Shown piece after piece: positions 1-64,000 of a DNA stretch of 64,000 nt. This DNA is from Xanthostigma xanthostigma (taxonomy: Eukaryota > Arthropoda > Insecta > Raphidioptera > Raphidiidae), in assembly GCA_963575645.1 (NCBI GenBank), contig OY754469.1, positions 14,340,001-14,404,000 on the forward strand, read 5' to 3'. Every line of letters begins with the position of its first letter. Position 1 is the stretch's first letter. Below the pieces are notes generated by a model, which saw only the letters and a list, made by a program, of their open reading frames with translations, made no database searches and was not told where the DNA came from. The translations under genes and the position numbers were made by a program.

Positions 1-1
1 C

Positions 2-250
2 ACACACGAGTGCGACATTTGTCATCAAACGTTCGGTTATCTCCGATCGCTGCGTCGACACAAGGTTATCCATACGGGCGTCAAACCGTATAGCTGTAAT
101 TTTTGCGAAAAGACGTTCACACAAAAAACTACTTTGACATCGCACATTCGAGTTCATACCGGTGAGCGACCTTACTTTTGTAAAGTTTGCGGACAATCTT
201 TCGGGCAACGATGTTCGTTGAGGTCGCATAAAATCAAAGAAAATCATTAA
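2..250 (+). CDS. C2H2 zinc-finger protein, 3' end only (gene 1 of cluster)
   Basis: Partial gene cut by the left edge; reading frame open from base 2 to TAA at 248-250 (82 residues visible). Three complete C2H2 fingers can be read: CDICHQTF...H, CNFCEKTF...H and CKVCGQSF...H, joined by TGxKP/TGERP-type linkers. The end, KIKENH, closely matches the end of the next gene (HKENH), so this is the 3' exon of a tandem paralogue. The family binds DNA through its finger array; the target is unknown. The N-terminal half, expected to hold a ZAD domain, lies outside the window. The acceptor of this exon is not visible. Unlike gene 3, the finger-rich exon is not interrupted after the position equivalent to its intron 3. 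Confidence 0.88.
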   Translation, partial: THECDICHQTFGYLRSLRRHKVIHTGVKPYSCNFCEKTFTQKTTLTSHIRVHTGERPYFCKVCGQSFGQRCSLRSHKIKENH

Positions 251-305
251 TTTTGTAAAACAATTCGAAAATATATTTTATCTAATATAATTTGTAAGAA
301 ATTTA

Positions 306-401
306 AATAAAACGAAACATATTCATATGTAATTATTATGAAATACAAATGAATGCATAAAATATGGTCTGTCATTTTGATTGTATTCAACTGTCAATAA
401 A
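306..401 (+). terminator. poly(A) signals of gene 1
   Basis: AATAAA at 306-311 and again at 396-401, 56 and 146 bases after the gene 1 stop. Either could direct 3' end formation. Confidence 0.5.
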
Positions 402-587
402 GATTTCAAATGAAAACTGCGCTTTATGAATATTTATTAATAACAATTATACGTATTTTATGTCAAATAATAAGACTTCTGTTGGTATATCACATTTAAA
501 TGTAATAAATAATCGGAAAGGTCAGGGCACAAAAAAAGTTGCGGATTTACGGAAGAACCTTAATTCTTAATGAAAACAAGATTAAAA

Positions 588-3500
588 ATGAAGAATGAAT
601 CTAAAGAAAATGTATGTCGCGCCTGCATGTCTGAAAATTCTAAAACGGTGCCAATTTTTCGAAATGGTGACGAGTCAACAGTGAACAGTTGTGCTAGCAT
701 GATAATGGCGTGCACCACTGTACAGGTAAACGATTTTCACGAAGCGGGGCGTAAACAAACAGTTTTGTCGCATAAAGCGTATGTAATTTCAAATCACAGA
801 AAACTTGGTTACCTGTGATTTTGAAATTACCAGACGTCTTGAGCGGCACTGCTATGTAGTCTTTACTGTTGTGCAATGAAATGCTTTTTTCTTATTTTGT
901 ACGTTTTTATACCCACCAATGTCAATAAGCCATACAAATAAGAATTATGAAAGATAAAATTTGTCACGTATTTATAATATTTCTTAATAAAATATGCATG
1001 ATAACATACGCATAAAATCATATACCTGTTTAAGTAGGTCATCCAAATTTTAATTTAAAATTATTTAAAAAAAACTAATACTAACAGTTTTTATAAACTA
1101 ATGTACATTTTTTCATTTTAAAATGCACACTTCAAAAATCCGTGTGTGTGAGCTTATGTGCTGCTTGCATCAACTGCATTTATTAGAGTTTAAACGACGA
1201 TAATTAAATAATTGCCACAAATTTTTACACTTTCAAGGAAGTCAGTTTTAATTTGTTGTTCATATCGTGTTTAAACTCTTCACAGGAGTTTGAATCTGAG
1301 GTTTTTAGAATTGAGAGAACTGTTCACATTATTAAATTTTAAACTTGTTTATTAACGTTTGTGGGTTGAAATATATAAATTACTTGAAGTTGGATGGTTT
1401 GTTTATTCAGATTAATCCGGGAGATGGATTACCCGAACAAATATGCGTCCAGTGTGCCGATCAAATAAACCAATGTTATTTATTCAAATTAAAATGTGAG
1501 AATAGCGATACGGTCCTTAGAGAAAAATTCGGTTTGACAGAACCGAAAGAAGAATACGACACTGTCGAATATATGGAACAAATACTCAAAACGGACAAAG
1601 ATCAAATTAAAGAGGAAAGCAGTAATAACGATGACAATGAAAACCATTACGATGACAATGATTACTTCAATGACGATAATGACGAGTCCATGACTGAAAG
1701 CGACCCTCCACCGAAAAAAACTGGCAGCGGTAAATTAAAAGACGAACTGAAATGCGAATTCTGCGAAAAGAAATTTCAGCGCAAACAACATCTGAAAAAT
1801 CATACGAAAAATCACACGCACAATAGAAGTTTCGAATGCGAAAAATGTTTCAAAGGTTTCAGTAGGAAAGATTCGTTGATGTCGCATAATTTACTGCATG
1901 CAGACGGAGCCAAAAGAAAATCACAGGAGAAAAAGAAGAGGGCATCGATTAAAGTAGAAAAGAAACACGGATGTGATAAGTGCAGCTGTAAATTTGTTGA
2001 AGAAAATGACCTGATTAAACATATGAACGAGAGACATATCTGCACTATCTGTATGAAAAAAGTGTTTGATTTAAAAGTACATCTGAGGTGAGTTCAATCG
2101 AAAAATTTCGCCGAGCATTTTCGTGACAAAGTAATGTATTTCATTATTGAAGGAGATTTATTTGGTTGAAAAAATAAGGTTTACCAGAGTATCGCTTGTG
2201 GCCAGTGTTTCGAAAAATATATTTTCATCTTCAGGGCTTTAATGCAAGTTGAGATGTTAAATTGTGCAAATTATTGTAATATACACGATCATTTACATTA
2301 TGAATTTCAACAGTTTTTAAATTTAAAAATATTATAAAACAGTTTTTTTGATAAAATAAATAGATAAAATAAATAAAAGTACAATATTTATTTTCACATT
2401 GGACAGAACAATTTTATCAAAAAAACTATTATGATATTTTTAAATTTAAAAACTGTTGAAATTCATAATCTAAATGATCATATAATATATTACAATAGTT
2501 TGCACAATTTACCATCTCAACTTGCATTGAGGCCCTGAAGATGAAAATATATTTTTTGAAACGTTGGCTACAAGCGATACTCTGGTGAAGCTTAGTTTTC
2601 AATTGTTCCTCAACTGAATAAATCTCCTTCAATACATATTTTTGGAACAAAACTTCTACTAACAAGTATTTCATTATATTATTATGTTAAAACGTGTGCC
2701 GTATGAACATTTTAATTAAAGTTTAAGACAAATCAGAAATGATTGCTGTACGAATTGAAACATATCACTTCATAAGAGAACTATTAAAGACCGCACACAC
2801 GCATAAATCTGCACAATGTCGCATAAACTAGATCGGCATAAACCAGCTAATTTTAGTGCAGGTTTCGTAATGTACAGTAAACATTTTGCAGTTTTCAAAT
2901 AGTTTTATCAATGCAAATTAATTAATGAAAACGACACATCACTTGCACAGTAGAACGGTCCAGCACGAATATAGACAAAATTTGCAGGTGGCTGGTTGTA
3001 GGCGCTGGTCTAATGCGCACAACTCCATTAAATAACATGAGCACCTTCATGAACAGGCTTTTTTGCTCCGTGCTGTGCAGATTTATGCTTGGCAAGTGTG
3101 CGTGGTTGAGATTTTTTTTTTTTTTTTGAGATACGCCACTTCCTAACAGCGGTGACGATGTGTTGAACCCTGAAAATCTTCATCATACGATATAATCAAT
3201 TTTTTTTTATTTTGTCGAAATGCACTTTGAGGCTAAATTTGAAATAACACTATTTATATTCGTATTGTTGGTCTCTACAGGTCCTTTTTGAATAGTCTTT
3301 TCACACAATACAGTGTAACCTCTTTATAACGAATCTCAAGGGACCGAGCATTTTTTTCGTTATAAAGAGTTTTCGTTATATGGAGGGAAGAAAGAAAAAT
3401 AACCAAATTTCACCTAATTCGTTTATTCCAAGCACTATGCCTGACGTTTTTTGCTATGCCAATATTTGTTTTGTATTTTATTAAGTATCTTATGCATGAC

Positions 3501-5467
3501 TTGGGATGTGATGGAATCATCTTCATTACACAATAGGAATTTTTCGATAAGTTTGTCAGCATCAAGTGCTTGTTGAATGTTGCTGATTGTTCAGAATCGT
3601 CCTCTTTACGTCTGTAAATATTTGCTGACGCCTAAATGTGAACATATTTCTTCGTAATAGAGAATGGCCGTTGCGCTATAAAGAGGGTATTAATGTATGG
3701 GCTTTAAGGTAAACCAACCAAATTGTAAACATTTCTACGTTATAGCGAGTTTTTCGTTATAACGAATGACGTTATAAAGAGGTTACACTGTATTTATTAA
3801 ATAATTATATATTGATGGCACAATCAACCATCGTACACACATCATAACCTTCTACTACCTCTCCACTTAATAACTATATCAGTCTTATACAGTGTGTCCC
3901 CGGATTGAGTTCACAATAGGTGAGATTGACCAAAAATTTTCGAATTGGAATTTCATATTTTGGGATTCCGCCCTGCTTAGTCTTAAACTTATTTTTAGTT
4001 TACTTTCGATTTTTTTACATCAAGTAGGCCTTTACAGTTAAGCAAAACCTTTTTTCGTTTCAGGTAAAGTACCTTTTCCGTTCATAGTACGCAAAAGTGT
4101 CACTAAGAAAAGTTGTTCACAATGGAAAATTATGGCGTTATGCAAATTTTCAGAATGATCGGCCTACTTTGATAAAATCCGCTTTTGTTTTGTTTTGTTT
4201 GAAAAACAATCGCGTGGAGGAAGCCAAATACAGTAATTGGAGTTTAATTTATTTTTTTGATAAACTGTGAAAATTTGAATTTGAACATTTCTAATTACTC
4301 TATTTTCTCATCTAAGATTTATCGTGTAATCGTTAATAATAAATATTTTTCTCCTCTTTTCTACTTCTATTATCAAAGTAGGCCGATCATTCTGAAAATT
4401 TGTATAACGCCATAATTTTTCATTGTGAACAACTTTTCTTAGTGACACTTTTGCGTATTCTGAACGGAAAAGGTACCTACTTTACCTGAAACGAAAAGAG
4501 GTTTTGCTCAACTGTAAAGGCTTATTTGATTTAAAAAAATCGAAAGTAAACTAAAAATAAGTTTCAGACCAAGCAGGGCGGAATCTCAAAATATGAAATT
4601 CCAATTCGAAAATTTTTGGTCAATCTCACCTATTGTGAACTCAATCCGGGGACACACTGTATATACTTAAAATTAGGTTATTAATTGTAAAATTGTTTTA
4701 TGAAATGTGTTCACAGTCAAACTAAGTATTATTGTGAGCATAATTATAATTTATTGCTGACACTTCATAAACAACAAATAACGTTTTATTTACTAATAAC
4801 GAATTACTTAACATAGTATGTATCCACTACAATTTTCATCGATTCTTGTCATTTAACAATTCTAATAACTCTTCAATAAATAAAATTATTGAAGAGTTCT
4901 AATCAGACGTTAATCAAAGATTTGAATTCTAATAACTATTGCAGATCACACAATGGCGAAAAGACATTCCTCTGTTCCACGTGCGGCAAAAGTTTCAACC
5001 AAATTGGAGGCTTGAAACAACACATGTTATATCACAGCGGAATAAAATCGTTTGTGTGTGAAGTTTGTCAGACGAGTTTTGTGACGAAAGGCTCGCTAGT
5101 CAAACATTCGCGCATCCATTCGGGCGACAGACCGTATCAGTGCGATATATGTAGTGCCACGTTCTCGCGTTCGGACACTCTCAACACGCACAGGGAGCTC
5201 GTGCACTTCGGCAAGAAGAATTACGAGTGCGACATCTGCCACAAAAACTTTTCACAGTCGCATGCCCTCGTTAGACATAAACTGATACATTCCGGTGAAA
5301 AACCGTACAGTTGTAATTTTTGCGAGAAGAAGTTCACGCAGAAGACGACGCTGACGGCGCACCTAAGAATCCACACGGGCGAAAAACCGTACCTGTGTAA
5401 TACTTGTGGGCAAGTGTTCGGCCAGAGATCGACGCTAAGGTCACACAGACACAAGGAAAACCACTGA
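588..5467 (+). CDS. ZAD-C2H2 zinc-finger transcription factor, complete (gene 2)
   Basis: Three coding exons: 588-725, 1411-2087, 4945-5467 (1338 nt, 445 residues). Donors CAG/GTAAAC and GAG/GTGAGT, acceptors TTCAG/ATT and TTGCAG/ATC; phases 0 and 2 join in frame. The ZAD domain is split by intron 1: VCRAC (C10, C13) in exon 1 and CVQC (C58, C61) in exon 2; ZADs usually mediate dimerisation. An acidic linker (about residues 107-145, rich in D, E, N) follows, then ten C2H2 fingers to the C terminus; the fourth (CTICMKKVF...HLRSH) is short and spans intron 2. I chose the ATG at 588 rather than 570 because it aligns with the start of gene 3 (KSKENVCR). A nuclear DNA-binding regulator is expected from the family; targets are unknown. 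Intron 2 (2.86 kb) is filled with four inverted-repeat insertions. Confidence 0.9.
2148..2665 (+). mobile_element. Foldback retroposon-like element, 12-bp target duplication
   Basis: Two inverted arms of roughly 180 bases (outer ends TTGAAGGAGATT near 2148 and AATCTCCTTCAA near 2633) are followed by a 32-base non-palindromic tail. GTATTTCATTAT occurs at 2136-2147 and again at 2666-2677, a perfect 12-bp duplication. The right arm carries CTGAAGA (2535-2541), an AAAATATATTTT hairpin, then GAAA (2558-2561). No coding capacity. Lies in intron 2 of gene 2. Confidence 0.72.
3311..3790. mobile_element. pogo/Tigger-like MITE with TA duplication
   Basis: Ends CAGTGTAACCTCTTTATAAC and its complement (..TTATAAAGAGGTTACACTG), flanked by TA on both sides; 480 bp. 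The CGTTATA motif recurs several times inside. No transposase reading frame. Confidence 0.75.
3890..4659. mobile_element. Large snap-back MITE with TA duplication
   Basis: Ends CAGTGTGTCCCCGGATTGAG and its complement, inside TA dinucleotides. The two arms stay complementary for about 280 bases each, so nearly the whole 770-bp element folds on itself. No open reading frame. In intron 2 of gene 2. Confidence 0.78.
4871..4924 (+). mobile_element. 54-bp retroposon scrap with 13-bp target duplication
   Basis: AATTCTAATAACT is repeated exactly at 4858-4870 and 4925-4937. Between them are a short hairpin (CTTCAATAA...TTATTGAAG) and the tail TCAGACGTTAATCAAAGATT, shared with the element at 48199-48529 and, inverted, with 41743-41832. 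The right duplication supplies the sequence 7 bases from the splice acceptor of gene 2 exon 3. Confidence 0.7.
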
Positions 5468-5508
5468 ATAATTATTTTAATTTAGTTATAGTACTAAGCT
5501 CTTTTAAA

Positions 5509-5514
5509 AATAAA
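5509..5514 (+). terminator. poly(A) signal of gene 2
   Basis: AATAAA 42 bases after the gene 2 stop codon; no better signal nearby. Confidence 0.5.
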
Positions 5515-5576
5515 TCTTTTTTGAATTTATTTGATAAACTGTATTTTTTATTATTAAAATTTGAAAGAAAAAAAAA

Positions 5577-5793
5577 ATTGGTTGTCTGTAAAGTCGGTTT
5601 ACGGACGATAATTTTACGTGATAACGTATTCCGTAATACATAACCTAAATTTTAGTAGCTGTCAAACTTGGGCCGAAGCATACTGCGCTCTCGCTTGCAC
5701 GCACAGGGTCAGGCGGAACGTTAGGAACGTTACACTTTTTCGTGGGTGCAGCTGGTGTTTCATCAATTTATAAGACGTTATCATGTCAAAACA
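5577..5793 (+). repeat. Dispersed repeat E, short internally deleted copy
   Basis: Both halves match the outer parts of 20527-21178 in the opposite orientation: TCGGTTTACGGACGATA at the left and CAGGGTCAGGCGGAACGTT at the right. About 470 bases of the longer copy's interior are replaced here by about 45 different bases. It fills much of the gene 2 to gene 3 spacer (5468-6188); nothing else is recognised there apart from the presumed gene 3 5' UTR. Confidence 0.65.
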
Positions 5794-6188
5794 TTGTCTT
5801 GAACACAACTGAACTGTAGAATGTAGTCAAAGCTGTAAAGATTACACACAGGCTGGATGTGCACTTTGAGCATTCTATTTTTGCAATATTATTAGAATTT
5901 ATAGTAAGTAATACTAATAAAGAAATTCGTGCGAAGTATATCAATGAAGACGGCAAGGGATGTTTCAGAAAAATGATAATTTTATGTTTACAAAAATATG
6001 GAACGTAAAAGATGCATAATTGTCAAAACATTCACAACGCAATATTATTTTTCTAAATACGTTGCATTAATTTGAAACCAGAGTTTTTGTCATCCAGACG
6101 TTCTCAACTTGTTTTTGAGCGGAAAACCTTGCATGGTCTCCAAATATCAGTAAAATAAAAGAGTGACGTATAAAATTTAGTAATTAAA

Positions 6189-11514
<5,326 letters not shown>

Positions 11515-11752
11515 TAATACCTCCACCACCCTATTTTATTTAGCGTAATTAATTAAATATAAATGTGTTTTAACGAAAATATAAAATTAGTACTTATATA
11601 TACGATGTCTTGTCATATGTTTATACCATTTGACCAGCTCCGTCCTGTTTTACGATTATTTTAGGGTTTTCATTTGTTTTAATCTAGACTTCAGAATGCC
11701 GCGTATTTAAACTGCGACCTAATATTTTCTTTATTCTGATTTTCATAATTGA

Positions 11753-11758
11753 AATAAA
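11753..11758 (+). terminator. possible poly(A) signal of gene 3
   Basis: AATAAA 239 bases after the stop codon of gene 3. Earlier variants such as ATAAAA near 11580 are also possible. Confidence 0.35.
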
Positions 11759-11826
11759 CAGCAGTTTCACAATTTTGAGATTCAAAACTTGTAAAAATAG
11801 CATACCTACGTAATTTTTATTGATAA

Positions 11827-12172
11827 CTAGCGGTCCCGCCCGGTGTCACCCGGGCGCAAAAGAACGAATGAGGGGGGAGGAACATGGGTACGCACGTCCA
11901 TCTTAATTTACCGAGATGAATGTTGTGTCCAAATTTCATGATGATCGGAATTACCATTCAAAAGTTTTTGTCGGACGGAAAAATTTTGAGTTATATTTTG
12001 CAACATTTTTCATTGATGCTCCGCTCCTAGCGTGATATTATATAGCCTATAGCCATCCTCAATAAATGGACTATCCAACAAAAAAATGTTTTTTCAAATC
12101 AAACCAGTAGTTCCTGAGATAAGCGCGTTCAACCAAACAAACAAACTCTTCAGCCTTATATATTAGTATTGA
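11827..12172 (-). mobile_element. Helitron family 1, minus orientation
   Basis: On the minus strand it begins TCAATACTAATATATAAGG and ends ...GGGCGGGACCGCTAG, with A/T flanks as expected for Helitrons (5' TC, 3' CTAG). Non-autonomous; same family as 37566-38183 and 40703-41072. Confidence 0.7.
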
Positions 12173-12597
12173 TATAAAACCACGAAGTCTGTGACTAGGA
12201 GACCCAGCTCGAGCGTAGCGGTGGACTGATATCTGTCGCATGAACCAATATGGCGTCAGCTACTGGGTACTAACCCACACACGTTCATGGCTTACATATG
12301 TGTGTAGTGTCTGTGAAGTTAAACAACTTTGGTAAGTATGGCGAAAACAGGTTGAAAGAACCGAAGTTTTTTCAGGTAGTGATAACGACGCCATCTCGCG
12401 TGCGCCAGAAAACGGTCCATCTCGAAACACAGCAAGCATATAAGAAGCTAGCTCTCCTGGTTACAGACTTCGTGTATAAAACTATAATAATAATTAATTA
12501 ATCAAAAATATGATAACTCCACCCCACTGACTTCCTCGCTCGACCATATTGATTACGAATTTTTGTAAACTAGCCTTTCTAAAATGTTCTACAACAT

Positions 12598-13052
12598 AGC
12601 ATATGGGCTATGTGCAGGGAGGCGGGGTTACAAATTTTTCGATGCGAGCGTTTGTGGTGAGCACTAGGGGAAACTTCAAACTCAAATTTTCCGTGTGTCA
12701 ATGAGCACTGTTTATTAAAAGTCAAAATAGTTATAATTTTATAAAGTTTTTTAATTACAAAGAAAACATAGGAAAACTAAGCGATCTGGAAATGCTTGTT
12801 GTGTTCCGGGCTGTTGCGCTGATGGCGATTTAAGTAAAATAAATACCATTGACGCTCTAATTTGACGTTCCGCTGTCAGTGTAAACAAATTAACATCAGT
12901 TTTTCTTATTACATTTCTTTTTTTGACACATCATGGCCAACTAAAGTTTTTGACTTATCACCTTAGAAACATGTCGCGATTTCCATTAAAAGTGAGTTCA
13001 ATAATTCTCTATTACCCACTAGCGGCGCTAGTAGGCTTCGTGCACACAGCTT
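12598..13052. repeat. Dispersed repeat J, copy 1
   Basis: About 455 bases matching 28877-29325 in inverted orientation, including GTGGTGAGCACTAGGGGAAA and GACTTATCACC. No terminal inverted repeats or coding region recognised. Confidence 0.65.
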
Positions 13053-13398
13053 ATACATCGATTTATGAAATGTGAACAAAATCGCAAATTTGGTTTTTGT
13101 TCGTCTATCTTTATTTAGGAGAGTAGGTGGAAAATATAAAATGACCATTAACAAGACTTCACTCCCAAGGTTGCTTGACGTTAAAAATCAACTAAAAATC
13201 AGTTTTGATTATTTTCTCAACCTAAATATGATTAGTGTATCGCGAAAATTCATTCCAATTCCGTTTGCAATGTATAGATAACGAAAATCCATTGATTTCA
13301 TAGTATTATTATGTAGGTAGTAGCAGATCCAGTGAAATACTTTTAATATAATAATATGAGTTACATTACTCGAAATGACCAAATTATAAATCCATATA

Positions 13399-13956
13399 CA
13401 GAGTGGCGCAGAGGAAACGCATGTTTTTCACCTAAGCATAACATTTTATATTTTCAAGATACTGTTGTTTCAATTACAGCTAAATGAAGTAATAATAATG
13501 CACTTTTAAATCAATTATGGAAAATAATGTCAGTCGAGTGTCGCCCTGCTTCGCGGTCGCACATCTCCAACCGCTCTTGGAAATTGTGCATCACATTTAA
13601 AATCATTTCTGGCGATTTCTTGACGAATAGCAATTTTCAGTCCTTTTTGTGGGGTTACCTTAAGTCTAAAGTGTACGCTAACAAGCCCCGTACGTTACAG
13701 GAACTGAAAATTGCTATTCGTCAAGAAATCGCAAGAGTACCACATGAAATGATTTTAAGTGTGATGCACAATTTTCAAGAGCGTTTGGAGATGTGCGACC
13801 GCGAAGCAGGGCGACACTCGACTGACATTATTTTCCATAATGGATTTAAAAGTGCATTGTTATTACTTCATTTAGCTGTAATTAAAACAACAGTATCTTG
13901 AAAATATAAAATGTTATGCTTAGGTGAAAAACATGCGTTTCCTCTGCGCCACCCTG
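13399..13956 (+). mobile_element. mariner-like snap-back element with transposase C-terminus
   Basis: Ends CAGAGTGGCGCAGAGGAAAC and complement, flanked by TA; complementarity continues about 200 bases into each arm. The plus strand encodes a transposase C-terminal piece: LWGYLKSKVY, then RTLQELKIAIRQEIARVP and MHNFQERLEMC, typical of insect mariner-type DDE transposases just past the last catalytic motif. The upstream catalytic domain is absent, so the element is non-autonomous. Confidence 0.78.
13527..13901 (+). pseudogene. Truncated mariner-type transposase (C-terminal part)
   Basis: Open frame of 124 codons; only about residues 46-117 look like transposase (FLWGYLKSKVYANKP to the GRHSTDIIFH end). 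The N-terminal 45 residues are the inverted-repeat arm read in frame. It lacks the DNA-binding and most catalytic residues and cannot be active. Confidence 0.65.
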
Positions 13957-14434
13957 TACTACCCAAAATTTATTTCACCCCCTTAAGTTTCTTGCGTCGC
14001 TAAAATTACTTAATTTTCGAACGTCTATAATTAGGAAATATCTATTCACCCCGTTAGGCGCTCTTGGAAAAAATAAATAAATCACAATTATTTCACGGAA
14101 AGAATTTTTAATTTTTATGCCAAACTGTTTCGTTCCAAGAATTTTTCAACATTCTGGGAGCATTATCTAGTGTTCTCGTTTTATCGAGGTATGATTCAAT
14201 GACACTAACGAGTGACTTATCAAATCTGTTGCACAACGAGCTGTGATCAGAGAGGCGGAAGTACTATTTCCGCGAGGGAGAACCAAAATATAATCGGGGC
14301 TGTGTACTAAAACTGCCTGGCTGATGGATGGTCTTTACTGTAGATTGTAGAAGCACAATACCGATCGCGCTACAATGATTCCAGTGGCGTGCGCTTGAAG
14401 AACCAAGATTTGCGCTGCGCTGATAGCTAGTATA

Positions 14435-14970
14435 ATACGCGCCAAGGATCTAAAAAGGTTCGGAAGCTAGTCACAAACAGCGTCGCAAAGGCACATTTTA
14501 GAGCCGTTGAGACTCCCACCACCTCCCAGCTGCGTGCACGGAACGTGCGCTCGTCGGTGATTGGCCGTGATCGCTCGTTGCCTTTGTCACTTGTCGCTTT
14601 CCTGCTTTAAGGCCTAGCACACATGAAGAGCGTTCAACGCGCGTTGGCCCAACGCGCGTTTACAATTTCTATACAATTGTATAGAACTGTTTATAATATG
14701 ATAACACGCGTTGGTGGCGCGTTGAACGCGCGTTATCATATAAACAGTTCTATACAATTGTATAGAAATTGTAAATGCGCGTTGGGCCAACGCGCGTTGA
14801 ACGCCTCTCATATAAACTAGGCCTTAAGTACACTCGAGTACGCTATTGTCAAGTTGTTATTGTTATTTTAGTTTTGTTGAGTTGCGAGTTTGTAGTTTTT
14901 CAACAGACTGTACAAGCGCAAGCCCGCATTCGCATCTAACTTCCGAGCCTTTTAGATTCGTGGCGCGTAT
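14435..14970. mobile_element. TIR element L, copy 1, interrupted by a nested MITE
   Basis: Ends ATACGCGCCAAGGATCTAAA and TTTTAGATTCGTGGCGCGTAT. Matches 32250-32575 (inverted orientation) over its length, except that a 213-bp MITE (14611-14823) sits in it at TTAA. Confidence 0.75.
14611..14823. mobile_element. Palindromic MITE M, copy 1
   Basis: Nearly perfect hairpin built on GTTCAACGCGCGTTGGCC and TATACAATTGTATAG blocks. TTAA flanks both ends (14607-14610, 14824-14827); a 3-bp TAA duplication is equally compatible. Second copy at 63687-63896. Confidence 0.8.
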
Positions 14971-16464
14971 TATATAAAAAAATCGCGATACCGCTACTGG
15001 CTTTGGAGGAGGGTGAAAGGTTGGGCGGAAAACTAGATTTTTTTTTAGTCATCGGTGATCAGTCGTTGACAGTCAAATGTGTTTTAGATCGTCCACAAAC
15101 ACGAAGGCAATGAGGATGGGCTCTGCCAAACTTGACAAAACTGTTCTAGTTCGTGGTAGAAACTATTTATTTACAATAACAAACGTTTAACATCACAAAA
15201 AAACTAAAGTACTTCTCTTTATAACGTAACAGAAATGAAACTAATAAAATAAAAGAATAAGTAATAAAGAATATAAAGCCACTATTTATGTACACAAAAT
15301 ATTTACTACACGAAACACAAACATTTATTAAGCACACTTATTTATTAATTATGTACAAGAAATTATTTATGTTAAACCAGCTTTATATAATTGAAATCAA
15401 TGGTTTATTATACCGCACTCCGTACTAGTTATTACACAGCTCATTAATCTATTTATCTCAGCAGTTACCTCAGTACTGTTTACGGTACTGACTGAATAAT
15501 TTATATCACAACTATTTGTCGATTGTTAAACACACTGTATATGACCGACTGTGTCACTCAGCTCGCGCACGCCGTATTTATAGGTGCTGGTTACGTCTTC
15601 GAACGATTTCTTGCACGTTCCAGAAAAATCTACCTGTGTGCGTCATTGTTGTCGTCGAGAACATTCAATAGAACACATTAGCGTCTCAGCTGGGGGGAAC
15701 GTGTAACAATACTTTATGTCGAACAATTGTTTGACAGTTTTCCTGATAACTTTTTGGGTCCCAGACCGACCCTGCTATAAAGGGTATATGTATCAAGCCC
15801 TGTGTATATAACGTTCACGCACCAATTTAAAATGGTCGCGTGTATATAGTTTATGGTAAACATAATTATTTATAAATTATGTCTACAAGTCCTCTTGTCT
15901 TTTCATTTTATCTCCGCCGCTGATTATGAAAACTCTACGTATTATATGGACATATCATAATATGGATATGTGTAACTAATTCACTGGATTATTCAACTAT
16001 ACGTGTAGAAAAATACCAGCGCACATCAAACTAACTTTTATTTAACGAGACGTGTTATCTCGGAGCGTTTTGAACCACTTGCGATGCGAATGTTAAAAAA
16101 GTTAACAAAAGAAAAATTGGTTTATAAGGGACATGACAATAATATAAAATATTGTCTGAAGACACAAGTAATTCAAGAATTACAAGGCGCGAAATTCTAT
16201 AAAATATACCCCGGCGTAATGTTTGAAAATTGTTGTATATTTTTAACGACACTTTGAGCTTAATAATATAATTAAATTAACTTAATCTACGAAAAAAATT
16301 ACAGTTGAAAATATTGCAACACAGAAAGGAAAAAATCATTTTAATAATTTATTAATAATTAGTCACAACCAACTTTTTTATAATTATTCCCCTAAATTAT
16401 TAAAATAATTATATTTCCATTTTGGTACATTTCAATAAAAACTTTCTTTTTATTATTATTTTAT
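14971..16464. other. Intergenic stretch, nothing recognised
   Basis: AT-rich sequence with no supported gene, no clear terminal inverted repeats and no copy elsewhere in the window that I noticed. Confidence 0.4.
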
Positions 16465-16469
16465 TTTTC

Positions 16470-16985
16470 TTGTAATAACATATATCTCTGATGCGCATGC
16501 GCCGATTTTTCCCGAAATAAAATACAAAAATTTCTTGTAAAACAGATAGAATAATAAGCCGCTATGAAAAGTATACCATTGTTATATAAAAAACGTTATA
16601 GCACATAATATCTCTTGCGCATGCGCCGATTTTCCCCAAAAATTAATTACAAAACTTTCTTGTAAAGCAGATAGAATAATCGACCGTTATGAAATGTAAA
16701 GCATAATTATATAAGAAACAACGTCATAGCCCATATCTCTTTTGCGCATGCGCCGATTTTCCCCAAAAAATTTACAAAACTTTCATGTAAAAATAGATAA
16801 AATAATAAGTCTTTTTAAAAACTATATTATTATTATATAAAACAACATTATAAAAGATATACTCTTTTACGCATGCGCCGAAGTTCCCAAAAAACAATAG
16901 GCCACTTCATATTTGCATATCAAACATCCTCCCAAAATTTGGTTTCAATCCGCTCATCCGTGGTGTCGGAATGGTAAGAAATGTC
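16470..16985 (+). repeat. Four-unit tandem array, about 125-bp period
   Basis: CGCATGCGCCGA recurs near 16494, 16618, 16745 and 16870 (spacing 124-127). Each unit also contains TCTTGTAAAxAGATAGAATAA and ATTATATAAxAAA. A diverged fifth unit lies at about 26680-26840. Confidence 0.78.
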
Positions 16986-17345
16986 AAAAATGACGTTTGC
17001 ATCTGTCAAAGTATTATGTTCTAATAATTAGTTATTCAAATTGTTAACTCAGAAGGCGTTGCATTTCACAAATATTTGAAATGCCATCCGTTTTTGAACA
17101 AATGCAATCGTTTTATTTTAAGACAGAACAAACGTAATCTTTATATTACCATATTAAACCGTGCAACAGAGAGAGATAACCGAAAGATGTTTGCCATCGA
17201 TTATATCAAATTGAATTTATTTCTAAATAAATTTGTATAAAAAACCTGTTTTGGCAAATTCTGTTGTACGAAATTTATGTAAAATTTTCTCCTCTTTCGT
17301 TTAAGACAGGTTTCGAACCGATCTGATTTAAATTGAGTGAGTTAT
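16905..17345 (+). repeat. Repeat E interior, copy 3
   Basis: Begins CCTCCCAAAATTTGGTTTCA and runs to GATCTGATTTAAATTGAG; matches the interior of 20527-21178 in opposite orientation. The beginning is also present near 26808-26835. Confidence 0.6.
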
Positions 17346-17866
17346 AAGCAAAAAACTTCGTTTTTTCTTTATTGCTCCCCTCTGGGGTCAAAATTCAAAA
17401 ATCGGGCGACGTTAGGATTTAAGTTACCCGGAGACGAATCGAACAAAAAAAAGTTTTTTAAAATCGGTTAAGGCGTTTGGGCTGTACGCTGGATACAAAA
17501 AGCGTGACTCACAGATTCACAGACAAAGCGAGTACATATAAGGCGCTTTAGCTTACGCTAATCGCGCCTAAAAATATATTTCAGCTTTAACAAATCTATT
17601 TCGACTGAAAACAGTCCACTTACGAAAACACACCTAAAGATCGCAATTTTTGACAAAAATCAAAATTTCTCAGAACTTTTGCAACATCACGTTGCTTTTC
17701 GAAAATGATACGCTCATTCCAATGAGCTCAAACGTCTGTATTTCTTTTGGTTTAGAAATTGTATCCGTTTAAAGTTACCAAAGAATCACAAAAAAAATCG
17801 AACTAAAAGAGAAACAGACGTGCTCACTGGATTCAGGACAATTTTTTCTATAAACATTTTCAATCT

Positions 17867-18104
17867 CATTGGCGTAGCAAGAAGAGGGGGCAGGTAGGCC
17901 TGGCCCACCCTATAATATTAATTGTTCAGGTACAGATAAATCTACAATAATCTACGTAGTTTTTTTGTCGTGAAATTTCTCCAGAAAGTCAACGTCGATT
18001 TCGCTACTATTAACAGTTTTTAAATTATGTGTCAGTGGCAGTTGATAATGGTAGGTAGAGTCGAAAATTGGACCTCCTATGAAAAAATCGTTGCTACGCC
18101 TATG
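17867..18104. mobile_element. hAT-like MITE
   Basis: TIRs CATTGGCGTAGCAA and TTGCTACGCCTATG; possible 8-bp duplication TTCAATCT/TTAAATTT with two mismatches. No reading frame. Confidence 0.5.
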
Positions 18105-18382
18105 TTAAATTTCAAAAATTTATTAAACATTTCAATTTGTGCGATTTGTTTAAGATGTAGCTTAAGTATAAAAATCCATTTATAGGTATAATGTGTAAGC
18201 TCACAGCTTCATGTAAAGAAAGGATACGAAAAGTTTGAGATTCCCGGCGTAAAAAAAGTATCTACTTTTCCCACTCGTGCATATTTTTTCTCTATCCAAC
18301 ATCGTTTGTTACGTTCCATACGCGCGCGATGTTCATTTATTCGAACCATAACAATAATAGAGTGTCGGCGATGATTTGATGT

Positions 18383-18788
18383 TCAGTTGTTTCCGCGCGC
18401 TGCTAGTTTGTTTCGCTTCTATTAGAGTGACCAGTGGAACGAGGGTTTAATTTAAACAGAAGATCGTGTAAAAAATGAATTAAACCAAAGATGATTATAC
18501 GTGTTTGGGTGATTAAAATATTTGTGTTGATAAATGATATAATAAATTTAAAAAAATAGTTTATATCAAAATTAGTGATAAATGTTTGCAACATCAATAT
18601 TTATTATATGAATCAACAAATGGAAAAGCCAATAAAGATAACGAATTATAAAAACCAAACTGTGACATTAAAATTCTAGTTATGTGTGATTTTAAAATGT
18701 TTTTATTATTTTTGTGTAAATCAATTGTTTTTCTTTAGACTTTTTAGTGCAGACTGCAGTGGAATGTTTTATTTTTAACAAAAATCAG
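18383..18788 (+). promoter_or_regulatory. Candidate initiator and untranslated first exon of the PH gene
   Basis: TCAGTT at 18383-18388 fits the arthropod initiator, in a locally GC-richer stretch. A consensus donor, CAG/GTAAGC, ends the exon at 18788. The matching acceptor would be CTTTTTAG at 34857, directly upstream of the PH-gene start codon. This is inference: no transcript evidence, and the intron would be 16 kb. Confidence 0.28.
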
Positions 18789-19256
18789 GTAAGCACGCAT
18801 TTACAGAATTTATATTATAATAAAATCATGAGGAAGGCTGCGAGTAACTAAAATAAGTTACACGATGTTTTTTACTAAGAACGGTAAGAAGGCAACGATA
18901 AAATAAGAGAAAATATATAACTATAATAATATTGTTATTTTTTTAATGCAACAATCACTGGGACAGCAAGGTCAAACTTAAATCCATTTTGATAGGTACA
19001 GAACAGTATTAAAACAAAAGTCTTGTTTTTGTCTACCGGTCTTGCAATTTTATTAAAAAGAAAACAATCTCTCAAAGAGAAACAATTAATACAAACAATT
19101 TTAAGATTAGTATCAGGAGTCAGAATATCGGATATGAATATCCTGGCCATAGAAACTAAATTATTTCCATACCGACTGCCCGTTCACCAAAATTTTGCTC
19201 CAATAAATTTAAGTGTTGAATGAATGAATTAGGGGTTATGGTTAATAGCCCGTTGA

Positions 19257-19560
19257 TGCACGTCATTCTATAAGATTTTTTTTGATCCCCCTTATCCGGA
19301 ATCTAGCCCTCTAATAGTCTGGATCTTCTCATGAACTCTGCACGTCATTCTATAGGAATTTTTTTGCTCCCCCTTATCCGGAATCTAGCCCTCCAATAGT
19401 CTGGATCTTCTCATGAGCTCCAGAAGATTGGTGACTAGATTATCCTGTGGAATTACTCCGTCCCAATGTATCCAAAGATGGTTATTCTCCTGTAGGCTAG
19501 AGCCTCTCATTCGAACAATAAATGGTTGGCTGTTTCGTCCTCCAATTCAAATACTATACC
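19257..19560 (-). pseudogene. LINE C-terminal remnant with tandemly duplicated end
   Basis: On the minus strand the sequence reads ETANHLLFE and, after stops, NLLELMRRSRLLEG, resembling the C-terminal zinc-knuckle/tail region of insect LINE ORF2 proteins. The last part, about 84 bases, is duplicated head to tail (19257-19340 and 19341-19424). Several stops break the frame. Confidence 0.45.
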
Positions 19561-20526
19561 TACTTATAGTATAAATTCTAATTTGGACCAATCTTTAAAA
19601 AATAACATTTTCGTTAAATTAATCCTGGCCGTTTTTCCGTAATGGTTTGACATTTCAATTTTATTTATCTAAAAACCAGTAAGTTCAATCAACTGACTGT
19701 AAACAGATAGGCATGTTCAAATATACATTTTATTAAATAATCCTTGTTTTAAATCGCTATAACTGTAGAAATTAAAGCAGAGCGCATAGCGTGACCCCGT
19801 AATTTGTATCCGTCTATATCTATAGCGAGCCTTCGTAATCGGAATAATCGGAGGGGCATCACTTTGATTGTTTTATGATTAATGATGATTGAGTTTAGAG
19901 TTAATAATAAGCTACAATGACCTCGGCACTTGATAAGTTTATTTACACTCCACGGATCCGAAGTGCTTTATTAAAAAGTGGTCACAACAGATAGATATTG
20001 TAAATTATAGACGTTCGACAACAGATATCATAGCAGCCTGAAGTGGTCGTAACAGACCTGTTACAATGTGTTTCCGATATAGTTTGTTTCCCGATCAAGT
20101 GTGACATCGGACTTTTGAAATTTCTCAATGAGAAATCTTACTGTTCATGTTTTTTTTCTTCAGTATTTTGCGAACCGCCCATGAAAAATCAGGATTTATC
20201 GTTTTTCAAAGAAAAATTGTAAATGAAAAAGCACATGTCACATTTGATTCATGATTTACTTCTAGTTGTTTCCTCCTTGAATTAAGTCCTGTTTGGAGTC
20301 GGTATATGATTCTGGACACTCCATCCAGAAGGATGGAGCGTCCACAATAGTAATACCAAACAGAATACAAATACAGGTCTTTTCCTTACGACGGAAAAGG
20401 CCTCTAATCGAAAAATTGCTGTTTCGATCCATGGTTTTCCTCAATAATTTTAACAAATTCGGAAGGATGTTTCCTGATAAAAGATGATGATCAAAATCCG
20501 TTCTACTAAACACTCGAATTTATTTT

Positions 20527-21178
20527 ATTGACGTGATAACGTCTTATAAATTGATGAATCACCAATATTATAAATTGATAAAACACCGGCTGCATGTTCG
20601 AAAAAGTGTAACGTAACGTTCCTAACGTTCCGCCTGACCCTGTGCGTGCTCTCGCTCAATTTAAATCAGATCGGTTTGAAACCAGTCTTAAACGAAAGAG
20701 GAGAACATTTTACATAGATTTCGTATAACAGAATTTGCCTAAACAGTTTTTTTATACAAATTTATATAGAAAAATATTTTATACAAATTTATATAGAAAA
20801 ATAGCTGTATAAATGCAATGTTGTGTAATGCATGGCGCGACGCGGTCGGTTGTCTTTGTTTGCCGTACATGGAAATTAGAAGCAAACGTATGTCTTGTCT
20901 TAACATGAAAACAGCTGCATTTCTAATGTTTAATTCAATTTTTTGACATTAGTATATTGTGAAATGCAAAGCCTTCTAAGTTAAGTATTGGAATAACTAA
21001 TTATTATTAGAACATAATACTTTGTAAGTTGCAAACGTCACTTTTGACATTTCTTATCATTCCGACACCAAGGATAAGCGGATTGAAACCAAATTTTGGG
21101 AGGTTTAGGTTATGTATTACGGAATACGTTATCACGTAAAACTATCGTCCGTAAACCGACTTTACAGACAACCAATTT
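20527..21178 (-). repeat. Dispersed repeat E, long copy
   Basis: Outer parts match 5577-5793 and the interior matches 16905-17345, all in inverted orientation. Near-palindromic end motifs ACGTGATAACGT suggest a DNA element. No coding capacity. Confidence 0.6.
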
Positions 21179-21272
21179 TTTTTTTTCTGTGCTACTGACA
21201 ATACATATAGAAGAGTTCTCAGAACCTGATAATAAACAACTCGGATATCTGGCAGATTTATAAAATGTAATA

Positions 21273-21726
21273 CACCTATCCCCCGATTTACACGGTAGAT
21301 ACGTTCCTGAGAAAAACGTGTAAATCGAAATTAAAAATTTTCAAGTCAAAACCGTGTAAATCGAAAAGCTTGCAGAAAATGCATAATTTTGCTATTTAAC
21401 AATTGTGATTTTTTTCAATATTTTTAGGTGTACACAGAAATAAAAATAAAATGCATTGACAGGTTCTGAAACTGTGAAACTTTCACTCAAATACAATTTT
21501 CCGTAGATAAAACTTCAATTTTATGCGAAGAAATACAGACATAGTGTGCGTGTGCAGCAAGTCAGCACATAAGCTCGGGATTCCCCGTGAGATGTGTACA
21601 CAGCGCACGTGTTCAATCACAGTAGCATTTAGTAGAGTGCGATAAAAACAAAAAAAAACTTATTTGGAAAACCGTGTAAAAGCGAAAACGTGTAAAACAA
21701 GTACCGTGTAAATCGGGGGATGGGTG
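21273..21726. mobile_element. pogo-like MITE with repeated CGTGTAAATCG motif
   Basis: TIRs CACCTATCCCCCGATTTACA and complement, inside TA. CGTGTAAATCG or close variants occur at least five times, both near the ends and internally. Confidence 0.72.
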
Positions 21727-21799
21727 TACTATATAGGAAGATGGGTAGATACTTCTTAGTAGTAGTAGTAAAAAATTAGACTTTGAAAAAACTTAATAA

Positions 21800-23460
21800 A
21801 AAAAACACTCTTTTATAGCAATGTGGATTAAAAATTATTTTTTACTTTTTAGTTCACTTTCGTATAAAAGAATGTTATTTTTAAACTCTAATTTTAACTA
21901 TAACCTTAAAAACCAACACTCAAATGACTATGTTTATATAAATTGTTTGTATATTTACAAATATTTATATAAATTATTGCAATTTCAAATTATTCAGACG
22001 TCTGGAAGTGAGTGAAAATTAAATTGAAAGATTTCATTAGATAGATACAAACATGCAGGTGAAATTAATAAAAGAGTGTGTGTAAATACACAACTACTTT
22101 TTGATATAGATATAGGTACTAGCTGCGGCAAAAGATGAAGCCACCGCGTCATAGTGACGTGAACGCATTGCGCCTACTTTATAGCTTGCTATTGACTGTT
22201 GTGCGTCGAGTGTTTATTATTTTATTCTACCGCTATAAATGGATATGTCGAATTTATTCCACACGCCACTGTCTGCGGGCAAGTAGGCGTTCACTAGCAT
22301 ATTATTGATGACGTGCCTGGCTTCAACTCTCACCGCGGGTAATATACGAACATGTAAAATACCAGTGCTAATTGTTTATTTATTATTTCGAGAATGCATT
22401 TGTTACTTAATTTAACGGTTCGGCGCGGGGGGGTGGTAGCGCCGCGGTGCGTGAGTGCGTGACTTCGTTAATAAGGCGGAATGCATGAATGAATGTACTA
22501 TGCTGTCGGCTCCACGCCCCTCGTGTTATGTCACAATCTCGTGTCATCGTACAAAATATTGTTTGTGTCAATTCCCCAGTAGTCAGTACCCATAATCCAG
22601 CTTTTCATTAATTAACTTTTATTACAATGCCAACAGAGCGGTCATCATCACAGATTCTGACCAGTGGCGTAACAAAAGGGGATATTAAATGCTATTGCTT
22701 GTGTTCAGTTGCCTTGAATTTATCGTAAAATAAATTTAAAAAAAAGAGAAGCCGTCGTGGGACGTCTGACAGATGTCAAACATAAATTTAATCAAGTTAC
22801 AAGCAGCGCCACTTAAATGACTATTCTATAGTAACTAATAAATAATAATACTATATAAATAAATTTATTCCCGCAAAAAAAAACAATATAGAATGTATAC
22901 TAATACAATTACTTTAGGATAGAATATTAACCTATCCAACTTGGCAGAGCCAGTGCTAGGATAGGTTAAATGTATGTTAAATGTCACCATCAACAAAAGG
23001 CGTGTTATAATCCACCGCATACACACAGCAAGCGCTAATACACATTTTCGTGCAGTCATCTAACGGAATTCTAATAATGCATTTGCATGTTTTTACTCCC
23101 ACCCAAACGCGCCAGTACATGTTTCACATCAAAAATATTTTAATAATATTAATATTTAATGATACTTTCAGGGTAGGATATATAGCGTATTGTTTGTGTT
23201 AGGCTTCCTGTCAAAATCGACTTTTATAAAAGCGAATCTGCGGGCAAAATTGACTTTTGTGGGAGCGATTCCGCGCGTTCAGGCTATTAATGTTGTTATG
23301 GAGTCAAATTAAAATTTGTGGATTGGCCCCATTAGTAAATAGTTAGGAATACCGTGTTCAAAATCTGTAGGTACGTCTGCAAAATTGTTTTTCAACATAT
23401 AATTCTGCTGTGGGGAAAAATAATTGAAATATACGCATTTTTTAACACGTTTGTGGTTTT
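21800..23460. other. No gene recognised
   Basis: AT-rich sequence inside the putative first intron. I see no supported exon. An isolated CCAGTGGCGTAACAAAAGGGG near 22662 looks like one end of a hAT element without a visible partner. Confidence 0.35.
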
Positions 23461-23544
23461 GGCATACCAGAAATTCAACGAATAATCATGATAAAAATTT
23501 AAAAATAAACATTACACATAAAACCACTTGATAACATGGAGAGA

Positions 23545-23788
23545 CAACGGCGTAGATATTTTTTTTTTTGAGGCGGGGGGGTAAAACAATAAAATCAATA
23601 TTTTTTTTAGATTTATTAACCACGAATGACCTTTTTTTAACAACCCAACTCGAAAAATTGTGAGCCAAAAATCATTTTTCGTTTGTTGTGTGATGAATCC
23701 TGGGGGGGGGGTAATTCCCTTTTTTCGTTTGTTATGGTGGGTGCCTGCGGTCTGATGAATCCTGTACCCACCCATATCTACGCCCTTG
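23545..23788. mobile_element. hAT-type MITE, perfect 8-bp duplication
   Basis: TIRs CAACGGCGTAGATAT and ATATCTACGCCCTTG; TGGAGAGA occurs immediately on both sides (23537-23544, 23789-23796). 244 bp, non-coding. Confidence 0.87.
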
Positions 23789-24347
23789 TGGAGAGATATC
23801 ACTTCCTGAAGGAACGGGTGTTGTTTTCTAAAAGCATTTATTTTGGCGATTCATTTAATTTTTAATGTGCTTTAAGTTCACATTAAATTTGATACGCGCG
23901 TAAGTTGTCGAAAAAAACTAATCTACTTAAAATGATCAGCGATTAATTTATTACACCGGGGAGTTGAGAGTCCATTGCTCCGTTAACTGGATTGTCGATA
24001 AAACCGCCGCAAAGTTTGAGGTGCGTCAAGGGCTAGGCTTGTATAGTGCAGACAGCCCACCGAGCTTCCTATCGCGCCGTTAAAGATAACGCGCTGCTGT
24101 CATTTGTTAAATTATAGTCGAAATAATTATAAAACGATACGAAATTAGGCTTAGTTTGCTGAACTTGCTGTCTACTTCTGTAGTTTGCCAAATTAATTTC
24201 TGTAAAGTGTTTTCGTACACGTAAAAGAAATCACCCACGATGTAAGAGTAAACCCAACATATTTAACGTTTTTGAAGTGAAACTTTTTCAATCTTTCTGC
24301 ACGGGCGGACTGTATAGAGTGAATCGAATTCTACCAATTTTCTAGGC

Positions 24348-24691
24348 CAGCGGTCGGCAACCTTTTGAGACGGAAGAGCCAAAAGTTACAATTTACAAAA
24401 TTTTCCAGTTTTTAAAGAGCCACTAAACATTTTCGTTTCAGTATTATAGTATTTGCGTATATAGGTATAATATATATATCCGAGGACGATACGTCGCGAT
24501 GGGGCCGGTGCGGGTGAGACGCGAGTGGAAATGGCTGAGAGATAGACATGGTACTCAATCATGAATCGATTGGACGATTTTTAAGGGTTTATATAATAAA
24601 ATAATTATTTTTTTCGTATGGAACTGGAGAGCCGCAACTTTACATCAAAAGAGCCGCATGCGGCTCGCGAGCCGCAGGTTTCCGACCCCTG
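24348..24691. mobile_element. hAT-type MITE, perfect 8-bp duplication
   Basis: TIRs CAGCGGTCGGCAACC and GGTTTCCGACCCCTG; TTCTAGGC on both sides (24340-24347, 24692-24699). Contains AGAGCCGCATGCGGCTCGCG near the right end. Confidence 0.88.
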
Positions 24692-25059
24692 TTCTAGGCT
24701 GTTGTTTTTTTTTTATTTTTATGTGACACGTTTAGTGCCATATCTTAGGCAGTAGCTTGACGCCCTCTCATGCCACAAAATTCACACAAGGCAAAACCAG
24801 AAGTACTAAATAAAAGGTAAATTTGATGAACGGGTTTAAAATGCCGTGGTTTCTTTAATCTTAGGAAACTGCCGCTTTAGGCAAATTTCAAACAGCGCTT
24901 GAGTCATGGTTCCCTAAGACTTAGGAACCAACGTTTCAGCGCTGAAGTTTGCATTTTACAATAATGTAGATTTCACTGTCTTGTGGCGTTCCTTTGCTTC
25001 GGGCGCTCGTGACGCGGTTCATTCCTGCCAAATCTTAGATGCAGCGCTGTATAATATAA

Positions 25060-25734
25060 CTAACGGCCCGGTCAGGCTTCGCCCGAATTTGTATAGATTG
25101 CCACCGTTTTTCCGTCGACTTATGTTGCAAATTTGGTCTCTACGAAAAGCGCTTTTATTTTAACGCGATAATATATGACGGGTTGACCGTTGAGAGCAAA
25201 AAGTATTTTCAAGTCGCGGGAAAATGTTCGAGTGCAAAAATGACACGCGTGAGGTTTGCGGTCAAAAATGATGTGGAAAAATGTACTTGGCAAAAACGAC
25301 CCTATGTCAGGGGTGGCGATTGACGAACCTTTCTACATCAACGTGCCATTTTTTTCAAATTTTTTTAATGTAGCCATGACGTGCCGACAAGCAGCCAAAG
25401 AAATTGAGTTGTCAAAAAAATGAATCAAACATAGATGAAAAGAAAAATTTCGATAATACACTGAGCGTCATGAAACTTTTTCGGATTTGTTATTTGGTGA
25501 TAGTCGCAATTGTTTTCGGCGTCTAGTATATTTTTATTTATTTCTATTTTGCACCTCAATCAATGCCGTGCCCATAATGATCTGTCGCGTGCTACCTGTG
25601 GCACGCGTGCCATAGATTCGCCACCTCTGGCGTACGTTCATCCTGAAGGTCCATTCTAAAAAATTTTGAAATCGGATGTGTAGTTTCGGAGATTACCTCC
25701 TTTTAACACTTTATAATAGGTATTAGTATAAAGA
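25060..25734 (-). mobile_element. Decayed Helitron carrying a hAT insertion
   Basis: Minus strand starts TCTTTATACTAATACC and ends ...GGGCCGTTAG, where CTAG has mutated. The interior contains a hAT-like element at 25308-25629. Confidence 0.55.
25308..25629. mobile_element. hAT-like MITE inside the Helitron
   Basis: TIRs CAGGGGTGGCGATTGACGAA and ATAGATTCGCCACCTCTG. Flanking 8-mers CCCTATGT and GCGTACGT agree at only five positions, so the duplication has decayed. Confidence 0.6.
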
Positions 25735-26679
25735 TATAAACGTAGCAAAAAATACAAACATCAATTTTACGGTACAAGAAATATTGTTATCGGCGATCTA
25801 GAAATTTCTTATATAGAAACTTTAACCGAAGAAATCTACAAAAGCAGCGTTTCAGTGCTGTGCACGATCATTTTACGGGAGCTATCGGAACATATAGTGT
25901 GAACAGTACTTTATTATAATATTGGCACGCGAGCAGGCAGTAATGATTTTCTTTTTAAAAAGCATGTCGCAGTTTCACCGCTTGAACACTAATAATGGGC
26001 AAAACAGTGCAATTAACTTTTACGGAATATACCATAAAAGACGACTAATGCCTTATATAGAAATCACAGGTCCGTATTTAAGAGTCAATTATGGCACTTG
26101 CTCTACATCAGACTTTCATTAAATCAGCTACTATAGGGACGTTGGGAATGGAATCCGGCCAAAGCGTCGGTAAATGTTGAATTTATTGAATACCCGCGAC
26201 TTCGTCTGCATGGGTTTTGATTGTTTTGCGCGGAACCCTAATTAATTTTATAAAATATACCGTATATACTTTCATATGCATTTGGTAAAAAGCTGTTATA
26301 TTTTGACATTACAAACAGACACTTTAATTTTATTTATTTGTATAGAATCTATACAAAAATTCCAGCCAATTGGACGACGGGACCATTCCAACTTCAAAAA
26401 TGTTGGCATTTGATTATAATAAAGAAAATAAAATTTCTGATATCGTGTGAGGTGACGCGGGTAATGGCTAGTATTCAATATGATATTTGCTATTCGTTGC
26501 CATGGTTACCTACATAATATTGTCCACGCCATGTAAAAATTAATCAAAGCATGCCGAACTAGTTTATTTCTGACAGATCCATAAAATAAAACAGCGGCTG
26601 ATTTTTTTTTATTTTTAAAATATTTCCGAAACTAGAGTTTAAAAAAAATTATTTAACGGAACTTTCTTGAAAAAATAAA

Positions 26680-26840
26680 TAGAATAATAAGCCGTTATGA
26701 AAAGTATACCATTATTATATAAAAAACATCATTATAGCATATATCTCTTCTGCGCATGCGCCGATTTTCCCCAAAAACAATAAAGCTCTTCATATTTGCA
26801 TACATCCTCCCAAAATTTGGTTTCAATCCGCTCATCCGTT
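26680..26840 (+). repeat. Fifth, isolated unit of the 125-bp repeat
   Basis: Contains GCGCATGCGCCGATTTTCCC and then CCTCCCAAAATTTGGTTTCA, the same order as the end of the array at 16.87-16.95 kb. Confidence 0.65.
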
Positions 26841-27172
26841 TGACCTGTATCGTGTTCACAGACAAACAGACTAACAGACGCACAGAGTTTTTCCAAAAAT
26901 ATGTTTTTTCGATTCGGGGGACCTCAAAACGGAAAGGTATTGTAAAATTTTTGAAATGTGATTTTTGACCTAAACTAGTACCATTCCCCACTTGTGGGTT
27001 GGAATGGTAACAAATAAAAATTTTAATGCGCCAATTTATATTGGACAAACAGTAATATTTTTGCTTTTAATAATAATTAAAAAAATGCGTCTCAGGCCGC
27101 GATTTTACCAGGCATGGTATATATATAGCTGAAAGAAAAAGAGAAATGAAAAAAATACTTATCATTATAACA

Positions 27173-27890
27173 CAATTGGGCTTTTGAATGAAATTTTTTT
27201 TTGTCATAAATGGAAAGATCGTATATAAGTTTTATAACAAAACTATTTTTCTTTTTTTTATTTTCGTTATAATTCAAAAGTTATATCAAATTAAAAATAA
27301 ATTTTTGTACTCAGTTCCGAGAACGCGCCGACATTTCCCGAACATAATGTGACGTCATAATGTTAATTTATATTATTATAATAATAAATAATAAATTAAT
27401 TAGTTATATTTAATGAAAAATATTTAGTTTCTCATAAATTACAGTCACAATATTATTTTGTGAAAAAAAAACTTCCATTAATGCTTTGGCATCTCGAACC
27501 TCAGCTAAATTGAACCGAAAATGTATAATTTTTTAGAAAATCTGTGATCATAAATAATATCTACAGTAAGTATATTAGCAGAATTGGCTTTTATAAAAGC
27601 TTTGATTACAAAATTTTTTTATACTAAATTTAGGATAGTTAGAAGCCCCATTGATAGTATACTGCGTATATACATTTTAACATTATGACGTCACAAGTGT
27701 CAAAAACAATTTTAGTGCGTTTGCAGTCACGTGATTTTTATTTATATTTTATCAATTTCAAATTGCTTATAATTAATTTAAAAAAAGTTTTTTGAAAGTT
27801 TTTCGCATCGATTATCAATATTATTTATAATAAAGTTTTAAAATACAATAAAAAAATCGATAATTATTTTTTTTTTCAAAAGCCTAATTG
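27173..27890. mobile_element. TIR element Q, long copy
   Basis: Ends CAATTGGGCTTTTGAA and TTCAAAAGCCTAATTG; 718 bp. The copy at 44926-45380 is nearly identical at both ends but lacks about 260 internal bases. Confidence 0.75.
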
Positions 27891-28519
27891 CGTAGGTAAG
27901 AAAAACGTCGAAGTACGACTTCGACCAAAAAACTAGTCTTCGGTCGGACTAGTTGGGACGTAAAAACACGACAATTTATCTCTTTTTAGTCGAAACTAAA
28001 CATACCTACTGTGAAATCTACACAGCAGAGTTTCATTTAAAGGCGGGGATGAATGTGAAGCGTTTCACATTTTTTGTGTGTCATGAAAATCAGGACTTGA
28101 AGGACTTTTTGAAATATGGAGTTCAGTAGAACTAATGTATTTTCAAAATATAGGGACTAATCGACTTCTGTATTTTCAACTTCTTCTTCGTCGTCCTCAC
28201 TTCGTGGCAGTCATAGCTCAATCAGAAAAAAAAAACTTTAATAATTTGAGGTTAAAAGTCTTTCCATTGGCTGAACAGCTCAGGAGAAGACAACACCATG
28301 CGAGAGAAGTAGGAACTAGAAACTTGAAAATACATGGAAAAAGATGGTGTTGAAAATATTTATTAATGTGAAACATATCTAGTGGCGCGTTTGGATGGGA
28401 GTAAAACCGTGCGCTTGGCGCGAAACTTTTATGAGACAACGTTTTATGGGAGTACGTTACATTTGTGTGCGTTGCAGGATTAAACATGGCTTTAGTTGAA
28501 GGCGACATCTAGATAACAC

Positions 28520-28730
28520 GGCGAAATTTAGTTACTAGTTTTTCGTTAGATGACAGCGCGTAACGCTTGCTTTGGGTATGCGTTGGATTATAATTTGGCT
28601 TTCGTTAAAGGCGACAAATAGATGACAGGACAAAATTTAGTTACGGGATGAAATTTAGTTACCGGGTGATATTTAGTTACTAGAATTTCGTTATTTGACA
28701 GGGCGAAATTTAGTTACTAGAAATTCGCTT
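28520..28730 (+). repeat. Cluster of AAATTTAGTTAC motifs
   Basis: AAATTTAGTTAC (or ATATTTAGTTAC), mostly followed by TAG or GGG, occurs at about 28525, 28636, 28651, 28667 and 28707, interspersed with diverged GACAGGGCGAA-type spacers. Short irregular repeat of unknown origin. Confidence 0.55.
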
Positions 28731-28876
28731 AAATTTGTTTCACATCTGCCAGGTGTTCCACGACGGCTCACATTTCTTTTTCTGGGCTTTACTTTAATAC
28801 TGAACGGCGAACTTTAGTTAAAAAATAAGAATTTTTAGGCTCCAGTGACCGGACTTTCCATTTTGGCGCCTGCTAA

Positions 28877-29325
28877 CCGTATAGGCTGTGTGCACGAAGC
28901 CTACTGGCGCCGCTAGTGGGTAAAGAATTATTGAACTCACTTTTTGTGGAAATCGCGACATGTTTCTATGGTGATAAGTCAAAAACTTTAGTTTGCCATG
29001 ATGTGTCAAAAACAAGGAAAACTGATGTTAATTTGTTTACATTGACAACGGAACGTCAAATTAGAGCGCCATTGGTCTTTATTTCACTTAAATCGCCATC
29101 AGCGCAACAGCCCGGAATACAACAAGCATTTCCAGATCGATTAGTTTTCCTATGTTTTCTTTGTAATTACATAACAAACTTCATAAAATTATAACTATTT
29201 TCACTTTTAATAAACATTGAGCACTGACATATGGAAAATTTGAGCCTGAAGTTTCCCCTAGTGCTCACCACAAACGCTCGCATCGGAAAATTTGTAACAA
29301 CGCCTCTCTGCACATAGTCCATAGT
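28877..29325. repeat. Dispersed repeat J, copy 2
   Basis: Inverted match to 12598-13052, including TTTCCCCTAGTGCTCACCAC. Confidence 0.65.
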
Positions 29326-29633
29326 ATTAAACGATGAATACGGAGATAATACTGCTCTGCTCAAATCGCAATATGAACTTGACGTTATATACTAAATACT
29401 TTATAGACAGACGTACAATATGTAATACTGTACGTATTTAAAAATGAACTATACGGATGCAGTCATCTTTTGTGTACTGTAATTGTGTAGCGATTATCGC
29501 TCCACTGAATAGATGTCGTATTTTAAAAACATTCATTTCAAATCGCACGGCACTGCAGAACCAGACGTCATTATCTCGAGCATTACTGAAATTAAAAACA
29601 CCAGCACCGTCTCTAATGGTTCTTATAAGAAAA

Positions 29634-30053
29634 CTAGCGGCCGTCCCGGTCTCACCCGGATGCGATAAATATATTTTGTGTTATCGGAAAAATCTGCAAA
29701 ATGTAATGAAAACGACTGCAATTAATGTCTGAACTAACAGTTTTGAGCAAATTCTACCAGATTTGCTTCTGAACTAATAGCTTAGAGCGAATTCTATCAG
29801 ATGTCGCTGCATGGTAGGTACTAAAACATTTTTTTTGTTTGCGTCTGAACTAATAGCGTTGAGTAAATTCTATTTGATGTCGTTACATGTTACTAAAAGA
29901 GTTTTTTGGCGAAAACATCGTAATTTTGTACAAAATATTTAATAAAAACTATCCTATATAGCGTAAGTTGCACCTAGCAAGACATATTTTTTTTGGAGAT
30001 TTACGCGGCCATAATTGTGACACGAGAATTTTATATAAATATAGGTATATAGA
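29634..30053 (-). mobile_element. Helitron family 2, minus orientation, with internal repeats
   Basis: On the minus strand TCTATATACCTATATT...GACGGCCGCTAG-type ends. Three units of about 65 bases, each with TAGAATTxxCTCAAxxCTATTAGTTCAGA on the minus strand, lie inside. Confidence 0.65.
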
Positions 30054-30137
30054 TATCGACGACCAAACACAAAACTGCTTCAGTTAAATTTTTATCCTCA
30101 GATGGAGTTTTTGAATTATTTTGAGAAACATTACATA

Positions 30138-30486
30138 TCTTTATATATAAAATTCTCGTGTCACAAATTTTGTCCGCTCTAATCTCCGAAACCACTGAAC
30201 CGACTTTAATGAAATTTTGTAAATGTGTCTTGCTTGGTCCAACTTAGACTACGGGATAGTTTTTATTAAATATATATTGTACAAAATTCCGGTGTTTTCT
30301 CAAAAAAAAAAAAACTGTTTTAGTAACATGCAGCGACATCTTATAGAATTTTTTTAAAGGTATTAGCTCAGAAGCAAACAGAAAACTGTTTTAGTACCAA
30401 GTTGCTACACCTGTTAGAATTCGCTCAAAGCTATTAGTTCAGAAGTAAGTCTGGTAGAATTTGCTCAAAGCTCTTAGTTCAGACTG
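30138..30486 (+). mobile_element. Helitron family 2, 3'-truncated copy
   Basis: Starts TCTTTATATATAAAATTCTC; includes ACTGTTTTAGTAACATGCAG and three GCTxTTAGTTCAGA blocks. It stops after the last block and lacks the CCCGGG...CTAG end. Confidence 0.6.
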
Positions 30487-31034
30487 TGTGTCGAATCTCA
30501 ATGTCTTGTAATATGTACGTCTATAATAATCTATATATATGAATAATCCACGATCCGCCATTGGTAAATGTTCTTATTATTTATGAACTATGAACGATAA
30601 GGTAGTCTCACATATGAATTAATGAAATGACACAGTAAAAAAAGAAAATAATAGAACAGTTCCGTTATAACGACTGGTGTTTTATAATTATTAAAAAAAG
30701 GCAGACACACACTCATGAATTTTAAAATTGATATTGTAACAGTTATTTATGAGCGCAGTGCAGTTCAATTTAAATTTGCCCGCATATCCATAAGCATTAG
30801 GCAGGCACGATCCACTTTAGTGCTAATTAGGCTGTTATTTTATAAATTATTAATTATTGTTGTTTTACAGTTATTTAAACCGAATTGTAATTTTGCTGCA
30901 CTGTGTTATATTTATTGTTTACGTTTGAGTAAAATTAACAAAGCACATTTAAATGTATTTTTGTCACGAAGTTGTCATTATTGTGGCAGACGAGCATGAT
31001 GGTTATAAAAATTATTGGTTAAGTTACCCATGCA

Positions 31035-31361
31035 CAGGGCCGGATTTAGGGGGGGGGGCAACCGGGGCTGAAGCCCCGGGGCTCCACAACAGACATTTCT
31101 AGATAAAATTTTCTCACAAATAACGAATAATATGCAAAATTATATAAAACAAGAGGGTGCGTGAAAAGTCACGCGGTACAAGTGAAACTTCTATGTGATG
31201 TTTATTATCTATACGTATGTTTTTGAAAAGAATTTGATTTGTTTCGCAATAAATTATTGGAACACTTAAAAGAAAAAAATGGTTTAACTTGTTTGGAATA
31301 TAATTAGGGGCCTCCACTCGTTCGTTGCCCCAGGGCCTCCATACCTTTAAATCCGGCCCTG
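31035..31361. mobile_element. hAT-type MITE inserted in a LINE remnant
   Basis: TIRs CAGGGCCGGATTTA and TAAATCCGGCCCTG; CCCATGCA repeated exactly at 31027-31034 and 31362-31369. The flanking sequence continues as LINE coding sequence on the right. Confidence 0.88.
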
Positions 31362-31364
31362 CCC

Positions 31365-31905
31365 ATGCAGCTGCTGATGAGCTGTCGAGGAAAGGATCGT
31401 CAACTCCATATATTGGCCCAGAACCTGCCCTGGGAGTGTCCAAAAGCACAGTACGGGGTCAAATAAGGAAATGGATCAAAAATCAGCACAAGACATCATA
31501 ATGGAAACAAATTTCCGGGCAGCAACATGGCAAGACTTTTATTAAAGAGCCATCTCGAAAATGAATTAAGAACTACTACAACTCAGTAGGAACAATCTTC
31601 GTCTCGTGGTAGGCCACCTGAAAGGAGACATCCAAAGAATCGGACTGTTTAACGGGAACTTATAGTGCAGACAGTGCAATAAGGAGACGGAAACGGCTTA
31701 TCATATTCTGTGAGAATGCGAGGCTTTGGATCGTAGAAGACAGATAATTTATGGACAATGTAGTTGTAGAATGCGTCCAGGACCAGAAGATTATTTCAAT
31801 CACCCAGTCCACGGACTGTACAAACTAGGAACGAGGATACTGGACCGAGTGATATAAGAGATTGGGAGATAGAACAATAAGCCCAAGAAGCTGCACTGTT
31901 CCCGG
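31365..31905 (+). pseudogene. LINE ORF2 remnant: RNase H C-terminal part and tail
   Basis: Reads HAAADELSRKGSSTPYIG then GPEPALGVSKSTVRGQIRKW before a stop, the typical end of an RNase H domain in insect LINEs with RNase H. After a frame change, CRQCNKETETAYHILxECEA gives the C-terminal zinc knuckle. Multiple stops and frameshifts; dead copy. Confidence 0.62.
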
Positions 31906-31909
31906 TGAT

Positions 31910-32142
31910 GTAATACATTTCATTCTTAGGACTGTTAAAATACCTAAATTAAATCCTCTAAACGAAATTCCCTAATTGATGATCACTGCACCAATAGCTA
32001 ATTTTTTTTAACGAACAAGAGTATCTTGTTCGTTAAAAAAAATTACCCATGTAGCTATTGGTGCAGTGATCATCAATTAGGGAATTTCGTTTAGAGGATT
32101 TAATTTAGGTATTTTAACAGTCCTAAGAATGAAATGTATTAC
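31910..32142. mobile_element. Near-perfect 233-bp hairpin MITE
   Basis: Arms of about 110 bases starting GTAATACATTTCATTCTTAG, meeting at AACAAGAGTATCTTGTT. Almost no mismatches, so young or recently homogenised. Confidence 0.8.
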
Positions 32143-32249
32143 AACTGGAGGCAGGCCTTGAAATAAAATACAAACATTTATTTTTCATTTATTTAATCGA
32201 TTAAATAAAAAAAAATAAAATGACTTTTTAAGATTAAGTACTTAAGTGC

Positions 32250-32575
32250 AGTACGCGCCACGAATCTAAAAGGCTCGGAAGTTAGATGCCAATGCGGGCT
32301 TGCGCTTGTACAGTCTGTTGAAAAACTACAAACTCGCAACTCAACAAAACTTTAAAATAACAATAACAACTTGACAATAGCGTACTCGACTGTACTTTAA
32401 AGCAGGAAAGCGACAAGTGACAAAGGCAACGAGCGATCACGACCAATCACAGACGAGCACACGTTCCGTTCAGGTAGCTGTGTGGAAGGTGGTGAGAGTC
32501 TCAACGGCTCTAAAATGTGCCTTTGCGACGCTGTTTGTGACTAACTTCCGAAACTTTTAGATCCGTGGCGCGTAC
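32250..32575. mobile_element. TIR element L, copy 2 (uninterrupted)
   Basis: Ends AGTACGCGCCACGAATCTAA and complement. Lacks the MITE seen in the 14.4-kb copy; its CCTGCTTTAAAGTAC (minus strand) is the empty site. Confidence 0.78.
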
Positions 32576-33435
32576 TGTAACTGTATCCATGTAAGGAAAG
32601 ATAACTACTTATCTATTAATTCTCCGAATATACTCGTGGTGCGTCGAGTTAGCTCGGTAAATCGAGTTGCAAGTGAACTCGAGTAAAATTTATTTTTACT
32701 TGAGTATCGAGTTAAACAACTTCACTCAAGTAAATCATGCCTCGAGCCGCATCACTATTTTAATTCAGTTTATTTTTAACAATATTTCCTTGTTTTATCC
32801 ACAGAGAACTGTGAATAATTTCTCTTGATTTATTTTTAAACGCAATTTCCCTGTTGGATCTTTTAATTTATATATAAAATGCCAGTGCATTTTGTTATTA
32901 TATTATCAAATAAATGGACGGTATATATGATATGAAGTCTTTGCATACCAATATGTCTGTGTCATTTTTATATTATATTTTAGTCTACATACATAATAAT
33001 ATACGTTCTATACAATCTACACGGTTGAAGGAGATTATACCGGAAGGAAGTGACTATGTCCCGCTTTCATACGTCTGCGCGGGAGAATGTCAACCAACAG
33101 CTGACGATTTGTTATTTTTGAAATATAAAAAAGCAACACTTTTCAAAAACGGCCCATCAAAATAAAATAAACTACTACAGATGACCTTGAAAGCAACCAC
33201 AACCGATTAATTTTCGCACCAATAATGATGTTATTCTGAACCATTATTGTAAAAATTAGTAGCGCTGTTTATTTGTTGTCTATATATAGATTATGTAATT
33301 GTAACATTTTGGAATGGAACAAAAATCACGTTATTATTTTAAAAACTCCGTACTTAGAGTTTTTAGGAAATTGAAATGCCCTAAGGCCTAAACGATGCTT
33401 TCTGTCTGATCTCGTTTGCTTGAGAAATTTTCTAA

Positions 33436-33965
33436 TCTATATGTCGCCGGGATATTGTCAAACCCGTGATATTATAATTTCACTTAGTGAAATTATAATA
33501 TCACGACTCTTTGCCAATCGTGATATTGTAATTTCACTAGTGAAATTACAATATCACGGATTTGACAATATCCCGGCGACATATATATATCATTGGCCGC
33601 CCTAATCTCCGAAACCACTGAACCGATTATAATGAAATTTTGTAAATGTATCTTGCTTGGTGCAACTTACGCTATAGGATAGTTCTTATTATATATTTTA
33701 TACAAAATTGCAGTGTTTTCTCAAGAAAACTGTTTTAGTAACATGTAACGACATCTTATAGAATTTACTCAAAGCTATCAGTTCAGAAACAAACAAAAAA
33801 CGGTTTTAGTCTCAAGTAGCGACATCTGTTAGAATTCGCTCAAAGCTATAAGTTAAGAAGCAAATCTGGTAGAATTTGCTCAAAGCTATTAGTTCAGACG
33901 CCGGGCCGCAAATTTTTGCAGAATTATATCTATCGCACCCGGGTGAAACCGGGACAGACCGCTGG
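33436..33965 (+). mobile_element. Helitron family 2 with a cruciform insertion
   Basis: TCTATAT start after A, and CACCCGGGTGAAACC...CTGG end before T, fitting Helitron termini. Near its 5' end is a 146-bp multi-palindrome (33441-33586). Three internal blocks of about 65 bases end in TTAGTTCAGA or variants. Confidence 0.65.
33441..33586. repeat. Compound palindrome (three hairpins)
   Basis: Outer inverted repeat GTCGCCGGGATATTGTCAAA; inside it two separate perfect or near-perfect hairpins, each built from CGTGATATTxTAATTTCAC and complement. Confidence 0.78.
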
Positions 33966-34894
33966 TCTATATAATAAACACTGAAAGTTCATTTTTAGTA
34001 AATAATAATAATCTGAATTCATGATAGTGATTTTGATAGCTGAAAACCGCACAACACATTTTGTAATAAAACTAACATACAATCATCTCTTTTACCTCAA
34101 CCGACGGTTAAAAAAACCCACAATTTGCATAGTACACATACAAAAAATATGATACAAGAACTAAAATCGAAAAGCTATTGCACTTGTAAAAATGACGTGT
34201 GAATTCTCTGGCAGGAAGTGGCAGATAAAAACAACAGAGTGCTGTTATGCTATTGTTTTGTTTCAATTTTTGCATCATAACATAATAGTTAAAGATTTTA
34301 TCATAAGTAACTAATTATTTATTGTTGTAACTTGTAATATAATAATATTAGATTGTCGCCGATTAGTAAGGTATTTATTTATTACTATTAATGTAATACG
34401 GACGTTTCGTTTGACCTTCAATTTAAACATTAGCGGCTGCCAAAAATAATAACCGACCAATATTTTGAATATTTTTGCACGCTAATTAAACGAAGCAATC
34501 GCGCTGCTTTAAATGATAGAAATTCAGTGTTTGATTGGAAAAAATATCATGGTACCTATGTAATATACTGCCAATTGTTTAACCTTCCAATACGGGCGTG
34601 TAATTGTCTAAGTCGAAAATACTGCAAGTTGCAACAATGCTGCGCAATAAAATATCTACATTCGTTTGTTTAAGTGGACAAGTCAAAATGCAAATTAAAC
34701 TATAGAAAGTCTAAATTAAAATAAATCATAAGCATGACCAGCAATGCATTGATATGAAGACGTTTTTTACACAATTAAAATGTTTTAAATGTGAAATATT
34801 TATAATATATGTAACACCGTAATGAAGCCGTTAATTATTTACATTTTCACTTTTTAGTGTCGCTTTTGTTGGAAAAGGAAGACAGAAGAACGTC

Positions 34895-37800
34895 ATGGCT
34901 ATGCAAATGCAATCTACAACGTCAACAGCTGCTTCACGCAACAATAATAATAATAACAATAATAGCAAAAGAACGGCGTGTAAAGAAGTGACAAGTGAAG
35001 ATCGCGACAAAACAATGGCGGCGAATTCACATCAGGCCGAAAACAATGGCGCAATTAAAATTACCGGGTATTTAGAGAAGAAAGGGAAAAAAGTAAATAT
35101 ATAGTAATTTTATTATTACCATCAACGATTAAAACAATACTAACCTCACGCGTCACATTTAAAAGTTTTGCTAAACGATTTTCTATTGTTATAATTACGC
35201 GTGTATATTCAATTGTTTTTTTTTTTTTTTTGTATGCAACTGCATTCATTTTATTATTATTTTATGAGTTCAATGACAATAACATCAAATTTTTTTTAAA
35301 ATAATAAGTTAAATTTCGTAAATCACATTATAAATTTCACTGCGCTTAACTTTTATTATATTAAAATATTCCATGCATGAAAGAAAAAAAATACTATTTT
35401 ATTTTACAGAAACTAATATCGACATGGAAGTGCTATTGGTTCGTTTTGGAAGGACGACTGCTTTTGTTTTACAAATCACAAGCCGATTACAGCAATTTGT
35501 CGCCGTGTCGCGGCTCAATCAACATGGGGCTGGCCAACGGACTTAGGTCCTTCATCTGCAAGTCGCAGAACTATTTAGGAAATTATATATTTGAAATAAT
35601 CACGCACACAAATAACAGAGTGCTTCTTGTAAGTAAACATGTACAGGAATAGTTAATTTTCAAATTTAAACCCATTTAGAGGGTACGAAAAATCGCAAAA
35701 ATTATTTAAAGTTTTCTACGCTTAATATATTACATACATTATCAATAACTTATAACTGAACAAGGTAGTAAAATTCGAATTTTATTCTACATCGCATAAG
35801 TAATCCCGAAGTTACGCGATAAAGACAAAGATCGCGTAAATTGAATTCGCGTAACTCGAGGTATAATTGAAATGCAGGTGAAGCGAGCGAAGAAAATAAG
35901 CAATCGCGTAGTTTCGAGTTCGCGTAAGTCTCAGCATTACTGTGTTTTCAAGGGACCCCGCACAAACCTTATGGGCTTTGGTTCACAAGAAAAAGTGCCC
36001 ATGAAAAACCAATAGATTTTTAGCTACAGATAATAATGTGTCTAGCGAGATTTTAGATATAGGGATATTCACTGAATTCACAAACCTGTTCCATGGTCAA
36101 CTTTTGTGTTTTTTTTTTTTTTTGAAATATAAAAATAGTGGAAAACTAGGTGTCATACTCTGTATAAAATAATATTGTCATAATCGGATTCAGCACACTC
36201 GAAAACATATTTCTAGAGCTTAGGATTTTTTAAGAATGTGAATTCAATGGATATCCCTATATCCAAAATCTCGCTAAGCATATCTATAGCTAAAAATCTA
36301 TGGGTTTCTAGGCTATGCGCCCATGGACACTTTTTCTTAGTGACCTTTAAACTATAAAATAAAACCATTTTCAATTAATTTAACCGAGAACCAAATCCCA
36401 TAATGTTTGTGCGGGATTCTTGACTGTTCTATACGAAAGATTTATTTAATTTTTCAGAGAACTAAAGACAGGTCAAACCAAGAGCTGTGGCTGCAAGCGT
36501 TACTCAATGCACTCGGTCAGGGAAACGGTACGGCCCACCCTTCGGGACCGTTAAATCTGAACAGATTCCGCTACTCGCTCGACAGCCTCGTTCCAGTCGG
36601 CGGAGGCGCCGACGGCGGAAAACTCAAAAGGCAAAATACGTTACCGTGGCAGCCGAGGAACACGTCGCTTGCTAGAAGCGACTCGCTAATCAAACGGCTC
36701 AAACGAATTGGCGGCAGAAGTACCAGCCTTGAGACCGTTGTCAAAGAGCAGCACACCGACAACTCGAAAACAAAACTTTCGAGAAATAACGGCGAAGTAA
36801 CAAATTTGGTCGATATTTTGTATAGGAAGGATGATGATGACACTGGTAGGTTACACCGTGTTTTATTTCTGCGTTTTTTTTTTTTAATATACGGTTTGTT
36901 GGCTTCTACGTCTGTAATACGCGTAATTAGCCATGACTGTGGTATAAAATTAATGTAAAAATTTTAGTAAATAAACAAAAATACTTTACATAAAACACTG
37001 GGATACATGAAGGATGGACAAGGGATTTTCTTGGAAGGAACCATGGAGGTATTTCTGCGTTAATTTACCATAAAAGACTGGTCACCAAGTGAACACCACA
37101 CAGAAAGGGGCGTGCCGTTCAAATTACATAACACTACTCGCTAGCCGATCAGTTCCCTGCGGTGTCGTTTTTTTGTTTTTGTTACGCCCTCGAATGAAAT
37201 TAACTCTCATCGTAGCTAAAGCAGTTTCATTTCAATAAAACAAACTCTTTCAAGTATATTTACTTTCGCGCTAAGTGTTCCAAAATTTGTAGTGCAAAAG
37301 AATTTTTTTTTGTACCTTTCGTAGTACGGAACCCAATAAAGTGTAAATGTGTTTATGAACTAGCTTTTTAATACAAGTACAACAATACGATCGGAAATCC
37401 AGTATCTGTTGTAGATCCGGATAGCCGTCGTATTTTAGTTGTTTAATATTTTAAAAAGTTAGAAAATTTTTCAGAATGTTTACAATTAGTGTTCTGTCAT
37501 GTTTGGGGCTCAACAATTTCTAAACGAAGAGAGATATTGACGTGAATGTTTTCTCGTTGAATTCATCTATACTAATATATAAAGCTGAAGAGTTTGTTTG
37601 TTTGTTTGTTTGAACGCGCTAATCTCAGGAACTACTGGTTCAAATTGAAAAAAAATTTTTTGTTGGATAGCCCATTTATCTAGGAAGGCTATAGGCTATA
37701 TAAAATCAGGCTACGACCATTAGAAGCGGAGCATTAATGAAAAATGTTGCAAAATATATCTCAAAAATAAGCTTCTATTCAGGTGAAATGCACTAACTAA

Positions 37801-40800
37801 ATATACTCATATTAGCGTTGTCAGAATACAACGTCGGCTAGCTCAATCGGGAGAGCACACGACTGTCAACATCAGGGTCGTGGGTTCAAGCCCTACGTTG
37901 GGCGAATAAATTTTTATTTTTTTTTTATTTTCTACATTGCTTTCTTCGAAGGCTTACATTTAAATTTATTTTAATTTTATTTAATTAATTAAAAAAAAAT
38001 TATTAGTTAAAAAAAGTATAAATACTGCTTTTTATCGACAAAAACTTTTGAACGGTAACTCCGATCATCATGAAATTTGGACACAACATTCATCTCGGTA
38101 AACTAAGATGAATGCGTGTACTCGTGTTCCTCCCTTCCCCATTCGTTCTTTTACACCCGGGTGAAACCGGACGGGACCGCTAGTCATTCATAAAATGAAA
38201 GGCACAAACAAGCGCATATTTTTAGATAAGTTAAAATTTAATTCTGTAATCTCATCAAAAATAAAGCCTCCTATATCCTGGAAAGAAGTAAGAAAAGACA
38301 TAAATTTGAAATTTCCTACTGCAAAATATTTGAACACAAATGTGTTGTTTATTACAGTTACCAATAAAAACGAAATTTGATTAAAAAGTTTATTTGGTTA
38401 TAAACAAAACAAACGCGATAATGACGGCACTTGCAAACATCCTGCTAAGTCCAGTAACGGTTTTTTTATAGTTTCTATTCTGAATGAAAGATCACTTTTT
38501 AGCAGTTGTAATTTTAATATTTTAAGAAATGAGTGTAGCGTGTCTATTAATACAAATTTTAAAACTTATTTTATAGATTCTACATCTGAGCCTCAGACGC
38601 CCGATTCCTCTAAAAAAGACAGTGATAAAGATTGTTTGATAGATGAGAGATTACGAAAAAAGAAGACAGTGGAAACAAATGAAGTTGAAACAAGAGATAA
38701 AAGTACCAGCGAATATTTAGTGCGCAATTCGTTATACAGCGAAGTATCAAACAGAAAAAGCAACAGAGTATCTGAAACAAAAATTCGCGAAACAAAAGAA
38801 CAGCTGGTGCGTAATTCATTGTATGACGAAGTCTTAAAAAATAAAACAGAATCTGTTCCTAAAACAAAAGTCTGTAAAATAAAAGAAGGTGCCGGTAAAG
38901 AACAATTGGTACGCAATTCTTTATATGAAGAAGTTTTTATTGATAACAGTGAAAAAGTTCCTGAAGCAAATAACAGTGACACGAGCGAAGAATATGCAGA
39001 AATAGACGACGAAGAATACGTAGTTCTTCGAGAAGACAAAAAGAAAACAGACGAGAACGAAAATTGTTTCGCGACCAAAAAAGAAAACGAATCTATCGAC
39101 GAAGACGACGATATAGAATATTACTGTTCGTACGGAGAGATTGAAAATATGAAGCCCAAACGAGAATCGGACGAATCGCATCATTATTGTTACGCTGAGA
39201 TTCCGCCGCTGCCGACCGAAGACGAACCGATACTTCCTCCGAGACCGAAAAACAAACATTTTGACGATTGCGGGAACAGTTCCGAAGCGACTTCTACGAA
39301 CAGTACTGAGTACAGTGAATCACCCAAAGATAAAAAATCGAAATTTGGCGGATTTCAATTTGGGTTTGGTCGTGATAAAAAGAGCAACAAAAACAAAGTG
39401 TACGAAGAAATCGACAAAAAAGAAAGAGATAAGCCGAAGAGGTCTGAAAGTTTCTGGAACCGCGTCATGTGGAGGAAAAAAAAGAAAACAGCTAACAAGA
39501 AAAGTGGTGAAAATCTTTATGACTGTATTAAATATGAGGATATCGTGAAGGAAATCGACAACGACTTGGATGATAAAGACAATCGAAGCGATGAGCCAGA
39601 AGTAAAGACACCGTTGGGAGACAGAAAAATGATTCCGGGTGGACATGAAACTTTACTTCCAACGACGCTGATGGAACTGAGACAAAAGCTAGTCAAAAGA
39701 AATTCGGTTAACTGCGATGAAGTTAGTACCTTTAAAATATTTATATTAAAATTATAAAATTTACACAAATTCGATTTTTATCCAATTCCACTTAATAAAT
39801 AAACGATTATTATAAAATGCATCAGCTTATATTATTATTATTTTTATAATTCTGTGCTCAAACAGCGGGTACCGGATTATTAGTTACGAGTATGTAATTT
39901 ACTTTTCATTAATAATAGCTCACGGTAGATAAGACTCTTTTTGTGTTTTTCATTAATAATCGTAGACTCCAAAGTAATATAAATTACCGGGACTGTATTT
40001 GAGAAAAAAAAATGATAGGGCTAACAGTATAATTCAGTTGCAGGTCGAAATTGAACACGAAGAAAAACCAAAAATGGTCGACAACGATGAGACCGTGAAT
40101 GTGATAAAAGCTGAAGAAAAAACACCGATTAAAACAGACAATAATATTTACGAAGTTATTGGTAAGTCATTTAGAACAGTCGAATGAAAGAATAAAACAT
40201 AACGAAGTGGTGAAAAAAGAGGTAGACCTGGCAGCATTGTGCCACTCATGCACTAATTTAGCCGATCTATTTTGTTTCACACAGATATTACTTTGGTCTT
40301 TTTAATAAATGTAGCGCCTTTTTTGTGTCTATTTTTTTCATTTTGAAACATTTTTTTTGGTCACTTCGAAATTATATGGTTTCAATTTTCTGCAATTTGT
40401 TAAAATGTCACGGACCGTTATTTCAGTATTGCAAGTTTCGAATGGACATTGTAGCAATGTTGTTTCAAAATCAAAAACAAAGCCCTCATTTACAACTTTT
40501 AGAACATGACGTGTGTCAAGCCAACATTTAGGTAATCCAAATTTATTACTTCAGGAGAAACGGAATACGGGGCAAAAGAATAACAATTCCGTTTATCCTT
40601 AATATGTTTTGAGAAAAATAATACAAATCAATGGCAAATTATACACACGAACATTTAGATATTGAAAATTAAAGACGTCAGACCTACAGATTTCAGGTTA
40701 TATCTATACTAATATTATAAAGAGAAATAATTTGTATTTTTGTTTGTAATGAATAAACTACTGGACCGATTTAAAAAGTTCTTTCTCTAATAGAATGATA

Positions 40801-43800
40801 CATTATCACTGAGTAACATTGGCTATATTGTTAATCGAGTTAAATTAGAGATCCCTAACGAAAACTCGAATAATGTAACCCAAGGTGTAAAAAATATATA
40901 ATATATAAAACTCAAAATTTGTCCGATCGACAAAAACTTTTGAACAGTAACTCCGATCATCATGAAATTTGGACACAGCATTCATCTCGGTAAACTAAAA
41001 TAAACGTGTGTACTCATGTCCCTCTCCCCCCCATTCGTTCTTTTGCACCCGGGTGAAACGGGGACGGTCTGTAAATTATAAATTCATTTAAATTATGCAC
41101 ATTTTTCAAACCAATTAATCAGCGGCTAGGTTGCTAAAAATAAATGTACGTTTTGCCACTCATTTTAAAGCACGTTTGAAAAGTTTGTAAACTTACAGAT
41201 ACGTTGAAAGTGAAGCATAATTTTAAAAAATAGAAATACAAACGCATTATAAATATACATATTTTAATTCACTTACATAATAAAAAACTGCTAATAACGA
41301 AAGGCTGCTGTGTCACAAATAGTACAATCACCCATTCACAATTTTGTCCACTTAAAATCTGAAAACAATTCGTTTTTATTAGAGCTGAACACAACGCTAA
41401 AATACTAATTATTTCTTTAATAGTTTATTGAACACTACACAAAATTTATACTTCTATCGTTTGACTAATATTAATTCAATGCTTTTATGTTACGTAATAA
41501 CGAACATGTTCAGTGTTGTTTTCTTACGAAACAAAAGAATTCAAACAAGCGCCAATCGTTTACAGATTGTTTTGTGCACTTAAGCGGCCCACACACAGTC
41601 GAGTATACTTCAAGAGTTACTGTGATTACACGATCCTAAAATTATAAGTTTATTACAAAGATATATCTGAGTTTGAATATTCATATTAAAAAGTTTCATA
41701 ATTTTATCAAATTAAAACAGAATCGAAGTTTACTCCATAATCAAATATTTGATTAACGTCTGATTAAAACACTTCAATAAATAAAATTATCGACCAATTT
41801 TTCAGACAATTATATTAACAAAAATATATAAATTACTCCATAATCCTATCGACAAAGCACGGGCAACATTAAAGAACAAATAAATCTAGATTTACTCGAG
41901 GCACACTGCGAATTAAGACCACTGCACACGAGGCTAGAAACGCTGCTAGATTCCTTGCTAGATTTGCCTACTAGTTTTCTAGCGCTGGTTTTCTTCAAGC
42001 GTGTTTTGTGGATAGATCTGGTGCGCGCGCAGTGACAGTTCGAATATAAACACAGAGCAAAACGTGTCTGTTGTCTGGCAGAATGACGCCATGTGGGTGT
42101 TCCAGTGCCCACGTGAAGATATTACTTTCTGATTGGTTCTTGCTCACACCTAGCAACAAATCTAGCAGGGAAAATAGCCCCTGTTCTAATTTTAAAACCT
42201 ATCTTCTGAGCTAGCAAGGCAGCCCGCAGTGACGTCATTTCCAGCTTCGTACCCAACCTACCGGCTAGCAGAACTCCTAGCAGCATTTCTAGCCTCGTGT
42301 GCAGCGGCCTTTAATCACTACAAATCTCTACGTTAATGAAGGTAAACCCAAGGTCGTTAGATACACAGGTCAACTCGTTAATTGATGACGTCAGCTGGAA
42401 GAATAAAAAATAAATAAAAATTGACTCATCCTCCACTACTGTCCAGCGGAACGAGATCATCTCGGTATCTAGTACACTTGGCTAAACCTAGACTTGTTGT
42501 GCTTTCTAGTTTTATCAAATTAATTAAACTACAATTTTATTAATTCAATAATAAATTCTAGACGAACGGCCGGGACTACCGCCGCGACGCGGTCCTAAAC
42601 AGCGTTCACCTTACCATGACATTCCTCGTAGCAGCACGCTCAACCCAAAAACCAATCCGTATAGCTTACCGAGCTCGTCGACTCAATCGCTGGCAGCGAG
42701 TTCCGATGAAATCGAAACGCAACTTCCCGATTACGGGCCGGTTAACAAAAAGCTGTTCCACACGCTCGAAACAGTATCGGAAACGCGAGTCAACACCGGC
42801 ACGGCAAACGTATCCGATCTGTACAGCGAGGTCGACAAATCGGCCAAGACTCGCAAAGTGACGAACATCGATACAGAAAACAACTCGATATCGGAACTTA
42901 CAGTTCGACAGCTGATCGAAAAATTTAATTTGAAATCGTGCATCAGCGTCGGTAAAATAAATGTATGTCAAATGGAGATAAGAAGAGAGAAGTCGCAGAG
43001 TGATGACGTCATCCTGAGAAAAGACAAGTGCAGGAGCTGTTCGAACCGCGATAACGTCGACAGTACGCATAGCGATACGACTTTGCGCCAACACAGACAG
43101 TCTGATCCGGACGAAATTAATCGACTGCTGAACAACTTGAGTAATATCACGACTGCGCCGCTCATGCAGCCCGGCGATACGACCAGTCTTACATTTAATG
43201 TCAGCGGACCAATGAGCGATGAGCAGGTAATTTGACAAACGAAACAAAAATGAATCACTTAATTTGTTCTGTTCATTCAACCGAACTAAAGTGAGGTATC
43301 AAAATAGTCAAAGTGAGTCATTATTACAGTACGGTCAGTGCCGGATTAAGACTCCTTGATGCCCTAAGCATTTCTTGCCTATGGGCACTGGTCTCTAACA
43401 GCAGTCTAAAAAAATTCTAATATTATCTGTCTGTCATGTTGTTTATAATAAAAAATAAAATTGTGAAAGTCAATGGGCGTGTTTGGCCGAAGTAAGTACT
43501 TACTAAATTTAGTAAGTCACTCACTATACTTACAAAATTTTCGGCCGGAACACAAAATAAGTGCTAACGCAGTAAGCATGGCTTAATATAAGACGCCATT
43601 TTGCTTATTGTTGATGTAAACAAAACAGACAGGAACAGATCTGTCATTTATCCATTTGCAACTATTTACATGAATTATTGATAAATTTAGTACTGTCTGG
43701 TACTGTCAAGTATATTCTGTCTATGAGGTTATGTACGGGATATAACGTAAACCAGTGTTTTGAGTTATGTCAAGCCAGTAAGTCTGTTCTGGCCGAAAAG

Positions 43801-45705
43801 TGCTATAGTCAGCTTGTAAGATTTTAATTTTTTTATGCCAACTGGCTTACGTTTAGTAAGTACTTACTTCGGCCAAACACGCCCATTGATAGAAAAAAAT
43901 TAAAAAGCATACAATTTTAGGGAAACAATTTGAATTTTACAATCAATGATCTCATTGAAAATTTGACTGATGAAAATGAGAAAGAAATCCTTTCCAAAAA
44001 TGTTTATTTTTAATTAATTAATTAAGCGCTTTCGGACAATTATTAGTCCATCTTCAGAAAAAAAAAAATTTTTCTGAAGATGGACTAATAATGTTTATTT
44101 TTAATTAATTGATTAAGCGCTTTCGGACAATTATTAGTCCATCTTCAGAAAAAAAAAATTTTTTCTGAAGATGGACTAATAATTGTCCGAAAGCGCTTAA
44201 TCAATTAATTAAAAATAAACATTTTTGGAAAGGATTTCTTTCTCATTTTCATCTAAATTTCCAAATTTATGTGCGTATTGAATAATGAAAATTTGACTGT
44301 ATAAAATCGGTCCTTAGGCATTTTTATACAGTTAATTGAAAAAGAGTTAAAAAAAATGTAAAGTTAAAAAAAAACATTACGTTTTGATTTAGATCACATT
44401 TTTGAGAACATGACAAAAAGAAAAAAAAATTGTAGAAACGGTTTGGTGAGGTGCTTTTCATTTAGTGATTTTTGGTGTCCCCTGAGACGTGATGCCCTAA
44501 GCAGTTGCTTATTTTGCTTAAAGGTTAATCCAGCACTGAGTACGGTTCGCGTAATGGAGCGGCAAATCTATGTAAAGCATAAAAAATACGCCGCTTATAT
44601 TGCATTGAAAATTACAGTCGTATTTTCAGTTGATTTTACTCGCGTATTTTAAAGTTTTTAGTGCCTACTTCCCAGTGTCTCATCTTACGTTGTTTGTTTG
44701 ACAGTGGATGGCGTTAGGTCCGATAAGGAGACGGCGCCACTCCGAACCCGATTACGACGTACCGAGGTCGCATCGAAATCGGCATTTCATGCCTCCGATT
44801 CCTCAAAGACCCAACGAACCGATAGACGAAGCCATACCCGCTACGAGATTTTTCGGTCCGGTACTGACAAACGCGTCATTCCCGAATTCCAGGTTCGTGT
44901 TTAACTCGATATTTATAACTAAAATAATTGGGCTTTTGAATGAAATTTTTTTTTGTCATAAATGGAAAGATCGTATATAAGTTTTATAACAAAACTATTT
45001 TTCTTTTTTTTATTTTCGTTATAATTCAAAAGTTATATCAAATTAAAAATAAATTTTTGTACCCAGTTCCGAGAACGCGCCGACATTTCCCGAACATAAT
45101 GTGACGTCATAATGTTTTAGTCAATACACATGTAGAAGCCATTGATAGTATACTGCGTATATACATTTTACCATTATGACGTCACAACTGTCAAAAACAA
45201 TTTTAGTGCGTTTGCAGTCACGTGATTTTTTTAAATATTTTATCAATTTTAAATTGCTTATAATTAATTTAAAAAAAGTTTTTCGAAAGGTTTTCGCATC
45301 GATTATCAATATTATTTATAATAAAGTTTTAAAATACAATAAAAAAATCGATAATTATTTTTTTTTCAAAAGCCTAATTGTGTATCATGAGCTGAAATAT
45401 ACATTTTCAGGGATAGCATAGAACTTGCTAGCACTGTGTGGTCGCCGAGCATAACGCCGGATTCCTTGGAACCGGTTGCGTTGGATAATCAACACAAACC
45501 ACGACTGAACGCACACGAAGAATTAAGTAGAAGCCTAGGATCCGAAACAATTCAGCATAACACAACGCTTGTTTGTATAGACGAAACAGACGGTGACAAT
45601 TTTAACGCAAACAATAGCCTTCAAGACGATATCAATAAAAATAGCACGGCGCTTATAAGCAATTGTTATTTCGATTCGCTTGAAGAACAATCGACTGTGT
45701 TTTAA
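34895..45705 (+). CDS. PH-domain, tyrosine-motif-rich docking/adaptor protein
   Basis: Eight coding exons: 34895-35092, 35410-35628, 36458-36845, 38577-39721, 40044-40161, 42562-43226, 44705-44892, 45411-45705 (3216 nt, 1071 residues); all eight join in frame through GT-AG introns. Residues about 56-160 form a PH domain: GYLEKKGKKK, WKCYWFVLEGRLLLFYK and the C-terminal helix with W150 (ELWLQALL). The rest is low-complexity and charged, with three LVRNSLYxEV repeats (Y322, Y351, Y385) and further Tyr-x-x-hydrophobic sites (YAEI, YGEI, YEEI, YEVI, YDVP), plus proline motifs LPPRPK, GLPPRR and PPIPQRP. By family logic the PH domain recruits it to membrane phosphoinositides, and phosphotyrosines and PxxP motifs would bind SH2/SH3 partners; that is inference. 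The N-terminus has an eight-Asn run. I do not recognise a named orthologue. The acceptor at 34857 lies in the 5' UTR, so at least one untranslated exon exists upstream. Confidence 0.88.
35950..36421. mobile_element. Snap-back MITE in PH-gene intron 2
   Basis: Arms start AGGGACCCCGCACAAAC and end with the complement GTTTGTGCGGGATTC; further complementary blocks (AGATTTTxxATATAGGGATAT) extend inwards. Its right end is 36 bases before exon 3. Confidence 0.65.
37566..38183 (+). mobile_element. Helitron family 1 with tRNA-derived insert
   Basis: TCTATACTAATATATAAAGC start after A and GGGACCGCTAG end before T. Compared with the copy at 11827-12172 it has about 250 extra bases in the middle (about 37772-38025), in which a tRNA-Lys-like sequence sits. 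Confidence 0.78.
37832..37904 (+). pseudogene. tRNA-Lys-like pseudogene / SINE head
   Basis: A box TAGCTCAATCGG and B box GGGTTCAAGCCC, with CGTTGGGCG acceptor end, resemble tRNA-Lys. The anticodon stem does not pair (CACGA versus CATCA) and the loop reads CTGTCAA, so it is not a working tRNA-Lys. An AT-rich low-complexity run follows. It may drive Pol III transcription. Confidence 0.6.
40703..41072 (+). mobile_element. Helitron family 1, decayed 3' end
   Basis: Starts TCTATACTAATATTATAAAG; near the end GCACCCGGGTGAAACGGGGA is recognisable but CTAG is lost. In PH-gene intron 5. Confidence 0.6.
41743..41832 (-). mobile_element. 90-bp retroposon scrap with 13-bp target duplication
   Basis: TTACTCCATAATC at 41730-41742 and 41833-41845. 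On the minus strand the insert ends TCAGACGTTAATCAAATATT, the tail shared with 4871-4924 and 48199-48529, and contains GGTCGATAATTTTATTTATT as in the latter. 5'-truncated, no hairpin. Confidence 0.72.
41916..42310. mobile_element. Harbinger-like MITE U, copy 1 (TTA duplication)
   Basis: TIRs AGACCACTGCACACGAGGCT and complement AGCCTCGTGTGCAGCGGCCT; TTA on both sides. CTAGCAxxx motifs recur inside. Same family as 46551-47270. Confidence 0.75.
43471..43888. mobile_element. TIR MITE nested in the hAT element
   Basis: Ends CAATGGGCGTGTTTGGCCGA and complement; the AGTAAGTACTTACT palindrome lies next to each end. 418 bp, non-coding. Confidence 0.78.
43970..44285 (+). mobile_element. Foldback retroposon-like element, 14-bp target duplication
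   Basis: TGAAAATTTGACTG at 43956-43969 and 44286-44299. Arms from GATGAAAATGAGAAAGAAAT to its complement near 44250, then a 35-base unique tail. The right arm has CTGAAGA (44165-44171), a GGAC/GTCC stem and GAAA (44189-44192). The left half contains an extra partial repeat of the hairpin. Confidence 0.75.
44926..45380. mobile_element. TIR element Q, short copy
   Basis: Same ends as 27173-27890 (AATTGGGCTTTTGAATG and TTTCAAAAGCCTAATTG), with an internal deletion. It ends 30 bases before the last exon of the PH gene. Confidence 0.75.
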
Positions 45706-46041
45706 TTTCACTCGATGCTCGTTTGTGTTATTTTTTAAAAACATACTATTTTTTACGAGTAATGAAGTTTTAGCACAAAACAAAACTGAAACGTATCTCG
45801 TGATAGAAAGTAGTGGCTTTATTATGATGCGAATTTCTGTAAATAGTTGACGATTTGTCCTTAAAATTAAAAAAAGTTTGACTTTAACCGTTTTAGCAAA
45901 TTGTAAATTAAGTAAAACCACAAAAAATTTTTAAATTAAATTAAGAGTATAGTTATTTCAAGGAAGTATAATTTGATTACACAGGAAAAGTGAAGTCGAG
46001 GATGTTTTTGTAAATTACATCAGGAATAATTTGTAGTATAC

Positions 46042-46047
46042 AATAAA
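46042..46047 (+). terminator. poly(A) signal of the PH gene
   Basis: AATAAA 337 bases after the stop codon, 26 bases from the opposing signal of DDX47. Confidence 0.5.
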
Positions 46048-46067
46048 TTTTATATTTAAAGTTATGT

Positions 46068-46073
46068 TTTATT
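46068..46073 (-). terminator. poly(A) signal of DDX47
   Basis: TTTATT on the plus strand is AATAAA on the minus strand, 63 bases after the DDX47 stop. The two convergent transcripts probably overlap slightly at their 3' ends. Confidence 0.5.
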
Positions 46074-46135
46074 ATAAATTTTATAAAGAAAAAAATATAC
46101 GCTTTAAAATAAATTAACAATATTTTACCACAACA

Positions 46136-49100
46136 TCAACGTCTCCTGCCGCCGTGTTTTTTGCCGCCTCCTCCGCCATGACGATTCTTGCCGCCTCCCC
46201 CGCCATGGTGGCTTTTACCACCTCCTCCTTTATGCTTTTTACCAGCATTCAATCGTTTTCTGAAACCGCTCGCTTCTTCTGTATCGTCTTCATCATCATC
46301 GCCATGTTTGCGCTTTCCTTTTTTCCCTTTTTTGTCATCAAGATCTTTCATTTCCTGTAAAAAAAATTATTTGACTGTTAAAATTCAGAATAATCATTTT
46401 GATCTTTTCTCACCGCAACCGATGTAGCTTAACACTGTCTCAGTGGTAGTGACGAATTAATTGCATCATGGAATCAAACTAAATTTTTATGCATCATCGA
46501 CAACTGTTAGAGTTACATTTAATTCTTCGGAAATTGTAGGCAGTAACTAAAGGCCGCTACACACGAGGCTACAAACGCTGCTAGATTTGCCTACTAGTTT
46601 TCTAGCGCTGGTTTTCTTGATTGCTGTTATGTGCTCGCTTCACACAAATAGTATATTACATCACAAGGGCTGAGATTTCAACTTTAAAGGCCCGTGTGGT
46701 GTATACAATTTTTCTTCATATCCGCTCGAAAGTATGTACTTTCGTCAGCGGGGACGAAAGATTGACATTTACTTCCAGTGAGAACGGCGGGAGGAAAAAA
46801 TTTCTCATGCGTATTTATACTCGTAACTAGGGTTACCGCTGTCATTTAATATAATAAATAACAGGGAGTAAATGTCAAACTTTCGTCCCTGCTATAAGGG
46901 ACGAAAGTACGTACTTTCGATCAAGGCATGAAGAAAACGTCTTTTCAAACTTGTTTTGTGGATAGATCTGGTACGCGCGCAGTATAAACACAGATCAAAA
47001 CGTGTCTGTTGTCTGACTTTGAGCGGAATGACGCCATGTTGGTTTGTGGGCGTTTGGTCAAGTCGCCCACGTGACAAGATACTGCTTCCTGATTGGTTCT
47101 TGCTCATACCTAGCAGCGTACATAGCGAGGAAAATAGCCCCTGTTCTAATTTTAAAACTTGTCTTGTGAGCTAGCAGGCCAGCCCACAGTGATGTCACTT
47201 CCAGCTTCGTACCCAGCCTACCGGCCAGCACAAGTCCAAGCAGAGTTTCTAGCCTCGTGTGCAGTGGCCTTAACATACAGCTTCACAAGTTATGTGCATG
47301 GACCAATGTAAGAACAATATGTTTTACATTGTTTTATTACTTTGCCGCTTCATTAAACTTGTTAGTAACTGTGTATTACTCACTGACAATTTCTAAATTG
47401 AACTATAGTAAAAAGTCTTACCATTTTAGCGCATCTCTGTGCTTCGCTGACTCTTTCTTGCAGGACCATGACCTGGGCTTCCTCAGTTTTATACAAAGGT
47501 AACTTCTTACTAATCAGTTGTTCTATCCTTTGATACAGTTCTATATCATACTGAAATCAAATAATCCATTTCAGTAAAATTTCACAATGCAATACCTCAA
47601 CAAAACTTATTCTTTTTTTTATCAGAGGTAGTGACGAAACATATATATTATCACAAATATTCAAAAATATAATTTATACATCATAAAAAAAACTATTAAA
47701 AAAAAAACTTGGGTCGCAGTGCGAAACCCTGCCGACAATATAGTGTATTTGCTTACAATGGCAGTGTGACTTTATTATGTGAATTTAACCCTTTTGTTTT
47801 TGAACAAAATAAAAATTTTAACCCATTAATACATCCATTAAAATAATATTTTTCTTAATTTCAATATTACTATCAATTTACCAAATTAAATTCACCCTTC
47901 ACTAAGTAAATCCATATCTACAAACTAATGTTTTCATAAAATTTTCAAGTTCGGTTCTGTCGGGCCGATTTTAATAAAATTTTGGTAGCATATTTTAATC
48001 ATTACTAAAGGGTTAAATTTCAATTTTGAAACGATTCGGAGAAATTTCTCGGTATTTTTGGGCCCAAAAATATTTTTCAACTCCTAAGACCCACCCTTAA
48101 AGTGGTCCGATTGAGCCCATTTTAAATAGGCTTCGCGCGGTGATAGATTTCAACATGTGGTCCAAATTTCATTACATTTCCAAAAATAGTGCCAAAGTTT
48201 TCAAATAAATAAAATTGTCGACCAATTTTTCTCAGACTAATATATTGACAAAAAATAAAAAAATAACAAATCAATACAACATAAGATGACGTTTCGATCC
48301 GGCTTTGGATCTTCTTCGGAAAATTCTAAAAAATATAAAAATTAATTAGTATTATTTTTATATTTTTTAGAATTTTCTGAAGAAGATCCAAAGCCGGATC
48401 GAAACGTCATCTTATGTTGTATTGATTTGTTATTTTTTTATTTTTTTGTCAATATATTGGTCTGAGAAAAATTGGTCGACAATTTTATTTATTTCAAGAG
48501 TTCTATTCAGACGTTAATCAAAGATTTGAATAGTGCCAAAGTGTTTGGGAGGCTATGAAACGTCGAGAAATTTTGGTCCGACCCCTAGGTCCCGCTATCC
48601 CATCGACGCCAATAGTGTCAGTGCCTTATGGCAAATACCTACGCTAATAAAGAAAAAAACTTTTTTTTTACCTGCGTTACAAACGTGATGGCTCTTCCCG
48701 ATCTGCCCGCTCTGGCAGTCCTACCGACCCTGTGAATGTAGTCCTTACTATGCGTTGGAATGTCAAAATTTATTACAATATCTACGTGTGGAATATCCAA
48801 ACCGCTACAAACACAATTTCAATGTTTATTTCACAAAATGTTCACCGATAAAAATAGTTATTGTAATAAAAACATTACGTATAACGAAGGAACTCGTTTT
48901 AATTACGTATAATAATAAGTTCGTTCCAAGCAGCCGCGAACGGTAATAAAACCGTACACAGTTTTGTTACTGCGCAAGACTGTCTTGCGCAGTATCGATT
49001 TCCGAGCTCGTGCGCAAATTAGTCTTGCGCAGTGACAAGACTGTGTATGGTTCTATTATCGTTCACGGCTGCTTGGAACGAGCCTGTTATTGAAACAGAT

Positions 49101-51805
49101 TTTGAGAATTGCCTCAGTGGTAGTGACGAAACAAATAAATTATCATTATATTGATTCAATTAGTATTTTATACATCATTGGCAATATATCTGTCGTTATC
49201 ACAAGTAAAAAGCAAACATTTAACTACAGGCCAAACGTTTTTTATAAAACCTCCGCAATATTATTCAATTTCATATTTCAAAATAATCAGAGTGGAGTCT
49301 AGATTATTCGAGAGTAATGACTGAGATGGAGTACATCAGGGCTGGGCAAATGGCGGCCCCTGGGCCAGATCTGGCCCGCGAAGAATTTTATAAATTTTAG
49401 AAAAATAGTAAAGAAATAGCAAGGGCCAGAACAGACGAAAAAAGGACCTAAGGAACTTTTTTTTTTGCTCTCCAAATGCGAAAATAGAACGTGAGGACCT
49501 ATTTTTTGCGGTCAAATTTTCATCAGCTATGTGGCCCGGCGATCAAAAAATTTTCCCGCTCCTGGGGTACATGGATAATTAAAAATCAGGGCTAATTCAA
49601 AATGTATAAGAACAAAAATAAACTTCAATTCATACAAAATAAATGTTCTAAATTATTTCCGTACTGTTAAAAGACATACTCGGGCGACGAAAAACACGAA
49701 AGTCGTCCAAAACTAAACCTATACTCGAAAGTTTACTATCCATAACCGAGGTCATTAGCATTCGATGTACTATATTAATACTGAAGTTTGTTATTGTATT
49801 ATCACCCATTAGACACAAGCCGTTGTGTTGATGGCTCAATAAACATTTAAAGACATTATTTTACTTACCGACTAGCTACATCTGTGGAAATCAGAATCGA
49901 TCGATTTTTTGCTCTGAACTTGGTAAGAGCCGCTAACCGTTTATTCTGTGACATTTGACCATATAAAGGTATCGCAGTGAATCCAAGACTGCGCAGCATA
50001 AGCGCTGTTCGGACTGTGTTGTTACAGGTACTGCAGAATATCATAAAACTGTTGCCTGCTAATTCGTTCAAAATGTAAACCAAATAGACATCCTGAAATA
50101 TAAATAAAAATACGGTCAATGAATGTTTTCATTTTTATTCAACTCATGCGCGCTATTCATGTTTTATCAAGCCTAAAAACCGAACCCTAAATAGCCATTT
50201 ACCGACTGGTGACAATTTCTTGTCATAACTCAATGAAAATTCCTACTAGCTCGGCCATTGTGGAGTAATGAAAATAAACGAAACTATTTTCTGAGTCGTA
50301 ACGAAATAGTAGGTAACAACAACTCCCTGTTGTTACCCATTGAGACTAAAATTGAGAGGCCGAATGTTTTCGACATGGAGTTTATTCATAACCGGCTAAC
50401 CTCAAACCAAAACATTGAATCGTGCTGTTTGGTGCTGTTAGTATTGACAGTTTTTTTTATAAAGAAATAAATAGATATTTACAACATATCATTAATAACA
50501 ATAAATAAAACATGAATAACGCGCAATTGTTGAACAAAATTATGGGCGTAACTTGTAGGCTAAGTCATGACCTGTCAGCGCCATGAATGACTTAGACTAC
50601 TAGTTACGCCAATAACTATTAAATGCAGAACTAATTAAAAATCTGGTAAAATTTTACTGAATGGACGGTTTCGATTTTGGCGAATTGTGAAACGCACGAA
50701 ACTTCATTACAAGGACACGACCCTGTAATTGTTTTTTAAAACGCCCTCCCCTTTTCACTGCACTTCTTCAACTGTCCTATAGTGATAGACAGTTTCGTGC
50801 GTTTCATAATTCGCCAAAATCGAACTTAGTCAAATTTTACCAAAAATCTTTACCACTGTCATAGAGCAACTGGTAAATTGTTCCGAAAAAAATGTTGGAA
50901 ACTTACCTTAAATTTAACAGGTATAAATAAATATGACTGCTGCAACTTATCAACGGTTTGATATTTTGTCGATACTTCCACTTTGACAGGATCACGTAGC
51001 GATGCTCTTTGTAATTTGTTGACTTTCTTTGTCATTGTTGCCGAGAACAAATACGTGACACGTTCTCTCGGAATAACTTTGAGTATTTTATCGACTTCGA
51101 CTTCAAAGTCCATGTTTAAGATTCGATCGGCTTCGTCCATGACAAGGTATTTTAAGGAACGCAGGTTGAAACCTTTTGTGTTTTCCAAATGGTCGACTAA
51201 GCGACCTGGAGTTGCGATGATGATGTGCGGTTTCTTGGCTAGTATTAGTTTCTGCGACATTTCGTCCATTCCTCCAACGATGACTACACATTTTACGCCG
51301 ATACTCGTTCCTAGGGCCTCGAACTGTTCTGAAATTTGAAAGGCCAATTCTCTTGTCGGTGTCAATATCAGCGCGAAATATCGTTGTGGATTTTGAAGTA
51401 GAGACTGAAGTATTGGTAAAGCGAACGCTGCCGTTTTTCCGGAGCCTGTTTCCGCCAATCCGATTATGTCTTTGCCTTGTAACGCCAAGGGTATTGCTTC
51501 CCTCTGAATTTTCGACGGTTCTTTCCATTTTAATTGCCTACACGCTTCACACAAAACGTCAACTAAGCCCTAAACAAATGAAATCTATATAAAATAAGGA
51601 TTTCCATAAAATGAGTCGCACGTGTTGATGCTTCTGGAACTATAACCTAACATTCTGCACTTACCAATTCTTCCCATGTGACACTGTTCTCGGCTTCTTT
51701 TTCTGTATTTTTCGCGTCAATATTATCTGTACTTTCATCTTTCACAGATTCATCTTCAACATCAGCTTTATTTTCTTCGACTAGTGCTTTCTCTTCTTCG
51801 ACCAT
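46136..51805 (-). CDS. DDX47: ATP-dependent RNA helicase DDX47/Rrp3, complete
   Basis: Six exons on the minus strand: 51665-51805, 50907-51569, 49869-50092, 48672-48804, 47422-47550, 46136-46354 (1509 nt, 502 residues), all in frame. DEAD-box motifs in order: Q-motif region ending EPSKIQ (64-69), AETGSGKT (86-93), PTRELA (118-123), TPGR (167-170), DEAD (192-195), SAT (223-225), STDVASRGLD (337-346), [10 protein letters not shown] (367-376). The overall match is to DDX47/Rrp3, a nucleolar helicase needed for pre-rRNA processing and 40S maturation. The N-terminal 45 residues are acidic; the last 70 are Lys/Gly/His-rich with GGGGK-type repeats, a likely RNA-binding tail, longer than in the human protein as I recall it. 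Start codon context is AAAATGG. Convergent with the PH gene. Introns contain several MITEs. Confidence 0.96.
46551..47270. mobile_element. Harbinger-like MITE U, copy 2 (TAA duplication)
   Basis: TIRs AGGCCGCTACACACGAGGCT and AGCCTCGTGTGCAGTGGCCT; TAA on both sides. About 310 extra bases (roughly 46620-46930), absent in 41916-42310, are inserted after GCTGGTTTTCTT and include inverted CGAAAGTAxGTACTTTCG blocks. Confidence 0.75.
48199..48529 (+). mobile_element. Foldback retroposon-like element, 13-bp target duplication
   Basis: ATAGTGCCAAAGT at 48186-48198 and 48530-48542. Two nearly identical inverted arms (about 145 bases) meet near 48343; a tail of roughly 40 bases ends TCAGACGTTAATCAAAGATT. 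The right arm has CTGAAGA (48377-48383), GATCC/GGATC stem, GAAA (48401-48404). In DDX47 intron 4. Confidence 0.82.
49337..49564. mobile_element. hAT-type MITE
   Basis: Ends CAGGGCTGGGCAAAT and ATTTTCCCGCTCCTG-like; flanks GAGTACAT and GGGTACAT, an 8-bp duplication with one mismatch. In DDX47 intron 3. Confidence 0.75.
50130..50629 (-). repeat. Dispersed repeat AA, copy 1
   Basis: Inverted match to 61987-62530 over most of its length, including GGTAACAACAxxTCCCTGTT and TAGCCGGTTATGAATAAA blocks. In DDX47 intron 2. Confidence 0.68.
50643..50848. mobile_element. Short inverted-repeat MITE W
   Basis: TGGTAAAATTTTACT ... TCAAATTTTACCA and inner TTTTGGCGAATTGTGAAACG with complement. Its centre (CCTGTAATTGTTTTTTAAAA, CGCCCTCCC) reappears at 63930-64000, so another copy is cut by the right edge. 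Confidence 0.6.
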
Positions 51806-53918
51806 TTTGTCACTGTAAAAATCCAATCAAATCAACTGTCTTCAGACATAACCTATGTAAAAGACGGCTGCAAACCGGTTTGAAGTTATCTGAAAAACCA
51901 GTGCCCCTCAAACAATTTCAACTACGATTGGACGACTACAAGGTAAAGGGAGGTTTTTGTTCTAAAATAATAAATACCATACACAGACAAAAAAATCATT
52001 GTATTTTGTCTCAGGTTACCATTTTTGTTCTTTCACGCTGAACACTTCACAAATCTCTGTACAGTATTTTTATTTTATTTAAATGTGCGATTTTATTTAG
52101 AGAAGCACCTTATTTAAACTTTTACACTCGTTTCGGTCTTAATTCAAACATTGCACGGTTTGTAACTTTTCGTTTATTGATAAAACCCAAACTATCTTAT
52201 ATCGATCAACGTTCGATCGATCAGATAAATAAATTAAAAGATTACTCCTCGAATAATTCTAATCAACATATTTTTTTTTAAATATAAATGATCCATACAA
52301 ATGTATAATATATAATATTATAAGCTTTATGAATCGTATTCTCTAATTGAAAATAAATTATTTATGTGTATAAAAATCTAAAAATTACTTTATTTTAAAG
52401 ATCAATAAAAAAAAGTAACTTTTTTAAATAAAAGTAATCTTTAAATAGATTTACAATAATCGATCGCTTAGCTCAATATATTTCAACGGGAACATTAAAA
52501 ACATTTGGAATAAAAAATTCTCAAAATTTTCACTATTCAAAAGGTGTTGAATAAGTTAATAGTACATTCAAATGACAATGTTTTAATGTAAATATTTGTC
52601 AAATGTATACTATAAACTTCGTTAAGTCTTATATTTATAATTTTATTACAAATAATAAAAGTAATGTTCCTACAGAAATATAATCACTTGAAGCACGAAA
52701 TTAAATAATTTTAAAGTATGCTGCATGTCGAGAAAAATAAATTTACACTGATTACATGATAATATAGCTTATTATGCTACATAAATTGCGCATTCCGCGG
52801 CCATTTTCTATTCGAATTACGTGATTCTCTGTAAGTTCGCCCGCAATGCTCTTCTTTTTTACCATTAAAAACAAAGGATTATTATGTTACGGAGTACCTA
52901 TTTTACTGTCTTGTTTCTAAGCGATTTTCTCTGTAAAAAATCAAAGTTACAGAAAATTTACATGAACTTTTTTTGTGTAATTCGTATGGAGAATGACTGT
53001 CGAGATATGTGGCAAAATTTTATAATAAAGAACGTGTCACGAAACATAACTTTTCTAACCAATAACAAACAAGTTCCCTTTGCAAAAGTAGGCTTCTTTA
53101 CGGAAACAAACTCACAGACCACCGATGCTAGAAATTTTTCAAAAATATAATCATACTTCTCCCTTTTCATTTTTAGATTTTCATATTAATAAATCCTTTT
53201 ATCTAATTTTGAAACAAATTGAATAACGTTTATTTGCGAAAATAATTCTAGAAGAAAAAAAAAACTAAAATGAAGTCAATGATTACGAGATAATATTAAA
53301 AACTACAATATACATAATGCAATAAAAAAAAGATGATCAACCGTAAAAATTAAGAGTCGATAATAAATTTTAGAATTATTTTCTTATAACAGAACAGTTT
53401 TATGCAGTGCCCAAGTACGTTTTTCTACAAAAGAAAACAATATGACAGACTGTAGTTCTATTTATATTGTCCGATCAGAATATTTTACATTAGGAATGGT
53501 TCCGATCGACTTCGAAATAAAACAGTATGAAATTTAATAAACACGCTCTACAATCGATCAAACTATTTTTAATTAAGAAGACATACGAGTTACCGATTTC
53601 ATAAAACTGTAATTAACAGTAAACATCGATGACACTGTATTATTTGACACGAAAAAAAAAAAAATACTAACATTGGACATCACAGATACAGAAACATAAT
53701 CATCGATGTTCAACTGTTAGCGAGATTCAATTGTTTGTATTATAGATATAATGTAAATGTAAAAGAAGACTAGTAGAAATTAGTACAATAATGCATTACC
53801 CGCCATAAAATACAAGTCAAGAAATCATGAGTCATTATAAATTGCGTCCAGTTGTCAACAGCTCTGTTCAAGCATGAATTTAGTTTGTTTGTTGAAATTC
53901 TGAACCCCTAAAGCGTCT
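51806..53918. other. DDX47 upstream region and AT-rich spacer
   Basis: The first 200 bases should contain the DDX47 promoter and 5' UTR; no clear core motif. The rest is AT-rich unique sequence. No supported coding exon on either strand. Confidence 0.4.
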
Positions 53919-54103
53919 GTCGTTAATACAGAACTCTTCGGATATAACTGCGTGTTTGTTGGTCAAATTTTCGGACTCCCCGGATTGTTCAAACCTAGTT
54001 CCAGCAATTCTAGGAACCTACAACTACTAGAACTGAGTTCAAACAGTTCGAGAATTTCATGAACAAACGCAGTTGTATTAAAAGAATTCTGTATTTTACC
54101 GAC
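53919..54103. mobile_element. Palindromic MITE X, copy 1
   Basis: TAATACAGAACTCTTCGGAT and partial complement; matches 56347-56522 in arrangement, including CAATTCTxGGxxxCTA in the centre. More diverged copy. Confidence 0.55.
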
Positions 54104-56346
54104 ACATGCTTTGACAGTTCAAAACTTACCAACAAACGCACAAACTGTAGATGTTTATGCGCAGGCGTCGCACAGTGATTGTTTCTTACTGATACTTACG
54201 ATTTATAACGGAATAAAACTCTGTATTAAAACAGCAATGGCGGAATACAAGTTTGTACGCAATATCATCTAGTCTTACGATAAAACAGGTACAAATGACA
54301 GCAGAGCCAACAGTCTGATGCCAAGTGATAAAATTCTAATCGATTACCTAACGCACTAAAAAGCATTTTTTATTACCCCATGTGCGTATTTTACACACGT
54401 CATAAATGGATATTTTGATTTTTATTTCTAACCAATATCTGGATACAAATAATTTGAAAAAACATCGGTATTTTAAGATCATGATTATAAATCGTTCAAA
54501 TTGATTTGTCACTTAAATTACTGAAATAAATTATGCGGAATTCAAAATATTTATTTTATAATCTAAATATACATTAAACTCAAAAAGTTAAACAATTATC
54601 AGCCGATATTAAAAATAACAGCAAAGTAACTTTCTTTTTTTGAAAAAAAAAATCAATATTAAACAACAGTATAAGCTGTAGTCATAAATTTCAAATTGAT
54701 TTTAATATATAAAAAAATATCCATTTACAATAATCGAAATGAATAATTTTAAAATATAAATAAAACTAACATTTTTTTTATATATAAACAAAATTGAATC
54801 ACTTTTGTTTGATTAGAAAAAAATAGTACATGATAATTTTTTTTCTGATACAACTGCCAAAATATAATAAGACAAACAGTTCACTCTTTATAAATTATGT
54901 TTTCTATGTTTTTTTTTATTTCTTTTTTTTCAAATATTAACAAGGTTTAATATGACTTTTTTTTGAAGTCCGTAAATATAAAATCATTTATTCAAACGTT
55001 TACTATAGTCTTTATTGTATGTAAAAACAATAATTTGTTATCGAACAATACATTTTTCTCAAATTTTTGCATAGGATTGTATTTACAGAGCACCAAGCTT
55101 GGAAATGATATGAAAGAAGAAAAAAACGAAAGATATTTTTCCTCTCATCGGGAAAGTTAATATTTTTACAACTTTTTGAGACGACTAGAAAAAAAAACAA
55201 TGTCATGGAACAATGACTCGACTACAAAGTTCGTTGTTTTCTGCACAATTGAATGTTACACAATTTTTTTGTTAGTCAAGAAGCGCATTTTTATCACACA
55301 GGCACTTGAAATAGCTGGGATAATTTGCAAGGCCAATTTCATTCAAAAACCAGTTTAATGATATGCACAGAAAACAAACGAGCGCCAGTATTGATTAATA
55401 CATGAAAAATGTGGCGGTGATTCTCATTTTTTTTTTGTTTTGAGGTAGTTTCAGTTCAAGAAAACAAATTACAGAATTTTATTAATTGTTTCGGTGGACT
55501 TTTGAGATAAAATGGAAACAGAAATTGTTTCTAGAGTGCAGCTTAATCAATACATTAATCTTTTTGCATTGTAAAATATTTACACAAATTATATCACAAC
55601 GGATTTAAGTTTTAGAGTAACCTGCCATTCTAGAAACGATCTATGTACGAGTTCGGGGCAATAGAATTTGTTATTGAGACGTCCGAACAATCTAAAAAAA
55701 TAGTTTAATCAGTTTTTAAGACTAGATTTAATATTTAAAAAGACGTCTTCAAAATTCGTCGCCCCGTACACATGAGACTAGGAGATAAAAAACATTGACA
55801 TAATTTTAAAAGGGAAATCTAAATAATGAAAACGATTGAAAAGGATTTCAAACACTATAAAAACGAAGTTTTTTCGTGTCTACCAGTAAAAATAAATTTA
55901 AAACACAATTTTGAAACAAAATTATGCGTTCGTTTCGATGTTGATGAATCAATATTAATTTTCAATTTTTTGAGCTTAGATCGATCACAGTAAAGCAATG
56001 ACACAGAATACATCAATGAAAATAGAACACTGATTTGTCAATGTCGATGCGAGACAACAAGTTTGAACACGGAATTGGTAATTTCACGGAAAATCGACGC
56101 ATATTCCAAGCTTGGACGAAACTTCTACTCTTACTGTTAAGTGACATTTTTTTGAGATCATGTTCATCATAACCATAAAATATTAGTGAGTATGTATACA
56201 GTACCACTGCCATGCCCGATTATATCAGATTTCCAATTTTGCATTGTCGTTGGTATTTGTTCTATAACAGATCGAGGTCGTACTAAGTATTATTAAAAAT
56301 GCCATAACGAAACATAAAATGCCGTAGCTCCATACTGTACGCGCAT
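54104..56346. other. AT-rich stretch, possibly CNOT3 3' UTR
   Basis: No gene, no repeat copy and no inverted-repeat element noticed. See the finding on the transposon-poor interval. Confidence 0.35.
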
Positions 56347-56522
56347 GTCGGCAATACAGGGCTCTTCGAACGCAACTGCGTATTTGTCGGTCAAATTCTC
56401 GAACTCTTCGATTTTGGTTTTGGCAATTCTGGGAGACTAGAGCTTCTAGAATCAAGTTTAAACGGTCCGAGAATTCGACCGACAAAGACGCAATTATGCT
56501 CGAAGAGTTCTGCGTTGCCGAC
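56347..56522. mobile_element. Palindromic MITE X, copy 2
   Basis: GTCGGCAATACAGGGCTCTTCG at the left and complement-like CGAAGAGTTCTGCGTTGCCGAC at the right (each shown here only by its outer motif GTCGGCAA/TTGCCGAC). A 99-codon minus frame across it is an accident of the palindrome. Confidence 0.65.
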
Positions 56523-58861
56523 AAGCAATTCAGTACTTGTCAACAAACATCTAATATATGAATATCATTTTATCAACTTTAAAACAAACAAACGCAAGAA
56601 AGCAACATTTGTATTCTGTAACGTATCTTTGGAAAGAAATGCTTGTGTCTGATTGGCGACTATAACAATGCAAAGTTGGGAATTCTGTTTTAGATGTTGG
56701 CGAGCTACTATTGCGTCCGCAGCATTCAACAATTAACGGCCAGAATGCGGCGAATGCAACGGCTACTGACCAGAATTTCTTAAGCTAATCCGGTGCGATA
56801 AATAATTACAACCCACATTAACTGCCGATAGTTGAACTTTTATAAACAAAAGAAAATATATTCACGTGTAATAAATGATACACGTTATACACATTGCTTG
56901 TGGTTTTTACTAAGATTTCATTATTATTTCGTAAATAAAATAAAGAAACATTCTCAATACTGGTAATGTTGGCACATTCGTTTGTTACAAAAAGAAAACA
57001 TTGAAAATCAATTTCTAGTGTACAACGTTAGCATCGTGTCAGTTTCTGCCATTAAGGTAAAATTTATTTAAAAAAATATTCTTAAAAATGTAACTGGATA
57101 CAGTTTGAGGCATCAAAAACAAAAAAAAAAGATAACATTTGTGTGTGAAGTTTCCAACAAACGCCAAACATACTGTGTAACAATTTAATCAAACGTGCAA
57201 AAAAAAATCCTCTCACATAATTCAAGCCTGGATACACTTTTGAGATAATATAAACACGTAAAAGAATGGAAAAACAGTTGAATTAGATTTTTTAACACTC
57301 TCTTGTTTTGTTGAAAAATATACGCAACTATATTCAGCACAAAAAACGTTTACTAAAAAAAATCTCGTTCCGCAAGTTTATAAAAAAAAAACAAAAACCA
57401 TTTCAATAATACAAATTAGTTTGGTTGTTTTATACTGGGTTATGAATGCACTGTAAGAAAATGGTTAAACAATGAGCTTAGATTGTGACCACACAAATTT
57501 CTTTATACAAAAAGCAATATACAAGTTTTTAATTGATCCTGTTCACAAATAATCGATAAATTGAAATGATACTTTTTTAAATACTATTGTATACATGTAA
57601 TTAATATGGTTTTTCGGACAATTTTCTTTTCGAAACATTTTTTTTAGACAAAATTTGGCTTGAAAAACGATCTCGTTTTAGTCATTTGTTTAAGGGTTTG
57701 ACGACAGTCAACTGTTCCTGAATAATATAAAAACGGTCAATTATATGATCACAATCTAAGATCTTTGTCTAATCGGATTTTCCGACAATGCGTCCATCAA
57801 TCCACCATCAATTTTTGTCGAACACTGGAAGCAATGTTGTCGTAGAATCATTTACAACACGTCAAATAAATGCAACAGAAATTGGACTGAACTAATATTA
57901 CACAATATACACTAATTAATGAAATTGGCCCGTTAAGTAAATGCTCAAAAACAAATGCTCATCACTTCGCATCACATATAGAAAAAAAAAATAATGATAA
58001 AAACACACCCCGCACAATCGATAATACAAAATCACTGCTAATTAATATTTAATTTAAAAATTATTTTATTTTGACTCAACAATTAATTCGAATTACATTG
58101 TTCTCAATATTTTTCGATTTTTTTTCGTTTATGGTTCAAATTTAATTAAGAAATTATTTCCCTGAAAAAAATCCAACTGCTGCTTTCTTTTATTAGGGAA
58201 GAATAATCACATTATACCATATTATTATTATAATTTTTTTTTTAATTAATAAAATTGTAAATTTGTATCTGAGATAATAATATTTATAATATTATTATTA
58301 TTTTTTTTAATTATTAAGTTCTACACAAATAGACTGTACACTTTTCATATTTTTAATAATCTATATACCACAAATTTAAGACTTTTTTCATCAAAAAATG
58401 TTACTGTTTTTTACAAAAGTGAAAATAACAGTTTTGTTTGTTGCACGGGGAACATTTATTTATAAGAGTGTCTTCAACGATGTTTCATTTTGTACTGGGG
58501 GCTCTTCTGCCTTTTGCAATACGTATCACTCACGTCTCCGAATGACTCAAACGTGTCTCGTTAAAAAAAATAACAAATGAAAACAGAACGAAAAATCACT
58601 AGCATCGTGCCCGTTTTCAACACCATATTTAGTAGTCCTTTTCGACGGCATATTTTTTTTTTTAAGAAAGAACAAACAATCGATAACCTGTGTTCAAAAA
58701 ACAATTTAAAATGTGTGTTCATTTTTTCGATATTCGTGACCGTTTTAATGGGCACATTAAACAAAAATATTATGTTCTATCGACAATATCACTTGTGGAC
58801 GTGGAAAATATCCGGGCCGCGTCGCCTCCTCCGTTGCTTTTGTCGTAACGGAAGCAGTGCA
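56523..58861. other. AT-rich stretch next to the CNOT3 stop, likely 3' UTR
   Basis: Immediately downstream (minus strand) of the CNOT3 stop codon; no coding exon or mobile element recognised. Several minus-strand AATAAA-like signals; I cannot say which is used. Confidence 0.4.
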
Positions 58862-62929
<4,068 letters not shown>

Positions 62930-63686
62930 CTATAAAGTTTAAACCAATATTAAAAAAAATACACGTCCACACACATAGCCTGTAGCTATTGAAAATTCAA
63001 TCGTTCCAGATGCAGCAGAAGTCGCGATTCTCTTTGTCTATACAAACAAATGACAAAACAATAATAATAATTGAAAAATGGACACTACTTACATAGAAAG
63101 TTAACTGATAAAAAGCAATTTATTTTTAGTTAGAAAAATATAAATAAAAACTTTAAGTAGACTAAAGTAATATTTAAAAAAATATTTAGTAGTTACAAAG
63201 AAGACATTTAATTTCTAAAATGCATTTTATCGAAATAGCATCTTCTTAAAATGACTTTCGTTATATAACAAAATAATTATTATATGTCATTGCAGAACTA
63301 TTATGTAACTTGCGTATTTGTAAGCATGTTATTTAATTGTTGGCATTTCGACATTCAAGTGATGAATAAAAATTTAGGTGCAAGGTCAATGATATAATAA
63401 TTATTTTGGACACATTTTGATTTTTTACTGGCGGCTACATTTTTGCGCTGGATATATGAAAATTTAATGCGGGTCCAGTACGATAACTGGATGTTCCCAA
63501 ATTTTGACTTTTTTTTAAGTCATAGAAAACGCTAAATTGACGTTCCAAAAAAAAAAAAAAAAACTTTGCGGATTATTCACAAATTTCCTCAACAATACGT
63601 AAAAACTGTTCGTCTTTTACTATCATTTTTTTAATCTAACCAATCAGAAATCACATATACACGTCATAACAACTGGTATAGAATAA
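62930..63686 (-). other. CNOT3 intron, no other feature
   Basis: AT-rich sequence upstream of the first visible CNOT3 exon, without recognised exon or element. Confidence 0.45.
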
Positions 63687-63896
63687 GGCCTAGTTTATAT
63701 GAGAGGCGTTCAACGCGCGTTAGCCCAACGCGCGTTTACAGTTTCTATACAATTGTATATAACTGTTTACATGATAACGCGCGTTGGTGGCGCGTTGGAC
63801 GCGCGTTATCATGTAAACAGTTATATACAATTGTATAGAAGTTGTCAACGCGCGTTGGGCTAACGCGCGTTGAACGCCTCTCATATAAACTAGGCC
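63687..63896. mobile_element. Palindromic MITE M, copy 2
   Basis: Same hairpin as 14611-14823 (GGCCTAGTTTATATGAGAGG ends, GTTCAACGCGCGTT blocks). Flanks TAA and TTA/TAC do not give a clean duplication. Confidence 0.8.
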
Positions 63897-64000
63897 TTAC
63901 TGTATTAGTATCTCACTTTGTATACGGGATCCTGTAATTGTTTTTTTAAAGAATTCTCCCCAAAACGCCCTCCCTTTTTCACTGCGTAAAAAAACGCCAT

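Follow-up and report, generated by a model that had tools for sequence, protein, structure and literature searches.

The window, by which we mean the whole stretch of 64,000 nucleotides of Xanthostigma xanthostigma DNA that was analysed, contains three elements of the same general design, E48 (positions 48199-48528), E44 (43970-44285), and E21 (2148-2665), each of which is flanked by direct repeats (TSDs; Table 1), has long arms in inverted orientation, and bears a tail on the right side only. A preliminary description of this DNA had picked out the three by their long hairpin, one-sided tail, and direct repeats, and all of this is confirmed here, with repeats of 14 bp in E48, 14 bp in E44, and 12 bp in E21, and tails of 31-32 nt; the E48 repeat is 13 bp long if an A common to it and the tail end is left uncounted. 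As E44 carries three hammerhead motifs in alternating orientation, it is a compound of more than two segments. A frame for a zf-AD zinc finger is also present in the window.

Table 1. Positions in the window of the parts of E48, E44, and E21; hammerheads, initiation sites, and the derivation of the arms are predictions from the sequence.
Feature	Position	Strand	Remarks
E48 left TSD	48185..48198	.	AATAGTGCCAAAGT
E48 left inverted arm	48199..48353	-	putative antisense copy of a PLE 3' end, from site A, tail-less
E48 left arm, hammerhead copy	48288..48319	-	core CCGAAGA, i.e. U4 mutated
E48 putative cDNA junction	~48353/48354
E48 right arm	48354..48497	+	putative sense copy of a PLE 3' end, to site A
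E48 hammerhead	48377..48408	+	CTGAAGA, extra A 48384, stem II 48385-48389/48396-48400, GAAA
E48 hammerhead, 3' part	48404..48408	+	palindrome ACGT 48404-48407, C17 48408; cleavage predicted after 48408
E48 one-sided tail	48498..48528	+	31 nt, between inferred initiation sites A and B
E48 right TSD	48529..48542	.
E44 left TSD	43956..43969	.	TGAAAATTTGACTG
E44 inverted arms, compound	43970..44253		three hammerhead motifs: 44030-44057 (-), 44121-44148 (-), 44165-44192 (+)
E44 tail	44254..44285	+	32 nt
E44 right TSD	44286..44299	.
E21 left TSD	2136..2147	.	GTATTTCATTAT
E21 inverted arms	2148..2633		hammerhead motifs 2208-2234 (-), 2535-2565 (+, stem I GGCC/GGCT)
E21 tail	2634..2665	+	32 nt
E21 right TSD	2666..2677	.

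In the window there are 12 matches to the core pattern CTGANGA..GAAA, whereas 100 shuffles gave 2.68 on average and at most 8; several of the 12 are unrelated to the elements. When the core must also be accompanied by GAA and by a stem II with 4 or more pairs, all seven window matches lie inside E48, E44, and E21; six of these have one extra base, and the seventh is an E21 motif that was rescored with two.

The origin of E48 can be traced through longer copies. Four of the 122 places in the genome that match a pattern further upstream in E48 were examined (L097-L100), and in three of them (L097, L098, L100) the E48 arm runs upstream into a GIY-YIG frame. Scored with the Pfam GIY-YIG model, the L098 frame reaches 23.0 bits, above the cut-off of 22.6, and that of L100 19.5 bits, below it, the L097 frame being unscored. 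L098 is a foldback of 1.2 kb whose GIY-YIG ends are inverted relative to each other; it has a single tail, and its TSD measures about 13 bp. L099 is a shorter foldback; the TSDs of L097 and L099 are 13 bp long (all three judged by eye). Because the arm continues into the GIY-YIG frame in these longer copies, we take E48 to be the 5'-truncated 3' end (pLTR) of a Penelope-like element (PLE).

Wider searches bear on the kind of parent. At least 37 GIY-YIG matches were obtained with Pfam in the genome (150 of 521 candidates scored), and RVT_1 and GIY-YIG were both matched in five of the six frames tested from GIY-YIG loci; the RVT_1 score of L075 is slightly below the curated cut-off. The RT domain was seen in other PLE families of the genome, the link of E48 itself to a parent being the GIY-YIG frame. 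Three of the GIY-YIG loci, L059, L060, and L074, have inverted ends, of which just one bears a tail (32-37 nt), and TSDs of 15, 16, and 14 bp, respectively. L069 resembles these three, but its flanks are of low complexity, and a clear TSD is absent at L062, one of the five GIY-YIG loci whose ends were inspected. The Penelope-type reverse transcriptase that the preliminary description had proposed to look for is present in the genome, in frames that combine RVT_1 and GIY-YIG and are accompanied by the same motif, inverted ends, one-sided tail, and TSD. Its suggestion that all three elements are small Penelope-like derivatives holds for E48, the arm of which is joined to a GIY-YIG frame; E44 and E21 are tied to PLEs by anatomy and hammerhead motif only, and E21 has a relative of 80-85% identity in L071. 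The features found in common with PLEs are a GIY-YIG parent (for E48), inverted pLTRs with a one-sided tail, which in PLEs measures 30-40 bp, TSDs, and a hammerhead motif within the pLTR.

Elements of this kind are abundant. In the 623 Mb of genome searched, the 33-nt tail pattern of E48 has 16,383 matches with up to three mismatches (8,182 + 8,201), that of E21 has 945, and that of E44 has 45, the reversed control giving 0 in each case. A 37-nt pattern further upstream in E48 matches only 122 times; 122 upstream as against 16,383 tail matches is as expected if most copies are 5'-shortened, and subfamily divergence lowers the upstream count too.

Two samples of E48 copies were compared. The first consists of the best 28 of 40 scored copies (1,651 candidates) and was obtained with a tail-bearing query of 331 nt, which biased the lengths of the copies chosen by similarity; because this query had picked the 28, a second sample was drawn by the tail only, comprising 20 copies (every fifth of the first 100 exact tails listed). 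Each of the 28 was fitted as an antisense plus a sense piece of one reference. In these 28, conservation is high in the outer arms but not in the centre, and the longer arm is the tail-less (left) one in 14 copies and the tailed (right) one in the other 14. The 28 copies have 28 distinct pairs of arm ends, so that what the preliminary description had put forward as a separate class of foldback elements looks instead like a collection of independent pairs of truncated cDNAs. The two arms of one copy have 47 variants in common, whereas 5,000 permutations gave 12.4 on average and at most 29, and this excess indicates that a single RNA, or several RNAs of common origin, templated both cDNAs of a copy.

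In the tail sample, elements with a credible TSD measure from 38 to about 450 nt, with one composite of 736 nt in addition. An inverted arm is present in 17 of the 20 copies (the short ones of L078 and L082 by eye), and none was seen in L090, L094, and L096. In the first 28 copies the arm ends sum to a near-constant value, and a size rule based on this was rejected, as tail-only copies span 38 to several hundred nt; the near-constant length of the 28 looks like an effect of the search query.

An exact TSD of at least 10 bp flanks 25 of the 28 similarity-chosen copies, and in 15 of them it is exactly 13 bp long; the other three (L011, L021, L028) have exact TSDs of only 7-8 bp. Among the tail-sampled copies, a TSD of 10 bp or more flanks 15 of 20 (it contains one mismatch in two of the 15), and a credible TSD was not found in L084, L090, L091, L092, and L094. 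Tails at both ends were seen once in the 28 (L011). Of nine copies that had not been chosen by their tail, six (L059, L060, L074, L097, L098, L099) have exactly one; the remaining three are L069 and L062, with the flanks and ends described above, and L100, of which one end was inspected and which stops at site A without a tail. Six E21 loci with seven tails are variable as well, with inverted E21 arms in L103, L105, and L106 and none seen in L101, L102, and L104; a 12-bp TSD accompanies only two of the seven tails, one of them in low-complexity sequence, and the window copy E21 also has a TSD.

The hammerhead motif was studied in 11 examples, three from the window and eight from the 18 PLE loci scanned (L059-L076). 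The motifs of L060, L073, L074, and L076 are repeats of ones already counted, no hammerhead motif was found in L065-L068 and L072 among the 18, and weak core matches in L061 (at 163, no extra base), L064 (at 5027), and L074 (at 6669) were set aside as chance. In all 11 motifs CTGA[AT]GA is followed by a single additional nucleotide, then by stem II, which begins with G10.1, and by GAAA. The core letters and the pairing of stem II were search criteria, with 0, 1, or 2 extra bases allowed, and so are not evidence in themselves. A single nucleotide stands between A9 and stem II in 11/11 motifs (T in eight, A in three), and the closing pair G10.1-C11.1 is G-C in 10/11 and G-U in E21. Directly after GAA, every one of the 11 has a palindrome, 4, 6, or 8 nt long, and then a C or T, for which the chance is about 0.105 per motif; the palindromes differ in sequence, start with A, and end with T (ACGT, ACTAGT, ACATGT, AGCGCT, ATGTACAT). 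The predicted cleavage site directly follows the palindrome and reads GUC/A in E48. Counted from this point, stem I has on average 3.55 contiguous pairs versus 0.64 for swapped partners, and none of 20,000 permutations reaches the observed sum (0/20,000), stem I being weak at the junction in E48 (1 bp) and in E44 and L059 (2 bp each). The pairs L062/L070 and L071/E21 are related, so the 11 motifs are not fully independent and the odds for both the palindrome and stem I are optimistic.

These results alter how several points of the preliminary description are to be read. The covariation it had claimed holds across the 11 motifs, which had been picked without regard to the two features that show it, stem I and the palindrome. 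Its doubt about stem III is eased, since a palindrome in this place is what dimeric PLE hammerheads are reported to have, and it is directly followed by the predicted cleavage site; the doubt about stem I is lifted for the set as a whole and persists for E48, where this stem is weak. The extra base after A9, treated there as a departure from the hammerhead consensus, is present in 11/11 motifs and is the rule in this genome, not a defect.

Across the genome, 4,560 places match the +1 core with T as the extra base (control 0), and 167 match the insert-less spacing (control 2). Among the 100 of the 4,560 T-insert matches listed, 24 are distinct, of which 20 pair best with one extra base and four are stemless. 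Among the insert-less matches listed, 44 are distinct: 22 pair best with one extra base (G), eight with none, and 14 are without a stem of 3 bp; for two of the eight (GGAAAA types) the pairing with one extra base likewise comprises 5 bp. Rfam hammerhead models, at the gathering score and at E values up to 10, gave no hammerhead on the E48 or L063 motif, and strong Rfam miRNA scores at E48 reflect its long hairpin. A genome-wide search with RF00163 (Hammerhead_1) returned two matches, both below the cut-off (73 of 81,843 candidates scored). No match to an Rfam hammerhead family at the cut-off is literally one of the three outcomes that the preliminary description had named as speaking against it; the other two, an absence of covariation and full-length relatives that are TIR DNA transposons, are not what was found.

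Taken by comparison of the motifs, a type I hammerhead with a +1 core is supported, in which stem III would be formed only by an intermolecular palindrome and not within the monomer. We consider it probable that this ribozyme is active in some context, although the arms of a foldback transcript would pair with each other, which counts against hammerhead activity. The idea that cDNAs stop at the hammerhead cut was rejected: only two of the 35 mapped arm ends fall within 3 nt of it, both of them in L084, and 25 of the 35 lie upstream, a number in which these two are included (the 35 exclude the short arms of L078 and L082, and the right end of L078 is doubtful). As 25 of 35 arm ends lie beyond the site, cleavage of the template RNA would usually be absent or unnecessary, and the scarcity of template cuts agrees with the finding that catalytic mutants of the ribozyme of an Anolis PLE are still inserted (PMC11167929).

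The main alternative to an active ribozyme, which we think unlikely though deserving of attention, is that the hammerhead is a relic, or a fold that binds protein without cleaving. The extra core base, the lack of a stable monomeric stem III, the weak stem I of E48, and the position of most arm ends beyond the site could all be read in this way, as could the behaviour of the Anolis PLE ribozyme, which according to the available text of PMC11167929 cleaves only with protein present and can be catalytically inactivated without loss of insertion. What weighs against a relic is that palindromes have been kept despite their differing sequence and length and that stem I pairs across families, both of which would indicate selection for the full hammerhead fold.

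As to how the foldbacks arise, we suggest, with a probability of roughly 0.87, that E48 is a 5'-truncated insertion of a PLE encoding RT and GIY-YIG that was made from two separately primed and then joined cDNAs. A typical insertion consists of a sense copy that runs into the tail and stops at site B, and of an antisense copy whose start, site A, lies about 31 nt further inward. In the mechanism that we envisage, the GIY-YIG enzyme, perhaps as a dimer, would cut both target strands about 13 nt apart, and the two target 3' ends would serve as separate primers on PLE RNA, reverse transcription beginning at site A from one of them and at site B from the other. Joining of the two cDNAs at their truncated ends would then give the foldback. 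If the hammerhead acts, its substrate would probably be tandem or paired RNAs, stem III being made by their palindromes. It is the variety of arm ends, together with the equal split of the longer arm between the two sides, that argues for two separately primed cDNAs, as opposed to a master copy or a snap-back. For the purified Anolis PLE, RT has been described as starting in vitro at two adjacent sites that bound the tail, with both target strands cut and extended (PMC11167929), and because those starts bound the tail, the tail asymmetry seen here fits two start sites. The same source describes the start site as equal for both strands, with no difference seen; the use of a different start site at each end (A versus B) in our copies is suggestive, not proven. 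In its widest form, the proposal that two-sided priming with a division between A and B gives rise to inverted pLTRs, tails, and foldbacks, and that the accompanying +1 dimeric hammerheads go undetected by current models, is one toward which we lean.

Other routes to the same structures have to be weighed. The RT might copy the sense RNA and then switch to an antisense PLE RNA with its 5' end at site A, a route that would yield a fixed left end and random junctions, and antisense templates have indeed been suggested (PMC3846280). We consider such a switch improbable, as the antisense RNA would need its start some 31-37 nt inward from the tail end, and unrelated families would have to share this, and the same spacing is explained without it by the two RT start sites described in vitro (PMC11167929). 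We give still less credence to the view that a single cDNA folds back and copies itself into an inverted arm, akin to the self-priming of rotifer Penelope. Self-priming on an antisense template has been proposed from palindromes at inverted junctions (PMC3846280), and the two arms of one copy resemble each other more closely than do arms taken from different copies. A snap-back arm, however, is limited to the sequence of its own cDNA, whereas the tail-less arm reaches further upstream in 14 of the 28 copies, and a tail-less first cDNA would be unable to template the tail; L077 and L081 are clear counter-cases in the tail sample.

Equally remote is a stable non-autonomous foldback that is copied as a unit from hairpin masters, to which the many copies near 330 bp and the near-constant sum of ends in the first 28 might be attributed. 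The near-constant length looks query-made, however, set against the 38 to several hundred nt of tail-only copies, and the fitted junctions differ in 28/28 copies, among which no subfamily sharing one identical junction was seen; yet some centres are similar, and later indels could obscure a common origin. Finally, a foldback DNA transposon or MITE with terminal inverted repeats, which the long inverted arms and flanking repeats might bring to mind, is extremely improbable given the unequal arms within a copy, the differing junction in 28/28, the one-sided tail, the exact TSDs of 10 to 17 bp, and the GIY-YIG parent, and for E48 a DNA transposon is refuted by the joined GIY-YIG frame.

The objects themselves are of a known kind, namely PLE insertions, and what would be gained is a mechanism and a recognised form of ribozyme. 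The mode of PLE insertion is an open question, and the inverted repeats have so far been explained only by hypotheses such as self-priming. With the tail of a single family matched over 16,000 times, arm lengths, common variants, tail asymmetry, and TSD length become measurable on thousands of events, and the small samples studied here speak against self-priming and for two separately primed cDNAs. That a +1 palindromic hammerhead with thousands of matches is missed by Rfam suggests, further, that ribozyme surveys based on such models undercount PLE hammerheads. A derivation of PLE foldbacks from two-sided priming was not met in the available portions of the literature on twin priming, inverted pseudo-LTRs, and non-autonomous foldbacks, and may exist elsewhere.

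The nearest systems known to us differ from these elements in instructive ways. Penelope of Adineta vaga and relatives, as far as PMC3846280 describes it, likewise has inverted pLTRs, an optional one-sided tail of 31 bp, TSDs, which are 8-10 bp long in the cases named there, and an RT plus GIY-YIG parent. Its copy number is low, as against more than 16,000 tail matches for E48, and its structure is attributed to self-priming, a hypothesis against which the arm lengths of the E48 copies, most of which are short fragments in our sample, speak. Poseidon PAc of Anolis carolinensis shares the tail between two RT initiation sites and the cutting and extension of both strands, and its hammerhead is described with stems I and II near the ORF start; the available text of PMC11167929 does not derive inverted insertions from two-sided priming and gives start sites that are equal between strands. 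The E48 copies, in contrast, use mostly one start site per end.

In twin priming of L1, both target strands prime cDNA, and the product is an inverted segment with a TSD. The second primer lands inside the RNA in that case, whereas the cDNAs of E48 would start at the fixed 3' sites A and B and may overlap. For the extra core base, the closest counterpart is the hammerhead of the viroid CChMVd, in which De la Pena and Flores reportedly showed in 2001 that an extra A between A9 and G10.1 leaves the ribozyme active, U being better than A. Both position and choice of base, A or U, are thus those seen here, and activity is said to be kept, the stable stem III of the viroid hammerhead being unlike the PLE motifs. 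The available text of one survey of core variants (PMC3088659) lists insertions after positions 6 and 13 and mentions none after A9. Dimeric hammerheads of PLEs, in which a palindrome replaces stem III and the motifs are in tandem, have been described (PMC6466107), as have minimal hammerhead motifs that act as dimers (PMC7761336), and those of Lunse et al. 2017, as relayed by citing reviews, resemble ours in being type I, without a helix III of their own, palindromic, and in tandem. The non-LTR retrozymes of animals are also small repeats with type I hammerheads that are thought to be mobilised by PLEs; in the account given in PMC7229834 they form direct tandem repeats with canonical ribozymes, whereas E48, E21, and E44 are inverted and have a +1 core.

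In E44, a foldback element of the window (43970-44285), three hammerhead motifs lie at 44030-44192 and alternate in orientation, indicating that the element is made of more than two segments. Among the 28 genomic copies of the window element E48 chosen by similarity (the best 28 of 40 scored), a single copy (genome coordinates G000:C1:8613632-8614358) carries the 31-nt tail, normally found at one end only, at both ends.

Five other long inverted repeats in the window lack a hammerhead core with a paired stem II and are probably different element types.

Other long inverted repeats of the window, with the result for a hammerhead core
Feature	Window position	Hammerhead core with paired stem II
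Long inverted repeat	3886-4663	none
Long inverted repeat	13397-13958	none
Long inverted repeat	31909-32143	none
Long inverted repeat	59551-60198	none
Long inverted repeat	63678-63905	none

A further inverted repeat (48911-49091) adjoins a minus-strand match to the snoRNA family SNORD70 (49105-49191; 52.3 bits, slightly over the gathering score of 50). The window also holds several zinc-finger-like frames and one DEAD-box helicase frame (1336-9132 and 50862-51569), and one of two zinc-finger-like frames tested has a zf-AD domain.

Elsewhere in the genome, just two matches to Rfam Hammerhead_1 (G000:C1:5417285-5417330 and C1:46574205-46574250) were found among the 73 of 81,843 candidates scored, both slightly under the cut-off (33.6 vs 34 bits). 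On the minus strand at G000:C1:10656695-10657161, three identical copies of the hammerhead motif stand in direct tandem, spaced by about 218 nt, an arrangement that resembles a retrozyme or a tandem pLTR array.
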